Of a DNA stretch of 64,000 nt, positions 1 through 64,000 are shown one piece after another. Below the pieces are notes generated by a model. The model did no database searches, was not told the origin of the DNA, and was given only the letters and a program-made list of their open reading frames with translations. Both the position numbers and the translations under genes were made by a program. This DNA comes from Chryseobacterium sp. OSA05B. GTDB lineage: Bacteria > Bacteroidota > Bacteroidia > Flavobacteriales > Weeksellaceae. The stretch covers positions 310,001 through 374,000 of the forward strand of contig NZ_JAHXYH010000002.1 of the NCBI RefSeq assembly GCF_019970065.1, in the 5' to 3' direction. Every line of letters begins with the position of its first letter. The stretch's first letter is position 1.

Positions 1-217
1 GAAGAACAATAGACTTACGGTTTTCCATACCTGCCGTAGCCGGCTTTCTTATGATCACGTTTCCTACTTCATCTACGGTAGTTTCCAACCCTAAATCTTC
101 ACCAAATCCTTTGATGAAAGCAATCACTCTTTCTTCTTTTTTAGACGGTCTTGGAACTGCATTTAGCTTGGAGAAATTTTTCCAGATAATCTGCGGTTCT
201 ATATTAGATAATTCCAT
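1..217 (-). CDS. pepD: Aminoacyl-histidine dipeptidase (PepD), N-terminal part only
   Basis: The gene runs off the left edge, so only about 72 N-terminal residues are present. They begin MELSNIEPQIIWKNFSKLNA and continue with a PRPSKKEERV stretch and a DEVGNVII segment, the usual opening of cytosolic non-specific dipeptidases of the M20 family (PepD), which hydrolyse Xaa-His and other dipeptides using two metal ions. The catalytic metal ligands lie beyond the window. A TAATTTTG -7 type box on the minus strand at 234-241 lies just upstream of the ATG. The call is by recognition of the N-terminus. Confidence 0.8.
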   Translation of the reverse strand, partial: MELSNIEPQIIWKNFSKLNAVPRPSKKEERVIAFIKGFGEDLGLETTVDEVGNVIIRKPATAGMENRKSIVL

Positions 218-248
218 GAAATTTTATTTTTATCAAAATTACAAAATA

Positions 249-280
249 AAAAATGCTTCCGTGAATCCGAAAGCATTTTT
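249..280 (-). terminator. Hairpin terminator downstream of the lipoprotein gene
   Basis: Arms 249-258 and 271-280 are exact inverted repeats of 10 bp (AAAAATGCTT/AAGCATTTTT) around a 12-base loop and run into T-rich sequence on the minus strand. It lies between the end of the lipoprotein gene and the start of pepD. Confidence 0.6.
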
Positions 281-325
281 ATAAAGAGTATAAGGGTAAA
301 TTTATTTTTCAGCCCTTTCGTTTTT

Positions 326-817
326 CTAGCATCCACATTCTCCATAAATAGGCATCGTTTCTACAGTACCATCCGGTTTTTCAATCGTGAGTGTACCTTC
401 GAATAGTAAAGCTTCTTCGTGCTTTATTTTTTTACCTTTTACAGAGATCTTGTAATTGTCGCTTTCAATTTCTTTGGTCAATTCCTCATCCACTTCCATG
501 TCGCTGGAGGAAATAAGATTCATCGCGAGTCTTTTTCCATCCAGTTTCATATAGGCTGTTTTTCCGGCATCATCTGCGTAGATGTACTTTTCTGCTTCAA
601 ATTCGGCTTTATTTCTTGCAAAATAGCACGAGCATTCTTTGATCTCTTTCGGAAAAGGAATAATGTCTACCTGCACCTTTCCTGATGCAGCATTGGTTTG
701 AGCAGAATCCTTAACAATGTTCAAAGAATCTGTTGAAGCTTTGTCTTTAACGGTTTCTTTATCTTTTTTACATGCGGTCAAAAGGAGCGCTGAAAAGAAA
801 ATGATTAGATATTTCAT
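326..817 (-). CDS. Small putative lipoprotein, unknown function
   Basis: 163 residues with a clear lipoprotein signal: MKYLIIFF, a hydrophobic core and lipobox LTAC, with the predicted lipidated Cys at about residue 16 followed by a Lys/Asp-rich linker (KKDKET). The mature part has a CSC motif near residue 63 and ends in ECGC, so paired cysteines at both ends may form disulfides in the periplasm or at the surface. I recognise no family beyond conserved flavobacterial hypotheticals. It is 19 bp downstream of the LURP-one-like gene on the same strand and is probably co-transcribed. Confidence 0.65.
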   Translation of the reverse strand: MKYLIIFFSALLLTACKKDKETVKDKASTDSLNIVKDSAQTNAASGKVQVDIIPFPKEIKECSCYFARNKAEFEAEKYIYADDAGKTAYMKLDGKRLAMNLISSSDMEVDEELTKEIESDNYKISVKGKKIKHEEALLFEGTLTIEKPDGTVETMPIYGECGC

Positions 818-836
818 TGTCTGGGGTTTTGTTGTT

Positions 837-1442
837 TTAGCCTCTTGCTCTTTCCAGGAGAACCATCATCAGTAACGATAGGATCACTAAACTTTCGTCT
901 TCGTCATCAATATCAATGACTCTGTCAAGCTGGAATCTTCTTCCGAAGAATGAAGGCATTTTTTTTAGTTTAAAATATTCCTTTCCATCCATACCTCTTA
1001 CCGTATAAGCCGGATTAAGAAAGTATCCTGTAAACATTCCTATGATTGGAATCTCGCTTACCATTCCGTCAAAGAATTTTGTCCATCCATTATCCTCTGT
1101 AACGATGAATTTAGGTTGGTCGTTTGAATCCAGAATGTCATAGGTAGATTTCCAGAGAGAACGCATTCCTTTTCTGGCCAGTCTTCCGTAGTTTTTGTTA
1201 TCAGTAAGATCATTTAAAGAATAAGAAGCATTGAAATCAATCCATTGGTTGGCTTTGATTCTGAAAAGCTCCTTAGTTTTGCTTTCGTCATTGAAAACAA
1301 TCACATCTTCCTTCAGTTTGAACATTTTCTGACGTACATAAGCAACATAGTTCCCGTTTTTGTCAGTAATATTGAAGTCACTCGATAGAGTGGAGATCTT
1401 AAATTTGAAATCCAGAGGATAGTTTAGATTTTTAAGTGCCAT
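837..1442 (-). CDS. LURP-one-related / scramblase-like fold protein
   Basis: 201 residues without a signal peptide. The pattern of short beta-strand stretches (DFKFKISTLSSDFNITDKNG, VAYVRQKMFKLKEDVIVF, then LWKSTYDILDSNDQPKFIV) is that of LURP-one-related/phospholipid-scramblase-like (tubby C2-type) proteins. The C-terminus after a DDEDES stretch is hydrophobic (LVILSLLMMVLLE), possibly a membrane-associating tail. Biochemical function in bacteria is not established. A TATCTTTG -7 box lies in the roughly 40 bp upstream, without a good -33 element. Confidence 0.6.
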   Translation of the reverse strand: MALKNLNYPLDFKFKISTLSSDFNITDKNGNYVAYVRQKMFKLKEDVIVFNDESKTKELFRIKANQWIDFNASYSLNDLTDNKNYGRLARKGMRSLWKSTYDILDSNDQPKFIVTEDNGWTKFFDGMVSEIPIIGMFTGYFLNPAYTVRGMDGKEYFKLKKMPSFFGRRFQLDRVIDIDDEDESLVILSLLMMVLLERARG

Positions 1443-1499
1443 TTAGTTTATTTTTTTCATATTAGAACCCCAAAGATAGAGGTTTTTTTAGAATGTTGG

Positions 1500-1772
1500 G
1501 GGAGATTTTAGACATGAGATTTCAGACACAAGAAATAAGACTTTAGGTAAGGTTGAGATTTTGGTTGGAAAATATGAATGGTGAATTTTGCTTCGCAAGT
1601 GAATTGTTAATTGCAAATGCCAGATTTCGAACCTCAAATGTGTTTCGGGATACGGGTTCTGAGATTCGAACCAGCAACTGTCAACTAGCAACTCTCTTAC
1701 TCTCAAACCCTCAAACTCAAACTCGAACCCCGCAACCATATCACCCTCAAACTCCTACCAACTCTCAACAAT
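1500..1772. repeat. Low-complexity dispersed intergenic repeat tract
   Basis: The gap before recR (1443-1790, about 350 bp) holds no convincing gene; short open frames across it have no coding character. It is built of recurring words such as AACTCTC, TCAAACTC and CAGCAACTGTCAAC. A 22-bp word at 1675-1696 recurs with one mismatch, inverted, at about 61724-61745, which identifies this as one copy of a dispersed element. It ends within a few bases of the putative recR -7 box (TATTTTTG, 1779-1786). Confidence 0.6.
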
Positions 1773-1790
1773 ATTCCTTATTTTTGTCCT

Positions 1791-2402
1791 ATGGATTACC
1801 CTAGTAAAGTTTTAGCAAAAGCCGTAGACGAAATTTCAGGGCTGCCCGGCATCGGCAGGAAAACAGCTTTGAGATTAGCGCTGCACCTGTTAAAACAGCC
1901 CAGTTCCAGAGCGGTAAGTCTTGGAAACTCATTAATCAACCTTGTTAACGAAATAAAATACTGCAAAGAATGTCACAATTTTTCAGATTTTGAAGTATGT
2001 GAGATCTGCAGTAATGAAAAGAGAAACAGCGAAGTGATCTGCATCGTTGAAGATGTACGTGATGTCATTGCGATCGAAAACACGGGAAAGTTTACAGGGA
2101 AATATCTGATCTTAGGCGGCAAGATATCACCGATGGAAGGAGTAGGGCCCAATCAGCTGAATATTCCAAGTATTGAAAGAAAAGTGAATGAGGGCGGAGT
2201 AAAAGAATTTATTTTCGCATTAAGCGCTACGATGGAAGGTGATACTACAGCTTATTATATTTACAAGAAATTTAAAAACTCCAATGTTAATTTTTCAAGT
2301 ATTGCGAGAGGAATTTCAGTAGGAGATGAATTGGAATATGCAGATGAAGTATCTTTGGGAAGATCTATTATGAACAGATTGCCCTACAACGAAAAGGATT
2401 AA
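1791..2402 (+). CDS. recR: Recombination mediator protein RecR
   Basis: 203 residues, normal for RecR, which acts with RecF/RecO in loading RecA on gapped DNA. In order: N-terminal helix-hairpin-helix (LPGIGRKTALRLAL, near residues 18-31), a four-Cys zinc finger (CKECHNF...CEICSN, about 58-74), then a Toprim domain (ICIVEDVRDVIAIE, LGGKISPMEGVGP) and the C-terminal ATMEGDTTAYYI and RGISVGDELEYAD motifs. A TATTTTTG box at 1779-1786 ends only 4 bases before the ATG, so the mRNA would be leaderless or nearly so. The next gene starts 2 bp downstream. Confidence 0.95.
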   Translation: MDYPSKVLAKAVDEISGLPGIGRKTALRLALHLLKQPSSRAVSLGNSLINLVNEIKYCKECHNFSDFEVCEICSNEKRNSEVICIVEDVRDVIAIENTGKFTGKYLILGGKISPMEGVGPNQLNIPSIERKVNEGGVKEFIFALSATMEGDTTAYYIYKKFKNSNVNFSSIARGISVGDELEYADEVSLGRSIMNRLPYNEKD

Positions 2403-2404
2403 AT

Positions 2405-3238
2405 ATGAAGCTGTCGATAATTATTGTTAATTATAATGTCACCAGGCTGTTGAGAAACTGCCTTTTGTCTATTCAGAAATATACGGAAGGGGAGAATTAT
2501 GAAGTGATCGTTATAGATAATGCGTCTACAGATGCTTCCTGGGGTGATCTTATCCCGGAATTTCCCAAAGTACGTTTTATATCTTCCGAACATAATGACG
2601 GTTTCGCAATAGCCAACAATAAAGCGATCCATACCGCAGCAGGAGAGTATGTTCTGCTTCTCAATCCGGATACTGAACTGGAAGGGTATTATATGAAAGA
2701 TCTTCTGGATTTTGCTGATTCTAAAGCAAATTTCGGATGTCTGGGCGTAAGAATGCATGATGCAGAAGGGGTTTTTCTTCCTGAAAGCAAGCGTTCTGTA
2801 CCTGATATGTTCAATTCCTTTGAAAAACTGTTTACAAATTTTAAAAGAAGCAATTCTAAATCTTACTACAGAAGTGATATTGAGGAAACTGCCGTTGCAG
2901 AAGTAGATGTGGTGACCGGAGCATTTCTATTGGTCAAAAAAGATATTTACAAAAAAATCGGGGGGTTGGATGAAACCTATTTTATGTACGGGGAAGATAT
3001 TGACCTCTGTTATACATTGTTGAGAAACGGCTACAAAAATTATTACTACGGAAAAGCTTCTCTTCTTCATCATAAAGGGGAGAGTACGATTAAAGATGAA
3101 GTGTATCTTAACCGGTTTTATGGAGCGATGCAGATATTTATTGATAAATACTACAGAGAATCCAAACCGATGCAGTATTCGTTCTTAAAAGCGGGTCTGA
3201 AGCTTAGACATAAGATTGAGAAAATCAAGCTAAAATAA
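2405..3238 (+). CDS. Family 2 glycosyltransferase
   Basis: 277 residues. The N-terminal GT-A fold is plain: LSIIIVNYNV, VIVIDNASTD, and the metal/nucleotide site LLNPDTEL near residue 97. The C-terminal half has GAFLLVKKDIYKKIGGLDE and FMYGEDIDLCYTL, typical of the rhamnosyltransferase-like branch (WbbL/RfbF-like) of GT2. It probably transfers a sugar to a cell-surface polysaccharide on the cytoplasmic face of the membrane. Donor and acceptor cannot be told. Only 2 bp separate it from recR, so it is likely co-transcribed, and a terminator follows at once. Confidence 0.85.
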   Translation: MKLSIIIVNYNVTRLLRNCLLSIQKYTEGENYEVIVIDNASTDASWGDLIPEFPKVRFISSEHNDGFAIANNKAIHTAAGEYVLLLNPDTELEGYYMKDLLDFADSKANFGCLGVRMHDAEGVFLPESKRSVPDMFNSFEKLFTNFKRSNSKSYYRSDIEETAVAEVDVVTGAFLLVKKDIYKKIGGLDETYFMYGEDIDLCYTLLRNGYKNYYYGKASLLHHKGESTIKDEVYLNRFYGAMQIFIDKYYRESKPMQYSFLKAGLKLRHKIEKIKLK

Positions 3239-3268
3239 AAAAAGCAGTTCAATTGAACTGCTTTTATT
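3239..3268. terminator. Bidirectional terminator
   Basis: A perfect palindrome (AAAGCAGTTCAATTGAACTG and on to CTTTT), preceded by A-run and followed by T-run, sits between the convergent glycosyltransferase and secG genes and can stop transcription from both. Confidence 0.85.
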
Positions 3269-3289
3269 GTATATAAGATGGGTCTGTTA

Positions 3290-3652
3290 TTATTTAGCTG
3301 GAGCTACAGGTGTTGTCTGAGCCGGAGTAGTAGTCGTAGCTGCCGGAGCAGTTTGCTTAGCCGGAGCTGTAGTTTCTTTCTTCAATGGCTGCTGCTGTGC
3401 AGGAGCTGCTGTTGTAGGTTTACCTGTGATCACAACGCTTATAAGAATAAGAACGATGATTACTGCGCCCAGAGTCCATGTTGATTTTTCCATGAAATCA
3501 TTGGTTCTCTGTACTCCAAACTGTGCAGGTGATGCACCTCCGAAAGTACTGGAAAGACCTCCTCCTTTAGGATTTTGAGCCATAACGATGATTACCAATA
3601 AGATGCTGGCGATCATAATAAGAACCATCAATAGTATAAATATAGTATCCAT
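3290..3652 (-). CDS. secG: Preprotein translocase subunit SecG
   Basis: 120 residues. Two transmembrane helices (about 4-25 and 59-77) flank the conserved cytoplasmic loop QNPKGGGLSSTFGGASPAQF, the SecG signature. SecG assists SecYE in protein export. The C-terminal 40 residues are a low-complexity Pro/Ala/Thr/Gln tail, common in flavobacterial SecG and absent from E. coli SecG. A well-formed promoter lies upstream (3678-3708), and the gene appears monocistronic, with a terminator beyond its end. Confidence 0.93.
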   Translation of the reverse strand: MDTIFILLMVLIMIASILLVIIVMAQNPKGGGLSSTFGGASPAQFGVQRTNDFMEKSTWTLGAVIIVLILISVVITGKPTTAAPAQQQPLKKETTAPAKQTAPAATTTTPAQTTPVAPAK

Positions 3653-3677
3653 TAATTTTGATATCTTTTTGAATGGG

Positions 3678-3708
3678 CAAATTTAATCTTTTTTTACCGA
3701 ATGACAAA
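3678..3708 (-). promoter_or_regulatory. Flavobacterial promoter of secG
   Basis: On the minus strand TTTG (3705-3708) is followed after exactly 19 bases by TAAATTTG (3678-3685), matching the Bacteroidetes sigma-A consensus TTTG-N19-TAnnTTTG. The secG ATG is about 25 bases downstream. Confidence 0.8.
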
Positions 3709-3734
3709 GAAGATCGCGGTAAATGTTAGTAAAA

Positions 3735-3766
3735 ATAAAAACGGCAGCCGACGCTGCCATTTTTTC
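3735..3766 (-). terminator. Hairpin between secG promoter and the M16 gene
   Basis: A GC-rich stem GGCAGC/GCTGCC (3743-3748 and 3753-3758) with a 4-base loop, T-rich on both sides. It lies just downstream of the M16 peptidase gene stop on the minus strand. Confidence 0.75.
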
Positions 3767-3785
3767 TATAATAAAAAGACGGTTC

Positions 3786-5816
3786 TTATTTAAAATCGGA
3801 ATCTTTAGCCTGATTCACCTCGCGGGATTTTACCGTCAGGTTGATATCCATTCCACCCATATTCTGGATGATCGTGAATGGAAACTTTACACCTGAAACA
3901 TCTTTGTAATCTGCAAAGCTTGTAGGAATAGAACCTCCTTCGCTGGATTTTGTTTCCCCCGTTTTAAGTCCTGTTTTTACACTGTAATAATAGGTGTCTT
4001 TTGGTCCTTTTACGACGTAAGAATCTTCGTTGTTGTACTTTTCGATTCCTGTTACTTTGTAGTCGGCAGATTTAGCAAAAGCAAGTTCCGGGAACAATTC
4101 CGGATCAGTCATATCAGCCTTCTGCTTGTCGTTTAAAGGTATTTTCTTGCCCTGTCCTTCCATGTAGCCTTCTTTACCATCAAAAACAATCTTTTGTACC
4201 GTATTACCCATCATTTTCATATCCATTAGCATTTTTCCGCCTTTGGCCTGAACCAGTTTCATATCCATTTCCATTCCCTGAACCTTTGTAGAAGCATCAG
4301 TAGTAATGGAAGTGATTTTCTGAACCGCTGCCAAACCTCCGATGGCATTGATGTATTTATCAGCAACAGAGGCCGTGGTTACCGCTGCATCTACTTTCTG
4401 TGCAGTAGCTTTTGCTACAGGATTAGCCTGTTTGTCGAAATATTTTACTGGATAGCCTAATTTTTCAAGTCCTTCAGAAATATCAGACGCTTTACCGGCG
4501 ATGAAAATTCTGCTCTGGTTAGGAAGGATATTCGCTTTTACTGCATTGGAAATATCAGCAGCCGTTACTTTATCTATTGACTTTAAATAGTTGGTATAGA
4601 AATCAGAAGGAAGATCCTGAACCTTTTGATTTAATGCAAATTTAGCAATCGTTTCAGGCTTTTCTAAGGACATGATGAAAGAACCTTTCAGTTTAGCTTT
4701 CGCATTTTCAAGTTCTTCAGGCTTTACTGTAGAAATAGCATTAAGTTCATTCATGAATTCCTTAACTGCTTTATCAGTAACTTCATTTCTTACGCTGGCA
4801 TCAGCCGAGAATTCGGAAGAATATTTATCGGCACTGATGCTTGAGTAAGCTCCGTAAGTGAATCCGTTTTTCTCACGAAGGTTCATGAAAAGTCTCGCTT
4901 CACCACCACCACCTAAAATGTAGTTGGCCATAGTAGCCGCGAAGTAATTAGGATCCTTCATTTTAAGGTTGTTCAGGTTGCTTACTGAAACCACAGACTG
5001 TACCGCTGAAGGTACATCTACAATATTAATTTCCGTTTTGGCAACATTGGCTGTAGGCTCCAAAGGAACGATAGTTGTGTTCGCTTTCTTCCATCCGCTG
5101 AATGCTTTTTCCACCAAAGGTTTGATCTGATCAAATTTCACATCTCCTACAATCACTAAATAAGCATTGTCTGGAGCGTAATATTTTTTATAGACATTTT
5201 GTACGTCAGCCAGCTGAATTTTGTTGATAGATTCTTCAGTTTCAAACTCACCTCTTGATGTATTTTTACCATACATTAAGGCGTTGGAAACTTTTGAAGC
5301 GATGGCGGAAGCGTTTTTTTCTTCAGCTTTTAATCCTTCCAAAGCTCTTTCTTTTGAATTTTGAATTTCTTCAGCAGAGAATTTAGGATTAATGATCGCA
5401 TCGGCCATTAAGCCCAATACTTCAGGAAAATATTTGGAAAGAGAATTCGAAGCTGCACCATTGGAAGAAAAGTTCAGGTTAGCGCCCAGATAATCTACTT
5501 TTTTATTGAAATCGTCTTTGCTTAAATTAGTGGTTCCGTTTTCAAACTGTTCAGCCATGATAGAGCTTACTCCGGTTACACTTCCTTCGTTGAAGGGAGG
5601 TCTGTCCATAGAAAGCGTCGTGTTTACTCTTGGTAGTTTGTTGTTTTCCACTACCATTACCGTTAGACCGTTGCTCAGTTGAAACGTTTTTGGTTTTGCA
5701 ATGTTGATCGCAGGAGTAGGTCCCGGTTTCGGCATTACGTTAAGGTCAATTTTTTGTGCTGAAATCGTTCCTGCGAAAAAAAACGCTGCAGCTATATATG
5801 TTAATTGCTTTTTCAT
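3786..5816 (-). CDS. M16-family peptidase homologue lacking the zinc motif, with LolA-like C-terminal domain
   Basis: 676 residues with a Sec signal peptide ending near ISAQ. Residues about 40-450 are a two-domain M16 (insulinase/processing peptidase) unit, but where active members have HxxEH this protein reads IMAEQFENG, so the two zinc histidines are missing. The second M16 domain keeps GGGGEARLFMNLREKNGFTYG. Residues from about 475 to the end form a separate domain with WD-free beta content (VADKYINAIGGLAAVQKITS, GKEGYMEGQGK, YYYSVKTGLKTGE) resembling outer-membrane-lipoprotein-sorting (LolA-like) folds. It is probably the non-catalytic partner of the preceding M16 peptidase, 52 bp upstream, in the periplasm. 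Confidence 0.85.
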   Translation of the reverse strand: MKKQLTYIAAAFFFAGTISAQKIDLNVMPKPGPTPAINIAKPKTFQLSNGLTVMVVENNKLPRVNTTLSMDRPPFNEGSVTGVSSIMAEQFENGTTNLSKDDFNKKVDYLGANLNFSSNGAASNSLSKYFPEVLGLMADAIINPKFSAEEIQNSKERALEGLKAEEKNASAIASKVSNALMYGKNTSRGEFETEESINKIQLADVQNVYKKYYAPDNAYLVIVGDVKFDQIKPLVEKAFSGWKKANTTIVPLEPTANVAKTEINIVDVPSAVQSVVSVSNLNNLKMKDPNYFAATMANYILGGGGEARLFMNLREKNGFTYGAYSSISADKYSSEFSADASVRNEVTDKAVKEFMNELNAISTVKPEELENAKAKLKGSFIMSLEKPETIAKFALNQKVQDLPSDFYTNYLKSIDKVTAADISNAVKANILPNQSRIFIAGKASDISEGLEKLGYPVKYFDKQANPVAKATAQKVDAAVTTASVADKYINAIGGLAAVQKITSITTDASTKVQGMEMDMKLVQAKGGKMLMDMKMMGNTVQKIVFDGKEGYMEGQGKKIPLNDKQKADMTDPELFPELAFAKSADYKVTGIEKYNNEDSYVVKGPKDTYYYSVKTGLKTGETKSSEGGSIPTSFADYKDVSGVKFPFTIIQNMGGMDINLTVKSREVNQAKDSDFK

Positions 5817-5868
5817 TTGTAAAAATTTAATTTTTAATAATCATTTTAAACCTGAAAGTTTTCAATGA

Positions 5869-7182
5869 TTACTTTTTTTCAGGAACGTAATTAATGATGA
5901 CTCTTTGATTGGAATTCAAATACTTCTTAGCCGCGTTCTGCAGATCCTGTCTGGTGATCGATCTGTAGATGTCAATTTCCTTATTGATCAGATTGGTATT
6001 TCCCATCAATACGTGGTTCGTTGCCAGTGAAGCAGCAATTCCCTGAATACTTGAATTGGCATTCACAAACTGATTCTCATACTGATTCTGAAGTTTCTGA
6101 TAATCTTCCTCTGAGATCAGACCTGTCTGCAGTTTTTTGATTTCAGCATCAATGTCAGCTTGTAAAGTCTGTTTTGTAGTCTGTCCCATCGGGATTGCAA
6201 AGAATGCGAAAATACTGTAATCTTCAAGCCCCTGGTTGAAAGCCTGTACAGCAAGTGCTTTTTTATCCTGATCAACTAATTTTTTGTATAAAACTGAAGA
6301 TTTACCGTTGCTCAGATAAGACGAAAGCATATCAAGAACGTAAGCGTCTTTCTCTTTGTTAGCCGGAGTTCTGTACGCGAAAATATACGCAGGAAGCTGA
6401 ATATTCGGATCCGTAGCCGTTACTTCTTTTTCCTGAGTGATAGGAGCATCTTTCGGGAAGTCTTTTGGATAAAGAGTTCCTTTCTGAATGCCTCCGTAAT
6501 ATTCCTGAATCCACTTTTTAGTCTGCTCAGGCTTGATATCTCCTGCAACCACTAGTGTAGCGTTGTTCGGAACATAGTATTTTTTATAGAAAGCTTGGAA
6601 TTCTTCAAGTTTTGCAGAGTTAAGATCTTCCATAGAACCGATGGTAGGCCAGTTGTATGGGTGATTGGTAAATAAGTTTTTCTGAATCGTAGGGAAAAGA
6701 TTTCCATAAGGCTGGTTGTCCATTCTTAATCTCTTCTCTTCTTTTACAACCTCTCTCTGAGTATCTACTCCCACCTGGTTGATAACTGCGTGACGCATTC
6801 TTTCAGATTCCATCCAAAGACCAAGCTGTTCGTTGTTGGAAGGGAACGTTTCATAATAGTATGTTCGGTCATTCGTCGTGTTAGCGTTATTTTGACCTCC
6901 GTTTGAAGAAACGATTTTGAACCATTCACCTCTTTTGATGTTGGGGGTTCCTTCAAATAAAAGATGTTCGAAGAAGTGGGCAAAACCTGTTCTTCCCTTT
7001 ACTTCATCCTTCGCACCTACGTGGTACATTACCCCTGTAGTAACTACCGGCGCAGAATTGTCCTGATGAAGAATTACGTGAAGGCCGTTTGGCAGGTCAT
7101 ACTCTTCGAATTTAATTTGCTGTGCATTCAGGATCATTCCGAAGAAAGATGCTGCTGCCACAGAAAGAAGTCGCTTTTTCAT
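5869..7182 (-). CDS. M16 zinc peptidase, catalytically competent
   Basis: 437 residues from the ATG at 7182, chosen because MKKRLLSVAAASFFGMILNA is a signal peptide; an in-frame ATG 24 bases upstream would prepend a non-signal stretch. The zinc motif HFFEH lies at residues 69-73, followed by LLFEGTPN, and the distal Glu motif region is present in REVVKEEKRLR. The C-terminal half has the inactive second M16 domain. It should be a periplasmic metallopeptidase working as a heterodimer with the zinc-less homologue encoded just downstream, as in YmxG/PqqL-like pairs. Confidence 0.9.
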   Translation of the reverse strand: MKKRLLSVAAASFFGMILNAQQIKFEEYDLPNGLHVILHQDNSAPVVTTGVMYHVGAKDEVKGRTGFAHFFEHLLFEGTPNIKRGEWFKIVSSNGGQNNANTTNDRTYYYETFPSNNEQLGLWMESERMRHAVINQVGVDTQREVVKEEKRLRMDNQPYGNLFPTIQKNLFTNHPYNWPTIGSMEDLNSAKLEEFQAFYKKYYVPNNATLVVAGDIKPEQTKKWIQEYYGGIQKGTLYPKDFPKDAPITQEKEVTATDPNIQLPAYIFAYRTPANKEKDAYVLDMLSSYLSNGKSSVLYKKLVDQDKKALAVQAFNQGLEDYSIFAFFAIPMGQTTKQTLQADIDAEIKKLQTGLISEEDYQKLQNQYENQFVNANSSIQGIAASLATNHVLMGNTNLINKEIDIYRSITRQDLQNAAKKYLNSNQRVIINYVPEKK

Positions 7183-7291
7183 AAAGTAGAAATTGTTTTG
7201 TATCAATTAGTAGGACAAATACGGTATTTGTTACATAATTACTCTACTTTTTTTTATTTTTTTGTTTATTTGTAAACCCTTTAACTTCACT

Positions 7292-8374
7292 ATGAGAATT
7301 TACTATACTCTACTTTTTCTTTTCTCCTTTTTTCTGATGCAGGCACAGGAAATCATCAATAAGGATGCATTGAAAAAATGCAGAAAAGAATGGAATAAAA
7401 AGATCTGCCTTTCCGATGAAGACGGGGATGGAATACTTTTTTATCTGGATCTGTGTCCTAAAGAGCTGGGATCCCCTGAGAATAAAGGCTGTCCATGGCC
7501 GGATGAAGATAAGGATGGAGTTCTTGACAAAGATGATCAATGTCGGGAGGTCGCAGGACCCATTGAAAATAATGGCTGTCCGTGGCTTGATACCGACGGA
7601 GATGGAATTTTCGATAAAGATGATGCCTGTCCTACGTTGCCGGGAATGGTGGAAAATCAGGGTTGCCCTCCGCGTAAAAGAGACTGCGGAAAACTGTATG
7701 AGGAAGAAAAAATACGCTACGAAAAAAACGTTGAACACCTTAGTGAAATGAATTTCGATAGTCTTTTTGATATGATCTGTCAGGATCCGGATTTTAAAAT
7801 ATTCTTTTTAAAGCCTAAAAAAGTTCTTTTTCTGAGAAAAACCCTCAGTGGTGGCGGACCTGAATGTGGAAATGATCCTTACTACGACTGTAAACACTAC
7901 GAAAAAAGAATAGAGTGGGAAATTTTTAATAAACTTTGGAACAGGAATAATTTCGCCAAATTCAGAAAGAAAACAGGAAACGGGATTATTATTCCCGTAT
8001 CGGCCGTGTTTGGAGGTGAAAAGTTTTTTTTGGGCTGGGGAAAAGAAGAAAATGATTTTTTCGTCACTACAGGAAGTCTACCTTTTTATAAAGGAAAAAT
8101 AACTGATGACGGAAAGGAAAGCAATTTTTACTATGTAGCACCTCAAAAGCCACTCAAAGAATTATCGATCGTCAGAAAAGATAATAAATTTTTTGATCTG
8201 CAGGAAGTTAGTTTTGGAATTTCTATGGTGGCACAATATGATAAGGATTTAAAATTAGGTTTGCTTATTATGCTTAGTTTCTCGAATCCTAAATCCGGAT
8301 ACTTTTCACAACCTGTAAAATATTATCAATACAAAAACGGAAAATGGACGGTCACGAAAAACTTTAATGATTAA
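7292..8374 (+). CDS. Exported thrombospondin type 3 repeat protein
   Basis: 360 residues from the ATG at 7292; the upstream in-frame ATG would place residues before the signal peptide [19 protein letters not shown]. Residues about 40-125 hold three calcium-binding thrombospondin type 3 repeats ([35 protein letters not shown]), each closed by a Cys-containing CP or GCP(W) element. In most Bacteroidetes such repeats precede an OmpA peptidoglycan-binding domain, but here the remaining 230 residues are not OmpA-like and I do not recognise them. Location is likely periplasm or outer membrane. Function unknown. Confidence 0.75.
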
Positions 8375-8438
8375 ACTCATTCTGATCCGGCAGATTGCCC
8401 ATCTTAATTTTTTTACTTTCTATAAATTAAACTCATAA

Positions 8439-8469
8439 TTTGAATTGTCCTTTGAATACATTAATTTTG
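8439..8469 (+). promoter_or_regulatory. Flavobacterial promoter of uvrD-like gene
   Basis: TTTG (8439-8442), 19-base spacer, TAATTTTG (8462-8469). Transcription would start near 8475, so the helicase start must be the ATG at 8493 and not the in-frame ATG at 8445. Confidence 0.85.
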
Positions 8470-8492
8470 TGTTCCCAAAATTTTTTTGCAGT

Positions 8493-10823
8493 ATGGATTA
8501 TCTGAAAGGACTCAATGAATCACAATATGAAGCCGTTACCTCTCTACAGGGACCTTTGATGGTACTTGCAGGAGCCGGTTCCGGAAAAACACGTGTGCTG
8601 ACCATGCGTATTGCCCACCTGATCCACAACGGTGTGGATCCTTTCAATATCCTGGCCCTGACGTTTACCAATAAAGCCGCCCGCGAAATGAAAGACCGTA
8701 TCGCCAAAGTGGTGGGAGACAGCAATGCAAGAAGTTTATGGATGGGAACTTTTCACTCCGTATTTGCAAGAATCCTGAGAATTGAAGGTCATTATCTGGG
8801 CTATCCGTCCAATTTTACGATCTATGATATGCAGGATGCCCTGAATGTCATCAGAAAAGTATTGAAAGACATGAACATCGATGCCGATCTTTATAAACCT
8901 AAAAAAGTTCAGGCAAGAATTTCAACCTACAAAAACAACCTGATTACGGTAAAAGCTTATTTCAACAATCCTGAGTTGATGGAAGCTGATGAAAAAGCGA
9001 ATATGAAATTCATCGGACAGATCTACCAGAGATATGTAGATGCCTGTTTCAAAAACGGAGCGATGGATTTTGATGATTTATTGTTAAAAACCAACGAATT
9101 GCTGACCCGTTTTCCGGAAGTGCTGGCCAAATATCAGGACAGATTCAGATACATCATGGTAGATGAGTACCAGGATACCAACCATTCCCAGTACCTTATT
9201 GTAAAAGCGTTAGCTTCGAAATTTGAAAATATCTGCGTGGTAGGAGATGATGCACAGTCTATTTATTCCTTCCGTGGGGCCAATATCTATAACATCTTAA
9301 ACTTTAAGAAAGATTATCCTGATGCGATCACGGTTTCTTTGGAGCAGAATTACCGTTCCACCCAGAATATTGTGAATGCAGCCAATGTGGTCATTTCAAA
9401 AAACCTTCAGCAGTTCAAGAAAAATGTTTTCAGTGACAACGAAGAAGGCGATAAGATCAAAATATACCGTTCTCTTTCCGATGCCGATGAAGCCAATTTC
9501 GTGGCCGGAAATATCTGGGAGCTTAGAAATACGGACCAGAGAAAGTACAGTGATTTTGCCATTTTATACAGAACAAACTCACAGACCAGAGCATTTGAAG
9601 ATGCGCTGAGACGTAAAAATATTCCGTACAAGGTTTACGGAGGACTTTCTTTCTACCAGAGAAAAGAAGTAAAAGACCTTATCGCTTATCTGCGTCTTCT
9701 GATCAATGAAAATGACTCGGAAGCCCTGATGAGAATTATCAATTATCCTACAAGAGGAATCGGTGAAACGACCCAGAATAAGCTGATTGTTTTTGCAGAT
9801 TCTCATAATGTGACCATTTCACAGGTATTGAGTAATTTACCAATGTATGCGCCTCAATTGGGACTGAACAATGGTGTTTTAACCAAACTGAATGACTTCT
9901 GGTCCATGATCAAAGCGTTTCAGGTATTACTGAAAACCGATACGGCGTATAGCGTTGCGATGGAAGTAGCCAAACGAAGCGGTCTGATCAAGTTTTTAAA
10001 AGACGACCAGACTCCGGAAGGAATTTCCCGTGTAGAAAACGTGCAGGAATTAATGAACTCTATGCAGGGATTCATTGAAGAACAGATTCAGCTTGAAGAC
10101 GGTGATCCGAGCCTTCCGAATTTCCTTGAGAATATTGCCCTTTCTGCAGATACTCAGGATAAAAATTTAGAGGAAGATATGGTTTCGTTAATGACGATTC
10201 ACCTGTCAAAAGGTCTGGAATTCCCTGTTGTACATCTGGTAGGGCTTGAAGAAAACCTTTTCCCGAGCTTTATGAGCTCTGCAACCAGAGAAGATCTGGA
10301 GGAAGAAAGACGTCTGTTTTATGTAGCACTGACGAGAGCCGAAAAGCAGGTCTTTTTCTCTTATGCAGTTTCCCGTTTCCAATGGGGAAAAATTACAGAT
10401 GCGGAACCTTCAAGATTCTTAAGTGAAATTGATGACCAGTATATTGAGTTCTTAAACCCGGCTCTGGAAAAGAGATTCATCAATAACACCGGAATCAAAT
10501 CCAATATCTTTGATGAACATCCTTCAGAACAGAAAGCATTCAGAAGAGTTGAAAAGAAAACCATTGATAAAGGTGACAGCTCAAAACCTGTACCGGAAGT
10601 CAGAAAACTAAAACCGGTAAGTACCGCGAAAATTATCAATCCAAGCGGAGCTTCTTCACAGGACATTGAGGTAGGGGATAAGGTGAGACACGACCGTTTC
10701 GGAATCGGGGAAGTTTCTTTCCTCGATGGTACGGATCCTCAGAATATCAAAGCCAAAGTGGTTTTCATTCATGAAGGAGAGAAAAACCTTATCCTGAAGT
10801 ATGCGAAGCTTACGAAAATATAA
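8493..10823 (+). CDS. uvrD: UvrD/PcrA-type ATP-dependent DNA helicase
   Basis: 776 residues from the ATG at 8493, supported by the promoter position. Superfamily 1A 3'-5' helicase: Walker A AGAGSGKT (26-33), TFTNKAAREMKDR (motif Ia), MVDEYQDTN (Walker B), VVGDDAQSIYSFRGA (motif III), LEQNYRST (motif IV), VSLMTIHLSKGLEFPVVHLVG (motif V) and RRLFYVALTRAEK (motif VI). The last 50 residues (VGDKVRHDRFGIGEV) are the PcrA/UvrD C-terminal Tudor-like domain that contacts RNA polymerase. Roles are in nucleotide excision and mismatch repair or clearing of replication obstacles. Flavobacteria often have one such protein, so uvrD versus pcrA is naming only. Confidence 0.95.
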   Translation: MDYLKGLNESQYEAVTSLQGPLMVLAGAGSGKTRVLTMRIAHLIHNGVDPFNILALTFTNKAAREMKDRIAKVVGDSNARSLWMGTFHSVFARILRIEGHYLGYPSNFTIYDMQDALNVIRKVLKDMNIDADLYKPKKVQARISTYKNNLITVKAYFNNPELMEADEKANMKFIGQIYQRYVDACFKNGAMDFDDLLLKTNELLTRFPEVLAKYQDRFRYIMVDEYQDTNHSQYLIVKALASKFENICVVGDDAQSIYSFRGANIYNILNFKKDYPDAITVSLEQNYRSTQNIVNAANVVISKNLQQFKKNVFSDNEEGDKIKIYRSLSDADEANFVAGNIWELRNTDQRKYSDFAILYRTNSQTRAFEDALRRKNIPYKVYGGLSFYQRKEVKDLIAYLRLLINENDSEALMRIINYPTRGIGETTQNKLIVFADSHNVTISQVLSNLPMYAPQLGLNNGVLTKLNDFWSMIKAFQVLLKTDTAYSVAMEVAKRSGLIKFLKDDQTPEGISRVENVQELMNSMQGFIEEQIQLEDGDPSLPNFLENIALSADTQDKNLEEDMVSLMTIHLSKGLEFPVVHLVGLEENLFPSFMSSATREDLEEERRLFYVALTRAEKQVFFSYAVSRFQWGKITDAEPSRFLSEIDDQYIEFLNPALEKRFINNTGIKSNIFDEHPSEQKAFRRVEKKTIDKGDSSKPVPEVRKLKPVSTAKIINPSGASSQDIEVGDKVRHDRFGIGEVSFLDGTDPQNIKAKVVFIHEGEKNLILKYAKLTKI

Positions 10824-10860
10824 TAATTAATTGTTCAGCGGAAAAGCTGAAGATAATATT

Positions 10861-10896
10861 TTAAAACGGATTCTATTTGGAGTCCGTTTTTTTTAT
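10861..10896 (+). terminator. Rho-independent terminator after uvrD
   Basis: Stem AAAACGGA (10863-10870)/TCCGTTTT (10883-10890) with a 12-base loop, continuing into an unbroken T-run. Confidence 0.85.
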
Positions 10897-10996
10897 TTAA
10901 ACACAAATGACACGAATTTTTTTCACGGATAACACGAATATCTTTGGCGGCCTTAGTTCCATTTGTGAAAGTATTTGTGTCATTCGTGTTTAAAGT
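10897..10996. repeat. Long imperfect inverted repeat, intergenic
   Basis: Left arm 10897-10917 (TTTAAACACAAATGACACGA...) and right arm about 10973-10994 are inverted copies with two reciprocal differences, separated by about 55 bp that contain a further ACACGAAT copy. This is the build of dispersed palindromic repeats found between genes in flavobacterial genomes. Confidence 0.7.
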
Positions 10997-11044
10997 AATA
11001 GACCAAAACTATCTTAAATTTTCATAAAATTAAAGTCTATTAAT

Positions 11045-11075
11045 TTTGTAGACTAATGAATTAGTTTTACATTTG
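11045..11075 (+). promoter_or_regulatory. Flavobacterial promoter of the TonB-dependent receptor
   Basis: TTTG (11045-11048), 19-base spacer, TACATTTG (11068-11075). About 33 bases of leader precede the ATG at 11115. Confidence 0.85.
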
Positions 11076-11114
11076 CCACTCAAAAAAACATAAACTATAA
11101 ATTGATGTAAGGGT

Positions 11115-13841
11115 ATGAAAAATAAAACGACTATCGTATCAGCTTCTGTTCTTTTTTTCCTCGGAACCTATGCGTTCGGGCAGGAAAAAGAAAAAGACAG
11201 CGTGAAAACCAATAATGTAGAAGAAGTTGTGGTATTGGGCTCAAGAGCCGGTGCACGATCTAAAACTGACAGCCCGGTTCCTGTGGATGTCTTCAATATA
11301 AGAGAATCCTCAGTAGTTCTTCCACAGTCCAGTATAGGACAGATTTTAAATGCGGTAGCCCCGTCTTTCACTTCTACTATCCAGACGAATTCAGACGGAA
11401 CGGATCATTTGGATCCTGCTCAGCTGAGAGGATTGGGACCGGATCAGGTATTGGTTCTGGTTAACGGAAAAAGAAGACATACCTCAGCATTAGTGAATGT
11501 GAACGGAACTCCGGGAAGAGGAACCGTAGGAACGGATTTGAACTCAATTCCTTCCTTTGCTTTAAACAGAATTGAAGTCCTGCGTGACGGTGCTTCAGCT
11601 CAGTATGGATCTGATGCTATCGCCGGAGTGATCAATCTTGAACTGAAAAAAGACATCGGAAAACTAACCGGACAGGTAAGCTATGGTGGGAATTTAACAC
11701 CAACTGCCAATGACCATACCGGAAATTTCGACGGACAGAATATTCAGGTTGACCTTAATTACGGAAATAGAATCGGGAATAAAGGAGGCTTCTATAACAT
11801 CACCTGGTCTTCGCAGTTCAGAAACCCGACCTCAAGAGCCGGAGCTGAAAGCGGAACCATTTACAATGCCTACAATGCCATTGAAAGACGTGCTCTGAAT
11901 GATGGAATCAATTTATCTTCCCTTTTTTCAAATATTAATAATGTACCGAATTCCCAGCAGCTTATCAATTACATACACCAATATGCCCAAGGCGTAAGCT
12001 ATTTTTCTCAGGATCTGCAGAACCAGATTCAAGGGGCAAACAGCATTGGTGTTTTGCAGGGACTTTTGAAAGGTGATTTTACCGATCAGGAGCTTGCATA
12101 CAGAGGGCAGGAAAGAAGAGATTTCAACATGCAGGTGGGACAGTCGAAACTGAACAACCATCAGCTTTTTGCTAATATCGAAGTGCCTATCAATGATAAC
12201 TGGAAAGTATATTCTTTCGGTGGTTACAGCTTCAGACACGGAACTTCAGGAGGGTTTTACAGAAAACCAAATCAGAGCAGGACGTTTACGGGACTGTATT
12301 CAGATGGTTACCTGCCTCAGATCGGAACTGATATCCAGGATCTGTCGCTTTCCGCAGGAATTAAAGGAAACTGGGAGGGCTGGAATATTGATTTAAGCAA
12401 TACATTCGGACAGAATTCATTCAGTTATAATATTCAGAACACAGGAAATACGTCTTTACGTTTTGCTTCCCCAAAAGAATTTAATGCAGGCGGTTTAAGA
12501 TTCTCCCAAAACACAATCAATTTAGATTTTTCTAAAAAATATGACGTCTGGAGCGGAATCAATGTAGCTTTTGGAGCGGAACATCGTTATGAGAATTTTA
12601 AAATAACCCAGGGTGATGAAGCTTCGTACACCACTTATGATGCCGCAGGAAATGTGTGGAATAATAACACACCGAGAGCTACGGATTTCTTTGGAAATGC
12701 ACTGCCGGGAGGATCGCAGGTTTTCGGAGGATTTAAGCCGGTGAATGCGATCGATAAAAACAGACAGGCAGTAGCCGCTTACGCAGATGTTGAATTTAAT
12801 TTCACCAACTGGTTATTAGTGGATGCGGCGGCGAGATATGAAAATTATTCAGATTTCGGATCTACTTTTAATTATAAATTAGCTTCAAGAATCAAAGTAG
12901 CTCCCAATTTTAATGTAAGATTGGCAGGTTCTACCGGATTCAGAGCACCTTCTATTCACCAGATCTATTACAATGTGACCTCTACTTTGTTTACCAACAG
13001 CCAGCTTCTGGAAGTGGGAACATTCAGTAATGATTCACAAATTGCAGGACTGCTGGGAATGCCGAAACTGAAGCAGGAAACTTCTAAATCTGCCAGCGTA
13101 GGATTTACGTACAGAATTCCTTCTGCGAGTCTGACCTTCACCGCAGATGGATATTTTACCAGGATCAACAACAGGATTATCCTTACCGATCAGTTCTTAA
13201 GAGCCGACGTACCTGCCTCTGCACAGGCCGCTTTTGATGCACAGGGTATTAACGGAGCTCAGTTTTTCACCAATGCCATTGATACCGAAACAAGAGGTGT
13301 AGACGTTGTGATTTCCCATAATGCAAGATTTTCAGGGATAAAACTGGATAACAATTTTGCAATTAACGTAAGTGAAACCAGAAAAGTGGGAAATACCCAC
13401 TCTTCAGGACTTTTACAGTCTCCTAATCTTGAGAAAATCTATTTTTCAGAAAAGTCAAGAGTATACCTGGAAGAAGCGGTTCCCAAGGTGAAAGCCAGCT
13501 TATCCCATACGCTTTCATGGAAAAATGCAAGTGTGTACCTTAGAAATACCTATTTCGGAAAAGTGACGGGTGCAGATGTAATTGATGCGAACGGTGACGG
13601 AATCATAGGGTTTAATGAGCACCAGCAGATCGGAGACAAGATCATTACCGATCTTTCACTGGCGTATCAGTTTACAAAGAATGTAGGACTGACCATTGGG
13701 GTCAATAATCTGTTTGATATTTATCCTGATAAAAACCTTCCGGCATCTACCAATAATGACCAGTTCGTTTATTCACGTTCTACGTCTCAGTTTGGACAGA
13801 ATGGAAGATATGTATTCTCACGACTCAATTTTAATTTTTAA
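11115..13841 (+). CDS. TonB-dependent outer-membrane receptor
   Basis: 908 residues. Signal peptide ends near YAFGQ. A probable TonB box VEEVVVLGSR (about 35-45) is followed by a plug domain (residues about 55-180: QSSIGQILNAVAP, LRGLGPDQVLVLVNGKRRH, RIEVLRDGASAQYGSDAIAG) and a 22-strand barrel ending in an aromatic residue (RYVFSRLNFNF). There is no N-terminal carboxypeptidase-like extension, so it is not SusC-type. The insert GTPGRGTVGTDLNSIP in the plug is typical of siderophore/vitamin receptors of unknown ligand. It converges with the thiamin operon, so a thiamin-related ligand cannot be argued from operon structure. Own promoter and terminator suggest monocistronic expression. Confidence 0.92.
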   Translation: MKNKTTIVSASVLFFLGTYAFGQEKEKDSVKTNNVEEVVVLGSRAGARSKTDSPVPVDVFNIRESSVVLPQSSIGQILNAVAPSFTSTIQTNSDGTDHLDPAQLRGLGPDQVLVLVNGKRRHTSALVNVNGTPGRGTVGTDLNSIPSFALNRIEVLRDGASAQYGSDAIAGVINLELKKDIGKLTGQVSYGGNLTPTANDHTGNFDGQNIQVDLNYGNRIGNKGGFYNITWSSQFRNPTSRAGAESGTIYNAYNAIERRALNDGINLSSLFSNINNVPNSQQLINYIHQYAQGVSYFSQDLQNQIQGANSIGVLQGLLKGDFTDQELAYRGQERRDFNMQVGQSKLNNHQLFANIEVPINDNWKVYSFGGYSFRHGTSGGFYRKPNQSRTFTGLYSDGYLPQIGTDIQDLSLSAGIKGNWEGWNIDLSNTFGQNSFSYNIQNTGNTSLRFASPKEFNAGGLRFSQNTINLDFSKKYDVWSGINVAFGAEHRYENFKITQGDEASYTTYDAAGNVWNNNTPRATDFFGNALPGGSQVFGGFKPVNAIDKNRQAVAAYADVEFNFTNWLLVDAAARYENYSDFGSTFNYKLASRIKVAPNFNVRLAGSTGFRAPSIHQIYYNVTSTLFTNSQLLEVGTFSNDSQIAGLLGMPKLKQETSKSASVGFTYRIPSASLTFTADGYFTRINNRIILTDQFLRADVPASAQAAFDAQGINGAQFFTNAIDTETRGVDVVISHNARFSGIKLDNNFAINVSETRKVGNTHSSGLLQSPNLEKIYFSEKSRVYLEEAVPKVKASLSHTLSWKNASVYLRNTYFGKVTGADVIDANGDGIIGFNEHQQIGDKIITDLSLAYQFTKNVGLTIGVNNLFDIYPDKNLPASTNNDQFVYSRSTSQFGQNGRYVFSRLNFNF

Positions 13842-13849
13842 GTGATATC

Positions 13850-13884
13850 AAAAGCGGATTCAAATTTTTGAATCCGCTTTTATT
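13850..13884. terminator. Bidirectional terminator
   Basis: A 15-bp-arm palindrome (AAAAGCGGATTCAAA and its complement) flanked by A- and T-rich sequence lies between the convergent TonB receptor gene and tenA. Confidence 0.9.
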
Positions 13885-13890
13885 TTTAAT

Positions 13891-14541
13891 TTATTTCCAT
13901 GTTTTCAGCTCATAGGCGCCTTCCCAGAAATGGAATTCCATTCTCGTGGACATGATAAAAGCTTCGGTCATTTTCTCTCTTGTTTCCTTTGTGCTGTTCT
14001 CAGCCAGTCGGTCACAAATCGCAATAGCCTGATCTACGGCAACAGAAAATTCCTCGCCTCCATACGTATCAATCCACTTTTGATAAGGATTGTTGATCGT
14101 GTTTTGATTGCTGTAAATATAATCTCCGACCTCTCTGTAGATCCAGAAGCAGGGAAGGACTGCTGCCACTGCAACTTCTACAGATTCCAAAGCTGCCGTA
14201 CTTCTCAGGAAGTGAATATAATGATGACAGGCAGGTTCCGCTACACCTTTATCTGAAACTCCAAAATCTACAAAATAAGATTCGTGCAGTGCATTTTCCA
14301 CGACAATGGCATTTTCAGCAAACCGCATAAACGCAAGTACATCCTGAAGATCCTGAATTTTGGCAGCGATCAGCGAAAGCGTTCTCCCAAAATGTTCAAG
14401 ATATAAAGAATCCTGAGCCATATAAAACCTAAATTTCTCCTGCGCTAAAGTTCCGTCTGATAATTCTTTGATAAACGGCATGTCCAGAATAGACTGATAA
14501 CGTTGTTCTATAGCTTGCCAGGTGTGTTCAGACCATTTCAT
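13891..14541 (-). CDS. tenA: TenA, aminopyrimidine aminohydrolase / thiaminase II
   Basis: 216 residues from the ATG at 14541 (MKWSEHTWQAIEQRY); the longer open frame to 14607 lies inside thiD and is not used. TenA salvages thiamin pyrimidine by hydrolysing aminopyrimidine breakdown products. The nucleophile Cys lies in AVLPCFWIYREVG and the C-terminal Glu in STRMEFHFWEGAY; FYMAQDSLYLEHFGR and ALHESYF are family motifs. It overlaps the thiD end by 14 bp, implying translational coupling, and is the last gene of the riboswitch-controlled operon. Confidence 0.93.
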   Translation of the reverse strand: MKWSEHTWQAIEQRYQSILDMPFIKELSDGTLAQEKFRFYMAQDSLYLEHFGRTLSLIAAKIQDLQDVLAFMRFAENAIVVENALHESYFVDFGVSDKGVAEPACHHYIHFLRSTAALESVEVAVAAVLPCFWIYREVGDYIYSNQNTINNPYQKWIDTYGGEEFSVAVDQAIAICDRLAENSTKETREKMTEAFIMSTRMEFHFWEGAYELKTWK

Positions 14542-15361
14542 TTTTAATGAGTTTTTGAGGATTAAAAAAGTGATTGAGCGGACCGTTTCCATGTCCTGTT
14601 TGTACATCTTTTCCGTTTTCTATAGCTTGATAAACGTAGTCTTGTCCCAAAGAAACGGCATCGTATAAAGTGTTACCCTGAGCCAGATAGGATGCAATGG
14701 CAGAAGAAAGCGTGCAGCCTGAGCCGTGGGTGTTGTTGGTGTTAAATTTCACTGTCTCGAAAGAATAAAATTTTTCATTTTCATCATAGAATAAAGACGT
14801 GATCGTTGAGGTTTCCTGATGTCCGCCTTTCAAAAGAATGCTTCTGCAGCCCAGTTTTTTGATTTCTTTTCCGGCAGCATAAAGATCTTCAAGAGTCTCG
14901 ACTTTCATCTTTGCTAAAATGGCAGCTTCGTCCATATTAGGGGTAATCACATCAGCAATCGGGAAAAGTTTCTCCGTAATGGCTGCTATCGTGTCTTCTT
15001 CAATCAGTCGATGACCACTTGTGGCGACCATGACTGGATCAAATACAAGCGGTATTTTTTTATACTTTCCTAAAGTTGAAACAATGGTTTCGACCAGTTG
15101 TGGGGTATGAACCATCCCGATTTTTATAGCATCCGGAAAAATATCATCCAGAATAGCTTCGATCTGATCGGCTACAGCTTCTACCGGAATAGGATATATT
15201 GTTCTTACACCCTGCGTATTCTGTACAGGTAAAGCCGTTAATACAGACGTCGAGAAACATCCTAAAGCAGAAGCCGTTTTAATATCTGCCTGAATGCCTG
15301 CACCGCCGCTTCCGTCAAACCCGGCGATCGTTAATACCGATGGATAGGTGTATTTTTTCAT
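14528..15361 (-). CDS. thiD: Hydroxymethylpyrimidine kinase / phosphomethylpyrimidine kinase
   Basis: 277 residues of the ribokinase-type ThiD family, converting HMP to HMP-P and then HMP-PP. Visible motifs are LTIAGFDGSGGAGIQADIK at the N-terminus, VFDPVMVATSGHRL in the middle, and the C-terminal anion-hole/catalytic stretch NTHGSGCTLSSAIA. It overlaps thiE by 4 bp at its start and tenA by 14 bp at its end. The pyrimidine supplied by TenA is its likely substrate here. Confidence 0.95.
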   Translation of the reverse strand: MKKYTYPSVLTIAGFDGSGGAGIQADIKTASALGCFSTSVLTALPVQNTQGVRTIYPIPVEAVADQIEAILDDIFPDAIKIGMVHTPQLVETIVSTLGKYKKIPLVFDPVMVATSGHRLIEEDTIAAITEKLFPIADVITPNMDEAAILAKMKVETLEDLYAAGKEIKKLGCRSILLKGGHQETSTITSLFYDENEKFYSFETVKFNTNNTHGSGCTLSSAIASYLAQGNTLYDAVSLGQDYVYQAIENGKDVQTGHGNGPLNHFFNPQKLIKNEMV

Positions 15362-15993
15362 TTTAAAATTTCATTTTTTAATTGATAGGCTGCTTTTTGA
15401 GGATCAGGAGCACCACAGATCGCGGAAACTACGGCAAGACAATCTGCCCCTGCCTTCATGACCTCCTTTGCATTTCCTAAATGAATATGACCGATGGCTA
15501 CCAAAGGTTTCTCCGTAAGCTGTCTGATCGTTTTAATTCCTTCAAGTCCCCATTCTGTTATGGTATCGGTTTTTGTATCGGTTCTGAAAACGGGACTGAT
15601 TCCGAGATAATCGGAAACGGTTGTCTGTTCATTGTCTAGCTGAGAAATATATTCAATGGAGTAACCAATGATTTTATGGTGGAGAAGAGGCTGTTGTCTT
15701 AAATAAACGGGCGAAGCATCGCTATTGCCCACATGAATGCCTGCTGCATTGACCTTTTCTGCAACCTCTGTATTATCGTTAATGATGAGTGGAACTGAAT
15801 ATTTATCTGTCAATTCAATAAGCTGTTGAGCTTTTGCAAGAAAGGAATCTGTACTGCTGTTTTTTTCTCTCAGCTGAATCATATCAACTCCTCCGAGAAT
15901 AGCCTGTTCGGCAACCTGCAGGAAATTTCTACCAGCACAATCAGCCTCAGAAATGACCAGATAAAGCTGATATGGAAAAGGATTTAAACTCAT
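15358..15993 (-). CDS. thiE: Thiamin-phosphate synthase
   Basis: 211 residues, standard length for ThiE, a TIM-barrel enzyme joining HMP-PP and thiazole phosphate. Motifs: GGVDMIQLREKN, LIINDNTEVAEKVNAAGIHVG, a divergent YLGISPVFRTDTK region and VAIGHIHLGNAKEVMKAGAD near the C-terminus. The usual GxDGVHxGQ is changed to AAGIHVGNSD. It overlaps both neighbours by 4 bp, so thiM-thiE-thiD form a tightly coupled unit. Confidence 0.93.
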   Translation of the reverse strand: MSLNPFPYQLYLVISEADCAGRNFLQVAEQAILGGVDMIQLREKNSSTDSFLAKAQQLIELTDKYSVPLIINDNTEVAEKVNAAGIHVGNSDASPVYLRQQPLLHHKIIGYSIEYISQLDNEQTTVSDYLGISPVFRTDTKTDTITEWGLEGIKTIRQLTEKPLVAIGHIHLGNAKEVMKAGADCLAVVSAICGAPDPQKAAYQLKNEILK

Positions 15994-16787
15994 CTTCGCT
16001 CTATCTTTAAACGGGTGGAAAATTCCTGTTCAGTGATTGTATACAGATTATCGATGAGGTTCACCTGAAGACTTCCCGGACCTTTGCTTTCCTCAGCAGC
16101 CAGTTCTCCTGCAATCCCTATGAATGCCATGGCAGCAGCTACAGCCATTACTTTATCTCCTGTAATTCCTATAAATGCACCGATTAAAGCTGTGGCAGAA
16201 CATCCCAAACCGGTTACTTTCTTCATAAGCGGATGTCCATTTTTAATGAAAATTTCCTGTTGGATATCCAGAATAATATCAGTCTCACCGGAAATACAGA
16301 CAATTGTATCATATTGATTGACGAGACTTCGTGCGGCATCTATAGCTTCATTACTCTGTGCAGTGCTGTCTACTCCTTTGGTAACGGTGGTATTGGCTTT
16401 GGCCAGCGCAATAATCTCAGAAGCGTTTCCTCTGATAACGGTAGGCTGATATTGTAAAAGCTGATGTAAAACTTCATCCCGGAAAGAAGTAGCTCCGGCG
16501 CCTACAGGATCTAAAACCCACGGTTTTCCAGTTGAATGTGTCGTTTTAGCTGCCAAGATCATAGATTCCGACCAGTATTCATCCAGCGTACCAATATTAA
16601 TCACTACGGAATGGGCGATGCCAATCATTTCCTGAATTTCAGATTTTGCGTGCGCCATAATAGGAGAGGCTCCTGCAGCCAAAAGGGCATTGGCGGTATT
16701 GTTCATCACCACATAATTGGTGATATTATGAACCAAAGGAGACTGTTGTCTGACAAGCTGTACCTGTTCCCAAAGAATTTTTTCCAT
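15990..16787 (-). CDS. thiM: Hydroxyethylthiazole kinase
   Basis: About 265 residues. ThiM phosphorylates hydroxyethylthiazole for thiamin salvage. Motifs: SPLVHNITNYVVMNNTANAL, GASPIMAHA, NIGTLDEYW, WVLDPVGAGATSFR, VIRGNASEI, and the C-terminal catalytic TGLGCSATALIGAFIG. The start is given at 16787 (MEKILWEQ); an alternative ATG 9 bases upstream (16796) is equally possible. It is first in the operon, about 75 bases downstream of a TPP riboswitch. No thiC, thiG, thiS or thiH lies nearby, so the cluster serves salvage. Confidence 0.94.
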   Translation of the reverse strand: MEKILWEQVQLVRQQSPLVHNITNYVVMNNTANALLAAGASPIMAHAKSEIQEMIGIAHSVVINIGTLDEYWSESMILAAKTTHSTGKPWVLDPVGAGATSFRDEVLHQLLQYQPTVIRGNASEIIALAKANTTVTKGVDSTAQSNEAIDAARSLVNQYDTIVCISGETDIILDIQQEIFIKNGHPLMKKVTGLGCSATALIGAFIGITGDKVMAVAAAMAFIGIAGELAAEESKGPGSLQVNLIDNLYTITEQEFSTRLKIERR

Positions 16788-16860
16788 GATTATCATTTAA
16801 AATAAAAATAGCTTCAGGAAAAATCCAAAACAAAAAGTACACTGTCAACAATGTCATTTT

Positions 16861-16937
16861 GCTTTTCCCTACGTCGGTGTTAGCCGTATCAGGTTCAAAG
16901 GGACTCTCTCAATTCATTTTCAGAATACCCCTAAAGC
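16861..16937 (-). ncRNA. TPP riboswitch (THI element)
   Basis: Read on the minus strand, the conserved thi-box parts occur in order: TTAGGGGTATTC, GAGAGAGTCCC, TTTGAACCTGATACGGCTAA and CACCGACGTAGGGAA. This is the five-helix TPP aptamer core, lying between the promoter at 16942-16972 and thiM. High TPP should reduce expression of thiM-thiE-thiD-tenA. No strong terminator hairpin is evident after the aptamer, so control may be at translation initiation. Confidence 0.95.
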
Positions 16938-16941
16938 AAAA

Positions 16942-16972
16942 CAAATGTATAAAAATTATCAGAGCAGGCAAA
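16942..16972 (-). promoter_or_regulatory. Promoter of the thiamin salvage operon
   Basis: On the minus strand TTTG (16969-16972), 19-base spacer, TACATTTG (16942-16949), a full match to the Bacteroidetes consensus. Transcription would begin right at the 5' side of the TPP aptamer. Confidence 0.88.
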
Positions 16973-16984
16973 AACTCATAAGGA

Positions 16985-18826
16985 TTATCTTTCTACAAGC
17001 TCTTTTACAGGCTCTCCGTAATAATCCGTCACGGTGGTTTTGATCTGCAGAAGCTGATACCATTTGATAAATGCCCCAATGAATACAATCAACATCAGAA
17101 CCATAGCTGTTACGGCTAAAGCTGCCAGCAAATACTGTTCTTTGGGAAGATAAATAGCAGTGACCTGGATATAACCTGCCCAGAAAGTAATCCCGGCCAT
17201 AAAAACTCCCGGAATGGCTGAACATAAGGCATATTTCCCCCTGTTCATCCGGATCAGCATCGTTGTACAGACAATAAGTCCGCAAGCAGCCAATAGCTGG
17301 TTACTGATTCCAAAGAGCGGCCAGATACTGCTGACATTCCCCGTAAATACCAGATAACCCCATGCGAAAGTAAATAAAAGACTGCTGATAATAATTCCCG
17401 GAATCCAGTTCTTATCGTTAAATTTAGGAATTACAGAACCCAGCATTTCCTGTAAAAAGAAACGGCCCACTCTTGTTCCTGCATCAATGGCAGTGAGGAT
17501 AAACACGGCTTCAAACATGATGGCAAAATTATACCAGTAAGCCGTCAGCTGATCCATGTACGGGATTTTATTGAAAATATGAGCCATTCCAACAGCTAAG
17601 GAGACCGCACCACCCGTTCTTCCGTGAAGCTCAATACCTATTTTCTGTGAATAATAATCGATGTCTACACCGTGAAGGGAAGGATGTGCTGCCAGGAAAG
17701 CATCATAAGATTCCTTCGGAGTATTGATGGCAAAATAATCACCGGGCATTAACGTACAAGCTGCGATCAAAGCCATTAAAGCTACAAAACCTTCTACCAG
17801 CATCGCTCCGTACCCTACAAAAAGAATTTCTTTTTCTTTGTTAAGCATCTTCGGGGTTGTTCCCGTTGCAATCACAGCATGGAAGCCGGAAATAGCTCCA
17901 CAGGCGATCACAATGAAAATAAAAGGAAGTACAGGCCCACCAATGACAGGCCCACCACCGTTTACAAACTCTGTAAGGGCCGGCATCTGAATCGTAGGGT
18001 GAATCACAATCACACCGACAGCAAGCATAATGATGGTTCCTATTTTTAAGTAGGTTGAAAGATAATCTCTCGGTACCAGAAGCAGCCAAACCGGAAGTAC
18101 AGAAGCCAGGAAACCATACAGCGGAATAGCAATAGAAATGGTTTTTATATCCCATGTAAACAGGTTATTCATCGTTTCGTTTTGCATTAAACTATGTCCC
18201 CCGATAATTCCTGCCACTAAAAGAATACCTCCTAAAATACTAGCGAAAAGTACACTGTTTTTTCTGTATCTCATGATCAATCCCATGATCACCGCAATGG
18301 GCATTGTAATCACAACGGTAAAGAGTGACCACGAAGCTTCGTGCATCGCGTTGATACAGGCTAGTGATAAACCGGCCAGCGTAAGAATCAATATAAATAA
18401 AATGGCAAAACCGGCCACCGTTCCGGTAGTTTTTCCGATTTCCTTGGAGGCAATGGTAGCAAGACTTTGTCCTTTATGTCGTACAGAAGCAAATAAAACG
18501 ACCATATCATGCACACCGCCACCCAATACACATCCTATCAGGATCCATAAGGCACCGGGAAGATACCCAAACTGGGCAGCCAGAACAGGTCCTACCAAAG
18601 GTCCTGCGGCAGCAATAGCAGCAAAATGGTGTCCGAAAAGAACATTTTTATTGGTGGCCACATAATCCTTACCGTCTGCAAATTCTACTGCGGGCGTTGT
18701 GTTTTTATCATTAAGACGAAGTACTTTATTGGCAATGAAAATACCATAAAATCGATAGGCGATTGCAAAAATCAAAACTGACACGAAGATCAGAGTAAGT
18801 GCATTGGTGTTATTCAGAAAATCCAT
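16985..18826 (-). CDS. cstA: Carbon starvation protein CstA family transporter
   Basis: 613 residues, polytopic inner-membrane protein with about 16 hydrophobic segments. Family hallmarks: YRFYGIFIANKVLRLND, the ATNKNVLFGHHFAAIAAAGP motif, GVHDMVVLFASVRHKG, ISGFHAVIATGTTPKM, and DAGTRVGRFFLQE. CstA/BtsT proteins import pyruvate (and have been linked to peptides) during carbon limitation. A TAAATTTG -7 box on the minus strand at 18947-18954 lies about 120 bp upstream of the ATG with a weak -33 element. The roughly 210-bp AT-rich gap to the esterase gene contains nothing else I can support. The thiamin operon promoter starts just beyond its stop codon. Confidence 0.92.
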   Translation of the reverse strand: MDFLNNTNALTLIFVSVLIFAIAYRFYGIFIANKVLRLNDKNTTPAVEFADGKDYVATNKNVLFGHHFAAIAAAGPLVGPVLAAQFGYLPGALWILIGCVLGGGVHDMVVLFASVRHKGQSLATIASKEIGKTTGTVAGFAILFILILTLAGLSLACINAMHEASWSLFTVVITMPIAVIMGLIMRYRKNSVLFASILGGILLVAGIIGGHSLMQNETMNNLFTWDIKTISIAIPLYGFLASVLPVWLLLVPRDYLSTYLKIGTIIMLAVGVIVIHPTIQMPALTEFVNGGGPVIGGPVLPFIFIVIACGAISGFHAVIATGTTPKMLNKEKEILFVGYGAMLVEGFVALMALIAACTLMPGDYFAINTPKESYDAFLAAHPSLHGVDIDYYSQKIGIELHGRTGGAVSLAVGMAHIFNKIPYMDQLTAYWYNFAIMFEAVFILTAIDAGTRVGRFFLQEMLGSVIPKFNDKNWIPGIIISSLLFTFAWGYLVFTGNVSSIWPLFGISNQLLAACGLIVCTTMLIRMNRGKYALCSAIPGVFMAGITFWAGYIQVTAIYLPKEQYLLAALAVTAMVLMLIVFIGAFIKWYQLLQIKTTVTDYYGEPVKELVER

Positions 18827-19037
18827 ACCATTTGTTTTTTAAGAATGAATAATTAAAAATATTGTACATTTTGTTAAGAATAATTTAAACAAAAGCCAAG
18901 TTAATTATTTTACGCATAAAAAATGATGATATGTATACTAATATAGCAAATTTATATTTTGCACTTGTGTTTTAAAATATATAACATTGAATTACAATGT
19001 GTTGAGTTATATTTTTTATTGAAATGTATATCTGGTG

Positions 19038-20060
19038 TTATTTTCTCTGAGAATCGATAAATTCCACCATCTGATCCGTCAGCTTATCCATATAAGCTTT
19101 ATCCGTGGTTCCGAAACCATGAGTACCATCTTCCACAATAATCAGGCTGTTCTGAACATTTTCCCGATTGAGTTTTCTGTGCAGTTTTTTAGACTGCTGC
19201 ATCGGAACTACTTTGTCTTTATTTCCCTGCATAATCAAAGTAGGGACACCGCCTGAAACATAGGTCAGCGGAGAAATCGTTTTGAAGTAGTCAATTGTTT
19301 TTCTTTTTTCCTTTTTAATGTCATATCCGGAGAGTCCTCTTACAAGGTCTGTTCTGAGGTCAACAATTTTTTGAGCTGCCAGACCAAAAAAGAAAACCGG
19401 AACTTTTCCAAGTCGTGTATGAAGAAGTTTATTAAGATCTGAAGGTCCGTAGTGATCTACCACATAATTGACCTTTGCGGAATAGGAAGAAAGTTCCGGG
19501 CTTCCGGGAAATTCATTATCCGGAGTATAAGCCGCAAGCATGGAAAGATGAGCTCCAGATGAAGCTCCGAAGAATCCGATATTATCAGGATCAAAATGAT
19601 AGGCTGCTGCATTTTTTCGGACCCATCTCACCGCATCTTTGGTATCCTGCAAAGGAAGCGGAAAGTGAATGCTGTCATTCAGGAGGGTATAGTCGATGCT
19701 GATAACCGCATATTTTTTATCAAGAAGTTTAGAAATGAATGTTTCAATATAATTTCCGTCTCTTACCGTTTTGTCTCCTTTTACCCATGCACCTCCGTGC
19801 ACATAGATGACCACAGGTATTTTTTCGCCGGAAACATTTTTCGGACTGTAGACGTCAAGTGAAAGAGGGCTTCCTTTTTCATTGGTTTTGTAGACTATAT
19901 TTTCTGTGACTGATGATAGGGTTGGGAGTAGGGTGCTTTTCCCGGTTTTGGGCTCGAGCTGGTTTTGTGAATAACCTAAATTAAATAAACTTAAAGAGAA
20001 AACAAAAAACAGGTTTGTGAAAAACCTGTAGATTGATATGTTGTTCGTTAATGATTTCAT
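19038..20060 (-). CDS. Exported alpha/beta hydrolase (esterase/lipase family)
   Basis: 340 residues with an N-terminal signal peptide ending near LGYSQ. The BD-FAE/hormone-sensitive-lipase-like fold is shown by the oxyanion motif VVIYVHGGAWVKGD, nucleophile elbow FFGASSGAH (Ser), acid MQGNKDKVVP (Asp) and base DGTHGF (His). Likely a periplasmic carboxylesterase; natural substrate unknown. It is probably monocistronic: the DUF3037 gene upstream is 23 bp away on the same strand, so read-through from that unit is also possible. Confidence 0.88.
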   Translation of the reverse strand: MKSLTNNISIYRFFTNLFFVFSLSLFNLGYSQNQLEPKTGKSTLLPTLSSVTENIVYKTNEKGSPLSLDVYSPKNVSGEKIPVVIYVHGGAWVKGDKTVRDGNYIETFISKLLDKKYAVISIDYTLLNDSIHFPLPLQDTKDAVRWVRKNAAAYHFDPDNIGFFGASSGAHLSMLAAYTPDNEFPGSPELSSYSAKVNYVVDHYGPSDLNKLLHTRLGKVPVFFFGLAAQKIVDLRTDLVRGLSGYDIKKEKRKTIDYFKTISPLTYVSGGVPTLIMQGNKDKVVPMQQSKKLHRKLNRENVQNSLIIVEDGTHGFGTTDKAYMDKLTDQMVEFIDSQRK

Positions 20061-20083
20061 AGGATACTTTTTGTAGTGGAGTG

Positions 20084-20467
20084 TTATTTTACTAACTCCT
20101 CAAAAAGTTTACCAAAAGTCTTTTCCAGGTCTTTAGATTTTCCCGGATGAGGTCTTGAAGTCTGAACGACGGAGCTTCTTACAGCCGTAAGCCAGCGGAA
20201 CCGTTCAGGAATATCCATCAGAGCGATAGGGCCTCCTTCTTTGTCGCCGTTTGCAATTTTCTGGAAGCTTTCAAGATTCTGGATAATGTCGTCGTAATCA
20301 ATTTTATTATGCATCAACTTAAATTTATCCGGACACAGATGAAATTCCACGCGAATAAACTTCTCTTTTTTGGAGAACATCACGAGTCCGATGTTGAAAA
20401 ACTCTTCTCTTTCAACTTTCGGTACCAGGCGGATGACGGCGTATTCATATATTTTATCCTCTTGCAT
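20084..20467 (-). CDS. DUF3037 family protein
   Basis: 127 residues, cytoplasmic. The opening YEYAVIRLVPKVEREEFFNIGLVMF and later FHLCPDKFKL are the DUF3037 signature. The family has no known biochemistry. It overlaps the upstream HipA-like kinase gene by 14 bp, so the two are translationally coupled; these two families are repeatedly found as neighbours. The context suggests a partner or substrate of the kinase, but this is inference. Confidence 0.8.
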   Translation of the reverse strand: MQEDKIYEYAVIRLVPKVEREEFFNIGLVMFSKKEKFIRVEFHLCPDKFKLMHNKIDYDDIIQNLESFQKIANGDKEGGPIALMDIPERFRWLTAVRSSVVQTSRPHPGKSKDLEKTFGKLFEELVK

Positions 20468-21227
20468 TTTTCGCTTCGTTTAAAAAGATTTGAGAATTTT
20501 CTAACCTGGTTTTCATGAACTGGAAATAGATCTCACGAATCTCTTCCGGTGTCTCATCTGCGTCATTCCATTGGAGCCAGTCTTCAGGAATTAAATTGAC
20601 GATATCCCTGAATAACGCATCATCCAATACTTCGTGGGCGAATTGATCTGCTTCATCCAGCTTGTTGGCTTTCGGAAGTAATACGTGATCTTTCACATAT
20701 TTGAAAGGTGTTTTGGCTGCTGCATCAAAATTCTGCCATGAATGATGGAAATAAAACGATGCTCCGTTGTCGATGACCCAAAGTTCTTTATGCCACATCA
20801 GAAGATTCGTGTTCCTGAAAGTACGGTCGATGTTGGTGATGAAAGCATCCAGCCATACAATCTTTGAAGCCAGAAGAGGATCAACCTTTACGCCCGGATC
20901 ATAGGTGATAGAACCTGAAAGATAGTGAAGTCCCAGATTCAGTCCTTCCGAAAATTTCAGCAATTCCTGAATTTCCTCATCAGCTTCAGTTCGTCCGAAG
21001 TCAACATCAAGGTTCACAAAGACCAGCTCAGGGATCTTCAGTCCTAAAGCTTCCGTGATCTTACCGCCCAAAAGTTCGGAGATCAGCATTTTTACTCCGT
21101 GGCCAGCGCCGCGAAATTTCAGTACATATTTAAAATCATCATCAGCTTCTGCCAAAGCAGGAAGAGATCCTCCTTCTCTCAGAGGCAGGATGTAACGCAT
21201 GACGGTTACCGTTCTTAAATCCAGCAT
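20454..21227 (-). CDS. HipA-like kinase domain protein
   Basis: 257 residues resembling the small HipA-like family (without the HipA N-terminal domain). Kinase landmarks are visible: beta-3 lysine in YVLKFRGAG (Lys37), a catalytic-loop equivalent DAFITNIDRTFRNTN (Asp134, Asn139) and a metal-binding VIDNGASF (Asp153). True HipA phosphorylates GltX and is paired with HipB; here there is no HipB-like antitoxin, and the partner is a DUF3037 protein. Whether it acts as a toxin is unknown. It is the first gene of the pair. Confidence 0.8.
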   Translation of the reverse strand: MLDLRTVTVMRYILPLREGGSLPALAEADDDFKYVLKFRGAGHGVKMLISELLGGKITEALGLKIPELVFVNLDVDFGRTEADEEIQELLKFSEGLNLGLHYLSGSITYDPGVKVDPLLASKIVWLDAFITNIDRTFRNTNLLMWHKELWVIDNGASFYFHHSWQNFDAAAKTPFKYVKDHVLLPKANKLDEADQFAHEVLDDALFRDIVNLIPEDWLQWNDADETPEEIREIYFQFMKTRLENSQIFLNEAKNARG

Positions 21228-21371
21228 ACCGCAAAATTAAGGTTATTTTTTGATAACTTGTGGTCTCTGCGAATGGGAACGAAAATAAGATGAAAAGAAA
21301 AGGGCTACGGATTTTTTCAGTAATTTAGATTCGGATGAAATACCACAAACAGTAAATAAAAGTTTAATTGT

Positions 21372-22211
21372 ATGAAATTGATAAAAGATATTAACATAAA
21401 TCTTCAAAACCCCGAGACCAGAGATTTTCTGGCGGATGCATTTTATCCCGAAACCGATCAAAAATTGCCACTGGTGATTTTTGTTCATGGTTACAAAGGT
21501 TATAAAGACTGGGGTGCCTGGAATCTGATGGCGGAAAAGTTTGCGAAAGCCGGCTTTTTCTTTGTGAAATTCAATGCTTCCCATAACGGAACCACGGTGG
21601 AAGATCCCCATAATTTTGCTGATCTGGAAGCTTTTGGGAACAATAATTATTCGAAAGAACTTTCAGACCTTAGTGTGGTGATTGATCATTTTGTGAAATA
21701 TCCTACTGCGGATGATCAGAGGATTGTTCTGATCGGACACAGCCGTGGCGGAGGGATTTCCATCATCAAAACTTTTGAGGATGAAAGAATCAACGGGCTG
21801 ATCACACTGGCGAGTGTAGATACCCTGGAACGTTTCCCAAAAAATGAAGCGCTGGAAAATTGGAAAAGGGAAGGCGTATACTATGTGCTGAACGGGCGTA
21901 CAAAACAGGAAATGCCACATTACTATCAGTTTTATGAAGATTTTGAAAATAACGTACACCGTTTTGATGTGGAAAGAGCCACAGAAATGGCCAAAGCGTA
22001 TGTGCTAATCGTTCATGGAACGAATGATGAAAGTGTAAGCGTAAAGAATGCAGAACATCTTCATATTCTGAACCCCAATTCAGAATTGTTCTTAGTTGAA
22101 AATGCAGATCACACCTTCGGTTCAAAGGAACCATGGACTGAAAAAGAACTTCCCGAAAACTTAAAAATCGTGACTGAAAAGTGCATTGATTTTATCAAAC
22201 AAAATATTTAA
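21372..22211 (+). CDS. Cytoplasmic alpha/beta hydrolase
   Basis: 279 residues, no signal peptide. Serine hydrolase fold: LPLVIFVHGYKGYKDWG (oxyanion), nucleophile elbow VLIGHSRGGGIS (Ser), acid VHGTNDESV (Asp) and base ENADHTFG (His), as in prolyl-oligopeptidase/dienelactone-hydrolase-like proteins. Substrate unknown. It is transcribed divergently from the HipA-like/DUF3037 pair and followed by the GG-leader peptide gene, which has its own promoter. Confidence 0.85.
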   Translation: MKLIKDININLQNPETRDFLADAFYPETDQKLPLVIFVHGYKGYKDWGAWNLMAEKFAKAGFFFVKFNASHNGTTVEDPHNFADLEAFGNNNYSKELSDLSVVIDHFVKYPTADDQRIVLIGHSRGGGISIIKTFEDERINGLITLASVDTLERFPKNEALENWKREGVYYVLNGRTKQEMPHYYQFYEDFENNVHRFDVERATEMAKAYVLIVHGTNDESVSVKNAEHLHILNPNSELFLVENADHTFGSKEPWTEKELPENLKIVTEKCIDFIKQNI

Positions 22212-22228
22212 TATTTATTGTTAAAACT

Positions 22229-22259
22229 ATTGTTGATCTCATTAAATTTCATACTTTAG
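22229..22259 (+). promoter_or_regulatory. Probable promoter of the GG-leader peptide gene
   Basis: ATTG (22229-22232), a 19-base spacer, then TACTTTAG (22252-22259), a one-base deviation from TAnnTTTG. It lies about 32 bases before the ATG. Confidence 0.6.
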
Positions 22260-22291
22260 TGAAATACTAATACCATTAAATAAAAATTTTC

Positions 22292-22507
22292 ATGAAAAAG
22301 TCAAATTTAAAGAATGCTCAAAAATTAAGCAGAGAAGCTCAAAAACAAATTTCAGGAGGAGACAAGGTTTTACTATGTAACCTGAGTGGTTGTTTTAGTG
22401 ATTATTTTAGCGACGGGAGAGGTGGGTGTGTAGTGCCTCCATGCGCTCCACCTAACTTGGGTACTGAAGTTGTAGACGCTAATGGACGCTATAAATGCTG
22501 TTACTAG
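22292..22507 (+). CDS. Bacteriocin-like double-glycine leader peptide, Cys-rich
   Basis: 71 residues. The first 23 residues (MKKSNLKNAQKLSREAQKQI, then SGG) look like a double-glycine leader of the kind cleaved by C39 peptidase-containing ABC exporters, in the form common in Chryseobacterium bacteriocin-like proteins. The predicted 48-residue core has six Cys, one PPC and a terminal CCY, plus many Gly/Asp/Pro, and no obvious membrane helix. No exporter, peptidase, modification or immunity gene is adjacent. Its own promoter and a strong terminator mark it as an independent small transcription unit. Activity as a bacteriocin is unproven. Confidence 0.75.
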   Translation: MKKSNLKNAQKLSREAQKQISGGDKVLLCNLSGCFSDYFSDGRGGCVVPPCAPPNLGTEVVDANGRYKCCY

Positions 22508-22525
22508 ACATTACATTTTAAACAT

Positions 22526-22557
22526 AAAAAAGGAGTGAAATTTTCACTCCTTTTTAT
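22526..22557. terminator. Strong terminator after the small peptide gene
   Basis: Palindrome with arms of about 15 bp (AAAAAGGAGTGAAA and complement) ending in a T-run; it lies between the peptide gene and the convergent flavin reductase gene. Confidence 0.9.
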
Positions 22558-22576
22558 TTTAACTTCAATTTGAAAA

Positions 22577-23398
22577 TTATTTAACTAAAACTTTCCAGGC
22601 TTCTTCGATTTTACTTTCCAGTAAAAATTGCTGAGCTTCCAGATGGATATTCTCATCTGCATGGAATTCCCCTGCAGGAAGTATTTCTACATTGGCGAGC
22701 ATTCCCAGATCGTTTCCTGTAAATGTTTTACTGTATTTGATAGAATCTGGCAGTAGATCAAACCCGATTCCTTTTGTGATTAAAGGTTTCGGAACTTCAA
22801 AAATACTGTTCTCATTGCTTCTTGAGTAAAAGTTTCCTCCTAATCGGGCCACAATATCCAGTTTTTGCTGATCTAAATTCCCGGTTTCATTCAGATATTC
22901 TTCTCTGATATGAATTTTCTGAACCTCACAGATCACCAGATTTCCTGCACCTCCCTGATCTCCCAGAGATTTCACTTCTAAAACTTTACATTCAAAGTTG
23001 ACCGGGCATTCTTCAATCAGTTTAGGCTGTACCAGATCTGCATCTTTCATGGTCAGTCCGGATTTAATGAATTCATTAATTCCGGTTTCATATTCTGTGG
23101 AAGCTAGAGAAATCTGCTGTACGATTGGAAAATTTACGGTTCCGATTACTACTTCGGGAACTTCCAGAACATTTTCCAAGGTATGTTTCGTCGTATTGTC
23201 ACGTACTCTCCTTGATGGTGAAAAAATCAATATCGGAGGAACCGTACTGAACATATTAAAAAAACTGAATGGGGATAAATTGATAGTTCCGTTCTTATCT
23301 ACCGTAGAAGCCAAAGCAATAGGACGTGGAGACACGGCGGTCTGCATGATGGTCTGAAGCTGTACGGGGGATAATTCGGATGGGATAACTGTTTTCAT
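22577..23398 (-). CDS. Flavin reductase family (FMN-binding split barrel) protein
   Basis: 273 residues. The N-terminal split-barrel flavin site is recognisable in AVSPRPIALASTVDKNG, INLSPFSFFNMFSTVPPIL and FSPSRRVRDNTTKHTLENV. The enzyme likely reduces or binds FMN with NAD(P)H in the cytoplasm. It lies at the downstream end of the tyrosine-degradation region, same strand as fahA but separated by a palindromic repeat, so a role in aromatic catabolism is suggested only by position. Confidence 0.85.
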   Translation of the reverse strand: MKTVIPSELSPVQLQTIMQTAVSPRPIALASTVDKNGTINLSPFSFFNMFSTVPPILIFSPSRRVRDNTTKHTLENVLEVPEVVIGTVNFPIVQQISLASTEYETGINEFIKSGLTMKDADLVQPKLIEECPVNFECKVLEVKSLGDQGGAGNLVICEVQKIHIREEYLNETGNLDQQKLDIVARLGGNFYSRSNENSIFEVPKPLITKGIGFDLLPDSIKYSKTFTGNDLGMLANVEILPAGEFHADENIHLEAQQFLLESKIEEAWKVLVK

Positions 23399-23407
23399 TT
23401 TTTATTT

Positions 23408-23470
23408 TTAACCACAAAAGTCACAAAAGCTTTAAAACCACATAGGTTTCGAAACCTATGTGGTTTAATG
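23408..23470. repeat. Dispersed repeat with a perfect 32-bp palindrome
   Basis: Begins with ACCACAAAAGTCACAAAAGC and contains 23435-23466, an exact palindrome with 16-bp arms (AAACCACATAGGTTTC). The ACCACAAAAG word recurs at about 41404 and, inverted, near 41607, so this is one member of a dispersed family. It may also act as a terminator between fahA and the flavin reductase gene. Confidence 0.75.
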
Positions 23471-23543
23471 ATCTATTCGTTGATTAAGTTTTATTTTTCA
23501 TTTAACTTAATAAACTTAAGTGTTTCAATTAAAGATTAAATTA

Positions 23544-24791
23544 TTAAACCGTTGGAATAATTTTACCGGAAACGTCACCGAAACCTACTCTAATTCCATC
23601 TTTTTCAGCCCAGGCTTTCATGGTAACGGTATCGTTATCTTCTATGAATTTTCTTTCCTGTCCGTCTTTTAGCTGTAAAGGATTTTGTCCTCTCCATGTC
23701 AGTTCCAGCATAGATCCGAAAGATTTTGGATCGCTTCCTGAGATGGTTCCGCTGGCGTAAAGATCTCCAACTTCTACGTTACATCCGTTTACTGTATGGT
23801 GAGCCAGTTGCTGAGTCATATTCCAGTACATGAATTTATAGTTACTTTCTGAAATCAGGTTTTCTTCACCATTTTCAGGTTGTAAATACACTTCAAGATT
23901 GATATCGTAATTTTTATCGCCTTCAAATTTTAAATAGTCTAAAACTTCAGGCTCCTGTTTTGGAGAAGCTGTTCTGAAGGGTTCCAGTGCTTCAAGGGTA
24001 ACCACCCATGGAGAAATAGATGATCCGAAGTTTTTACCAAGGAAAGGCCCTAGTGGAACATATTCCCAAGCTTGGATATCTCTCGCTGACCAGTCGTTGA
24101 ATACCACCATTCCGAAGATAGCTTCTTCAGCGTCTTTAGTTGAAATACTCTCACCCATTTCTGAGTTTCTGTTCAGGATAAAGGCCATTTCCAGTTCGAA
24201 ATCCAGCTGCTTGCTTGGTCCGAAAAGTGGTTTTTCTGCATCTGCAGGCTTTGTCTGACCTTTTGGACGGTTGATTTCCGTTCCTGAAACCACGATAGAA
24301 GAAGCTCTTCCGTGATATCCTACGGGAAGGTGTTTCCAGTTAGGAAGCAATGCATTTTCAGGATCGCGGAACATTTTTCCTACGTTGGTTGCGTGCTCGA
24401 TGCTGCTGTAAAAATCCGTGTAATTAGGGATGTGTACCGGCATCATCATTTTTACCTGATCCAGGTCGTAGAATGCGTCTGCAATTGTTTTTTCGTCTTT
24501 TGATAAGATAGAACCTTCCTGCAGAAGTTCCTGGATTCTCACGCGCACTGCATTGGTAATAGGTTTTCCCAGCTCGATAAACTCGTTGATGGTATAGGCT
24601 TCAAAAATATTGTCGTCTAATCCCTGAATACCTTCAAAATACCCAAGATCGTAAAGGGTCGCAAGATCTACTACCTGATCTCCGATCCTTGTACAGCATC
24701 CGATATATTCTTTATTAAAAACTGCTACTCCGAAAGGAATATTATGTATAGAAAAGTCTGAATCCGAAGAATACTCTACAAATGATTTCAT
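23544..24791 (-). CDS. fahA: Fumarylacetoacetase
   Basis: 415 residues, full length for the eukaryote-like FAH that splits fumarylacetoacetate to fumarate and acetoacetate, last step of tyrosine catabolism. N-terminal SH3-like domain (FGVAVFNKEYIGCCTRIGDQ) then the catalytic domain: TDFYSSIEHATNVGKMFRD, LPVGYHGRASSIVVSGT, QLDFELEMAFIL, FNDWSARDIQAWEY and PLGPFLGKNFGSSISPWV, including the catalytic His and metal-binding Asp/Glu residues. Same strand as hppD and hmgA. Confidence 0.96.
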   Translation of the reverse strand: MKSFVEYSSDSDFSIHNIPFGVAVFNKEYIGCCTRIGDQVVDLATLYDLGYFEGIQGLDDNIFEAYTINEFIELGKPITNAVRVRIQELLQEGSILSKDEKTIADAFYDLDQVKMMMPVHIPNYTDFYSSIEHATNVGKMFRDPENALLPNWKHLPVGYHGRASSIVVSGTEINRPKGQTKPADAEKPLFGPSKQLDFELEMAFILNRNSEMGESISTKDAEEAIFGMVVFNDWSARDIQAWEYVPLGPFLGKNFGSSISPWVVTLEALEPFRTASPKQEPEVLDYLKFEGDKNYDINLEVYLQPENGEENLISESNYKFMYWNMTQQLAHHTVNGCNVEVGDLYASGTISGSDPKSFGSMLELTWRGQNPLQLKDGQERKFIEDNDTVTMKAWAEKDGIRVGFGDVSGKIIPTV

Positions 24792-24858
24792 AATTTTTTT
24801 GGAATTAAATTAAGGTGTAAGATAACAAATCTCTCAGGATTTGCTGTCTGAAAAGAAT

Positions 24859-25317
24859 TTATTTCTTTTTGGAATAAGAGGCTTCATCGATCCATCTGTC
24901 TTTTGTATTGACATCGATAAGATAGAGAATGTCTTTCTGCCTGGTGAGCAGTAAAGTTTTGGTCACAGGAAGCGGAACTTTTTTATTCTCAAGCTTGTCT
25001 GCGCGCAGGGAAATGATGTTTTTTCTTCTGACGATATCACCGGTAAAAACGTTTGAACTGCTTTCGCCGGTAGCTTTGTCATCAAAAACCTCTACGTAGG
25101 TAGCGTCATTTCCTTTGATAATGATAAAATCTCTTTCCGTGTGGTCTTCCGCATCTTTAATGAAGACAAACTTCTTGTTGTCGATATTGACACTTTCAAG
25201 ATTTTGGTTAATGCCCTTTCTTTCTTCCAGTCGGTTAAGGATTTCATTCAGGGTTCCATATTGAGCCTGAAGCCCTAATGTTCCGAAAAATAAAATCCCA
25301 ATAAAAAATTTTCTCAT
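24859..25317 (-). CDS. Small exported protein, unknown function
   Basis: 152 residues with a signal peptide (MRKFFIGILFFGTLGLQAQ). The mature part is charged, with no cysteines, and has the segments LNRLEERKGINQNLESVNID and DFIIIKGNDATYVEVFDD, suggesting a small mixed alpha/beta periplasmic protein. I recognise no family. It sits between hppD and fahA on the same strand (70 and 67 bp gaps), yet nothing in it indicates a catabolic role. Confidence 0.6.
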   Translation of the reverse strand: MRKFFIGILFFGTLGLQAQYGTLNEILNRLEERKGINQNLESVNIDNKKFVFIKDAEDHTERDFIIIKGNDATYVEVFDDKATGESSSNVFTGDIVRRKNIISLRADKLENKKVPLPVTKTLLLTRQKDILYLIDVNTKDRWIDEASYSKKK

Positions 25318-25387
25318 ACGATGTGTTTTTATAAAAAAGTTTTGTCAAGACTTTTCATCCTGACAAAACTTAATATTTATTGTAAAA

Positions 25388-26518
25388 TTAAAGATTTCCT
25401 CTTCTGTCCTGCTCTCTTTCAAGTGCTTCGAACAATGCTTTGAAGTTTCCGGCACCAAAGCTCTGTGCACCGTGTCTTTCAATGATTTCGAAGAACAGGG
25501 TAGGACGGTCTTCTACAGGCTTCGTAAAGATCTGAAGCAGATATCCTTCCTCATCATGATCAATAAGGATGCCTAAGTCCTGTAATTTTTTAAGATCTTC
25601 GTCAATATGACCCACTCTTTCAGGAACCATGTCATAATAAGCTTCCGGCGGAGCAGATAAAAATTCTACACCACGCTTCTTCAGTTCAGTTACAGTGTGA
25701 ATAATATCCTTTGTAGCGACAGCGATGTGCTGTACGCCTTCTCCTTCGTAGAAATCAAGGTATTCTTCTACCTGAGATTTCTTTTTACCTTCTGCAGGCT
25801 CGTTGATCGGGAATTTGGCAAATCCGTTTCCATTAGACATTACTTTAGACATCAAGGCAGAATATTCCGTATTGATCTGTTTGTCATCAAAAGAAAGAAT
25901 GTTCACAAAGCCCATTACTTTTTCGTACCATTCTACGGTAGGGATCATTCTGTTCCAGTCTACGTTTCCTACACAGTGGTCTACGTATAATAAACCTGCA
26001 TCTTCAGGGTTGTAAGCACTTTCCCATTTTTCGTAGCCAGGCATGAACGCTCCTTTGTAATTTTTTCTTTCGATGAACATGTGGATCGTTTCTCCGTAAG
26101 TATAAATTCCGGACATTCTTACCTCACCATGCTCGTCTGTTAAAGTGACAGGCTCCATGTATGGTTTTCCGCCTCTTTTAGTAGTTTCTTCAAAAGCTTC
26201 ATAAGCGTCATCTACCCAAAGTGCCAGAATTTTCACTCCATCACCGTGTTTTTTTACGTGTTCGCTGATCGGTGAATCGGATTTAAGCCCTGTTGTTAAT
26301 ACCAATCTTATCTTCCCCTGTTGAAGAACATAAGAAGCACGGTCTCTTACTCCTGTTTCAGGACCCGCGTATGCTACAGACTGAAAACCGAATGCGGTTT
26401 TGTAATAATGGGCAGCCTGTTTAGCATTTCCTACATAAAACTCAATGTAATCTGTACCGTTGATCGGTAAAAAATTCTCAGCTTGAGCAATTTTTTCGGC
26501 AAATGTAAGTGTTGACAT
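25388..26518 (-). CDS. hppD: 4-hydroxyphenylpyruvate dioxygenase
   Basis: 376 residues, normal length. HPPD converts 4-hydroxyphenylpyruvate to homogentisate. Two VOC domains: N-terminal one begins GTDYIEFYVGNAKQAAHYY; the C-terminal catalytic one holds the iron ligands in YVDHCVGNVDW (His), GVQHIAVAT (His) and LFFEIIERHGAQSFGAGNFK (Glu), the last being the family signature. Cytoplasmic. The 236-bp gap upstream (26519-26754) holds no gene and ends in a terminator for the next gene. Confidence 0.97.
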   Translation of the reverse strand: MSTLTFAEKIAQAENFLPINGTDYIEFYVGNAKQAAHYYKTAFGFQSVAYAGPETGVRDRASYVLQQGKIRLVLTTGLKSDSPISEHVKKHGDGVKILALWVDDAYEAFEETTKRGGKPYMEPVTLTDEHGEVRMSGIYTYGETIHMFIERKNYKGAFMPGYEKWESAYNPEDAGLLYVDHCVGNVDWNRMIPTVEWYEKVMGFVNILSFDDKQINTEYSALMSKVMSNGNGFAKFPINEPAEGKKKSQVEEYLDFYEGEGVQHIAVATKDIIHTVTELKKRGVEFLSAPPEAYYDMVPERVGHIDEDLKKLQDLGILIDHDEEGYLLQIFTKPVEDRPTLFFEIIERHGAQSFGAGNFKALFEALEREQDRRGNL

Positions 26519-26726
26519 ATTTCTATTTTTACTTTTATTTTAATGGTATGCAAATTACAAAAATCTTATAAATAGCGAAAACATTCAAGTGGATTCCTTG
26601 AATATACTTAACATAAAATTAAAGAAGTGTTCATTTAAGTATATTTAAGTTTATTTATAATGAAATGGGATGTCTACATTTGTTATTACAAAGAACAAGT
26701 GAAAAAGAAAAATATTTTCGAAACAG

Positions 26727-26757
26727 GAAAGCCGTAGAAATTCTACGGCTTTCTTTA
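26727..26757 (-). terminator. Hairpin terminator
   Basis: GAAAGCCGTAGAA (26727-26739) and its complement (26741-26753) form a stable stem directly at the 3' end of the gene that stops at 26755. Confidence 0.75.
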
Positions 26758-27549
26758 TTTTTCTACGTCTACTAATCTGTTCAGTCTTCCTGCATCAGGA
26801 TTATAGTTGTCCCAGATCTTCCATACATTGTCTATTTTACGGATAAAATAAATTTGTGTATTCAGTTGGTTGACAAAATGTTCCTCGCCTGTTTCGCCTA
26901 CTTTGAACAGCAGATTCCAAAATTCCTGGGTTTCCAGTATTTTTTTATCAGGTTCATCTGTAACGAGGTGAATATCAAAAACTTCATAGTTTGAACGGTT
27001 GTTTTTGGTGACCAGCTGAAAATCTCTTTCACACAATTCTCTGCTGAACTGTGAGGTTCTTTCCAGAAATGGTGAACCATCGAATACTAGGCCTTTAAAA
27101 ATATCCGTTTTGTGTTCCGGAAAATGTTTGTAAAATTCAAATGCGGTTGCACAATAATCATACACCATTTTCGTAAGAAATTCCACACCATCTCCTGGTT
27201 CTTTCTCGTTGTTTTTTAGCTTTACAGACTGTATGTAGTCGTTTAAATCTTTGTAACCGAGGAAAATACAAATTTTATCAAGTGTTTTCAGGAAACGAAG
27301 ATCGTTATGGGTCTTGTCCTGATAATCATTTTCGAAAAAACGCTGTAAAGTAACGTGCGATATCGTATTTCCTATTTCAAATTTTTTTCCGCCTTGCAGT
27401 TCTTCAGAGTCAGATAATTCATCTTTTATAATTTCGGAAAGAATAATATAATGGCTTCTTTTCCATTCACTCACATTCCCCAAAACAGAATTCCTTACTT
27501 TCGAATGCTTTTCAACTTCTTCCCGTATCGAATTATATATAGTTTTCAA
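26755..27549 (-). CDS. Hypothetical protein, possible DNA-binding N-terminal domain
   Basis: 264 residues, soluble. Residues about 58-107 read GNTISHVTLQRFFENDYQ and LKTLDKICIFLGYKDLNDYI. This ISxxTLxRFF ... TLDxIxxFLGYxxxxDY pattern is seen at the N-terminus of Bacteroidetes proteins thought to be HTH-like regulators. The C-terminal 130 residues are unfamiliar, perhaps an NTF2-like or sensor domain. It sits inside the tyrosine-degradation region but with its own terminator. A regulator of that pathway is an attractive but unproven idea. Confidence 0.6.
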   Translation of the reverse strand: MKTIYNSIREEVEKHSKVRNSVLGNVSEWKRSHYIILSEIIKDELSDSEELQGGKKFEIGNTISHVTLQRFFENDYQDKTHNDLRFLKTLDKICIFLGYKDLNDYIQSVKLKNNEKEPGDGVEFLTKMVYDYCATAFEFYKHFPEHKTDIFKGLVFDGSPFLERTSQFSRELCERDFQLVTKNNRSNYEVFDIHLVTDEPDKKILETQEFWNLLFKVGETGEEHFVNQLNTQIYFIRKIDNVWKIWDNYNPDAGRLNRLVDVEK

Positions 27550-27688
27550 TTTCCCTTGGTTTTGAATGAGTTTATCAAAAACGCTGCCAAAATGTTAAAG
27601 CTTTTTTAAGATTCATCTTGTTTTTGTTGCTAATATCTTGTTTCCGCTCACCAAGATAATTCATGGTAAAAACGAAGCATTCTTATTT

Positions 27689-28963
27689 TTATTGTTTAAA
27701 GCGTTCGTACGCAGCTCTTTCCAGCATTTCCCTGTCATCCGGGTGTGCGATGCTGATCAGCTCCTGAGCTCTCTGACGTAGATTTTTACCATATAAATAA
27801 GCAGTACCATATTCTGTCACAACATAGTGAATGTGTCCTCTTGTTGTCACCACTCCGGCGCCCTGTTTAAGGAAAGGAACAATTCTTGAGATTCCTTTTT
27901 TGGTTCTGGATGTGATCGCGATGATAGGTTTTCCGTCTTCACTCAACGCAGCACCTCTCATAAAGTCCATCTGACCACCGATTCCGCTGTATTGTAAGGT
28001 TCCGATAGAATCTGCACAAACCTGTCCTGTAAGGTCAATTTCAATGGCTGAATTGATGGCAACCATCTTTTTGTTTCGCATGATATTGATCGGGAAGTTC
28101 ACATCGCTTACATCTTTAAAATCAAAAACAGTATTATCATCTACGTAGTCATAGAGTTTTCTGGTTCCAAAACAGAAACTTGTGATCGTTTTATTATCAT
28201 GGTAGCCTTTGTACTTATTGTTAATGACATCACTTTGGATCAGATCAATTACTCCATCACTCAACATTTCGGTGTGTACACCAAGGTCCTTGTGATTGGT
28301 CAAGCATTTCAAAACAGCATCAGGAATCGTTCCGATGCCCATTTGAAGTGTTGATCTGTCATCAATCAGTTCAGCCACATTTTTACCAACAAGCATTTCT
28401 ACTTCTCCTACTTTTGAACCATAGTCTACTGTAGGAAGTTCCTCTTCATGCCAGACTAACTTGTGGATTCTGCTGATGTGGATCATTCCGTCTCCGTGAG
28501 TTCTCGGCATCAAAGGGTTGACGATAGCCACAATAAGTTTTGCGGTATCTACGGCTGCTCTTGCGATATCTACAGAGGTTCCCAAAGTACAGAAACCATG
28601 TTTGTCCGGTGGGGAAACGGTCACTAATGCCACATCAAGTGGCAGTATGTTTTTTCTGAATAAAATAGGGATTTCGCTTAAGAAAACAGGAACAAAATCT
28701 CCGCGTTCAGAATTCACAGCTTCCCTCACAGGGGTTGATACGAATAGAGAATTGACAAAAAAACTCTTCTTGTATTCAGGTTTTGCAATTTCCACATTTC
28801 CCTGTTGGGTAATGGAAACCATTTCTACATTTTCCAGACGGTGAGACTGTCTTGCCAGCTCGTCAATAAGATAATTCGGAGTACAGGCACTTCCGTGAAA
28901 AAATACGCGGTTTCCGCTTTTTACAGTGTATATAGCTTCTTCTGCACTAATATAATTGTACAT
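27689..28963 (-). CDS. Acetyl-CoA hydrolase/transferase family protein (CoA-transferase)
   Basis: 424 residues, the length of family I acetate/succinate/4-hydroxybutyrate CoA-transferases. Motifs: GSACTPNYLIDELARQ, VSPPDKHGFCTLGTSVD, LQMGIGTIPDAVL, LGVHTEMLSDGVIDL (catalytic Glu) and QYSGIGGQMDFMRGA near the C-terminus. It exchanges CoA between acyl-CoA and carboxylate. Placed 27 bp downstream of hmgA, it may activate a product of tyrosine breakdown such as acetoacetate or balance acetyl-CoA/acetate; the sequence cannot decide. Confidence 0.88.
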   Translation of the reverse strand: MYNYISAEEAIYTVKSGNRVFFHGSACTPNYLIDELARQSHRLENVEMVSITQQGNVEIAKPEYKKSFFVNSLFVSTPVREAVNSERGDFVPVFLSEIPILFRKNILPLDVALVTVSPPDKHGFCTLGTSVDIARAAVDTAKLIVAIVNPLMPRTHGDGMIHISRIHKLVWHEEELPTVDYGSKVGEVEMLVGKNVAELIDDRSTLQMGIGTIPDAVLKCLTNHKDLGVHTEMLSDGVIDLIQSDVINNKYKGYHDNKTITSFCFGTRKLYDYVDDNTVFDFKDVSDVNFPINIMRNKKMVAINSAIEIDLTGQVCADSIGTLQYSGIGGQMDFMRGAALSEDGKPIIAITSRTKKGISRIVPFLKQGAGVVTTRGHIHYVVTEYGTAYLYGKNLRQRAQELISIAHPDDREMLERAAYERFKQ

Positions 28964-28990
28964 AATGAAATTTTTTTATGAATGATTTTT

Positions 28991-30178
28991 TTATTCCTGA
29001 GAACGGTCTTCGATGGTTTTGTCTGATTCTTCCAGCCATGAAGTTTTATAGGATGGATCCTCTACTTTTAAAGCTTCTTCAGTAATTTTCAACGGACGGA
29101 ACGGGTCTACCATTACTGCATATTCTTCAGTGAATTTTTTACCGATACTTCTTTCCATAGCTCCCGGGTGAGGCCCGTGTACGATTCCTCCAGGGTGTAA
29201 GGTGAAGTCCATCAGGTCGATGTGGTTACGGCTCATGAAATCTCCTTCCGTGTAGAACAGAACCTCATCAGAATCGATGTTGGAGTGATTGTAAGGAGCC
29301 GGAATAGCCATTGGATGGTAGTCATACATTCTTGCACAGAACGAGCAGACTACGAAATTATGGCCTTCAAAATTCTGGTGTACCGGTGGCGGTTGGTGAA
29401 TTCTTCCTGTAATCGGCTCAAAGTTTTTGATATTGAATTTATAAGGATAAAAATATCCATCCCATCCTACGACATCAAACGGATGTGTAGCGTAGATGAA
29501 ATCTGTGATCTGGTTTTCTTTTTTTACTTTAATTAAAAATTCCCCTTTTTCGTCTTTCGGCTCTTTAAAAACCGGTGCGATCATGTCTCTTTCGCAGAAC
29601 GGAGAATGTTCAAGAAGCTGTCCGAATTCATTTCTGTAACGTTTCGGAGTATAAATAGGAGAGTGGCTTTCAAGTACAAAAAATACAGTGTCCTCTGAGT
29701 TCACTTCCACCTGATAGATGGTTCCCCTTGGAATAATAAGATAATCACCTGTGACAAATTCCAGGTCTCCTACAAAAGTTTTCAGAATCCCGGTTCCGTT
29801 GTGAACGTATAAAAGTTCGTCACATTCCGCATTTTTGTAGAAATAATCCATAGACTTTCTGGGTTTCGCCAATCCCATTTTCAGGTCATTGTTCATCAGA
29901 AGGATCTTTCTGCTGTCCATGAAATCATCTTCCGGCGTTACATTCATACCCTTAAACATTCTCGGAGCAATATTCTTTTCTACCGCTATTTTAGGGGTCA
30001 CATCTTTCGGTTCCCCGATAGATTTGATCTGTGTAGGACGGTGGGTATGATAAAGCAGTGATGAAATTCCGTGAAAACCTTCCGTTCCGAAAAGCTGTTC
30101 ATAGTAAAATTTATCTTCCGGTGATTTGAAAATCGTATGTCTTTTTTGTGGGATGTTTCCCGCCTGATGATATCTCAT
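28991..30178 (-). CDS. hmgA: Homogentisate 1,2-dioxygenase
   Basis: 395 residues. HGD opens the aromatic ring of homogentisate to maleylacetoacetate. N-terminal MRYHQAGNIPQKRHTIFKSP and the iron-site region HNSNIDSDEVLFYTEGDF followed by FTLHPGGIVHGPHPGAME (His and Glu ligands) are diagnostic; YPYKFNIKNFEPITGRIHQPPP is also family-specific. The maleylacetoacetate isomerase needed next is not in the window. A TAAATTTG -7 box on the minus strand lies at 30201-30208, and a TCTAACAA half-site (30229-30236) shared with the operator of the divergent TonB gene lies near its -33 position. Confidence 0.95.
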   Translation of the reverse strand: MRYHQAGNIPQKRHTIFKSPEDKFYYEQLFGTEGFHGISSLLYHTHRPTQIKSIGEPKDVTPKIAVEKNIAPRMFKGMNVTPEDDFMDSRKILLMNNDLKMGLAKPRKSMDYFYKNAECDELLYVHNGTGILKTFVGDLEFVTGDYLIIPRGTIYQVEVNSEDTVFFVLESHSPIYTPKRYRNEFGQLLEHSPFCERDMIAPVFKEPKDEKGEFLIKVKKENQITDFIYATHPFDVVGWDGYFYPYKFNIKNFEPITGRIHQPPPVHQNFEGHNFVVCSFCARMYDYHPMAIPAPYNHSNIDSDEVLFYTEGDFMSRNHIDLMDFTLHPGGIVHGPHPGAMERSIGKKFTEEYAVMVDPFRPLKITEEALKVEDPSYKTSWLEESDKTIEDRSQE

Positions 30179-30251
30179 AGTACTTTTATATCTAGTTTCT
30201 CAAATTTAATCATTTTTCGTGAATTGATTCTAACAACATTTGTCATGGTGT

Positions 30252-30281
30252 TTTGTAATTCAAAAATAATTGTTAGATTTG
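30252..30281 (+). promoter_or_regulatory. Promoter of the TonB receptor/thioredoxin operon
   Basis: TTTG (30252-30255), 18-base spacer, TAGATTTG (30274-30281). Transcription would start near 30288, so the coding start is the ATG at 30300 rather than the in-frame ATG at 30270. Confidence 0.8.
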
Positions 30282-30291
30282 TCTAACAATT
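30268..30291. promoter_or_regulatory. Operator palindrome on the TonB receptor promoter
   Basis: Perfect 10-bp arms AATTGTTAGA (30268-30277) and TCTAACAATT (30282-30291) around TTTG cover the -7 box and the expected transcription start. A protein bound here would block transcription. A second TCTAACAA copy lies at 30229-30236 towards hmgA. Confidence 0.7.
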
Positions 30292-30299
30292 TTAATTTC

Positions 30300-32369
30300 A
30301 TGAAGCGAATACTATTTTCTACTATCCTTTTATCCTCTTATTGTTTTTCTCAGGAGACCGACAGCCTGAGTTTACAATCCCAAATAAAACAGGACTCATC
30401 TGCCGTTTCCCCACCGAAAATCAAGATGAGTGCTATTGATGATGTGGTCTTAACCGGAACGATAAAACCTTTCAGCAGATCGAAAAGTCCTGTAGCCGTA
30501 GAGGTTTACAGCCAGAAATTTTTCCAAAAGAATCCCACTCCGAGTATTTTTGAAGCCATTGCCATGGTGAATGGGGTAAAACCTCAGCTGAACTGTTCGG
30601 TTTGTAACACCGGAGATATTCATATCAACGGCCTGGAAGGTCCTTATACGATGATCCTGATCGATGGAATGCCCATTGTAAGTTCACTTTCTACAGTATA
30701 CGGACTGAGCGGAATTCCCAACAGTCTTGTCGACAGAATTGAAGTGGTAAAAGGTCCGGCTTCTTCTATTTACGGCTCTGAAGCGATGGGTGGAGTGATC
30801 AATATCATCACCAAAAATGCCCTGACCGCACCGAAGTTGAGTGTTGATATGATGACCAGCACCTGGAGTGAAAATAATCTTGATGTTTCAACAAAATTTA
30901 ATATTGGGAAGAATGCAGCGTCTTTGTTAAGCTTAAATTATTTCAGCTTTAAGGAAAAGATAGACCAGAACAAAGATAATTTCACGGATTCAGCTTTGCA
31001 GAGCAGAGTTTCTGTTTTTAATAAGTGGAATTTTCAGCGAAAGGAAAACCGCCAGGCGAGCTTTGCTTTGAGATACTTATATGAAGACCGTTTTGGCGGA
31101 GAAATGCAGTGGGACAGATCTCACCGGGGAAGTGGCGATGTGTACGGTGAAAGTATTTACACCAACAGGGCTGAAGTTTTCGGGCTTTATCAATGGCCTT
31201 TAAAAGAATATATCGTTACTCAGTTCTCCTATAATTATCATGATCAGAATTCTTTTTATGGGAGCAATCCTTACGACGCCCTTCAGAAAGTAGCTTTTGC
31301 CCAGACTTATTGGAGTAAAAAACTTGGAAAACATGATCTGACGGGAGGTGTGACTTTCAAAAGAACATTTTATGACGACAACACACCCGGAACGTTATCT
31401 TCAGACGGAATCACCAATGCACCGATGAAATCGCCGATCTGGGGAGCTTTTGTTCAGGATCAGTGGGAAATCAGTGATCAGCATACTTTACTGGTAGGTT
31501 ACCGTTTTGATTATGACAAAATCCATCATGAAGTGCATTCGCCGAGGTTTGCATGGAAATTTTCTCCCAACCCTTATCATACCCTTCGATTCAATTTCGG
31601 AACGGGATTCAGGGTGGTGAATCTGTTTACGGAAGATCATGCAGCATTGACAGGTTCCAGAGAAGTTCTGATCAAATCTGATCTTAAACCTGAAAAATCC
31701 GTCAACGGAAATTTAAACTACATCTGGAAAATTCCGGTGGGAAACCGTTTGTTACAGCTTGATGCTTCTGCGTTTTACACGTATTTCAGCAATAAAATTG
31801 TAGGAGATTTTGATACTGATCCCGATAAAATTATTTACGATAATCTTCACGGATATGGAATTTCAAGGGGAGCTTCTATGAATGTGGATTTCAGTTTTAG
31901 CTTTCCTTTGAGCGTTAATTTAGGAGTGACCTACCTTGACGTTTATCAGAAATTTGATGGCGATAACAAAAAATCACAGCAGCTGCATGCCCCGAAATGG
32001 AGTGGAACCTACAATCTTTCATATAAGTTCGCCAATGATCTGACCGTAGATTTTACCGGACAATTCTATGGACCAATGAGACTTCCCGTACTGCCGAATG
32101 ACTACCGCCCGGAATATTCACCGTTCTATTCTTTAGCGAATATTCAGGTTTCAAAAAGTTTCAAATCCGGTTTTGAGGTGTATTGCGGGATTAAAAACCT
32201 GTTCAATTTTACACCGAAAGATCCTTTGATGAGACCGTTTGACCCGTTTGATAAATATGCAGACGACCCGATAAGCAACCCGAACCATTACACTTTTGAC
32301 ACTGCTTACGGTTATGCGCCGATGCAGAGAATCAGAGGTTTTCTGGGAGTAAAATATACTTTGAAATGA
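30300..32369 (+). CDS. TonB-dependent receptor with a CxxC-containing plug
   Basis: 689 residues from the ATG at 30300, whose product starts with signal peptide MKRILFSTILLSSYCFSQ. A TonB-box-like segment (IDDVVLTGTIKPFSRSKSPV) is followed by the plug (about 70-170: LNCSVCNTGDIHINGLEG, TMILIDGMPIVSSLSTVYG, VDRIEVVKGPASSIYGSEA) and a barrel ending in ...RGFLGVKYTLK. The NCSVC motif in the plug marks a CirA-like subgroup of Bacteroidetes receptors often thought to handle metals. The next gene overlaps by 4 bp and encodes a thioredoxin-like protein, itself with a CSVC motif. Ligand unknown; copper or iron complexes are guesses. Confidence 0.9.
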   Translation: MKRILFSTILLSSYCFSQETDSLSLQSQIKQDSSAVSPPKIKMSAIDDVVLTGTIKPFSRSKSPVAVEVYSQKFFQKNPTPSIFEAIAMVNGVKPQLNCSVCNTGDIHINGLEGPYTMILIDGMPIVSSLSTVYGLSGIPNSLVDRIEVVKGPASSIYGSEAMGGVINIITKNALTAPKLSVDMMTSTWSENNLDVSTKFNIGKNAASLLSLNYFSFKEKIDQNKDNFTDSALQSRVSVFNKWNFQRKENRQASFALRYLYEDRFGGEMQWDRSHRGSGDVYGESIYTNRAEVFGLYQWPLKEYIVTQFSYNYHDQNSFYGSNPYDALQKVAFAQTYWSKKLGKHDLTGGVTFKRTFYDDNTPGTLSSDGITNAPMKSPIWGAFVQDQWEISDQHTLLVGYRFDYDKIHHEVHSPRFAWKFSPNPYHTLRFNFGTGFRVVNLFTEDHAALTGSREVLIKSDLKPEKSVNGNLNYIWKIPVGNRLLQLDASAFYTYFSNKIVGDFDTDPDKIIYDNLHGYGISRGASMNVDFSFSFPLSVNLGVTYLDVYQKFDGDNKKSQQLHAPKWSGTYNLSYKFANDLTVDFTGQFYGPMRLPVLPNDYRPEYSPFYSLANIQVSKSFKSGFEVYCGIKNLFNFTPKDPLMRPFDPFDKYADDPISNPNHYTFDTAYGYAPMQRIRGFLGVKYTLK

Positions 32370-32827
32370 AAACTTTTATTTTATTTTTAATGTTAGTGCC
32401 CTGTTTTTATCTGTCTCAGATGAAGACAGGCACTTTTTCCGATCTTGAAACATCGATGAAAAAAGATCCGAAACCCACGATCATCCATCTCTATACAGAC
32501 TGGTGCTCGGTCTGTAAAATGGAAAAGCATGCCTTAAATAAAGATCAGGCCACTGTAGATCTTATCAATGAACATTTTTATATGGTCAATTTTGAAGCTG
32601 AAAAAACAAAAGAAAAAATCAGGTTCCAAGGCAGAGAATTCGGTTATCTTCCCAATGGAAGTTCCGGAATTCATGAATTAGCTCTGGCTCTTTCCAAAAA
32701 TAAAAATCAGCCTGTTTATCCTTTGTGGATTGTTCTTGATAAGAACCAAAAATTGGTGTATTATCATGAAGGGTTATTGACGCCCGAAACCATGAAGCAA
32801 AAACTTTTGGAGATTTCTGCTTTGTAA
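32366..32827 (+). CDS. Periplasmic thioredoxin-like protein
   Basis: 153 residues: signal peptide (MKTFILFLMLVPCFYLSQ) then a thioredoxin fold with active site YTDWCSVCKMEKHAL near residues 46-60 and the cis-Pro region NQPVYPLWIVLDKNQKLVYY. It resembles DsbD-gamma/thioredoxin_7-type proteins. Its ATG overlaps the TonB receptor stop (ATGA), so the two are coupled. It may keep thiols of the receptor plug or of a metal chaperone reduced; this is inferred only from the shared operon. Confidence 0.87.
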   Translation: MKTFILFLMLVPCFYLSQMKTGTFSDLETSMKKDPKPTIIHLYTDWCSVCKMEKHALNKDQATVDLINEHFYMVNFEAEKTKEKIRFQGREFGYLPNGSSGIHELALALSKNKNQPVYPLWIVLDKNQKLVYYHEGLLTPETMKQKLLEISAL

Positions 32828-32880
32828 TGGCTTACGGTCATTGCGAGGACTGAATGGACGAAGCAATCTCATAAAAATAT

Positions 32881-32977
32881 CTCCCGCAGATCGCACAGAT
32901 GACACAGATTTTTCATTATGTGAAAGATCTAAACTGCCTGAAAATCTTTAATTCTTTAAATTCTTCAATTTTTAAAT
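32881..32977. repeat. Dispersed intergenic repeat, CCCGCAGATC family
   Basis: The first 30 bp (CCCGCAGATCGCACAGATGA...) align without gaps to 50326-50355, with about five differences. The tail (about 32938-32977) is AT-rich with ATTTTTAAATCT words like those at 55981-56010, inverted. No gene lies between 32828 and 32977. Confidence 0.65.
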
Positions 32978-33448
32978 CTAAATCTCTGCATCAATTAAAA
33001 CGGCTAACTGAATACATGGCTCATCCGATCTGTTGCTCCACGCATGATTGGTGCCTCTTTGAATCACAATATCTCCGGGTTTGAGAAGGGTTTCTCCTTC
33101 TTCCATCATCAGATAAAGCGTTCCTGAAAGAATAATAATATAGTCCAGGGTCTGGGTCTGGTGCATCATCGGGTGAGGTTCTCCGGCTTTGAATTCTACT
33201 CCCAGGTCCTTATCCGGTGGAATGACCACGTAACGGAAATAGGTTCCGTTTTTGGGAGTTTGCGGGAATCCGGTATTGGGAATCCGGATTTCAGGATCCA
33301 ATCCTGCCGGCATTTTCTGAGTATTCCAGATATCTGAAATAATGAGTCCGGGAAGATGTTCCACTGCATTTTCTGTCTGCTGATCTTCTATAATGACAGA
33401 TTTTCCATCTTTAATTCCTGTTACGACGCGTCTGGGTATTGTGTTCAT
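32978..33448 (-). CDS. Cupin-domain protein
   Basis: 156 residues, cytoplasmic single-domain cupin. First cupin motif in HPMMHQTQTLDYIIILSGTLYL with its metal-binding residues, second in LKPGDIVIQRGTNHAWSNRS. Likely a metal-dependent small-molecule enzyme or binding protein. It is 3 bp downstream of the MDR oxidoreductase gene and belongs to the same HxlR-adjacent operon, hinting at a shared role in handling a quinone- or aldehyde-like compound. Confidence 0.85.
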   Translation of the reverse strand: MNTIPRRVVTGIKDGKSVIIEDQQTENAVEHLPGLIISDIWNTQKMPAGLDPEIRIPNTGFPQTPKNGTYFRYVVIPPDKDLGVEFKAGEPHPMMHQTQTLDYIIILSGTLYLMMEEGETLLKPGDIVIQRGTNHAWSNRSDEPCIQLAVLIDAEI

Positions 33449-33451
33449 ATA

Positions 33452-34441
33452 TTAATGTTTCATGATCAGTTTATGACCTTGGGTCTGATTGTTTTTAAGA
33501 AGGGAATGGGCTTTTAAAACCGTATCCAGAGAAAGATTTCCTATTGTTTTATAATTGGGCGCACTGATTTTTCCTTGTTCAATAAGTTTTGAAATTTCCT
33601 CCAGGTTTCCTTTGTAGTATTGATAGTCTTTGTTCATGCTGTAGGAATAGTTAGAAATATTCATAATCACCGTTCCTTTGTTGAAAAGGGTTTCGTGGGC
33701 ATCTTTCGAAATTAGGGCAGTTACATCCACATAAGTACCATTGATTTTCAAAACATCTGCAGTGATTTCAGACATATAATTCCCTACAAGATCAATCCCG
33801 AAATCGAAAAGCTGGCCATTATTCGCTTTTAAAAGATTAGCCGCAAGGTTTTCTTCTTTATAATTAATGATCTGATGATTTTTAAGGCCCAATCCAAGGA
33901 GAATCTGTCTGTTTTCTTCACTTCCGACCGTCGCTGTAACTTTTTGAAATTGATTCGAGATTAAAAACTTAATGACAAAAGAACCGACTCCACCTGTTGC
34001 TCCGGTTACTAAAACAGTATCATTATTGTTTAGTTTTAAGCGGTTGACGGTCTGCAGTCCTGTAAGCCCTGCTGAAGGGATAGCAGCAGCCTGTTCGAAA
34101 GAAATACTTTTAGGTTTAAATGCAACAATAGCCTCAGGAACAGCAATGTATTCAGCGTAGGAGCCGTTACTTCCCATTGAGCCGCTTCCGCAGAATACTT
34201 CGTCTCCAACGTTGAACTGATGGGCATCCGCACCTTTTTCGACAATAATTCCTGACATTTCACGGCCTAAAACGGGTGATTTGAGCAGTTTCCGTTCCAG
34301 TTCGTTTTCGATCATCTGATAATCGATAGGATTAAAACCACTGGCTTTGATTTGGATCAAAACTTCATGACTTTTCGGTGTGGGTTTTTCTATCTCCGCC
34401 TCTCCGAGCTGGAAATTTTCATTTAATATAATGGCTTTCAT
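33452..34441 (-). CDS. Medium-chain (quinone reductase-like) NADPH dehydrogenase
   Basis: 329 residues. N-terminal GroES-like domain (KPTPKSHEVLIQIKASGFNP, VLGREMSGIIVEKG, GDEVFCGSG) and Rossmann domain (AAIPSAGLTGLQTVNRL, DTVLVTGATGGVGSFVIKFL). The structural-zinc cysteines are absent, which places it in the zinc-independent NADPH:quinone reductase/enoyl reductase branch. It is first in an operon with a cupin gene and diverges from an HxlR regulator. A TACATTTG -7 box on the minus strand lies at 34459-34466. Confidence 0.9.
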   Translation of the reverse strand: MKAIILNENFQLGEAEIEKPTPKSHEVLIQIKASGFNPIDYQMIENELERKLLKSPVLGREMSGIIVEKGADAHQFNVGDEVFCGSGSMGSNGSYAEYIAVPEAIVAFKPKSISFEQAAAIPSAGLTGLQTVNRLKLNNNDTVLVTGATGGVGSFVIKFLISNQFQKVTATVGSEENRQILLGLGLKNHQIINYKEENLAANLLKANNGQLFDFGIDLVGNYMSEITADVLKINGTYVDVTALISKDAHETLFNKGTVIMNISNYSYSMNKDYQYYKGNLEEISKLIEQGKISAPNYKTIGNLSLDTVLKAHSLLKNNQTQGHKLIMKH

Positions 34442-34489
34442 AAGAGTAATTTGATAGACAAATGTAAAAAGAGAATAGTTTATATTTGC

Positions 34490-34518
34490 TACCAGTTAAC
34501 TATTGGTAACTAGTTACC
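34490..34518. promoter_or_regulatory. Operator in the hxlR/MDR divergent promoter region
   Basis: Two overlapping dyads: TACCAGTTAACTATTGGTA (34490-34508) and the exact 14-bp palindrome GGTAACTAGTTACC (34505-34518). They lie between the TATATTTG -7 box (34481-34488) and the hxlR start, fitting autoregulation and control of the divergent MDR/cupin genes. Confidence 0.65.
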
Positions 34519-34532
34519 TTAATGAAACTATT

Positions 34533-34910
34533 ATGGCAAAAATCATAGAAAACGGAATAGAAAGAGAGGCTAGCTGCACGGAAGAATTATTTGCAATGCG
34601 TGACAGTCTGGATGTTTTGGGTGGAAAATGGAAACTGATGATTATCCGGTATCTGACCAACAGAACGGATCAGCAGATCCATTTCAAAAAACTGCAGCGG
34701 GGTATTACCGGAATCTCTGCTAAAATGCTCAGCAAAGAACTGAAAGAACTGGAAATGAATCTTCTCATCACAAGAACCATTCAGGATACAAAACCCATTA
34801 CAGTTGCTTATGCAGTTACAGAATATGGAAAATCAGTTTTCCCGGTGACGGAAACTCTGGTGAATTGGGGAATTATTCATCGGGAGAAGATCAAGGAATC
34901 GATGGCGTAG
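34533..34910 (+). CDS. HxlR-family transcriptional regulator
   Basis: 125 residues from the ATG at 34533 (MAKIIENGIEREASCTEEL), which follows the operator; an in-frame ATG 30 bases upstream would start inside the leader. Winged helix with family motifs LDVLGGKWKLMIIRYL, FKKLQRGITGISAKMLSKEL and VAYAVTEYGKSVFPV. A conserved Cys lies near the N-terminus (ASCTEEL), as in HxlR members that sense quinones or electrophiles (HypR/YodB type). It probably represses the divergent MDR-cupin operon and itself. Confidence 0.88.
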   Translation: MAKIIENGIEREASCTEELFAMRDSLDVLGGKWKLMIIRYLTNRTDQQIHFKKLQRGITGISAKMLSKELKELEMNLLITRTIQDTKPITVAYAVTEYGKSVFPVTETLVNWGIIHREKIKESMA

Positions 34911-35066
34911 CTTGATTTAAAGAATGAAAGGGGTTTACACATTATAAATATTTCACAAAAAAAAGATCTGTATCATCAGGAAGTATGATTTTAAGTTAGA
35001 TCTACGCAGAGATGTAGGTTTTATTAAAAGTGTATTTAAAATGTATTGGATAATCCGTTGTGCATT

Positions 35067-35609
35067 TTAAAATATACTTGATTTTAGATTGTTGATTTTT
35101 TTGTTTAAATAGTTTTTATTAATAAATTGAACTATTGTAAGAGCTGTAATCTTTGCTAAAACTCTTGTTTTGAATCCTTCAAATGTTTTTGCATAATTCC
35201 TTCTTATTATAAATTGGTCACATAGCTGAGAGAATAATGTTTCAATTCTTCTTCTGTGCTTTTTAAAAAAGCAAAACTGTGGTTTGTAGTCTTTTTGGTT
35301 GATTCTTTTCGGAGTTTCCAAGGTAATATTAGCATAATTAAACAAATCTACCTGTGCCTCTGATGAGAGATGCCCTTTATCACCAAGCAAGATGCAATCA
35401 GACAACTGTTCTTTAATGTCCTTCAAAAAGTGAATATCATGAATAGATGCCGGACTTAGGTCTATACTTTGAAAAACACCGTTCACAGAACAAACCGTTT
35501 GAAGTTTGTAGCCATAAAAAGACATTTGCTGTGATGCGAAAAAACCTCTGTTTGGATAACAATACTGTTCATCTTTACATATTTTAGAGCGTGCGCTTAA
35601 AAATAATTC
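35067..35609 (-). pseudogene. IS982-family transposase, C-terminal fragment
   Basis: About 180 residues readable without a stop, starting upstream of any ATG: ARSKICKDEQYCYPNRGFF, ASQQMSFYGYKLQTVCSVNG, SPASIHDIHFLKDIKEQ, LLGDKGHLS and the C-terminal KKHRRRIETLFSQLCDQF. These are the DDE-catalytic parts of IS982 transposases (normally around 290 residues). The first third is missing and an in-frame TAG occurs at 35610-35612. The matching N-terminal piece lies at 36502-36726 on the same strand. Confidence 0.82.
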
Positions 35610-35676
35610 CTATTTTTACAATTAATTTTTAACCAAAAATGGTCAATCTATTTTGGAATATGACACAAAAATAGAA

Positions 35677-36270
35677 ATGAAAATAAAAAAAATATTATTC
35701 AGCATATTAACCGCTCTTGTTTTAATGATATCAATATTCCTTTATATGAATAAGGATAAATTTGTCTATGTAGGTTCAGTAGATATTATTGAAGTCGATT
35801 GCAGCAAAAAACGACAAATCCTCAGCGAAGTTTTAGAAAGTGACCAAAGGATTAGAAAATCAAATGAACTCATCAAATACGCTAAAGAAGATCACAGGAA
35901 TCAGGAATTAGTGATTAGCATTATTGAAAAGTGTGGTATGCCGACATTAAAGGAGGTGGATCAAAAACACATGGATGCAATCTGGTTGGGACTGCAACAT
36001 AGTACTGAAGAAATCAGAAAAAAGTATTTTCCACAAATAGAGAAAGCGGTAAAAAATGGAGACTTATCTAAACAGCAATATGCATTGATGAAAGATAGGA
36101 TGTTAATGGACGAAGGAAAACCCCAAATATATGGTTCACAAATAGAAAATGGTAAATTGTATAAATTAGAAAATCCTGAAACTGTAAACGAAAGAAGAAA
36201 AGAAATGGGGTTGGAACCAATAGAGGATTATTTAATAAAGTATTTTAATATTCAGTTCAATCCGAATTAA
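35677..36270 (+). CDS. DUF6624-type protein with N-terminal membrane anchor
   Basis: 197 residues from the ATG at 35677 (MKIKKILFSILTALVLMISI), giving one N-terminal transmembrane segment. The rest is extracytoplasmic, with KHMDAIWLGLQHSTEEIRKK and LSKQQYALMKDRMLMDEGKP followed by QIYGSQ, a pattern I associate with DUF6624 proteins of unknown function. The gene is on the opposite strand to, and lies between, the two halves of an IS982 transposase, and is more AT-rich than its neighbours, so horizontal arrival is likely. Confidence 0.72.
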   Translation: MKIKKILFSILTALVLMISIFLYMNKDKFVYVGSVDIIEVDCSKKRQILSEVLESDQRIRKSNELIKYAKEDHRNQELVISIIEKCGMPTLKEVDQKHMDAIWLGLQHSTEEIRKKYFPQIEKAVKNGDLSKQQYALMKDRMLMDEGKPQIYGSQIENGKLYKLENPETVNERRKEMGLEPIEDYLIKYFNIQFNPN

Positions 36271-36456
36271 AAACACAACATATAATCACGTAGACGACTC
36301 CGGTCATAATTATTTGGAGTGTGTCTCTCACATAAATTTTATTAAAAAAAATGTCAACCTAGATCAGGATAATACAAAAAATTGTAAATAGCCAATGGAT
36401 AACTTCTTTTATATTTTTTAAAATTCTTAAATTCTTTTGATTATACCTATCAAACA

Positions 36457-36474
36457 AGCCGTTAAAGAACGGCT
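36457..36474. terminator. Hairpin downstream of the DUF6624 gene
   Basis: AGCCGTT/AACGGCT with an AAAG loop. There is no clear T-run, so terminator function is uncertain. The rest of the 36271-36501 gap is AT-rich with nothing else supported. Confidence 0.4.
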
Positions 36475-36501
36475 GTTAGTGAACCTAATAAAAGCGCTGT
36501 T

Positions 36502-36726
36502 TCAATTACAAATACGCTTGACTTTTTTGGTGTAAATAAGACCAGGAAGTTGGCGGAACAGATGATTTTCGCTGCCAATCCCCATATATTCGGCAGTCAA
36601 GACGAGGCTTACAACCTCTAAATCCTTCATTTTGGGAATACGTCTCTGATAAGATAAAAGTGTTTCATCTGAAATTTCCCGTAAAACTTCCAAAATTCTT
36701 TCGTAATTTGCAATTAAGTTGTTCAT
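36502..36726 (-). pseudogene. IS982-family transposase, N-terminal fragment
   Basis: 74 residues opening MNNLIANYERILEVLREISD and containing IPKMKDLEVVSLVLTAEYMG and GSENHLFRQLPG, the N-terminus of IS982 transposases. Homology ends after about 65 residues, where the frame runs into foreign sequence and stops. Together with the fragment at 35067-35609 it is colinear with one transposase lacking about 50-60 middle residues, interrupted by roughly 0.9 kb. Confidence 0.8.
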
Positions 36727-36762
36727 TGTAAATGTTTTGTGGTAAAAACAATTTACTGATTT

Positions 36763-37047
36763 TCAATCGAATGAACAACTTATTTCTTTGCATTCATAAT
36801 GCACAACGGGTATTGAATATTGATATTTTATATCTGAATCCAGATCGTATTTTGTATAATTCCACGTTCCCTGAAGCAATTGTATTAAAGCATCAAATAT
36901 CTTGATTAGTTCTGCTGTTAGTAAAGGTTGTTCGAAAAATGTTTTAAAATCCGGATCTTCTGTTGGGATAGTTTGTAATTCGGTTACAGAAATATAACTT
37001 CCTTTACTATGGATAATGGTTTTTACAGTTTGAAGAATATCAATCAT
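36763..37047 (-). CDS. Hypothetical protein
   Basis: 94 residues, acidic, soluble, with three Cys-containing positions at the C-terminus (HYECKEISCSFD). No family recognised. It lies next to the IS remnant with AT-rich composition and may be part of a decaying or transferred segment. Real coding is plausible because the frame is open over most of the gap and has a normal amino-acid make-up. Confidence 0.45.
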   Translation of the reverse strand: MIDILQTVKTIIHSKGSYISVTELQTIPTEDPDFKTFFEQPLLTAELIKIFDALIQLLQGTWNYTKYDLDSDIKYQYSIPVVHYECKEISCSFD

Positions 37048-37077
37048 GGTCTGTTCTTCAAAAGGGTTTACTATATA

Positions 37078-37275
37078 TCAATCCCATAAGAAGGCAAACC
37101 ACCCAACCATATGGCCTTTTGTTACACTTTTGTGATATTCTTCAAGAGAGTATTTATTCGTAAAAATATACTGTTCTTTTCTTAATTCTTCATTAATATA
37201 ATACAGAGCCAGCTGCATAAAAAAATCCGATATCTCAAATCCTCTATCTTTATAGTCTATCAATTCTATTCCCAT
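37078..37275 (-). CDS. Small hypothetical protein, possibly truncated
   Basis: 65 residues, with FEISDFFMQLALYYINEELR and a C-terminus rich in aromatic residues (HMVGWFAFLWD). The abrupt end right after GWFAFLWD looks like a loss of the C-terminal part of a longer protein. No family recognised. Position beside the IS982 remnant supports decay. Confidence 0.4.
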   Translation of the reverse strand: MGIELIDYKDRGFEISDFFMQLALYYINEELRKEQYIFTNKYSLEEYHKSVTKGHMVGWFAFLWD

Positions 37276-37308
37276 ATATTCAATAGGCTATGAATGTTCA
37301 TTATAAAA

Positions 37309-37674
37309 TTATTTGAAAATGACAGCAATAATGGCCAGTATTGCAGGCAATGCCTGTACAAAAAATATTTTCTTTGTTGCAGAAACAGCTCCGTAAATTC
37401 CGGCTATTGCCACACAGCTCAGGAAAAACAGCGAAATATTAGTCTGCCATTTTGGATCTTCAATCAGAAAAGACCAGATCAGTCCTGCGGCAAGAAAACC
37501 ATTATAAAGTCCCTGATTGGCAGCCAGACCTTTCGTCGGTTTAAACATTTCAGCCGGCAGTGCCGCTTTAAATACTTCCTTTCCTTTGGTTTCCCAGGCG
37601 AACATTTCCATCCACAGGATATAAATATGTTCCAGTGCCACAATGGCGATGAGAATTTTAGCAACAAGTTCCAT
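37309..37674 (-). CDS. DUF1304 family membrane protein
   Basis: 121 residues with four predicted transmembrane helices. LVAKILIAIVALEHIYILWMEM, then KGLAANQGLYNGFLAAGLIW, is the DUF1304 signature (small integral membrane proteins of unknown role, often by stress regulators). Divergently transcribed from a Crp/Fnr-type regulator with only 65 bp between the starts, so it is a candidate target. Confidence 0.88.
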   Translation of the reverse strand: MELVAKILIAIVALEHIYILWMEMFAWETKGKEVFKAALPAEMFKPTKGLAANQGLYNGFLAAGLIWSFLIEDPKWQTNISLFFLSCVAIAGIYGAVSATKKIFFVQALPAILAIIAVIFK

Positions 37675-37691
37675 GATTTACTATTTTGTAA

Positions 37692-37722
37692 TTGTAAAAC
37701 TAAAAAAATAAAGTTAAGTTTG
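37692..37722 (+). promoter_or_regulatory. Promoter of the Crp/Fnr-family regulator
   Basis: TTG (37692-37694), 20-base spacer, TAAGTTTG (37715-37722), 17 bases before the ATG. Confidence 0.7.
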
Positions 37723-37739
37723 GGTATTCAATTGCAAAG

Positions 37740-38312
37740 ATGGATACTTTCAAAGCGCATTTAAATAAATTTATTACAATCACCGATGAAGAATACGCTT
37801 CTATATTTTCTTTTTTCCAGGAAATTGAAGTGAAAAAAAAGCAGAGTCTGATGCTTAGTGGCGAGATCTGCAGATCGATGTATTTTGTTTCTGTGGGCTG
37901 TCTGAGGAAGTTTTTTGTGAACGAGAAAGGGGCAGAACAGACTACTGAATTTGCCATAGAAAACTGGTGGATCACCGACACTTTCGCCTATGAAAGGCAG
38001 ATGAAATCAGATTTCTGTATTCAGGCAGTGGAACGTTCTACAGTTTTGATTATTGATCTTCAGCAACAGGAGCTTTTGCTGAAGAAACACCCTATCATGG
38101 AAAGATATTTCAGGATGATTTACCAAAGGGCATATGCCGCTTCGGAAAGAAGAATCCGCTACCTTTATGAAATGTCCCGGGAAGAACTGTATGTCCATTT
38201 CAGTACTTTATATCCATGGTTTATCCAGAGAATTCCTCAATATCTGATCGCTTCTTTCTTAAATCTTACCCCGGAATATCTCAGTGAAATCAGGGCGAAA
38301 TTACGTTCTTAA
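37740..38312 (+). CDS. Crp/Fnr-family transcriptional regulator
   Basis: 190 residues. Cyclic-nucleotide-binding-like beta-roll (EVKKKQSLMLSGEICRSMYF, VSVGCLRKFFVNEKGAEQT) and a C-terminal winged helix (QRIPQYLIASFLNLTPEYLS) followed by EIRAKLRS. It lacks an Fnr-type iron-sulfur Cys cluster and a convincing cAMP phosphate-binding cassette, as usual in Bacteroidetes members. Followed after 63 bp by the DoxX and AhpD-like genes, likely controlled by it; DUF1304 is divergent. Confidence 0.9.
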   Translation: MDTFKAHLNKFITITDEEYASIFSFFQEIEVKKKQSLMLSGEICRSMYFVSVGCLRKFFVNEKGAEQTTEFAIENWWITDTFAYERQMKSDFCIQAVERSTVLIIDLQQQELLLKKHPIMERYFRMIYQRAYAASERRIRYLYEMSREELYVHFSTLYPWFIQRIPQYLIASFLNLTPEYLSEIRAKLRS

Positions 38313-38375
38313 ACCAGTTTAAGATTTTTACCGAAAATAAGTTGGAAATTTGTCATGTTATTAAAAGCCAATATC

Positions 38376-38810
38376 ATGACAGACAAAAATATTCAGTTTC
38401 CACAATTATTTCTAAGACTTGCCATCTCTGTGACCATGCTTTCTGCAGTGGCAGACCGGTTTGGTTTCTGGGGCAAAAACTCAGCCTGGGGAAACTGGGA
38501 GAATTTTGAAGCGTACACCCGAAAACTTACTTTTTTTCTTCCTGAAGGATTAAGTGTGTTTTCAGCTTATACAGCAACTTTTTTTGAAATACTTTTTCCA
38601 CTGATGCTTCTTGTAGGTTGGAAAACCAGAATTGGAGCTTACGGAGCGGGATTGCTGCTGCTGGTCTTTGCATTGTCCATGACCATAGCATTAGGCGTTA
38701 AGGCTCCATTGGATTATTCTGTGTGGGTAGGAAGTGCCGGAGCATTTTTACTGGCTGTTCAGCCAAAGTATTCTTTTAGTATAGATCATTTAACCAACAA
38801 AAATAAATAA
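38376..38810 (+). CDS. DoxX family membrane protein
   Basis: 144 residues from the ATG at 38376 (MTDKNIQFPQLFLRLAISVT); an in-frame ATG at 38355 would add seven residues. Four transmembrane helices with the DoxX layout, including YTATFFEILFPLMLLVGWKTR. DoxX-type proteins take part in thiosulfate/quinone redox or membrane oxidoreductase complexes, often in redox-stress regulons. Four bp separate it from the AhpD-like gene, so the two are co-transcribed. Confidence 0.85.
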   Translation: MTDKNIQFPQLFLRLAISVTMLSAVADRFGFWGKNSAWGNWENFEAYTRKLTFFLPEGLSVFSAYTATFFEILFPLMLLVGWKTRIGAYGAGLLLLVFALSMTIALGVKAPLDYSVWVGSAGAFLLAVQPKYSFSIDHLTNKNK

Positions 38811-38814
38811 TATT

Positions 38815-39258
38815 ATGAGCGCAAGATTAAATATTGCCACAGTAGATTCAGCTGCTTACAAAGCAATGATGGGATTGGAAGGATATCTTCAGACGATTTC
38901 ATTAAACCACATTCAAAAGGAATTAATAAAAATCAGGGCATCACAGATCAATAAATGTGCTTTCTGCCTTGATATGCACACTAAAGATGCTCTTAAGTAC
39001 GGAGAAACCACACAGAGAATTTTCATTCTTGAAGGATGGAGAGAAGCCAAAGATTTTTTCACGGAAGAAGAGCAGGTGCTTTTAGCGATGACGGAAGAGA
39101 TCACCCTGATCAGCCAGAACGGACTTTCAGAAGAGACTTTCCAGAAGGCAAAACAGTATTTTGATGATGCACAGATTGCACAGATCATTATGGCAATTGT
39201 CACCATCAATGCATGGAACAGAATTGCTGTAAGCACTCACTTACCGATTGCCAAATAG
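38815..39258 (+). CDS. Carboxymuconolactone decarboxylase/AhpD-like protein
   Basis: 147 residues. The peroxidase-type active site is INKCAFCLDMHTKDALKYGE (CxxC followed by H), the hallmark of AhpD-like alkylhydroperoxidase-family proteins. LNHIQKELIKIRASQ precedes it and NAWNRIAVSTHLP ends the protein. Likely reduces peroxides or acts as a thiol oxidoreductase in the cytoplasm, with the DoxX protein upstream. Followed by a strong terminator. Confidence 0.9.
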   Translation: MSARLNIATVDSAAYKAMMGLEGYLQTISLNHIQKELIKIRASQINKCAFCLDMHTKDALKYGETTQRIFILEGWREAKDFFTEEEQVLLAMTEEITLISQNGLSEETFQKAKQYFDDAQIAQIIMAIVTINAWNRIAVSTHLPIAK

Positions 39259-39281
39259 TTTTCCGTTTAAAGTTATTTACC

Positions 39282-39317
39282 AAAAAAGAGCACTTCAACA
39301 ACTGAAGCGCTCTTTCT
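39282..39317. terminator. Bidirectional terminator
   Basis: AAAGAGC and CTTCA pair with TGAAG and GCTCTTT with one opposed base in each arm and a 5-base loop; A-run before and T-rich after. It separates the AhpD-like gene from the convergent broken cyclase gene. Confidence 0.8.
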
Positions 39318-39341
39318 GTTATAAAAATTAGAAGGAATATT

Positions 39342-40313
39342 TTAATAGATAGCGACCGGATTGATATTGACCTGGGTAGATCCTACATACAAAGGCTGCC
39401 CCAGAACAAATAAGAATTCCCAAACTTTATCTTTCACCAATGGACGGCTGTCGATCAGTTCCAGATTGTAAATTCCTTTTTTTGTCAGCATCAACTGATT
39501 GACAGGAAATTCCTCTTTAGATTTTGGATTGGGGTACACTTCTGACGCCCATGTATCGCCACCGAAAGCGATGATTCCCTGCTCGGCAAGCCAATGCGCT
39601 GCTTCCATACCGATTCCGGGTTCTGTTTCTAAAAACTTTTGGTTTTCTTTACCGATCAGTTCAAGCCATCCGGTATTGAACAGGACAATATCTCCTTTTC
39701 TTAGGGTAAGATTCTGTTTCTTTAAAACAGCTTTAATATCTGCTGTTGTAAATTCTGTACCACCCGGAACTATTGCTTTTCCTTAATGAGCGGTCATATC
39801 TAAAACCACACCTCGGGTTACAAAAGGAGGAACTTTTTCAATGCCTAATTTCTTTACGCCTTCTACAGTTACAAAATCAACCGCTTTATTTCCGTTGTAG
39901 TAGACATTATCAATTCCAATGTGCCCAATACCGTTAAGCTGAGTTCCAACACCTGTCCATCCGTTGACAAGTTCATCATTGAAAGTGAATTTATTGGGTC
40001 CGATGCTTTTTCCGCCCTGTTCTCCGGGCTGGATATTATATAAATTAAAACTTCTGTGTCTGAAAGCCGGTAGGTTTTTGTCAATGGCAACAGCCAGTGG
40101 AAGTGTTTTACCTTGCTTTACCAGTCCTACAGCTTGCTTTACGACTTCTGCAGTTAACAGATTGGCGGCTCCTATTTCATCTTTAGCGCCGTAAACAGAA
40201 GGATACCATGATGTATCATCAGGATTAATGCTGAGGTTTTGAGCCTTTATATGAATGTTGCTGATGGCCAATAGAATGACCAACCCGAACATTCTGATCA
40301 GATTCTTTTTCAT
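39342..40313 (-). pseudogene. Cyclase-family protein gene interrupted by an in-frame stop
   Basis: One reading frame of 324 codons is broken only by TAA at 39783-39785. Before it: signal peptide (MKKNLIRMFGLVILLAISNI), ANLLTAEVVKQAVGLVKQGK, GWTGVGTQLNGIGHIG and VTRGVVLDMTAH. After it the same frame continues GKAIVPGGTEFTTADIKAVL, KGDIVLFNTGWLELIG and GMEAAHWLAEQGIIAFGGDT. Both parts belong to the cyclase (PF04199, kynurenine formamidase-like) family, in the subgroup with GTQ-type rather than GTHxD metal motif. A Tyr codon (TAT/TAC) before GK probably became TAA. Recent nonsense mutation or sequencing error. Confidence 0.85.
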
Positions 40314-40389
40314 TTTTTTATATGATATGGGTGTAAGAAAGAAAATCAGTAAACCGTCTCCCAGGATAAAGTTTACTGATGATACAAGA

Positions 40390-41373
40390 TTAAATTTCGC
40401 TTAGCGCTGTATTGATGAAGTTTAATTCATCCTGAGAAAGATCTATTTCCATTGCTTTGGCATTATCAACAGCCTGTTGTGCATTTCTGGCTCCTGCCAA
40501 AACTACGGTAATAGCCGGCTGCATAGTAGTCCATCTTAATACCAGTTGGGAAAGGGAAGCTCCTTTTTCCTGAGCAATGGGTTCTATTTTGTCTAAGAAA
40601 GTTTTTACTTTACTTAAATCAAACTGTGAAAAATAACCGTTTCTGTGGTCATTGTCTTTTAATTTATCCTCTTTGAAATATTTACCGGTCAAAAGACCTC
40701 TTTCCATAGGACTGTAGACGATGATTCCTGAATTGTGCTCCAAAGCATAAGGCACAAGGTCGCCTTCAATAGCACGCTTCAGCATGCTGTAAGAAACCTG
40801 GTTGCTCGCTAAATGCAGTGTTCTGTTGGCTTCCTGCATCTGGGAAACGCTATAATTGCTGACACCTGCTGCAAGCACTTTTCCCTGCTGAATCAAAAGT
40901 TCCATGGCTTCCATGGTTTCACAGATAGGGGTGGTGCTGTCCGGCCAGTGAAGCTGTAAAAGATCGATATAATCTGTTCCCAGTCTCTTTAAGCTTTCTT
41001 CCACTTCTTTGATAATATTGGCCTTTGAAGCGTATTTATAAACCGGAAGCGTTTTGCCTTCATCTTCTGCATCGAAGAAAAACTCACCTTTCCCGTTATT
41101 GCTGCCGTCCCATACCAAACCGAATTTGGTTAATAACTGAATTTTCGAACGGTCTTTTCCTTTAATGGCTTCCCCGATCATTTCCTCACTGAGTCCGAAA
41201 CCGTAAAAAGGTGCCGTATCAATGGAAGTTACGCCGTGATCCAAAGAAGCATGAATTGAATTGATGGAATCCTGTTTTTCATTGCCGCCCCACATATTTC
41301 CTCCGATAGCAAAGGCTCCGTGAGTAATTGCAGACAGTTCCAGTTCCGTATTTCCTAATTTTCTGTATTCCAT
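40390..41373 (-). CDS. Aldo/keto reductase
   Basis: 327 residues from the ATG at 41373 (MEYRKLGNTELELSAITHGA); the longer frame upstream enters a repeat. AKR barrel motifs: SIDTAPFYGFGLSEEMIGEA (catalytic Asp, Tyr), LLTKFGLV (Lys), YIDLLQLHWPD (His) and the C-terminal NADPH site (LRWTTMQPAITVVLAGARNA). Resembles YghZ/Tas-like reductases of aldehydes and ketones. It belongs to the redox-enzyme neighbourhood on this strand but is separated from the DJ-1 gene by a repeat. Confidence 0.92.
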   Translation of the reverse strand: MEYRKLGNTELELSAITHGAFAIGGNMWGGNEKQDSINSIHASLDHGVTSIDTAPFYGFGLSEEMIGEAIKGKDRSKIQLLTKFGLVWDGSNNGKGEFFFDAEDEGKTLPVYKYASKANIIKEVEESLKRLGTDYIDLLQLHWPDSTTPICETMEAMELLIQQGKVLAAGVSNYSVSQMQEANRTLHLASNQVSYSMLKRAIEGDLVPYALEHNSGIIVYSPMERGLLTGKYFKEDKLKDNDHRNGYFSQFDLSKVKTFLDKIEPIAQEKGASLSQLVLRWTTMQPAITVVLAGARNAQQAVDNAKAMEIDLSQDELNFINTALSEI

Positions 41374-41401
41374 TTTTTTGTCTTGATTATTTATTAAAAT
41401 T

Positions 41402-41618
41402 GTGAACCACAAAAGCCTTTTTTCTTGAACCACCCCGTCAAAAATTCTTTGAATTTTAGCCACCCCTCCACAGGAGGGGAATTCTCGACCGACGAATTTT
41501 TGTCATTATGAAAATCTTTGATTTTCATACAACTTAAGTGATCTTCCTTTTTTCCAAGTTTTTGAACTTAAAAAAAACTAAAGTGTTTGAAAGCTTTTGT
41601 TTCTTTTGTGGTTAAAAT
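41402..41618. repeat. Composite dispersed repeat with inverted ends
   Basis: Ends in inverted orientation carry ACCACAAAAG (41404) and CTTTTGTGGT (about 41604-41613). Inside are an ACCACCCCGTC ... CCACCCCTCC stretch with a CCCCTCCACAGGAGGGG hairpin and several short inverted words. The ACCCCGTC/CCACCCC pair recurs inverted at about 49282-49318 and the end word at 23410. No coding potential. Confidence 0.65.
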
Positions 41619-41623
41619 CTAAA

Positions 41624-42376
41624 TTATTTACTAAGTTCCTTTAAAATTGCCTCACCTACACTTTTTGCAGACTGAGGATTTTGTCCTGTAATGACCCTCT
41701 GGTCACTCACCACATGGTTCTGCCAAAGCCCTGCTTTTTCAAATTTTGCCCCTCTTTCTTTCAGTTTGTCTTCCAGCAGGAAAGGAACGACGTTGGTTAA
41801 TTTGACTTCAGCTTCTTCCTCATTGGTGAAAGCATTGATCTTTTTGCCGTCTACCAGATATTTTCCGTTATTCAGTTTGATATTGACCAAACCGGAAGGA
41901 CCATGACATACTGCTGCTACAATACCGCCATTGTCATAAATTTTTGAAGCAATACCAGCTAATTCCGTATTATCAGCGAAATCCCACATCGCTCCGTGAC
42001 CTCCGGCATAAAAAATAGTACTGTAATTATTGGGATTCACCTGAGACGGCTGTAAAGAATGATCGATTTTATTTTTGTATTCCTTATTTTCCCAGAATTC
42101 TTTGTTGACAGGATCTTTTAAATCAAATCCGTCTACCGGTGGAGTTCCGCCTTTTGGGCTTACAAAATCAATTTTATATCCTGCTTTGTGAAGAACTTCC
42201 CATGGATGAGAAACTTCACCCAGATAATATCCGGTGTCTTCTCCCGTATCACCTTTTTTATCATGACTGGTCACGACGAATAAAATTTTCTTTTTCATAC
42301 GTTTAGATTTTTGGTGTTGTGCCTGAACAAATCCTATCGTCAATAGGGTTACCAATAAAAATGCTAATTTTTTCAT
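41624..42376 (-). CDS. Exported DJ-1/PfpI (type 1 glutamine amidotransferase-like) protein
   Basis: 250 residues from the ATG at 42376, giving signal peptide MKKLAFLLVTLLTIGFVQAQ; the longer frame lies inside the upstream gene. DJ-1/PfpI fold: KKILFVVTSHDKKGDTG, HPWEVLHKAGYKIDFVSPKG, FYAGGHGAMWDF and the nucleophile elbow IVAAVCHGPSGLVNI (Cys-His) as in Hsp31-like/glyoxalase III-type members. A role in detoxifying methylglyoxal-type electrophiles is plausible. One base separates it from the monooxygenase gene upstream; last gene of the mdaB operon. Confidence 0.88.
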   Translation of the reverse strand: MKKLAFLLVTLLTIGFVQAQHQKSKRMKKKILFVVTSHDKKGDTGEDTGYYLGEVSHPWEVLHKAGYKIDFVSPKGGTPPVDGFDLKDPVNKEFWENKEYKNKIDHSLQPSQVNPNNYSTIFYAGGHGAMWDFADNTELAGIASKIYDNGGIVAAVCHGPSGLVNIKLNNGKYLVDGKKINAFTNEEEAEVKLTNVVPFLLEDKLKERGAKFEKAGLWQNHVVSDQRVITGQNPQSAKSVGEAILKELSK

Positions 42377-42377
42377 A

Positions 42378-42665
42378 TTAAAGAATATGCGTGGTATAAA
42401 TCTGTGGTTTTTCCTGTAATTTTTCGTCAACAATAGCTCCGAAAGCCTGAATATAAGGCTGCTGATTATGCTGCGCCAGTCCTTCATCACTTTTCCAGAT
42501 TTCGTAGAATATAAACTGGTTTTTGTCTTCAATTCCCTGGTGAAGGCTGTACAGTGCGCACGCGTCTTCTTTTCGGGTTTCTTTTACCATATTCTGAAGA
42601 ATTTCCAGAACTTCTGCTCTGTATTCTTCTTTGGCCTTTATAACTGCTGTAAGATAAATGTTCAT
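42378..42665 (-). CDS. Antibiotic biosynthesis monooxygenase-type (YgiN-like quinol monooxygenase)
   Basis: 95 residues, normal for a one-domain ABM ferredoxin-like protein: YLTAVIKAKEEYRAEVLEIL, CALYSLHQGIEDKNQFIFYE, then IWKSDEGLAQHNQQPYIQAF. In E. coli the homologue YgiN oxidises quinols and is encoded next to mdaB, and the same pairing is present here. It lies 2 bp downstream of the epimerase gene. Confidence 0.87.
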   Translation of the reverse strand: MNIYLTAVIKAKEEYRAEVLEILQNMVKETRKEDACALYSLHQGIEDKNQFIFYEIWKSDEGLAQHNQQPYIQAFGAIVDEKLQEKPQIYTTHIL

Positions 42666-42667
42666 GA

Positions 42668-43552
42668 TTAAATAAAATTTTCGATTGATTGATATCGGGG
42701 ATTCCAGCCCAATTCTCTTTTTGCTTTGTCTGAATTACACAGACTATTGGAGGCAAATCCAAAATATCCGCCTGCCGGACCAAAAGTATTCACGGCTTCC
42801 TGTACGCTGACAGACTGTGCCGGTTGTAAATTATAGTGTCTGCTTATATTCTCCGCCAGATTTCTGATCGTTGAAGATCCGTTTTCCGCATAGTAAAGAG
42901 AGCCTGCCTTTGCTTTTTCAAGTGCAAGTACATAGAGATCTGCCAAGTCTTCAATATGCAGATTAGACCATACATTTTCACCTTTTCCAAAATAAACTCC
43001 AAACCGTTTTTCTTTAGAGAAATTGATTAAAGCCGGAAGCTGAATGCTATCCTTTTTCAGTCCCAGACCTTCTCCGTAAACCATTGTGGGTACAATAACA
43101 ATACTTCTTATATCTTTTTTAGCAGACTGAAGAACATAATTGTTGATCAATACCCTTGAAGCCATTTCCAGTCTTGGATGTAAAGGAATATCTTCAGTAT
43201 AAACAAAATCACTTTTTTCCCCATTTTCTTTTCCTCCAAATATGGCGGAACCTGAAGTGAAAATAAATGTTTTGCCAGTCCCCTCCAATGCATTGATCAT
43301 ACTGTCTGCTGCAAAGGCGTCATCAGCAGAATCTGCTGTGTGGATAATGGCATCAGCCTGGGAAATCGCAGCTTCCAAAACGGCTTCATCATGGATATTC
43401 CCTATAATGGGTTCAATTCCCAATGGCTTAAGCTTTTCTGCCGAATCTTCATTACGGACAAGTCCTGATACCCTATAGTTTTTGTCTAATAACTTTTTGG
43501 CAACAGTACCACCGATATAACCGGTAATTCCTGTAATAAATACCCTTTTCAT
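42668..43552 (-). CDS. NAD-dependent epimerase/dehydratase family protein
   Basis: 294 residues, extended/atypical SDR. N-terminal cofactor site VFITGITGYIGGTVAKKLL, GNIHDEAVLEAAISQADAII, substrate pocket region TMVYGEGLG and SLYYAENGSS. The classic YxxxK is not clear, which points to an atypical SDR that may use NADPH to reduce quinones or bind a metabolite. It lies one base from mdaB and two from the YgiN-like gene within one operon. Confidence 0.85.
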   Translation of the reverse strand: MKRVFITGITGYIGGTVAKKLLDKNYRVSGLVRNEDSAEKLKPLGIEPIIGNIHDEAVLEAAISQADAIIHTADSADDAFAADSMINALEGTGKTFIFTSGSAIFGGKENGEKSDFVYTEDIPLHPRLEMASRVLINNYVLQSAKKDIRSIVIVPTMVYGEGLGLKKDSIQLPALINFSKEKRFGVYFGKGENVWSNLHIEDLADLYVLALEKAKAGSLYYAENGSSTIRNLAENISRHYNLQPAQSVSVQEAVNTFGPAGGYFGFASNSLCNSDKAKRELGWNPRYQSIENFI

Positions 43553-43553
43553 G

Positions 43554-44168
43554 TTAAGCTAACTGTGGTTTTAGTTCCTGTGCAAAAACTTGTTCAAGAT
43601 GTTCTCTGTAAAGCTTCATATCACGTTCTATATTGGCATTTTTCTCTACATCATGGAAGTGAAAACTTTCCATTTTTTCTAAGGAAACGAAGGCATTCAT
43701 TCTGTGGAAACCAAATAAAGGCCCATTATCTACACTTGTTTCATTGAAGAACTCTCCGGGAATCGTAAAAGCTGTTTCAGGAGCATTCCAACTGGTCGTT
43801 ACCATATATTTTCTTCCGCCAAGCATTCCTCCTGTTCCGTAATTGATTTCCGGATTTTCTGCATTTCTTCCGTCACTCATATAGATTCCTTTCGCATGAC
43901 CAGCTGTGAAAACTTCGTCGATATATTTCTTAAGACCGTTGGGAAGCTGGAACCACCATATCGGAGTGTGGTAGATGATAAAATCTGCCCATACAAATTT
44001 CTTAACCTCTTCATCTTTGTCGAATCCTTCTGAAACCTGAGTAGTTTTTACTTCTATATTTTCGAATTTATTCAATACTTCCAAAGTATTCTGAGCGATG
44101 GTATCGTTATATTTTCCTCCGGAATGTCCGAAGTTCTGTCCTCCGTTAATGATCAATACTTTTTTCAT
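43554..44168 (-). CDS. mdaB: NADPH:quinone reductase MdaB
   Basis: 204 residues of flavodoxin-like fold, closely patterned on E. coli MdaB: VLIINGGQNFGHSGGKYNDT, FVWADFIIYHTPIWWFQLPN, KKYIDEVFTAGHAKGIYMSD, YGTGGMLGGRKYMVTTSWNA and LFGFHRMNAFVSLE. An FAD enzyme that reduces quinones by two electrons, limiting semiquinone formation. First gene of mdaB-epimerase-YgiN-DJ-1 operon. A TAACTTTG -7 box on the minus strand (44198-44205) is covered by a palindrome. Confidence 0.92.
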   Translation of the reverse strand: MKKVLIINGGQNFGHSGGKYNDTIAQNTLEVLNKFENIEVKTTQVSEGFDKDEEVKKFVWADFIIYHTPIWWFQLPNGLKKYIDEVFTAGHAKGIYMSDGRNAENPEINYGTGGMLGGRKYMVTTSWNAPETAFTIPGEFFNETSVDNGPLFGFHRMNAFVSLEKMESFHFHDVEKNANIERDMKLYREHLEQVFAQELKPQLA

Positions 44169-44195
44169 TTGTTTATGATTGTTTAAATTTTATGA

Positions 44196-44212
44196 TGCAA
44201 AGTTAGTTTGCA
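44196..44212. promoter_or_regulatory. Operator-like palindrome on the mdaB promoter
   Basis: TGCAAA (44196-44201) and TTTGCA (44207-44212) with a 5-base centre overlap the minus-strand -7 box TAACTTTG, positioned for repression of the quinone-detoxification operon. Confidence 0.5.
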
Positions 44213-44359
44213 ACATTGTATAATAAAAATAGCATGAATTATATCTAAGTATTATAATACTGATAGTTTAAATTTTGTCATTCATGTGAAATGTCATACC
44301 GTTTATTGATTCCATTGTCACGACTCTGCTGTAAATTTGTTATGATTATTAGAGTGGAT

Positions 44360-45106
44360 ATGATACAGATTGCGGTTTTTAGTGATGTGCATGGAAATCT
44401 TCCTGCGCTGAATGCAGTGTTGGAGGATATAGATAAAAGAGGGATTCAGCAGAAATTCTGTCTGGGAGATCTGGTAGATTTTGCTCCCTGGGGAAATGAA
44501 GTCACAGAAAAGATCAAAGATCTGAATATTCCTTGTCTGATGGGGAATCATGATGAAAGAATTGCTTTTGATATTCCCGTGGTTCCTTTATCAAAACATT
44601 CAAAGGAAGAAACGGAGGCCAGATTTATTGCGATTGATCATTCCAAAAGACATATTACAGAGGAGAATAAAAGCTTTTTATCCGAACTTCCTTTCCATTT
44701 AAAATTAAACTATAAAATAGGGAAGAAGCATTGGAATATTCAGCTTGTGCATTCAAGTCTGTCCAGTAATGATACCTATTTGTATGAATCGGAGAATGAT
44801 GAGCTTTTTGCAGCTATGCTCAAGGAGTCTCAATCCGATATCGTTGTCATGGGCCATACCCATTTATCATTTACAAAATCTTTTGAAAATAATAAATGGG
44901 CCATAAACTGTGGCTCTGTAGGCCGTTCGAAAGAAGAAAACCGTCTGGCTTCTTATCTCGTTTTAACGATGAATGAAGAACAGATTATTCCAGAAATTAT
45001 ACAGATCGCTTACCCGCTTGAAGAAACCGTTCACGCCATAGAAGAGAGCAGAATTCCGAATTATTATGCTGATTTTTTAAGAAATGAAAAAGCTTTGATG
45101 CTCTAA
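44360..45106 (+). CDS. Calcineurin-like metallophosphoesterase
   Basis: 248 residues from the ATG at 44360 (MIQIAVFSDVHGNLPALNAV); upstream ATGs at 44342 and 44291 would add unstructured residues, and a TAAATTTG -7 box at about 44333-44340 lies just before. All metal motifs are present: DVHG, FCLGDLVDFAP, MGNHDERI, VHSSLSS and VMGHTHLSF. Resembles the YfcE/serine-threonine-phosphatase-like group of cytoplasmic phosphodiesterases or phosphatases. Substrate unknown. Followed by a strong terminator. Confidence 0.9.
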   Translation: MIQIAVFSDVHGNLPALNAVLEDIDKRGIQQKFCLGDLVDFAPWGNEVTEKIKDLNIPCLMGNHDERIAFDIPVVPLSKHSKEETEARFIAIDHSKRHITEENKSFLSELPFHLKLNYKIGKKHWNIQLVHSSLSSNDTYLYESENDELFAAMLKESQSDIVVMGHTHLSFTKSFENNKWAINCGSVGRSKEENRLASYLVLTMNEEQIIPEIIQIAYPLEETVHAIEESRIPNYYADFLRNEKALML

Positions 45107-45179
45107 AATATTTTCCGAAATAAATACAAATTGTTGATTTTTAGTATTTTGTAAATAGTCGAACGTTGGTTTACAGAAG

Positions 45180-45221
45180 GTCGAACTCATTTTATCCGTT
45201 AAAATCAGTTCGACTTTTTTT
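45180..45221 (+). terminator. Terminator after the metallophosphoesterase gene
   Basis: GTCGAACT (45180-45187)/AGTTCGAC (45207-45214) with an inner ATTTTA/TTAAAAT stem, then seven T. An extra GTCGAAC copy lies at 45158, which could allow an alternative fold. Confidence 0.85.
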
Positions 45222-45284
45222 ATCCGGACTTTTCTGAAAATTTTCTGATTCATCTTTGCATCAGATTATTAAAATTTAGAAATC

Positions 45285-46217
45285 ATGAAAAAAACAGCCC
45301 TGTTTATTCTTTTACTTTTATCAGTATTTTGTTTAGCACAAGCCGTAAAAGTTGATACTATTCTCACTCCCGAAATTGGCGGAATAAAACAAGTCATCGA
45401 AATTAAAACCGATGATTCCAATAAGCCGATACTTCTGTTTTTATCAGGAGGCCCCGGAAGCTCAATGATGAAAAATGCGGATTCTTTTACGCATATTTTA
45501 AAAAATAAATTCACCATTGTTCAATGGGATCAGAGAGATGCAGGAAAAACACTGGCATTAAACCCCTCTCCGGTTCAGCCATCCGTTGAGCTGATGGGTA
45601 AAGATACCTTTGAAGTGATCAGTTTTCTTAGAAGGAAGCTAAAGCAGGAGAAAGTATACTTGTTGGGAAGTTCGTGGGGAAATGCTTTAGGATTTTACAT
45701 TGTTAGAAATCATCCTGAGCTTCTGCATGCTTATTTTGCAGTCAATCCTGTGATCAGTCAGCTGGCCAGTGAAAAGGAACTGCTTACAATTCTGAAAAAT
45801 CATTTTAAAGAAGATCCTGTTGCCAGCAAAGAATTGGCGAGCGTGCATATTCCGTTTACGATAGATGAAGACCTGTTTTATCTTAGAAAATGGCTTTTTT
45901 ATAAAGACGGTAAAAAAAATGTCACCAGTGATGAATTCAAAAAAGGTTTTCTTCAGTGGTCCAAAACATGGTCACCAGCCTGGAATGAAGTCATGAAAAT
46001 AGATTTACCGAAGACTTTAAAGAAAGTGAACTGTCCGATCTATTTTTTCGTAGGGAAAAACGATATCCAAACTTCTACCGCCATTACAAAACAATATTTT
46101 GAGAAGGTAAAAGCACCTAAGAAAGACCTGTTTTTATTTGAAAACTCAGGACATCAGATCCATAAGGACGAGCCGGAACTATTTCAAAATAGAATCATGA
46201 AAACATTAGAGTATTAA
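45285..46217 (+). CDS. Exported alpha/beta hydrolase, proline iminopeptidase-like (S33)
   Basis: 310 residues with a signal peptide ending near FCLAQA. S33-type motifs: LLFLSGGPGSSMMKN (HGGPG-like oxyanion), IVQWDQRDAGKTLAL (DQRGxGxS-like), nucleophile elbow YLLGSSWGNALGF, acid YFFVGKNDIQT and base ENSGHQIHKDEP. Probably a periplasmic aminopeptidase or hydrolase. The serine hydrolase gene follows 23 bp later, with similar N-termini (MKKT...FLSVFCF), suggesting co-expression. Confidence 0.87.
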   Translation: MKKTALFILLLLSVFCLAQAVKVDTILTPEIGGIKQVIEIKTDDSNKPILLFLSGGPGSSMMKNADSFTHILKNKFTIVQWDQRDAGKTLALNPSPVQPSVELMGKDTFEVISFLRRKLKQEKVYLLGSSWGNALGFYIVRNHPELLHAYFAVNPVISQLASEKELLTILKNHFKEDPVASKELASVHIPFTIDEDLFYLRKWLFYKDGKKNVTSDEFKKGFLQWSKTWSPAWNEVMKIDLPKTLKKVNCPIYFFVGKNDIQTSTAITKQYFEKVKAPKKDLFLFENSGHQIHKDEPELFQNRIMKTLEY

Positions 46218-46240
46218 ATTCAAATTAAAGCGTAGAAACC

Positions 46241-47362
46241 ATGAAAAAAACAATTGTTTTTACTGTAACATTTCTCTCAGTATTTTGTTTTGGGCAACAG
46301 CCAATAAAAGAAACTGTCAATCTGAAATCAATAGTTGATCATGCCGTGAATAAGATGGTTGAAAAACCAGTGATTAACGCTGTGTCGATCGGAATTGTTT
46401 ACCAGGGGCAGGAATACATAGGGCATTATGGTGAATTGGAAAAAGGAAAATCCAACCTGCCGAATAATGAAACCATCTATGAGATCGGTTCCCTGGGTAA
46501 AACTTTAACCGGAACATTGGTGGCGAAAGCTGTTTTGGATAAAAAATTAAAGCTTGAAGACCCTGTTCAGAAATATTTATCTGAAGATTATCCTAACCTG
46601 GTTTTCAATGGTCATCCCGTTCTTATAAAGGATTTGGTGACTCACACAAGTGGCTTACCTAAAATGCTGCCTTTGGAAGTAAATGCGGTACTGAATGATT
46701 TCACGAATGAAAAAGCACCTGAGAATACCAATAATATCTTGAAAAACTATAAACAAAAAGATTTTTTAAGAGACCTTCACACCGTAAAACTGGATGCGGT
46801 ACCGGGACATAAATTTTCATATTCAAATGCCGGTATTGAACTTTTAAGTGCTGTTTTAGAAAAAGCTTATCATAAAAATTTTGAAGTTTTATTAAAAGAA
46901 TATTTTGCTGATAACCTTCAAATGAAGCATACGAAGATTAATTTATCAAAAAAAGAAGAGGCCCATCTTGCCGTAGGATATCATTGTGATTATAATGCCA
47001 TAGCTCCTGAATTAATATCATCACTTTGGGGGTCATCAGGTAACGTGAAAACAACGCTTCCGGACATGATGGAATACATAAAGTATCAATTAAAAAATAC
47101 TCCTGAAATAGCAGAATCGCATAAGCCTTTGGTTAAAATTGATGATACGTTCAGTTCAGGATATACGTGGAGAGTCATTACGGATGAAAAATTGGGAACT
47201 TTGTATAAGCATCATGGCGGCGTTTTTCGTGCACAATGCTTTATCTACGTCATACCAAAATATAATCTTGGCGTTTTTATTATAGCCAACCAAAGTGGCG
47301 TAAATACAGGAAAAGATATACAGAGTGTACTCGATGAAATATTTGGAAGTATATCATTATAA
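46241..47362 (+). CDS. Exported serine hydrolase, class C beta-lactamase-like
   Basis: 373 residues with a signal peptide (MKKTIVFTVTFLSVFCFGQ). Penicillin-binding-protein fold motifs: SxxK in YEIGSLGKTLTGTLV, YxN in KFSYSNAGIELL and HxG-type YKHHGGVFRAQ. Such proteins act as esterases, D-amino-acid peptidases or, rarely, beta-lactamases; class C resistance function cannot be assumed from these motifs. Last gene of the two-hydrolase unit. Confidence 0.88.
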   Translation: MKKTIVFTVTFLSVFCFGQQPIKETVNLKSIVDHAVNKMVEKPVINAVSIGIVYQGQEYIGHYGELEKGKSNLPNNETIYEIGSLGKTLTGTLVAKAVLDKKLKLEDPVQKYLSEDYPNLVFNGHPVLIKDLVTHTSGLPKMLPLEVNAVLNDFTNEKAPENTNNILKNYKQKDFLRDLHTVKLDAVPGHKFSYSNAGIELLSAVLEKAYHKNFEVLLKEYFADNLQMKHTKINLSKKEEAHLAVGYHCDYNAIAPELISSLWGSSGNVKTTLPDMMEYIKYQLKNTPEIAESHKPLVKIDDTFSSGYTWRVITDEKLGTLYKHHGGVFRAQCFIYVIPKYNLGVFIIANQSGVNTGKDIQSVLDEIFGSISL

Positions 47363-47406
47363 TAATTATTCCGTAACTTTGTATCAGAATATTAATAATT
47401 AAAGTT

Positions 47407-48324
47407 ATGGTCAATTTAGAATGGTACCGCACTTTTAAAGCGATATACAAAACCGGAACCCTCACGGGTGCAGCAGATTCCCTGTTTATTTCGCAGCCCG
47501 GAGTAAGTCTTCATTTAAGCTCACTGGAAGCTTATGTAGGCTATAAATTATTTGACAGGACAGGTCGAAAAATGATTCCCACCGAAAGAGGAAAGGTTTT
47601 ATTCAATGCCGTTTCTGAGCCGATTGGCAGGCTGGAAGATGTAGAGAAGAATTTTCAGAAATCCACGGAAAAACTGACGCCGACGATCAGTGTGGGAATG
47701 TGTTTTGAAACATTTCAGACCACTTTGGAACAGTACGTATCTACTTTACCTTTTAACCTGATTATCAGTTTCGGGCAGTATCCCGAAATGCTGGACCAGC
47801 TTGATAAAGGAATTTTAGATCTTATTATTACTCCGAAAAAAGGAGTTTCTCCCAATATCGAACATGAAGCATTTTCTTCCGAACAGATCATTCTGGTAGG
47901 TGGAAAAAATGTAGATACGGAAAGCTTTCAGGAAGTTGTACATAAAGGAGCCGAACATATCGAGGAATGGCTGAAACAGGAAAAATGGTATGGAACAACG
48001 GGAGACATGGAACATCTTTTTCAGTTCTGGATCATGAATTTTGGTCATAAGCCGAATTTCCGTCCGAATTATATTGTTCCCAATCTAAACTCAATTATCC
48101 GTTGTCTGAAAGGCGGAACCGGACTGGCTGTAGTTCCCGATTTTCTATGTAAAAATGAAATAGAAAACGGAGATCTTAAACTGATCTGGGAAGGTGAGAA
48201 AAAGCTGGAAAACACTTTGTATTTCGGTTGCAGAAAGAAAACCAATTATCAGTCAGAAATCGATCATATCAAAGGATTATTCAGAAAGGTCATGAGCAAG
48301 AAGGATCATGTCGCGCAGCTGTAA
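47407..48324 (+). CDS. LysR-family transcriptional regulator
   Basis: 305 residues. N-terminal winged HTH (EWYRTFKAIYKTGTLTGAAD, LFISQPGVSLHLSSLEAYVG, YKLFDRTGRKMIPTERG) and a periplasmic-binding-protein-like effector domain (PTISVGMCFETFQ ... GGTGLAVVPDFLC). Effector and targets unknown. A TAACTTTG -7 box lies at 47374-47381. The last 48 bp overlap the end of the convergent GNAT gene. Confidence 0.9.
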   Translation: MVNLEWYRTFKAIYKTGTLTGAADSLFISQPGVSLHLSSLEAYVGYKLFDRTGRKMIPTERGKVLFNAVSEPIGRLEDVEKNFQKSTEKLTPTISVGMCFETFQTTLEQYVSTLPFNLIISFGQYPEMLDQLDKGILDLIITPKKGVSPNIEHEAFSSEQIILVGGKNVDTESFQEVVHKGAEHIEEWLKQEKWYGTTGDMEHLFQFWIMNFGHKPNFRPNYIVPNLNSIIRCLKGGTGLAVVPDFLCKNEIENGDLKLIWEGEKKLENTLYFGCRKKTNYQSEIDHIKGLFRKVMSKKDHVAQL

Positions 48325-48744
48325 TCCGTTTTCATAAATAGGGAGTGGGTAATTTTCTATAAAAAAGTCTTTGCGTACTCCCTTTTTTGTAAAACCGTTC
48401 TTTTCATAGAATTTAATCTGCTGAAATCCTGTATCTGAGGTACCTACGACTAAAGTGGTATAGCCGCTTTCTTTCGCAATTACTTTAGTCCGATCCATAA
48501 GAAGACCACCGATTCCCTGACTTCTGTGGCTTTCAATAACAGCCATATTTTTAATTTCCAGCTCTGTGCTGCTGTTTGGGTACAAAGCGATCACTGCAAT
48601 ATCCCGAAGACCATTATCTAAAAGATAAATGTCAGAATTAAAAATGTACTGATCAATAGCATCAACTGTTTCATCCGCAAGCAGCAAAAGCTCATACGGA
48701 ATATCTGAAGCCGAATTTATCTTTCTAAGTGTAAATTTTGCCAT
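48277..48744 (-). CDS. GNAT-family N-acetyltransferase
   Basis: 155 residues. Acetyl-CoA-binding motif A: IKNMAVIESHRSQGIGGLLM (R/QxxGxG/A), then YTTLVVGTSDTGFQQIKFYE and KNGFTKKGVRKDFF. Cytoplasmic acyltransferase of unknown substrate. Its 3' end overlaps lysR by 48 bp in convergent orientation and its start lies 1 bp from the upstream GNAT gene stop, so the two GNATs form an operon. Confidence 0.87.
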   Translation of the reverse strand: MAKFTLRKINSASDIPYELLLLADETVDAIDQYIFNSDIYLLDNGLRDIAVIALYPNSSTELEIKNMAVIESHRSQGIGGLLMDRTKVIAKESGYTTLVVGTSDTGFQQIKFYEKNGFTKKGVRKDFFIENYPLPIYENGLQLRDMILLAHDLSE

Positions 48745-48745
48745 T

Positions 48746-49180
48746 CTAAAGACTCATATGAATAATAGGATAGTCTTTTCCTGAACCATCTTTTTCTGAT
48801 CTCCCGATCTGCGTGAACCCCATTTTCTCATAAAATCCTATGGCTTGTGGATTCTGTTCGTTGACGTCAACTTTAGTCAAACCCGTTATCTCTTTCATAA
48901 ATTTGTACAGTTTTTTGCCATATCCTTTTCCCCGTACTTCATTGTGGATGAAAAGCATCTCGAGATTGCCCTCAGCTACGGAAGCGAAACCTTCTGCCTG
49001 ACAATTTTCCAATAGTAAATAGACTTCCAGATGAGGAAGATATTCTCTCGGAATAACTTCTTTAAAATAGTTGAAATCCTCTTCAGCAAGGAAATCATGG
49101 GTCGCAAGTACAGCAGACTCCCATATCTCCATAATTCTTGGATAATCTTCTGCCTGTGCTAATCGGATTGAATGTGACAT
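48746..49180 (-). CDS. GNAT-family N-acetyltransferase
   Basis: 144 residues: SIRLAQAEDYPRIMEIWESA, LEMLFIHNEVRGKGYGKKLY (motif A with RGKGYG), then VNEQNPQAIGFYEKMGFTQI and the C-terminal GSGKDYPIIHM, similar to YjaB/PhnO-like acetyltransferases. The substrate is unknown. A TATTTTTG -7 box on the minus strand (49197-49204) lies 16 bases before the ATG, immediately next to a dispersed repeat tract. Confidence 0.88.
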   Translation of the reverse strand: MSHSIRLAQAEDYPRIMEIWESAVLATHDFLAEEDFNYFKEVIPREYLPHLEVYLLLENCQAEGFASVAEGNLEMLFIHNEVRGKGYGKKLYKFMKEITGLTKVDVNEQNPQAIGFYEKMGFTQIGRSEKDGSGKDYPIIHMSL

Positions 49181-49204
49181 TGTTTTGGATTTGGTGCAAA
49201 AATA

Positions 49205-49330
49205 GGGAATTAGAGACTAGAAATTAGAGGTTAGAAGTTAGAAAGTGGAGTATTGAGAAGAAGTAGGAATTCCGCTTCCTTGAAGGGGTGGATTTTTACG
49301 GAGCAAAAAGACGGGGTTAGTGTGAAAATA
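49205..49330. repeat. Dispersed intergenic repeat tract
   Basis: Starts with recurring words (TTAGAGACTAGAAATTAGAG, GTTAGAAGTTAGAAAG) and continues with AAGGGGTGGATTTTT ... GACGGGGTTAG (49282-49319), an inverted relative of the ACCACCCCGTC/CCACCCCTCC stretch at 41430-41470. The gap 49181-49426 holds no gene. Confidence 0.55.
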
Positions 49331-49426
49331 TACACAAAAACAGTAAAAATGGTAAGTAAGAATCCCGATTTTTTGTCGCAAATTTGTTAGGCTATACATT
49401 AATATTAAAATTGAAATTTAAAAATT

Positions 49427-50302
49427 ATGCAAAACAAAACATATACAGGACAGCCTGTAGTGACCCTAAATAATGGTGTGGACATCCCGGCCTTAGGCTT
49501 TGGAGTTTGGCAGATGGAGAATCTGGAAGAATGTGAAAGAGCGGTGGTAAAAGCGATCCAGACAGGATACAGAATGATCGATACAGCAGCCATCTACCAG
49601 AATGAAACGGCAGTAGGAAAGGCAGTGAAAGACAGTGGTGTCAGCAGAGATGAGCTGTTTATCACTTCAAAAGTCTGGGTGCAGGATCATGGTTACGAGC
49701 AGGCAAAAAAAGCATTTCAGAGAACATTGGACCGACTTCAGATGGGTTATCTGGATCTGTATCTGATCCACTGGCCTTATGGAGATTTTATCGGAACATG
49801 GAAAGCTTTGGAAGAATTATACAGTGAAGGAAAGATCAAAGCTATCGGAGTATGTAATTTTACTGTTGAAAAATTAGAAGAATTGAAAGCGAATTCAACG
49901 GTTTCTCCAGTGATCAACCAGATTGAGCTTCACCCGGTTTTCCAGCAGAAAGAACTTCAGGTGTACAACAGAGAAAACAACATCATCACACAGCCTTGGA
50001 GCCCTCTTGGAAACGGAAATGCAGATCTTCTGAACAATACTGAATTAAAAGCAATCGCTGAAAAATACAGTAAAACTGTAGCTCAGGTAATTTTAAGATG
50101 GCATCTCCAGGAAGGATTTGTAGTTATTCCAAAATCGGTGACACCTTCCAGAATTGAAGAAAACTTTAATGTTTTTGATTTCGAACTGAATGTAGATGAA
50201 ATGAATACGGTCCGCTCTTTAGATACCGGAAAAAGACTGTTCTTTGATCCGAAAGATTCGGAATGGGAAGAAAAAATGCTGAACGTTGTAGCAGATATTT
50301 AA
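49427..50302 (+). CDS. Aldo/keto reductase, 2,5-diketogluconate reductase type
   Basis: 291 residues, AKR5-like: TLNNGVDIPALGFGVWQM, GYRMIDTAAIYQNETAVGKA (catalytic Asp and Tyr), LFITSKVW (Lys), LYLIHWPYG (His), IGVCNFTVEKLEEL, QIELHPVFQQKEL and the NADPH-binding VVIPKSVTPSRIEENFNVFD. Reduces aldehydes or ketones with NADPH in the cytoplasm; physiological substrate unknown. Followed by a palindromic repeat that could end transcription. Confidence 0.93.
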   Translation: MQNKTYTGQPVVTLNNGVDIPALGFGVWQMENLEECERAVVKAIQTGYRMIDTAAIYQNETAVGKAVKDSGVSRDELFITSKVWVQDHGYEQAKKAFQRTLDRLQMGYLDLYLIHWPYGDFIGTWKALEELYSEGKIKAIGVCNFTVEKLEELKANSTVSPVINQIELHPVFQQKELQVYNRENNIITQPWSPLGNGNADLLNNTELKAIAEKYSKTVAQVILRWHLQEGFVVIPKSVTPSRIEENFNVFDFELNVDEMNTVRSLDTGKRLFFDPKDSEWEEKMLNVVADI

Positions 50303-50324
50303 CCGTATAGCTCAATATTAATGG

Positions 50325-50390
50325 TCCCGCAGATCAAACGGATAACACCGATTTTAATACAATCATGTTGAATCAGTTTAATCTGCGGGA
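50325..50390. repeat. Dispersed palindromic repeat, CCCGCAGATC family
   Basis: Ends are exact inverted repeats: TCCCGCAGAT (50325-50334) and ATCTGCGGGA (50381-50390). The left 30 bp match 32883-32912 closely, and related CGCAGAT...ATCTGCG ends occur at 52486-52540. T-rich sequence follows, so it may double as a terminator. Confidence 0.7.
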
Positions 50391-50415
50391 TATTTTTTAA
50401 TTTTAAATAAAAACG

Positions 50416-51123
50416 ATGACGGCAGCTCAATTTATAGAAAAGGTATCAACATTCAGAAATGAAAAAGAAATTGACAAGGTTGAAAAATTTTTCAAAGGAA
50501 ATGATGGTGTTACAAAGCATTTTGGAGTTAAATTCGGAGATGTTTTCACAACGGCAAAAGAATTTTCTTCAATGCCACTGGAGGAAATTAATATACTTCT
50601 GGACAGTGATTTCTATGAAGTGAGAATGGGAGGAGTAAGCATCATGGATTTTCAGGCTGGGAATAAAAAAACGTCTGAAGAAAGAAAAAAAGAGCTTTTT
50701 GATCTGTATTTAAATCGCCACGACCGGTTGAATAACTGGGATTTCGTAGACCGGGCAGCACGGAATATCATCGGTGAATATCTGATGGACAAACCAAGGA
50801 CTATTCTCTACAAGCTGGCTGAATCTGAAAATCCGTGGGAAAGAAGAACAGCGATAGTAAGCACTCATGCCTTTATCAGAAAAAATGATTTCGAAGATAC
50901 CTTTAAAATCGCTGAAATCCTTGTTCACGATCCCCATGAACTGGTCAACAAAGCAGTGGGAAGCTGGATCAGGGAAGCCGGAAAGAAAAATCCCAAAAGA
51001 TTGCTCAGCTTTCTTAATCAATATGTAGAAACAATGCCCGCTGCTACATTTTTCTATGCAGTAGAAAAGCTCGATCCGGACACGAAAAAGCATTATAAGG
51101 AACTCCGGAAGATGATAAGATAA
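50416..51123 (+). CDS. AlkD-like DNA alkylation repair protein
   Basis: 235 residues of HEAT-like helical repeats. Family motifs: FGVKFGDVFTTAKEFSSMPL, then YEVRMGGVSIMDFQ, NNWDFVDRAARNIIGEYLMD (catalytic-type Trp/Asp region), NPWERRTAIVSTHAFIRK and HELVNKAVGSWIREAGKKN. AlkD-type glycosylases excise bulky or positively charged alkylated bases. Monocistronic by position. Confidence 0.9.
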   Translation: MTAAQFIEKVSTFRNEKEIDKVEKFFKGNDGVTKHFGVKFGDVFTTAKEFSSMPLEEINILLDSDFYEVRMGGVSIMDFQAGNKKTSEERKKELFDLYLNRHDRLNNWDFVDRAARNIIGEYLMDKPRTILYKLAESENPWERRTAIVSTHAFIRKNDFEDTFKIAEILVHDPHELVNKAVGSWIREAGKKNPKRLLSFLNQYVETMPAATFFYAVEKLDPDTKKHYKELRKMIR

Positions 51124-51238
51124 GCTCTCCATTTTGTATTAATTTTGAGTCAAAGAGATAAAAAATACTTGACTGATATCATACTCATTTAAAGAAGGGT
51201 TTCATCAGTTTTTTGTAAATTTTAATAAAATAATTGTT

Positions 51239-52297
51239 ATGTTTTGGCCAGACACTATCAGTAAAAGATTCTATATCAAATATCCTGTCATTCAGGCTCC
51301 GATGTTTGGAGTCAGTACCCCACAGATGACTGCAGCAGCTGCAAAAGCCGGAGCTCTTGGATCTTTGGCATTGGCTGATCTCCCCCCTGAGAAGTCTATT
51401 GAACTCATCCGGGAAACAAAAGAACTGACCGATCAACCTTTTGCTGCCAATATTTTTGTGCATAATATTCCAGAAATTACGGACAGTCTGAAAGAAAGGT
51501 TTATCAAAGCCAAACAATTCATTACACAGCTGGCGAAGGAAAATAACATCGAGGTGACACTTCCGGATCTTGAAGATATTAAAGTAAAAAACTACCATGA
51601 ACAGGTAGATGCCATTATTGGAGAAGGCTGTAAAATAATAAGTTTTACTTTCGGAAATCTGGATGATCAAAGCATACAGAAGCTGAAAGAAAATGGAGTG
51701 GTTCTCATCGGCACGTGTACTTCGGTGGAAGAAGCTTTAATTCTTGAAAAATCTGGAATTGATATGATCTGCGTGCAGGGAATTGAAGCCGGAGGTCACA
51801 GAGGAACTTTTGATGCTGAGCATATCCCTATGATTGGAGGAATGTCTCTTTTTTCTGAGGTTTATGATCAGGTAAAAGTCCCATTGATCTATGCTGGAGG
51901 AATTTATAACAGAAAGAGTTTAAGAGCTGCAAGAGAGCTCGGTGCACAGGGCTTTCAGGTAGGAAGCCTATTGTTGGCATCGGAGGAAAGTGGATTACAA
52001 CCGTTTGAAAAAGAAAGACTCAAAAATGCCACAGAAAAAGATATTATATTGACGAGAAGCTTTTCAGGCCGATATGCGAGAGGAATCAGAAATAAGTTCA
52101 TCGAAAGTCTCGAAAACTCAGACTACATTATGCCCTATCCTTACCAGAATAAACTGACGAATGAATTGCGGAGAATTTCAAAAACTCATCATAATTCTGA
52201 CTTTGTAAGCATCTGGGCGGGGCAGTCTATCCATGATTACAGCAGTCTTTCTACTGAAGAAATTTTGAAAGTGTTGATTCAAGATTCTGAAAAATAA
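51239..52297 (+). CDS. Nitronate monooxygenase / NAD(P)H-dependent flavin oxidoreductase
   Basis: 352 residues, FMN-binding TIM barrel. Motifs: YPVIQAPMFGVSTPQMTAAA, then GALGSLALADLPPEK, FTFGNLD, GIDMICVQGIEAGGHRGTFD (catalytic His in GGHRG), PLIYAGGIYNRKSLRAAREL, GAQGFQVGSLLLASEES. Oxidises propionate 3-nitronate or related nitro compounds; the exact substrate is uncertain within this family. A terminator follows within the long downstream gap. Confidence 0.9.
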   Translation: MFWPDTISKRFYIKYPVIQAPMFGVSTPQMTAAAAKAGALGSLALADLPPEKSIELIRETKELTDQPFAANIFVHNIPEITDSLKERFIKAKQFITQLAKENNIEVTLPDLEDIKVKNYHEQVDAIIGEGCKIISFTFGNLDDQSIQKLKENGVVLIGTCTSVEEALILEKSGIDMICVQGIEAGGHRGTFDAEHIPMIGGMSLFSEVYDQVKVPLIYAGGIYNRKSLRAARELGAQGFQVGSLLLASEESGLQPFEKERLKNATEKDIILTRSFSGRYARGIRNKFIESLENSDYIMPYPYQNKLTNELRRISKTHHNSDFVSIWAGQSIHDYSSLSTEEILKVLIQDSEK

Positions 52298-52485
52298 AGA
52301 GTAATGATTTCAAGGAAAGAAAATGACTACTGTATTCATGCTTTATTCAAACATTAAGATTAGTGAAGGATGTAAGGTTAGTTAAGAAAAATCAAATGAT
52401 TTTTTTAAGTCGTACGTCTTAAAATGCAGCTAAAACTTAATATTCTTAAAAGCTTAACAGGACTCTTAATGGTTTTATTTTTTCT

Positions 52486-52540
52486 GTCGCAGATAATAAG
52501 GATAGAAGAGTAAAAATCTGCATTATCCAATTAATCTGCG
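52486..52540. repeat. Dispersed palindromic repeat, CGCAGAT family (degenerate)
   Basis: Ends CGCAGATAATAAGGAT and ATCCAATTAATCTGCG are imperfect inverted copies around an ATCTGC word. It resembles the elements at 32881 and 50325. The enclosing gap 52298-52648 (351 bp) otherwise holds only the terminator at 52566-52598. Confidence 0.55.
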
Positions 52541-52565
52541 TGAAATTTGTAAACATACACATTGT

Positions 52566-52598
52566 AAAAAATCCCTTCATCTGCATGAAAGGATTTTT
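52566..52598. terminator. Bidirectional terminator
   Basis: AAAAATCC/GGATTTTT plus TTCAT/ATGAA with one opposed base, 4-base loop, T-rich both ways, between the convergent nitronate monooxygenase and mpl genes. Confidence 0.8.
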
Positions 52599-52648
52599 AT
52601 TTATATAGAAATTCAATAACATTTATTATTATCAAATCATCGTCATAT

Positions 52649-53986
52649 CTACTTACTCAGATCCAAACCTCCGAAGTTACCCGAACTCATCATCAGGAAA
52701 ACACCGTCTGTTTTATCGACAGTCTCCCAGTAAGCATGAAGATCTTCAGCATTGGTGAATACTCTCAATTTGTCATTTTTGAATTTTTCCATAATGAATT
52801 CCGGGGAAATAGGTTCCATTCTTTTGATCTTTAAAGCATCTTCGGAATAGAAAACGATGGCTTCATCCAAGCCATCCATTGCGTGATCGTACTGTTCAAG
52901 GAAAACCGGGTTCAAGCTGGAATACGTATGCAGTTCAAGGAAACCGTATTTCTTTTCCTTCTTAAACTGCTCATGGAATGCTTTTACCGTTGCTTTTACT
53001 TTACTTGGCGCGTGGGCAAAATCTTTGTATAAAGTTCCCTGGTCTTCTCTTTCTACTTTTTCAAGACGTTTTGAAGCTCCTTTAAAGCTCATGATAGCCT
53101 CATAGAAATCCTCATCCATGATACCCAGCTGACGGCAGATATGTCTCGCCCCTTCCATATTCAGAAGATTATGGGCTCCGAAAACAGAAAGAGGAACATC
53201 GCCCATTTCAGTTTTTAGATAGACTTTTCCGTTGCTGATTTCGTATTCAGGCGTTTTGTAAGGAATTTTTCTGAAATAGTTTTCAGCAGCTTCCACTACT
53301 TTTACGACTTCTGCGTCTTCTTCGTTGTATACCAGAACACCGCCGGCCGTAATACTCGCTACGAATTTTCTGAACTGTTCAATATAATCGTCAAACGTTT
53401 TAAATACATTGATGTGATCCCATGCAATACCGCTCATTAAAGCAATGTTCGGCTGGTACAGAAGAAACTTTGAACGAAGATCGATAGGAGAGGAAAGGTA
53501 TTCGTCGCCTTCCAGCACCATAAAGTCGTTGTCCTGCGTCAGTTTTACCATACAGTCGAAACCTTCCAGTTGCGCGCCTACCATAAAATCTACCTCTTTC
53601 TGGTGGAAATTCAGCACGTGAAGGATCATTGAAGTGATCGTTGTTTTCCCGTGTGATCCGGCGATTACTACTCTTGTTTTGTTTTTGGACTGTTCGTAAA
53701 GAAATTCAGGATATGAATAAATTTTTAAACCCAGCTCTTCTGCTCTTGCCAGCTCGGGATTGTCCTGATGGGCATGCATTCCAAGGATAACTGCATCAAT
53801 ATCCGCTGTGATCTTTTCCGGGAACCAGCCCATTTCCTGAGGCAAAATTCCTTTATGATCAAGTCTGGATCTTGAAGGCTCAAAAATAGCATCATCCGAA
53901 CCTGTCACCTGATATCCTTTATCTTTTAACGCAATGGCAAGATTATGCATGGCGCTTCCGCCGATGGCAATGAAGTGGGTTTTCAA
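52649..53986 (-). CDS. mpl: UDP-N-acetylmuramate:tripeptide ligase (Mpl)
   Basis: 445 residues, Mur ligase family. N-terminal Rossmann-like domain (THFIAIGGSAMHNLAIALKD, GYQVTGSDDAIFEPSRSRL), P-loop VVIAGSHGKTTITSMIL, ATPase centre FMVLEGDEYLSSPIDLRSKF, GIAWDHINVFKTFDDY, NEED-type region and C-terminal FKGASKRLEKV, KDFAHAPSKVKATVKAF. The SAMHNLAIAL start and DEYLSSPID motif distinguish Mpl from MurC. Mpl reattaches recycled L-Ala-D-Glu-mesoDAP to UDP-MurNAc. A small lipoprotein gene precedes it by 6 bp. Confidence 0.94.
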   Translation of the reverse strand: MKTHFIAIGGSAMHNLAIALKDKGYQVTGSDDAIFEPSRSRLDHKGILPQEMGWFPEKITADIDAVILGMHAHQDNPELARAEELGLKIYSYPEFLYEQSKNKTRVVIAGSHGKTTITSMILHVLNFHQKEVDFMVGAQLEGFDCMVKLTQDNDFMVLEGDEYLSSPIDLRSKFLLYQPNIALMSGIAWDHINVFKTFDDYIEQFRKFVASITAGGVLVYNEEDAEVVKVVEAAENYFRKIPYKTPEYEISNGKVYLKTEMGDVPLSVFGAHNLLNMEGARHICRQLGIMDEDFYEAIMSFKGASKRLEKVEREDQGTLYKDFAHAPSKVKATVKAFHEQFKKEKKYGFLELHTYSSLNPVFLEQYDHAMDGLDEAIVFYSEDALKIKRMEPISPEFIMEKFKNDKLRVFTNAEDLHAYWETVDKTDGVFLMMSSGNFGGLDLSK

Positions 53987-53992
53987 TTGTAT

Positions 53993-54430
53993 TTACTGTT
54001 TTTTTACGTTGTTATTAATGATCTCCTGGAAAGCGTTCAGGATATTGTTCCAGTTCGTCGTAAAGTTCGGCATGATCATGCTTGCATCCGTTTTGCTGCC
54101 TTCATTTTGGCCTTTTTTGATGTTAATGGAAGTACTCACATTATCATACAGCTTTTTCCGGTCTTCCTGTATCCTTCTGAAATTATTCTGGGAAAGGGTT
54201 TGGTCCAGTTTCTTCAGATCTTCATCTGAAATTTTGAAATCCTGTTTGTACTTTTTCCCCTGACCTTCAAAAGAATAATGGGCATTGTTGCCTTTGATCA
54301 GCAGATTTTCATACACAGGAGCAAAGCCTCCGCTTTTGGAGTAGCTGATGTCAAAATCCGAATATACTTTCTGACTGTTACACGAAACTAATACTATGAC
54401 CGCGAATAAGATCCCTAATATTTTGTTCAT
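53993..54430 (-). CDS. Small lipoprotein, unknown function
   Basis: 145 residues with lipoprotein signal MNKILGILFAVIVLVSC (lipobox LVSC, Cys near residue 17). The mature domain (YSDFDISYSKSGGFAPVYEN, NAHYSFEGQGKKYKQDFKIS) has a small beta-rich look found in flavobacterial conserved lipoproteins. It is in tight order acyltransferase - lipoprotein - mpl (15 and 6 bp gaps), so a cell-envelope role is likely but undefined. Confidence 0.7.
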   Translation of the reverse strand: MNKILGILFAVIVLVSCNSQKVYSDFDISYSKSGGFAPVYENLLIKGNNAHYSFEGQGKKYKQDFKISDEDLKKLDQTLSQNNFRRIQEDRKKLYDNVSTSINIKKGQNEGSKTDASMIMPNFTTNWNNILNAFQEIINNNVKKQ

Positions 54431-54445
54431 AATTTTTTACTTACT

Positions 54446-55252
54446 TTAATGATTTGAATCCTTTTGTTCTAATTTTTTAGCTTTAAGTTCTTCATCATAA
54501 TTGTGCAGTACATTGAAGTCTTCTGTCTGCTCAATGGCAGTCATGATCTTCAATAAAATTTCAGGCGCTTTTTCGTTGTCGTAATCGATGTCCAGAGGGG
54601 CTTTGAACTCCATGGTAGGTTTTACGCCTGTTACCTTTACCCGGAGGCCTTTTTTGTCAAATGCCCTTCTGAAGCCGTTGATCTTGATAGGGATCACGAT
54701 CGGACGCTGACTTTTAACCAGTTTGGCCGTTCCTCTTCGTCCCTGTGCAAAAGCAGATGTAGTACCTTGAGGGAAAGTAGCTACCCAGCCGTTGTCCAGA
54801 GCTTTCATAATATTATCAACTTCGGTAAGATCTACCATTCTGTTGACGTTTTTACCCTCTGCTCTCCAGGTTCTTTTTACGGTCACAGCACCGGCGATCT
54901 TGAAGATCTTCGGGAGAATCCCTTTATTCATGGTTTCTTCTGCTGCTACATAGTAAAAATCAATCTTGGGATTGAGCAGGTAGATCGGGTTTTTAATCGT
55001 ATCCAGATAACCGTTGTTTACAGCACAGAATGCATGATACATTGCTGCTACGTCTGCAAAGTAGGTTTGATGGTTACATACAAAAAGTACGTTGGAATCG
55101 GGAAGATCCACAAGGTGTTCCGTACCGGTTATCTTCAGTTTATTAAAGCCGTTGAACCTTCTGTAGGATACAATTCCTAAAATAAAAATGATAAACCTTT
55201 TTAAAAAATAAGGTGTTCCGAATGCATCGGTGAAAATATTTTTCTTCGCCAT
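54446..55252 (-). CDS. Lysophospholipid (1-acylglycerol-3-phosphate) acyltransferase-like protein
   Basis: 268 residues of the PlsC/LPLAT fold. Block I is VLFVCNHQTYFADVAAMYH, where His and Asp are five residues apart instead of the usual four. Block III-like FPQGTTSAFAQGRRGTAKLV (for FPEGTRS) and block IV IPIKINGFRRAF follow, with AGAVTVKRTWR as block II. Probably acylates a lysophospholipid or an ornithine/glycine lipid intermediate at the inner membrane. First of three tightly spaced genes with the lipoprotein and mpl. Confidence 0.85.
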   Translation of the reverse strand: MAKKNIFTDAFGTPYFLKRFIIFILGIVSYRRFNGFNKLKITGTEHLVDLPDSNVLFVCNHQTYFADVAAMYHAFCAVNNGYLDTIKNPIYLLNPKIDFYYVAAEETMNKGILPKIFKIAGAVTVKRTWRAEGKNVNRMVDLTEVDNIMKALDNGWVATFPQGTTSAFAQGRRGTAKLVKSQRPIVIPIKINGFRRAFDKKGLRVKVTGVKPTMEFKAPLDIDYDNEKAPEILLKIMTAIEQTEDFNVLHNYDEELKAKKLEQKDSNH

Positions 55253-55279
55253 CTCTCAATTAAACACGGTAGTGCAAAG

Positions 55280-55909
55280 TTACATTTTTTTCAGCAACTG
55301 GCTAAACTCGCTCAATATCATTGCTGTAGCACCCCAGATAATATATCCGTTGAAATTAATGACCGGAACTTCATGTCCGGCAGCACCGGGAAGTGCCATC
55401 ATTTCCGGATTATCCGGGAGACTGAGGAAAGAAGTGATAGGAAATTCTATAGTTTCTACCGCCTCGCTCTGCTGAAGAACGAAAAGCGGATTCTTTTTAG
55501 TATACGAAATATAGGGGTAGACGTAAAAATTACTTGGGGGAATATAGATCGGGGACATTTCCCTGATCACCCTGATGTAATGCTTCTCTATACCTATCTC
55601 TTCGGAAGTTTCACGGACTGCGGTTTCAGCAAAGTCTCTGTCCATTTCCTCACGTTTTCCACCGGGTAGGGAGATCTGTCCGCTGTGTCTGTCATGTTCG
55701 TTGATGGTTCTTTGTATCAGGGGGAAATACCATTCATTGTCTTTGAGGTACAATACAATATTTACCGCTGCAAATTTTGGGTTTTTCGCCAGTACTTCGT
55801 CATAGGTAAATACAGGCCGGGAAGGTGGTGAAAATACCCCGTGAGCGTGTACTCCCGGCAGTTCTACGTTTGTAATTTTCCTCAATAAATCTTTTCCAAA
55901 ACTTTCCAT
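55280..55909 (-). CDS. CoA pyrophosphatase-type NUDIX hydrolase
   Basis: 209 residues. Signature SLPGGKREEMDRDFAETAVR followed by ETSEEIGI combines the UPF0035 motif of CoA/acyl-CoA pyrophosphatases (NudL/YeaB type) with the Nudix box. N-terminal helix and AAVNIVLYLKDNEWYFPLIQ, RTINEHDRHSGQISLPG precede; the C-terminus has NPEMMALPGAAGHEVPV. Hydrolyses CoA to phosphopantetheine and 3',5'-ADP. Its -7 box (TAAATTTG) ends 4 bases before the ATG. Confidence 0.9.
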   Translation of the reverse strand: MESFGKDLLRKITNVELPGVHAHGVFSPPSRPVFTYDEVLAKNPKFAAVNIVLYLKDNEWYFPLIQRTINEHDRHSGQISLPGGKREEMDRDFAETAVRETSEEIGIEKHYIRVIREMSPIYIPPSNFYVYPYISYTKKNPLFVLQQSEAVETIEFPITSFLSLPDNPEMMALPGAAGHEVPVINFNGYIIWGATAMILSEFSQLLKKM

Positions 55910-55913
55910 AGCT

Positions 55914-55921
55914 CAAATTTA
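55914..55921 (-). promoter_or_regulatory. -7 promoter box of the NUDIX gene
   Basis: TAAATTTG on the minus strand, with the start codon 4 bases downstream; implies a leaderless or very short-leader mRNA. No strict -33 element. Confidence 0.5.
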
Positions 55922-55974
55922 GCAATATATACTGAAGAAAAGAACAGGCGTTAACATTAATTAACCATTGGGAG

Positions 55975-56012
55975 AGATGAAAAGATTTAAAAATTCAAAG
56001 ATTTAAAAATGA
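55975..56012. repeat. AT-rich dispersed repeat words
   Basis: AAAGATTTAAAAATTCAAAG followed by ATTTAAAAATG, related in inverted orientation to 32938-32977. Part of the 350-bp gap 55910-56259, which has no gene. Confidence 0.4.
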
Positions 56013-56076
56013 AGGACGGAGAAAATGAATGTTATTTTTAGTCATTAAAATTAGAGTTATTTTGTTTATTTATTTG

Positions 56077-56175
56077 AAAATCACTGATGTATATTACCGT
56101 ATTTTCACGTAACTGAAACACGTTACACAGAGAAAACGGTAAACAGTTACAACGGAAACGGTAATCAGTGATTTT
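56077..56175. promoter_or_regulatory. Long imperfect inverted repeat upstream of the curli-type operon
   Basis: Left arm 56077-56115 carries in order AAAATCACTGAT, ATTACCGT, GTAACTG; right arm 56144-56175 carries the complements CAGTTAC, ACGGTAAT, ATCAGTGATTTT. A smaller GTAAC...GTTAC dyad lies between. Located 45-140 bp upstream of the -7 box of the major curlin gene, it is placed to be a regulatory binding region. Confidence 0.6.
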
Positions 56176-56220
56176 TAAAATTTACACTTAAGCAGTGGTT
56201 TCTCGTTTGGGTTTAGCCTA

Positions 56221-56228
56221 TACCTTTG
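56221..56228 (+). promoter_or_regulatory. -7 box of the major curlin-like gene
   Basis: TACCTTTG matches TAnnTTTG, 31 bases before the ATG at 56260. No good TTTG is found 19 bases upstream, so activation by a regulator may be needed. Confidence 0.55.
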
Positions 56229-56259
56229 TCATACTATTAACCAATTAATTTTACCAAAA

Positions 56260-57078
56260 ATGAAAAACTTTATTACAGGTGTATTTACACTAATGGCCAT
56301 GAGTTTCAGCTTCGCACAATCAAACATTGATCTTACTGCCCAGATTGGAAACTTGAACGTTGCAACTGTTGACCAAACAGGGCTTTTAAACATCAACTCT
56401 TTAACACAGGATGGAAACCGAAATACGGCTGATATCGATCAGGTAGGTATTCTGAATATTAATACTGCTGAAAGTATTGGAAACAGAAACTCCATTGACG
56501 TAGACCAAGCTGGGATCGGTAACACCAATGATGTAAGCCAAACAGGAAACAGAAACTCCGCAACAACCTGGCAGTTGGGAGCATTAAACTCCACAGAACA
56601 GACTCAGATCGGAAGAAGAAATGAAACCTCTTCTTTACAGCTCGGAATAGGAAACGCAGTAGTACAATATCAGGATGGAAGAAGAAATGATGCTTCTGCT
56701 ATTCAGTTAGGTAACGGAAATGATGCTTATCAGATTCAGCTTGGAAGAAGAAATGATGCAAGCGGTCTTCAGGTAGGTAATGGTAACCTTTTAGTTCAAT
56801 ATCAGGATGGTGATGATAACAGTGCCACACATGATCAAGGAGGTAACAACAATATAGCTGCTTCAGTTCAGGTGGGTGATGACAACATGGCTATGGGGGT
56901 TCAGATTGGAAACAGTAACCAATTGTACCAACTTCAATTGGGAGATTCCAATACAGCGATTGATGTTCAGATGGGTAACAATAACTTTACCTGGGTAGCT
57001 CAAAGCGGAGATTCTCATATCCACGTAGGAACTCAGATCGGTAACGGAAACTCAATGATCGTTAACCAATCTAACTAA
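56260..57078 (+). CDS. csgA: Major curli-like amyloid subunit of 22 eleven-residue repeats
   Basis: 272 residues. Signal peptide (MKNFITGVFTLMAMSFSFAQ), a short linker, then residues 28-269 divide exactly into 22 consecutive units of 11 residues, each starting Q(V/L/I/T/D)Gxx(N), e.g. QIGNLNVATVD, QDGRRNDASAI, QMGNNNFTWVA; it ends QSN. Gln, Gly and Asn recur at positions 1, 3 and 6, the pattern of CsgA/CsgB curlin repeats (22 residues = two strands per turn), so 11 solenoid turns are expected against about five in E. coli CsgA. No insertions or deletions break the register. Secreted through CsgG to form surface amyloid in biofilm. Followed by a terminator before the next gene. Confidence 0.9.
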   Translation: MKNFITGVFTLMAMSFSFAQSNIDLTAQIGNLNVATVDQTGLLNINSLTQDGNRNTADIDQVGILNINTAESIGNRNSIDVDQAGIGNTNDVSQTGNRNSATTWQLGALNSTEQTQIGRRNETSSLQLGIGNAVVQYQDGRRNDASAIQLGNGNDAYQIQLGRRNDASGLQVGNGNLLVQYQDGDDNSATHDQGGNNNIAASVQVGDDNMAMGVQIGNSNQLYQLQLGDSNTAIDVQMGNNNFTWVAQSGDSHIHVGTQIGNGNSMIVNQSN

Positions 57079-57100
57079 TTCATGTACTGTAATCAAGCAT

Positions 57101-57131
57101 AAAAGGAGAGGCTGCGGTTTTCTCCTTTTTT
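57101..57131 (+). terminator. Terminator between major subunit and the rest of the curli operon
   Basis: AAAAGGAGA (57101-57109)/TCTCCTTTT (57121-57129) with an 11-base loop and T-run. It should let the major subunit be made in excess, with partial read-through or a separate start for downstream genes. Confidence 0.75.
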
Positions 57132-57238
57132 AAGCTTTAAACGATAAACATACCCGGAAACCGTGATTTTATATTTATACCAGCAGGGTGTGTTTTTCCA
57201 AACAGTCTATTCATGTACCTTTATTAAAAATTAAGACC

Positions 57239-57637
57239 ATGTTGAAACTCAGATGGGGTGCCTTTACACTTTTCGCAGGGCTGTGTGTGCAAGCGCAGCA
57301 GGTAGACTGGGATAAACTCAACAGCAGTACGGTTCTTGATCTTATGGCAAGACAGCAGACAGAGCAGGGACTTTATGGTTCCAGCATTATCCAGATAGGA
57401 GATGACAACCATGCGGAACTTTCTCTTAATGCTAAAACCATTATTGCCATTCAACAACTGGGAGACTTCAATACACTTTTTTTCATTAATTCATTTACAG
57501 ATCAAGCCACCAAAACTGCCGTTACCGCTCAGGGAAATAACAATATTATTGATATTACCGGAAGCAACAGTATTTCAGACGGCATGCAGATCAATGTAAA
57601 AGGTGACAACAAAACCATTTTCATGAGAAATTATTAA
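57239..57637 (+). CDS. csgB: CsgB-like curlin-repeat protein (putative nucleator)
   Basis: 132 residues from the ATG at 57239, whose product begins with signal peptide MLKLRWGAFTLFAGLCVQAQ; the longer frame to 57188 adds non-signal residues. The mature part has a few curlin-like units (IIQIGDDNHAELSL, IQQLGDFNTLFFIN, AVTAQGNNNIIDI, INVKGDNKTIFM) with looser spacing than the major subunit. Small size, few repeats and position before csgE/F/G suggest a nucleator or minor subunit. The 160-bp gap upstream holds the terminator and a weak TACCTTTA box. Confidence 0.8.
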   Translation: MLKLRWGAFTLFAGLCVQAQQVDWDKLNSSTVLDLMARQQTEQGLYGSSIIQIGDDNHAELSLNAKTIIAIQQLGDFNTLFFINSFTDQATKTAVTAQGNNNIIDITGSNSISDGMQINVKGDNKTIFMRNY

Positions 57638-57647
57638 AACACACGTG

Positions 57648-58379
57648 ATGAAATTTTTATATTCCTTAAATCTGTGCACTTTATTTATCTTCCTGTCTGC
57701 AACGGTTGATGGGCAGGAAGATAAAAAAGTGAACGCAAGGATTGAAAAAAGCATTCTCGAAAATCAGATTAATCTAAAAGCTGTTGTTACCAATAATACT
57801 GCCGTATACAAAGAGCTGAACTATCTTTTGATTTCCATTAAAAAAGGAAATGCCGGCAATCTTTCCAATAACCAGCAAAGCGGTAAGTTTTCCATCAATC
57901 CCAATGAAGTAAAGGTTTTATCTGAGATCAATGTGAATCTTGAACCGAAAGATGCTCTGAAAGCCTTCCTATACGTAAAAGATGAAGAAACCCAGAAAAT
58001 GATCGCCAAAGACAGTCTTGAAATCAATACCGATCTGTTCAAAAAGAAAACAGCCAAAGTAGAAGAAGATGCCGTCTTTGAACTGAAAGGGCTCACGATT
58101 GATGAAACCAAAACAAAGGTTGGGAAAGACTTTTATGATCTTTTTTACATCCAGTACAGTCAGATTCCTGATAAAAGCGGTGGCGCAGTTACCATTTCCG
58201 AACTTCCTCTCCGCGGGACGAGTGGCCAGATCAATATCCAGATCGATGACAAAGTGATTTACAGTTTTATGACCAATCCCAGCGAAGATTACCTGAAAGA
58301 ACAGCTGGCAGCCAGCTTAAAATATATCAAAGAATTTAATGCAAAGAAAAACCTCATTAAAAATGAATTTATCTACTAA
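57648..58379 (+). CDS. csgE: CsgE curli assembly protein with N-terminal CsgH/CsgC-like domain
   Basis: 243 residues from the ATG at 57648. Signal peptide to about residue 23 (TVDGQ). Residues about 25-120 (NARIEKSILENQINLKAVVT, YKELNYLLISIKKG, GKFSINPNEVKVLSEINVNL) form an immunoglobulin-like domain resembling CsgC/CsgH, inhibitors of premature curlin aggregation. Residues about 140-235 are CsgE: ELKGLTIDETKTKVGKDFYD, VTISELPLRGTSGQINIQID, DKVIYSFMTNPSEDYLKEQL. CsgE caps the periplasmic mouth of CsgG and guides curlin. The two-domain form would join chaperone and adaptor. Confidence 0.86.
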   Translation: MKFLYSLNLCTLFIFLSATVDGQEDKKVNARIEKSILENQINLKAVVTNNTAVYKELNYLLISIKKGNAGNLSNNQQSGKFSINPNEVKVLSEINVNLEPKDALKAFLYVKDEETQKMIAKDSLEINTDLFKKKTAKVEEDAVFELKGLTIDETKTKVGKDFYDLFYIQYSQIPDKSGGAVTISELPLRGTSGQINIQIDDKVIYSFMTNPSEDYLKEQLAASLKYIKEFNAKKNLIKNEFIY

Positions 58380-58390
58380 AAACGTCCGCC

Positions 58391-58801
58391 ATGAAAACTT
58401 TTATCATTATTTTGACCTTTATTGCGGGTATTTTCTCCGGAAAATCTCAGCAGCTCGTCTATAAGCCCATCAATCCGGCATTCGGAGGAGATACGTTTAA
58501 CTATCAGTGGCTTTTAAGTTCAGCAAATGCTCAAAATCAGTTTGACGAAAAAGATGATTACAGCAGTTTGCTCGATAATATCAATTCTTTAGACAGTTTC
58601 AGCCAGAGCCTCAACAGGCAGATCCTGAGTGAGCTGTCCAGGAAATTGTTTGAAGATCAGTTCGGGGAGGGCAGTCTGAAGCCCGGAAATTATCTTTTCG
58701 GTTCGCTTTATCTGCAGATTACCACTACAGCCCAGGGACTTTTGATCAATATTTTGGATACCAGTTCAGGCGATCAGTCCGAGATCGTAATTCCAAAATA
58801 A
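58391..58801 (+). CDS. csgF: CsgF curli assembly protein
   Basis: 136 residues. Signal peptide (MKTFIIILTFIAGIFSGKSQ), then QQLVYKPINPAFGGDTFNYQ, WLLSSANAQNQ, the signature of mature CsgF (NPxFGG and LLxSAxAQN), whose N-terminus inserts into the CsgG channel to link it to the nucleator. LDSFSQSLNRQILSELSRKL matches the central helix. Gap to csgE is 11 bp and to csgG 25 bp. Confidence 0.92.
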   Translation: MKTFIIILTFIAGIFSGKSQQLVYKPINPAFGGDTFNYQWLLSSANAQNQFDEKDDYSSLLDNINSLDSFSQSLNRQILSELSRKLFEDQFGEGSLKPGNYLFGSLYLQITTTAQGLLINILDTSSGDQSEIVIPK

Positions 58802-58826
58802 AAAATAACTAAAAACCAAACTTACC

Positions 58827-60191
58827 ATGAGAACTTACACTTACACCAGAATTTTTTTCTGTACGCTCCTTCTGTGCTTAATGCAGGCCTGCAGTTCGAT
58901 ACTGGGTCTTCCTTCCGATCCTGAAAGATCCACCATGGGAGAGCTTACTCCCTCTACTGCGGAATTGAAAAATCTTCCGCTTCCCAAAGAAAAAATCGTC
59001 ATTGGCGTTTACAAATTCAGAGACCAGACCGGCCAGTATAAACCGTCAGAAAACGGCAACAACTGGAGTACGGCTGTTCCACAGGGAACCACAACTATTC
59101 TGATCAAAGCATTGGAAGACAGCCGGTGGTTTATCCCGATTGAAAGAGAAAATATCGCCAATCTTTTAAACGAAAGACAGATTATCCGGTCCACCAGACA
59201 GGAATACAACAAGGACGCTGATAAAAACAGCCAATCTCTTCCCCCTCTTCTTTATGCAGGAATTCTTCTTGAAGGCGGCGTGATCTCTTACGACAGCAAT
59301 GTCATGACCGGAGGCCTCGGGGCCAGATATTTCGGAATAGGCGCTTCTACGCAGTACCGTCAGGATAGAATTACCATTTATCTGCGTGCTGTTTCCACAC
59401 TGAACGGTGAAATTCTTAAAACCGTTTATATTTCAAAAACCATTCTTTCCACCAGCGTCAACGGAAGTTTTTTCAGATATATCGATACCGAAAGACTTCT
59501 GGAAGCGGAAGTTGGACTTACTCAAAATGAACCGGTGCAGCTTGCTGTAACTGAAGCTATAGAGAAAGCGGTAAGATCCTTAATCGTTGAAGGGATCAGG
59601 GATAAGATCTGGGGCAAATCATCTGAGAATTTAACGGGTTACCAGGCTCTGATCAATGATTATAATAAAGAACAGGAAGATAATGTAGGAAGAACGGTAG
59701 GGAATAAGTTTCCGGAAAATTACAGACAGAAAATGTCCGTTTTTGCTAATGTGGAAGCTCAGAAAATTAAAGATGATTACGTAAATCCTAAAATGAATGT
59801 TGGCGGAAAACTGGGAATGAAATACTTTATAAGTCCCAATTTCAATATTGAAACCAGCGCCGGTTATTTCACTTTGGAAAATGAAACGATTATTAAAAGA
59901 AGCTATATAGTTCCCGAGCTTAATCTGGAGTTTCTTTTGTTCCCAAAATACAGATTCAGTCCGTACGTTTACGGTGGAGCGGGAGCTATGTTTTCAAAAT
60001 ACAAACCTCAGTACAAAGGCCAGGTCGGCGGTGGACTGGAATATATGATCGGGAATAATACCGCAATCCGGGTTTCGTCACAGTATGATATCGGTTTTAA
60101 AGATAACTGGGAAGGTTTGGTCAACGGAAAAAGAAAAGATCAGGCACTCCGTTTTGCACTTGGAATCAATTTTTACCTTGGAAACAAATAA
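58827..60191 (+). CDS. csgG: CsgG curli secretion channel with extra C-terminal barrel-like domain
   Basis: 454 residues against about 277 in E. coli. Lipoprotein signal with Cys22 (CLMQACSS). Residues about 40-275 are CsgG: KIVIGVYKFRDQTGQYKP, NNWSTAVPQGTTTILIKALE, SRWFIPIERENIANLLNERQ, GGLGARYFGIGASTQYR, FFRYIDTERLLEAEVGLTQN. The constriction loop keeps Asn79 but has Trp80 where E. coli has Phe56, and the Tyr51 position is lost with a one-residue insertion. Residues about 315-454 (NVGGKLGMKYFISPNFNIET, PYVYGGAGAMFSKY, ALGINFYLGNK) look like an eight-stranded outer-membrane barrel with a terminal aromatic pattern. Confidence 0.92.
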   Translation: MRTYTYTRIFFCTLLLCLMQACSSILGLPSDPERSTMGELTPSTAELKNLPLPKEKIVIGVYKFRDQTGQYKPSENGNNWSTAVPQGTTTILIKALEDSRWFIPIERENIANLLNERQIIRSTRQEYNKDADKNSQSLPPLLYAGILLEGGVISYDSNVMTGGLGARYFGIGASTQYRQDRITIYLRAVSTLNGEILKTVYISKTILSTSVNGSFFRYIDTERLLEAEVGLTQNEPVQLAVTEAIEKAVRSLIVEGIRDKIWGKSSENLTGYQALINDYNKEQEDNVGRTVGNKFPENYRQKMSVFANVEAQKIKDDYVNPKMNVGGKLGMKYFISPNFNIETSAGYFTLENETIIKRSYIVPELNLEFLLFPKYRFSPYVYGGAGAMFSKYKPQYKGQVGGGLEYMIGNNTAIRVSSQYDIGFKDNWEGLVNGKRKDQALRFALGINFYLGNK

Positions 60192-60202
60192 AAACATGAA
60201 CT

Positions 60203-61714
60203 ATGAAAACTTTAATCAAAATACTCAGCATATTCATCCTTATTTTTTGTCTGTTTTCATGCGGCGAAGACCTTGTGGAACAGGCTCAGACAGGAGCATT
60301 GAAAGGAAAAGTTGTAAAAAGAGGTACCAATGTACCTATTCCTAATGTGAAAATTTTTACAGCGCCCACTACACAGACGGTTTTCAGCGGGACAGACGGT
60401 ACATTCGAAATTGCTGCCATGCCGCTTGGAAATTATTCTGTGAAAGCAGAATTATCAGGCTATATCACCACTTTTCAGGGTGTTAATATACAAAACCAAA
60501 ACCAGGTAGTCACCGTGGTTTTTGAAATGGACGATGATGAATCACTTAATTCCCCTCCATCAGCACCGCAGCTGCTAAGTCCGGTAGACAATGCGGTAAA
60601 CCAGCCATTAAGCGTTGAACTGACGTGGACTGCTACAGATCCTGATACGGCTGATGTTTTAAAATATAGTTTAACAATTAAAAATAACCTTGATACTAGT
60701 GTGATTCAGGTTAATGATTTGGCGGCGAAACATTATTCGCTTTCCAATTTGAAGTTTGGTGTTAGTTACTTCTGGCAGGTGTCTGTTTCGGACGGCATTC
60801 ACCCGCCAGTTTTAAGTTCCATCAGTAAATTTACCACCAATACGGTTCCGGCCAACCGGTACCATTATGTGCAGAAACAGAACGGTAATTTCGTCATCAT
60901 GTCGACTGACGGACAAGGAAACAGTTTTCAGCTGACCAATTCGTCCTACAACAGCTGGAGACCACGGAAAAACAACAATGCAGGACTGATTGCATTTCTG
61001 CGGACCGAAGGTGGAAGTACCCATATTTATACGGTAAACCCTGACGGATCCAATCCTTTTAAAGTGACTACCGTACCAGCAGCCGGTTTTAATAATTATG
61101 AAATGGATTTTGCATGGAGTACCAACGGCCAGGAAATCCTCTATTCTAATTTCAATAAATTATACAGGATCAATAAAGACGGAAGTGGCCTGACTCAGGT
61201 GTACACAACCCCGGACGGAAGCATGATCTCCGAATGTGACTGGAGCTACGATGGTAGCAGAATCGCCGTAAAAACAAATGACTTCAACGGCTACAATACG
61301 AAAATCTACATTATTGATATGATGGGAAATGTTTTAAAAACTATTCTAACAGGATCAGCAGGAGCATCAGGTGGCCTTAACTTTTCTGTAGACGGACAAA
61401 TGCTCGTATACACAAGAGATATGTCAGGGTATCTGGATGGAAGCGGTAACTACCGTCAGCTCGACTCCCATATTTTCATCTATAATATAACTACTGACAC
61501 AATATATGATATTTCTGATGAAAGCGAAAAACCACTGGGAACCAACGATCTTGACCCAAGGTTTTCCCCCAATAATGCCCAGATTATCTACATGAATACT
61601 TCCAATGATAATATTTCTCAGAAAAATGTAATGGTTATTGATCTCAACAGCACCATGACTGATCTTTCGAGAGCATCTCTTTTCAGTAACGGGGAAATGC
61701 CGGATTATGAGTAA
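60203..61714 (+). CDS. Surface lipoprotein: carboxypeptidase-regulatory-like, Ig-like and PD40 propeller domains
   Basis: 503 residues, 12 bp after csgG and so in the curli operon. Lipobox LFSC (Cys near 20) followed by GEDLVEQ. Domains in order: carboxypeptidase-regulatory-like beta-sandwich (about 32-110: LKGKVVKRGTNVPIPNVKIF, TDGTFEIAAMPLGNYSVKAE), a fibronectin-III/Ig-like unit (about 120-215: PPSAPQLLSPVDNAVNQPLS, YFWQVSVSDG) and a TolB/PD40-like beta-propeller (about 220-500: DGSNPFKVTT, MDFAWSTNGQEILYSNFNKL, CDWSYDGSRIAVKT, LDPRFSPNNAQIIYMN). Not part of the E. coli curli set. It may anchor fibres or bind another surface ligand; role inferred from operon only. Confidence 0.8.
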   Translation: MKTLIKILSIFILIFCLFSCGEDLVEQAQTGALKGKVVKRGTNVPIPNVKIFTAPTTQTVFSGTDGTFEIAAMPLGNYSVKAELSGYITTFQGVNIQNQNQVVTVVFEMDDDESLNSPPSAPQLLSPVDNAVNQPLSVELTWTATDPDTADVLKYSLTIKNNLDTSVIQVNDLAAKHYSLSNLKFGVSYFWQVSVSDGIHPPVLSSISKFTTNTVPANRYHYVQKQNGNFVIMSTDGQGNSFQLTNSSYNSWRPRKNNNAGLIAFLRTEGGSTHIYTVNPDGSNPFKVTTVPAAGFNNYEMDFAWSTNGQEILYSNFNKLYRINKDGSGLTQVYTTPDGSMISECDWSYDGSRIAVKTNDFNGYNTKIYIIDMMGNVLKTILTGSAGASGGLNFSVDGQMLVYTRDMSGYLDGSGNYRQLDSHIFIYNITTDTIYDISDESEKPLGTNDLDPRFSPNNAQIIYMNTSNDNISQKNVMVIDLNSTMTDLSRASLFSNGEMPDYE

Positions 61715-61760
61715 TTTGAGTTTGAGAGTTGCTGGTTGACAGTTGATTGTTACTCGTAAT
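61713..61760. repeat. Dispersed repeat, second copy of the pre-recR word
   Basis: GAGTTTGAGAGTTGCTGGTT followed by GACAGTTG (61718-61745) is the reverse complement, with one mismatch over 22 bp, of 1675-1696. It lies directly after the curli-operon lipoprotein stop. Confidence 0.65.
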
Positions 61761-61911
61761 TAAATATTATACTTTAATAGTTTTAAGCCTGATATATCCG
61801 GGAATATTGAATGATGGGCAAGTATCTGGTGGCTGAGGTTCCCGAAGTCACCGGTACTCATGTCTGGAATCTAGAATTTAAAATCTAGCATCTTATAATA
61901 AATTTAATGAT

Positions 61912-61950
61912 CCAAAAAAAATCCAAACCTAAGGTTCGGATTTTTTTTGG
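61912..61950. terminator. Bidirectional terminator after the curli-type operon
   Basis: AAAAAAAATCC/GGATTTTTTTT plus AACC/GGTT inner pairs, with A- and T-runs on both sides, between the lipoprotein gene and the convergent LuxR-type gene. Confidence 0.9.
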
Positions 61951-61972
61951 TGGTTAAACGAAATTGGTTTCA

Positions 61973-62623
61973 TCAATCAATAATGTGGTTTTCTAAGGCA
62001 TATTTTACGATTCCTACGGAATTTTTTGCGTTTAATTTAAGGAGGATCCTTTTGCGGTGGGTTTCGACGGTATTGATACTTATAAAAAGTTTTTCAGAAA
62101 TATCTTTGCTGCTAAATCCGTCGCATATCAGTTTAAGGATCTCCATTTCTCTGCGCGTTAAAGGCTCTTTGATATGAGGATTTGGTTTTCCTTCCTCGCT
62201 GCTGATAAAGTTGATCATTCTTTCTTTGGCGTTGTCGCAGATGTAGATCTCATTTAAAAGCAGGGCATTTATGGATTTCAGGAATTCATCATATCTGCTG
62301 TTTTTGTCAAGATAGCTCTTTATACCTTTGTTAAAAAGCTTCCGGATGTCAATCATATCATAACTATTGCCTATGACAATAATCTTGATGTTTTTGTCTT
62401 TTGAGGTAATGTCTTCTACAAGTCTGAAAATATCTGTCAGCATCAGCATATTGGAGCTTATAACCAGAATTTCAGGGGGATCATCTTTTAATTGTTTAAA
62501 TAAGGGTTCATAAGAGTTACAAATGTCAATCGTGTTAAAAATTTTGCTCTGTGAGAGCAGTTTTGATAAACCTTCTGTATAGAGTAGTGGCTCATCAAAA
62601 ATGGTTAATCTCGGTTTCATCAT
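61973..62623 (-). CDS. LuxR/NarL-type regulator with atypical receiver domain (CsgD-like candidate)
   Basis: 216 residues. N-terminal receiver-like domain (about 5-125): LTIFDEPLLYTEGLSKLLSQ keeps the acidic pocket (Asp10, Glu11), but the phospho-acceptor position in PEILVISSNML is Ser56 rather than Asp; the distal Lys is kept in KGIKSYLDKNS. C-terminal LuxR HTH (about 149-212): LTRREMEILKLICDGFSSKD, ISEKLFISINTVETHRKRIL. No sensor kinase is nearby. Like E. coli CsgD, it is an orphan LuxR-type protein with a non-canonical receiver next to curli genes, so control of the operon is a reasonable inference. The 62624-62848 gap upstream is very AT-rich and shows no other feature. Confidence 0.88.
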   Translation of the reverse strand: MMKPRLTIFDEPLLYTEGLSKLLSQSKIFNTIDICNSYEPLFKQLKDDPPEILVISSNMLMLTDIFRLVEDITSKDKNIKIIVIGNSYDMIDIRKLFNKGIKSYLDKNSRYDEFLKSINALLLNEIYICDNAKERMINFISSEEGKPNPHIKEPLTRREMEILKLICDGFSSKDISEKLFISINTVETHRKRILLKLNAKNSVGIVKYALENHIID

Positions 62624-62848
62624 GGTTAGTTTTGTTTATATAAAAATATAAAAAAAACTTTACATTTTACGTATAAATAGCAATTAATTGTAATTTTTTA
62701 CATAAATAATGATTATAAAATTGAAATTTTATTGATTATTTGATAAATAATTCTCTTATTGTGGAGTTTTGAACTTAAATTTTAGAGTTATTATAGTTAA
62801 TATGTTGTATTAGTGGTAGTTTTGATGATAGTGAATTTAAAATAAAAA

Positions 62849-63319
62849 TTATTTAACTAACACGGTAGGGATATGTTTCACCGGAAAATTCACCGACCGG
62901 GCAATAAAACAAAACTGACCTGCCTTATGATGGAGCTCCTTCGCTTTTTGAATCATTGATTCTTCTGTAACGCTAACTGTGGGATATAATATAACCTCAG
63001 TGAAATGACCACTGCCGTTAGTTGTTTCAGTCATAATTACTGTAGCTTCGTCTGTATAATCTGTCACGATGATTCCTTCTTCAGAACAGAAATGAAGATA
63101 CCAGAGCATGTGGCAGGAAGAAAGTGAAGAAAGAAAAAGATCTTCAGGATTGTGTTTCGTTTTGTCCCCACGAAAAGCGGGATCAGAAGAACCCTCAATA
63201 ACTGCTTTATTTTCAATATGGATGGTATAGCTCCTTTCGTAGTTTCTATAGCTGCTGGTGCCGGTTCCTTGGTTTCCTGTCCAGTGAATGGCGGTCTTGT
63301 AATGATGTTCCTTGCTCAT
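62849..63319 (-). CDS. OsmC family protein
   Basis: 156 residues. OsmC/Ohr-like fold: AIHWTGNQGTGTSSYRNYER, HNPEDLFLSSLSSCHMLWYL (first redox Cys in SSCH) and AGQFCFIARSVNFPV (second Cys). The two cysteines mark a thiol peroxidase acting on organic hydroperoxides in the cytoplasm. It resembles the subgroup with an N-terminal GNQGTGTSSY motif. It lies 22 bp downstream of a small membrane protein gene on the same strand. Confidence 0.9.
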   Translation of the reverse strand: MSKEHHYKTAIHWTGNQGTGTSSYRNYERSYTIHIENKAVIEGSSDPAFRGDKTKHNPEDLFLSSLSSCHMLWYLHFCSEEGIIVTDYTDEATVIMTETTNGSGHFTEVILYPTVSVTEESMIQKAKELHHKAGQFCFIARSVNFPVKHIPTVLVK

Positions 63320-63341
63320 TGTTGTATATTTTTGTAATTAT

Positions 63342-63794
63342 TTATAGTTGTAAAATGATTTCTATTGCCGTGGCTGTTCTTCCCAAATGAACTGATATCC
63401 TGAATTCAGGACAGCTTGTATTTCCCAGTCTCTTTTCAACCGAATGATCTGGTCCGGCATTGTAAGCAATTGAAACAGCCAATCCGGAAATAATGATGGC
63501 CAGTCCCCAAATGGTGATATTTAAAAATTTTGGAATCTTTACGGTAAAAAGATATTTATGGATTAGAAATAAAATCAGCGTCCATAGTAAAATCTGTATG
63601 AAAAAGTCGGCTAAGAATTCTGTGATGAAAATCTGGTAAGATAATGAAGTGTGCCATCCATCAGCAATGAAGGGAAAAGGAAATCCTGACATGGCTGTGT
63701 TGCCAGCATCTACCGGAAGCACAAACCACCATTTTGTAAAAAGGGTCATGGCAATCACTGTTAATGGAACTGATTGTATAGCTAAGCGTTTCAT
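63342..63794 (-). CDS. Hypothetical membrane protein
   Basis: 150 residues with three to four hydrophobic segments (about 5-27, 55-83, 90-110), opening MKRLAIQSVPLTVIAMTLFT. The extracytoplasmic loop has PVDAGNTAMSGFPFPFIADG. The last 35 residues (after AYNAGPDHSV) are polar and look unlike the rest, so a shifted frame near the end is possible. No family recognised. Probably co-transcribed with the OsmC gene. Confidence 0.55.
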   Translation of the reverse strand: MKRLAIQSVPLTVIAMTLFTKWWFVLPVDAGNTAMSGFPFPFIADGWHTSLSYQIFITEFLADFFIQILLWTLILFLIHKYLFTVKIPKFLNITIWGLAIIISGLAVSIAYNAGPDHSVEKRLGNTSCPEFRISVHLGRTATAIEIILQL

Positions 63795-63819
63795 GGGCTT
63801 ATTTTACAGCAATTTAACG

Positions 63820-63853
63820 AAAAAACCTCCAGCACAAAGCTGAAGGTTTAAAT
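63820..63853. terminator. Terminator before the right-edge gene end
   Basis: AAACCT-CAGC and GCTG-AGGTTT arms with one opposed base and a short ACAAA-type loop, A-run on one side and T-rich on the other. Confidence 0.65.
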
Positions 63854-63858
63854 TTTGT

Positions 63859-64000
63859 CTAATTAGAATATCCAATCAATTCTTCTTTTTTCGAATTGTA
63901 AATTTTGTATTCTAAATATTTGAAAGAGTCCCGTGGGATAATGGTTACCCATTTTTTGTATTTTATAAACCATCTCATCTGGATGCTTTTAAGACCTTTG
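63859..64000 (-). CDS. Partial gene at right edge, C-terminal 46 residues
   Basis: On the minus strand a frame is open from the window edge to TAG at 63859-63861. It reads ...LKSIQMRWFIKYKKWVTIIP, RDSFKYLEYKIYNSKKEELI, GYSN. The product is basic and aromatic-rich with no recognised domain in this part. It is supported by the uninterrupted frame and by the terminator just after the stop. The start and most of the gene lie outside the window. Confidence 0.45.
   Translation of the reverse strand, partial: KGLKSIQMRWFIKYKKWVTIIPRDSFKYLEYKIYNSKKEELIGYSN

Follow-up and report, generated by a model that had tools for sequence, protein, structure and literature searches.

RESULTS

A curli operon in Chryseobacterium

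The window, a 64,000-nucleotide stretch of the genome of Chryseobacterium sp. OSA05B, carries an uninterrupted open reading frame of 272 residues at positions 56260 to 57078 (+ strand), followed by relatives of csgB, csgE, csgF and csgG. The encoded protein matched the Pfam profile PF07012 with 79 bits (cut-off, 20.7) over seven stretches; matches to the Escherichia coli-type NCBIfam models of CsgA and CsgB fell far under their cut-offs, and the RHIM amyloid motif PF12721 scored 17.7 bits, under its cut-off of 20. A preliminary description, made from the DNA letters, had called the product curlin-like, and this identity was borne out by the PF07012 score and by the csgA-B-E-F-G operon. Judged from sequence, the gene is csgA, encoding the major curli subunit of a Bacteroidota curli operon. 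A second curlin locus over the family cut-off was not found elsewhere in the host genome.

Two sets of relatives were compared. A scan with CsgF gave 80 named loci, all of which carried a curlin ORF (82 ORFs in total) as well as csgB, csgE, csgF and csgG. In a separate sample, CsgG was present in 75 of the 197 genomes of the host's family, the host genome included, and the 74 loci fetched from the CsgG-bearing genomes other than the host's all contained a curlin ORF except one (73 of 74); the csgA-B-E-F-G order was kept in this sample. The csgB-like gene (57239 to 57637, + strand; 132 residues from the ATG) encodes a minor subunit and likely nucleator with degenerate repeats, whose PF07012 match lies under the cut-off. 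A relative of it was found in every named locus. In the separate sample, 73 loci had one between csgA and csgE, and the 74th ends at a contig end.

The csgE gene (57645 to 58379, + strand; PF10627, 52 bits, over cut-off) encodes a protein that is 240 to 247 residues long in all 80 named loci and that begins with a putative CsgH/CsgC-like chaperone domain. This domain scored 36.6 with the NCBIfam CsgH model (cut-off, 35) and was modeled with seven strands, in a whole-protein model with a pTM of only 0.45; its two best PDB matches in Foldseek were CsgH (2n59, E = 8e-7) and CsgC (2xsk, E = 2e-6). According to passages of PMC3521004, csgC is missing from Bacteroidetes operons, and CsgH-like subfamilies have already been noted in Bacteroidetes in passages of PMC4838910. 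Since the CsgH/CsgC-like domain is fused to CsgE, the chaperone reported missing appears here as a fused domain. Judged by titles and the beginnings of abstracts, the open-licence PMC literature gave nothing on a CsgE/CsgC fusion in Bacteroidetes.

Downstream, csgF (58391 to 58801, + strand; PF10614, 132.6 bits, over cut-off) encodes a protein 99% identical to the CsgF proteins of named Chryseobacterium, and csgG (58827 to 60191, + strand; PF03783, 226 bits, over cut-off) encodes the secretion channel with a C-terminal extension, its total length being 452 to 466 residues in the 80 named loci. The extension, of about 190 residues, weakly matched an outer-membrane barrel family (PF13505, 19.9 bits, under the cut-off of 28.7). 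A sixth gene (60203 to 61714, + strand), which encodes a likely lipoprotein with a carboxypeptidase-regulatory-like domain and a TolB-like propeller, was conserved in 73 of the 74 loci of the separate sample and in 80 of 80 named loci, starting a median of 15 bases after csgG (range, 12 to 101). It is not known to belong to the csg set of E. coli. A LuxR-type response regulator (61973 to 62623, - strand) faces the operon in 76 of the 80 named loci, and it is a possible CsgD counterpart (NCBIfam CsgD, 49 bits, under cut-off). Its Ser56 lies where, judged by eye, the phospho-accepting Asp would be expected; this position was Ser in 63, Asn in 8, Gly in 5 and Cys in 1 of 77 regulators.

Upstream of csgA, a block at 56073 to 56260 was conserved across 16 aligned genomes and contained TACCTTTG (56221 to 56228, + strand) plus a GTGATTTT motif; in the window, an inverted repeat (56073 to 56088 and 56164 to 56179) was also seen. 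TACCTTTG matches TAnnTTTG, the consensus of the -7 element of Bacteroidota promoters, and its TA and TTTG columns were invariant in the 16 aligned upstream regions. The block is likely a promoter with a regulator site.

CsgA has an unbroken register and an odd number of predicted strands

Residues 1 to 20 of CsgA (56260 to 56319, + strand) form a likely export signal, as suggested by the sequence and by a helix at residues 2 to 17 in the model described below. Residues 28 to 269 (56341 to 57066, + strand) had been described as 22 gap-free units of 11 residues, each with Gln-x-Gly-x-x-Asn, and our register count agreed with the number and the spacing. The word "each" was too strong: Gln at position 1 was present in 21 of 22 units, Gly at position 3 in 22 and Asn at position 6 in 21, giving 20 units with all three. 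Unit 5, with Ser72, and unit 21, with His253, deviated. When residues 21 to 272 were shuffled 20,000 times, no more than 3 full units fell into the best register, versus the 20 observed. The repetition of the Q/G/N core columns in 20 of 22 half-units is that by which Sleutel 2023 defines the centrosymmetric (CS) class. Self-identity was 0.47 at a lag of 22 residues versus 0.32 at a lag of 11, indicating that the half-repeats are paired and that the genuine repeat spans 22 residues, as in canonical CsgA. All 63 aligned csgA had Ser instead of the core Gln in unit 5 (Ser72; 56473 to 56475), a fixed irregularity.

An additional strand motif, N-x-x-x-x-x-Q, precedes unit 1 (N22 to Q28), and the last unit extends to Q270 (strand N264 to Q270). 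CsgA is therefore predicted to hold 23 strands, or 11.5 curlin repeats, rather than the exactly 11 turns of the preliminary description; its estimate that the protein is more than twice as long as E. coli CsgA, which has five repeats, stood. A single-chain AlphaFold2 model, built from an alignment of 40 sequences with identities of 53 to 97%, had a pLDDT of 79.8 and a pTM of 0.85. From residue 76 onward its strands followed the 11-residue register (starts at 76, 87, 98, 111, 120, 133 and 142, the series ending at 254), whereas DSSP fused neighboring strands before residue 76 (33 to 51 and 54 to 73) and assigned none to the last expected strand at 264 to 270. In the monomer prediction proposed earlier, most strands were thus in register. 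The subunits are predicted to form amyloid fibres of the biofilm by stacking. Foldseek found no PDB match to the model, and the one solved relative came from sequence comparison: 8c50, the sole PDB sequence relative at E ≤ 0.1 (phmmer E = 3e-16), which from its molecule name and PMC10192328 is taken to be R15.5 of Pontibacter korlensis (A0A0E3UX01).

Comparison of repeat number in related genomes, also proposed earlier, revealed 22 units in 62 of the 82 named curlin ORFs, but the number was not constant, as regular csgA ranged from 20 to 36 units. Lengths changed mostly in steps of 22 residues (250, 272, 294, 316, 338 and 382), by which the strand number stays odd. For the following counts we used a set of 73 regular csgA, comprising that of the window and 72 named ORFs with 20, 22, 24, 28 or 36 units; ten other named ORFs with broken registers were left out. 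All 73 had an odd strand number, the first strand opening with N and the last closing with Q (in L167, one leading strand match inside the signal peptide was removed from the count); from this, each subunit is predicted to add a half-turn to the fibre.

Two deviating types were seen. Irregular and much longer curlins (ORFs of 366 to 598 residues) occurred at the Chryseobacterium loci L151-L154, L157, L158, L159 and L169, two of which had two curlin copies, with the same csg genes alongside. A Kaistella subset (L170, L066, L067, L069-L072, L074 and L075) had a csgA with Lys-rich turns and a Cys-rich tail reaching about 29 residues past the last regular unit.

An arginine ladder and an aspartate block lie on one edge of the predicted solenoid

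The preliminary description had noted Arg-Arg and Asp-Asp pairs that could give charge-patterned faces. The pairs are present, with RR in units 9, 11 and 13 and DD in units 15 and 17; units 3, 5 and 7 have one R each. All of these residues are in G-x-x-N turns, and all of the units concerned are odd. Since the turns of odd units form one edge of a curlin solenoid and those of even units the other, the charges fall on one edge of the predicted solenoid and not on its faces. Read along the chain, the turns of this edge are NL NR NR NR RR RR RR DD DD DS DS, and those of the even edge are LL IL IG AL IG NG NG NN NS NN NG. By its sequence, the edge thus carries one Arg block, the ladder at positions 4 and 5 of units 3, 5, 7, 9, 11 and 13 (residues 53 to 164; 56416 to 56751, + strand), and then one Asp block in units 15, 17, 19 and 21 (residues 185 to 252; 56812 to 57015, + strand). 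The mature protein has no Lys, and all nine of its Arg residues are on the odd edge; for nine of nine to fall within those 22 of 252 sites, the chance is 5e-11.

In 62 of the 82 named ORFs, six odd turns in succession, beginning with the second, had Arg at position 5, and 49 of the 82 had the exact series NR NR NR RR RR RR. The 20 ORFs without the full six rungs comprised Kaistella-like types with Asn or Gly there, the long irregular curlins, two ORFs with four rungs, and one whose Arg run begins one rung later. Since the csg genes are nevertheless present in all 80 loci, curli as such do not depend on the ladder.

Substitutions were counted on a CsgG tree for the 63 csgA of 22 units (62 named and that of the window). 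At position 5, the Arg rungs had undergone a mean of 2.5 amino-acid changes per site, versus 14.3 in the matching turns across from them on the even edge; for position 4, the means were 3.5 and 17.0. Other outward positions ranged from 11.3 to 16.6, and the core Q/G/N columns from 0 to 0.2. Silent changes, taken as codon minus amino-acid changes, amounted to 5.2 per site at the Arg position-5 sites versus 9.0 at the matching turns. These data indicated that the DNA did drift at the Arg sites and, the silent changes being fewer there, that part of the low amino-acid change may not stem from protein-level selection.

The Asp block was kept less strictly than the Arg block, with means of 7.25 (position 5) and 11.5 (position 4) amino-acid changes over its four rungs, although Asp at position 5 was found in 60 of 63 sequences for unit 15 and in 58 of 63 for unit 17. 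In ladder-bearing Kaistella, the block can be a single Asp. Its variability and this shortening speak against fibres being joined by a strict Arg-Asp zipper; a zipper with matching block lengths was marked down for the shortness of the block in Kaistella. The acidic turns of CsgB, considered as a mate for the ladder, varied with no clear relation to it (by eye, 16 sequences).

Beyond the family but within the same order, four Arg-bearing turns in a row on one edge were seen in 3 of 11 loci (L171-L173), in which the opposite edge was hydrophobic. None of 39 curlin ORFs from 18 loci elsewhere in the phylum had four successive Lys/Arg rungs (longest run, 3), a weak control, since only 3 of the 39 had an ungapped run of at least 8 units (the longest, of 18, once), in which four rungs could have appeared. 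What this comparison mainly shows is that the unbroken register is itself unusual in these 39 ORFs.

Asp24 and His255 are conserved at the two ends

In the published curlin model, the inward positions of a strand are N, Psi1, Psi2 and Q (PMC10192328, in passages). The first core strand of the window's CsgA is NIDLTAQ (residues 22 to 28; 56323 to 56343, + strand) and the penultimate one HIHVGTQ (residues 253 to 259; 57016 to 57036, + strand). Psi1 of the first strand was Asp, as in Asp24 (codon 56329-56331), in 73 of 73 regular csgA, and N and Q of this strand were likewise invariant; Psi1 of the penultimate strand was His, as in His255 (codon 57022-57024), in 72 of 73, and its Psi2 was Gly, as in Gly257 (codon 57028-57030), in 72 of 73. 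Asp24 and His255 held their places at the ends whatever the repeat number, from 20 to 36 units.

In a looser automatic count over distinct ORFs of the family, 68 of the 79 named members had the Asp-His pair and 8 had Asn-His; of the 70 members in the separate sample, 57 had Asp-His and 5 had Asn-His (one of these five, L076, ends at a contig end). L164 and L152 were scored otherwise by this count, yet have His in register. In the Kaistella subset with Cys-rich tails (5 of 70 separate-sample and 1 of 79 named distinct ORFs), Asp24 was kept and its partner was Ser or Thr. None of 13 curlins from the same order but outside the family had Asp-His, the commonest pair there being Ser-Ser (6). Nor did any of 38 curlins from the rest of the phylum, where Ala-Ala was the commonest (13), the repeats are irregular and the choice of strand is rough. 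Because the change from Ser-Ser to Asp-His divides two clades, it is to be counted as a single event, which is suggestive but does not amount to a covariation test.

The end positions may be read against published geometry. According to passages of PMC10192328, head-to-tail continuation of the solenoid requires a 180-degree turn where subunits end in a half-repeat; R15.5, with 31 strands, makes this turn and has a twofold screw by cross-linking and AF2. With an odd strand number, the same sheet overhangs at both ends and the next subunit has to rotate by 180 degrees; the incoming first strand would then lie atop the penultimate strand of the subunit before it. From this geometry together with the conservation, Asp24 is likely stacked on His255 at each subunit joint.

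DISCUSSION

We consider it probable that this CsgA is a 23-strand solenoid that polymerizes head to tail by half-turns, with a buried Asp24-His255 joint and with an Arg ladder that serves in bundling. The subunit would be exported through CsgG with CsgE and CsgF, the CsgH-like domain on CsgE likely keeping it unfolded in the periplasm. CsgB would nucleate the fibre, onto which CsgA subunits would then stack, each rotated by 180 degrees relative to the last, as Sleutel et al. report for R15.5, and each laying its first strand on the penultimate strand of its predecessor, so that Asp24 would be placed on His255. The Arg ladder would present an electrostatic docking strip to acidic partners, which may be neighboring fibres or anionic matrix polymers. 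A bolder version, in which the buried Asp-His pair acts as a pH-sensitive click at every half-turn joint and the Arg ladders form a side-alternating spine that ties fibres to one another or to DNA and acidic polysaccharides, is put forward tentatively, and we would sooner expect it to fail than to hold.

The main rival to docking holds that the Arg ladder and the Asp block are gatekeepers, whose mutual attraction in the unfolded chain slows nucleation until export and which are idle in the fibre. Arg and Lys, together with Asp, temper nucleation in CsgA of Citrobacter youngae (PMC9900396, in passages), and here the conserved Asp columns of units 15 and 17 come directly after the Arg rungs, several of which also have conserved acids beside them. 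Gatekeeping, however, has no need of six consecutive turns on one edge with none opposite; scattered charges would do, yet the other edge varies freely. We regard it as unlikely and favor the docking strip, as far as may be inferred from these patterns.

Less likely still is that this is an ordinary curlin of the centrosymmetric class, with ladder and end residues simply inherited and without a special role. The class has already been described (PMC10192328, in passages), many of the aligned relatives are close, the Arg sites have fewer silent changes than the other edge, and the ladder was seen within one order only, in samples whose phylum control could hardly show one. Against this, the frequency of change at other outward sites on the same tree was about 4.5 to 7 times as high, the Arg codons did undergo silent changes, and Asp24 and His255 remain at the ends as the repeat number changes. 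That subunits stack by pure translation or head to head, with Asp and His in separate roles such as export or CsgB docking, is similarly improbable: some relatives do keep the His with Asn, and once with Ala, as the first-strand residue in the automatic count, but an odd strand number gives a mismatch under pure translation, which by the geometry would also stack Asp24 on a bulky Met, Leu or Ile at 266, and the twofold screw of the 31-strand R15.5 (PMC10192328) points the same way.

Under the bolder version, the consequence would be an end-coded joint and an edge code kept by evolution while repeat number and faces drift. The curlin core is nearly the same everywhere, and the questions addressed here are how subunits recognize each other end to end and what role the variable outside plays; two features of low variation on a drifting background point to the joint (Asp24 and His255) and to one edge (the Arg ladder). 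Both would offer single-residue handles on assembly polarity, pH response and bundling, and for the design of curli materials.

Long regular curlins are already in print (Dueholm 2012; Sleutel 2023), and the length of this one is not new. As to its two conserved features, "arginine", "lysine" and "positively" do not occur in the main text of PMC10192328. In the open-licence PMC literature, no title or beginning of an abstract among the matches concerned curli of Chryseobacterium, no title among the matches listed concerned an arginine ladder in curlins, a search for curlin with screw and histidine gave no match, and none of the titles for Flavobacteri* with CsgG concerned the ladder or the end pair. 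The Arg ladder and the Asp-His end pair are thus new as far as this literature shows, and we do not claim that they are absent from print.

E. coli CsgA, which is exported by CsgG, CsgE and CsgF, shares the PF07012 repeat with the CsgA described here. It differs in having five full repeats, a non-centrosymmetric sequence and an even number of strands that stack by pure translation (PMC10192328, in passages), whereas the strand number of the window's CsgA is odd. Passages of the same paper describe curlins with repeat numbers from 4 to 62, as well as a centrosymmetric class whose half-repeats are nearly identical. Those of PMC3521004 (Dueholm 2012) describe curlins of up to 22 repeats, which are long like the present one, doubled minimal repeats in Halomonas, and Bacteroidetes operons without csgC and, Spirosoma excepted, without csgD; in the parts of that paper compared here, there is neither an Arg ladder nor the end pair. 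R15.5, the CsgA of P. korlensis, is like the window's CsgA in being centrosymmetric, in its near-identical half-repeats, in ending with a half-repeat and in its odd strand number, and differs in having 15.5 repeats rather than 11.5. In the stretches of 8c50 that were compared, there was no Arg or Lys, several acidic GEDN turns stood where the window's CsgA has Arg turns, and the last two strands in those stretches (NMSTVTQ and NISLVNQ) were without His, unlike those of the window's CsgA. Apart from the Arg ladder and the Asp-His pair, for which the roles given above are predicted, the protein is a real and ordinary member of the long centrosymmetric curlins.
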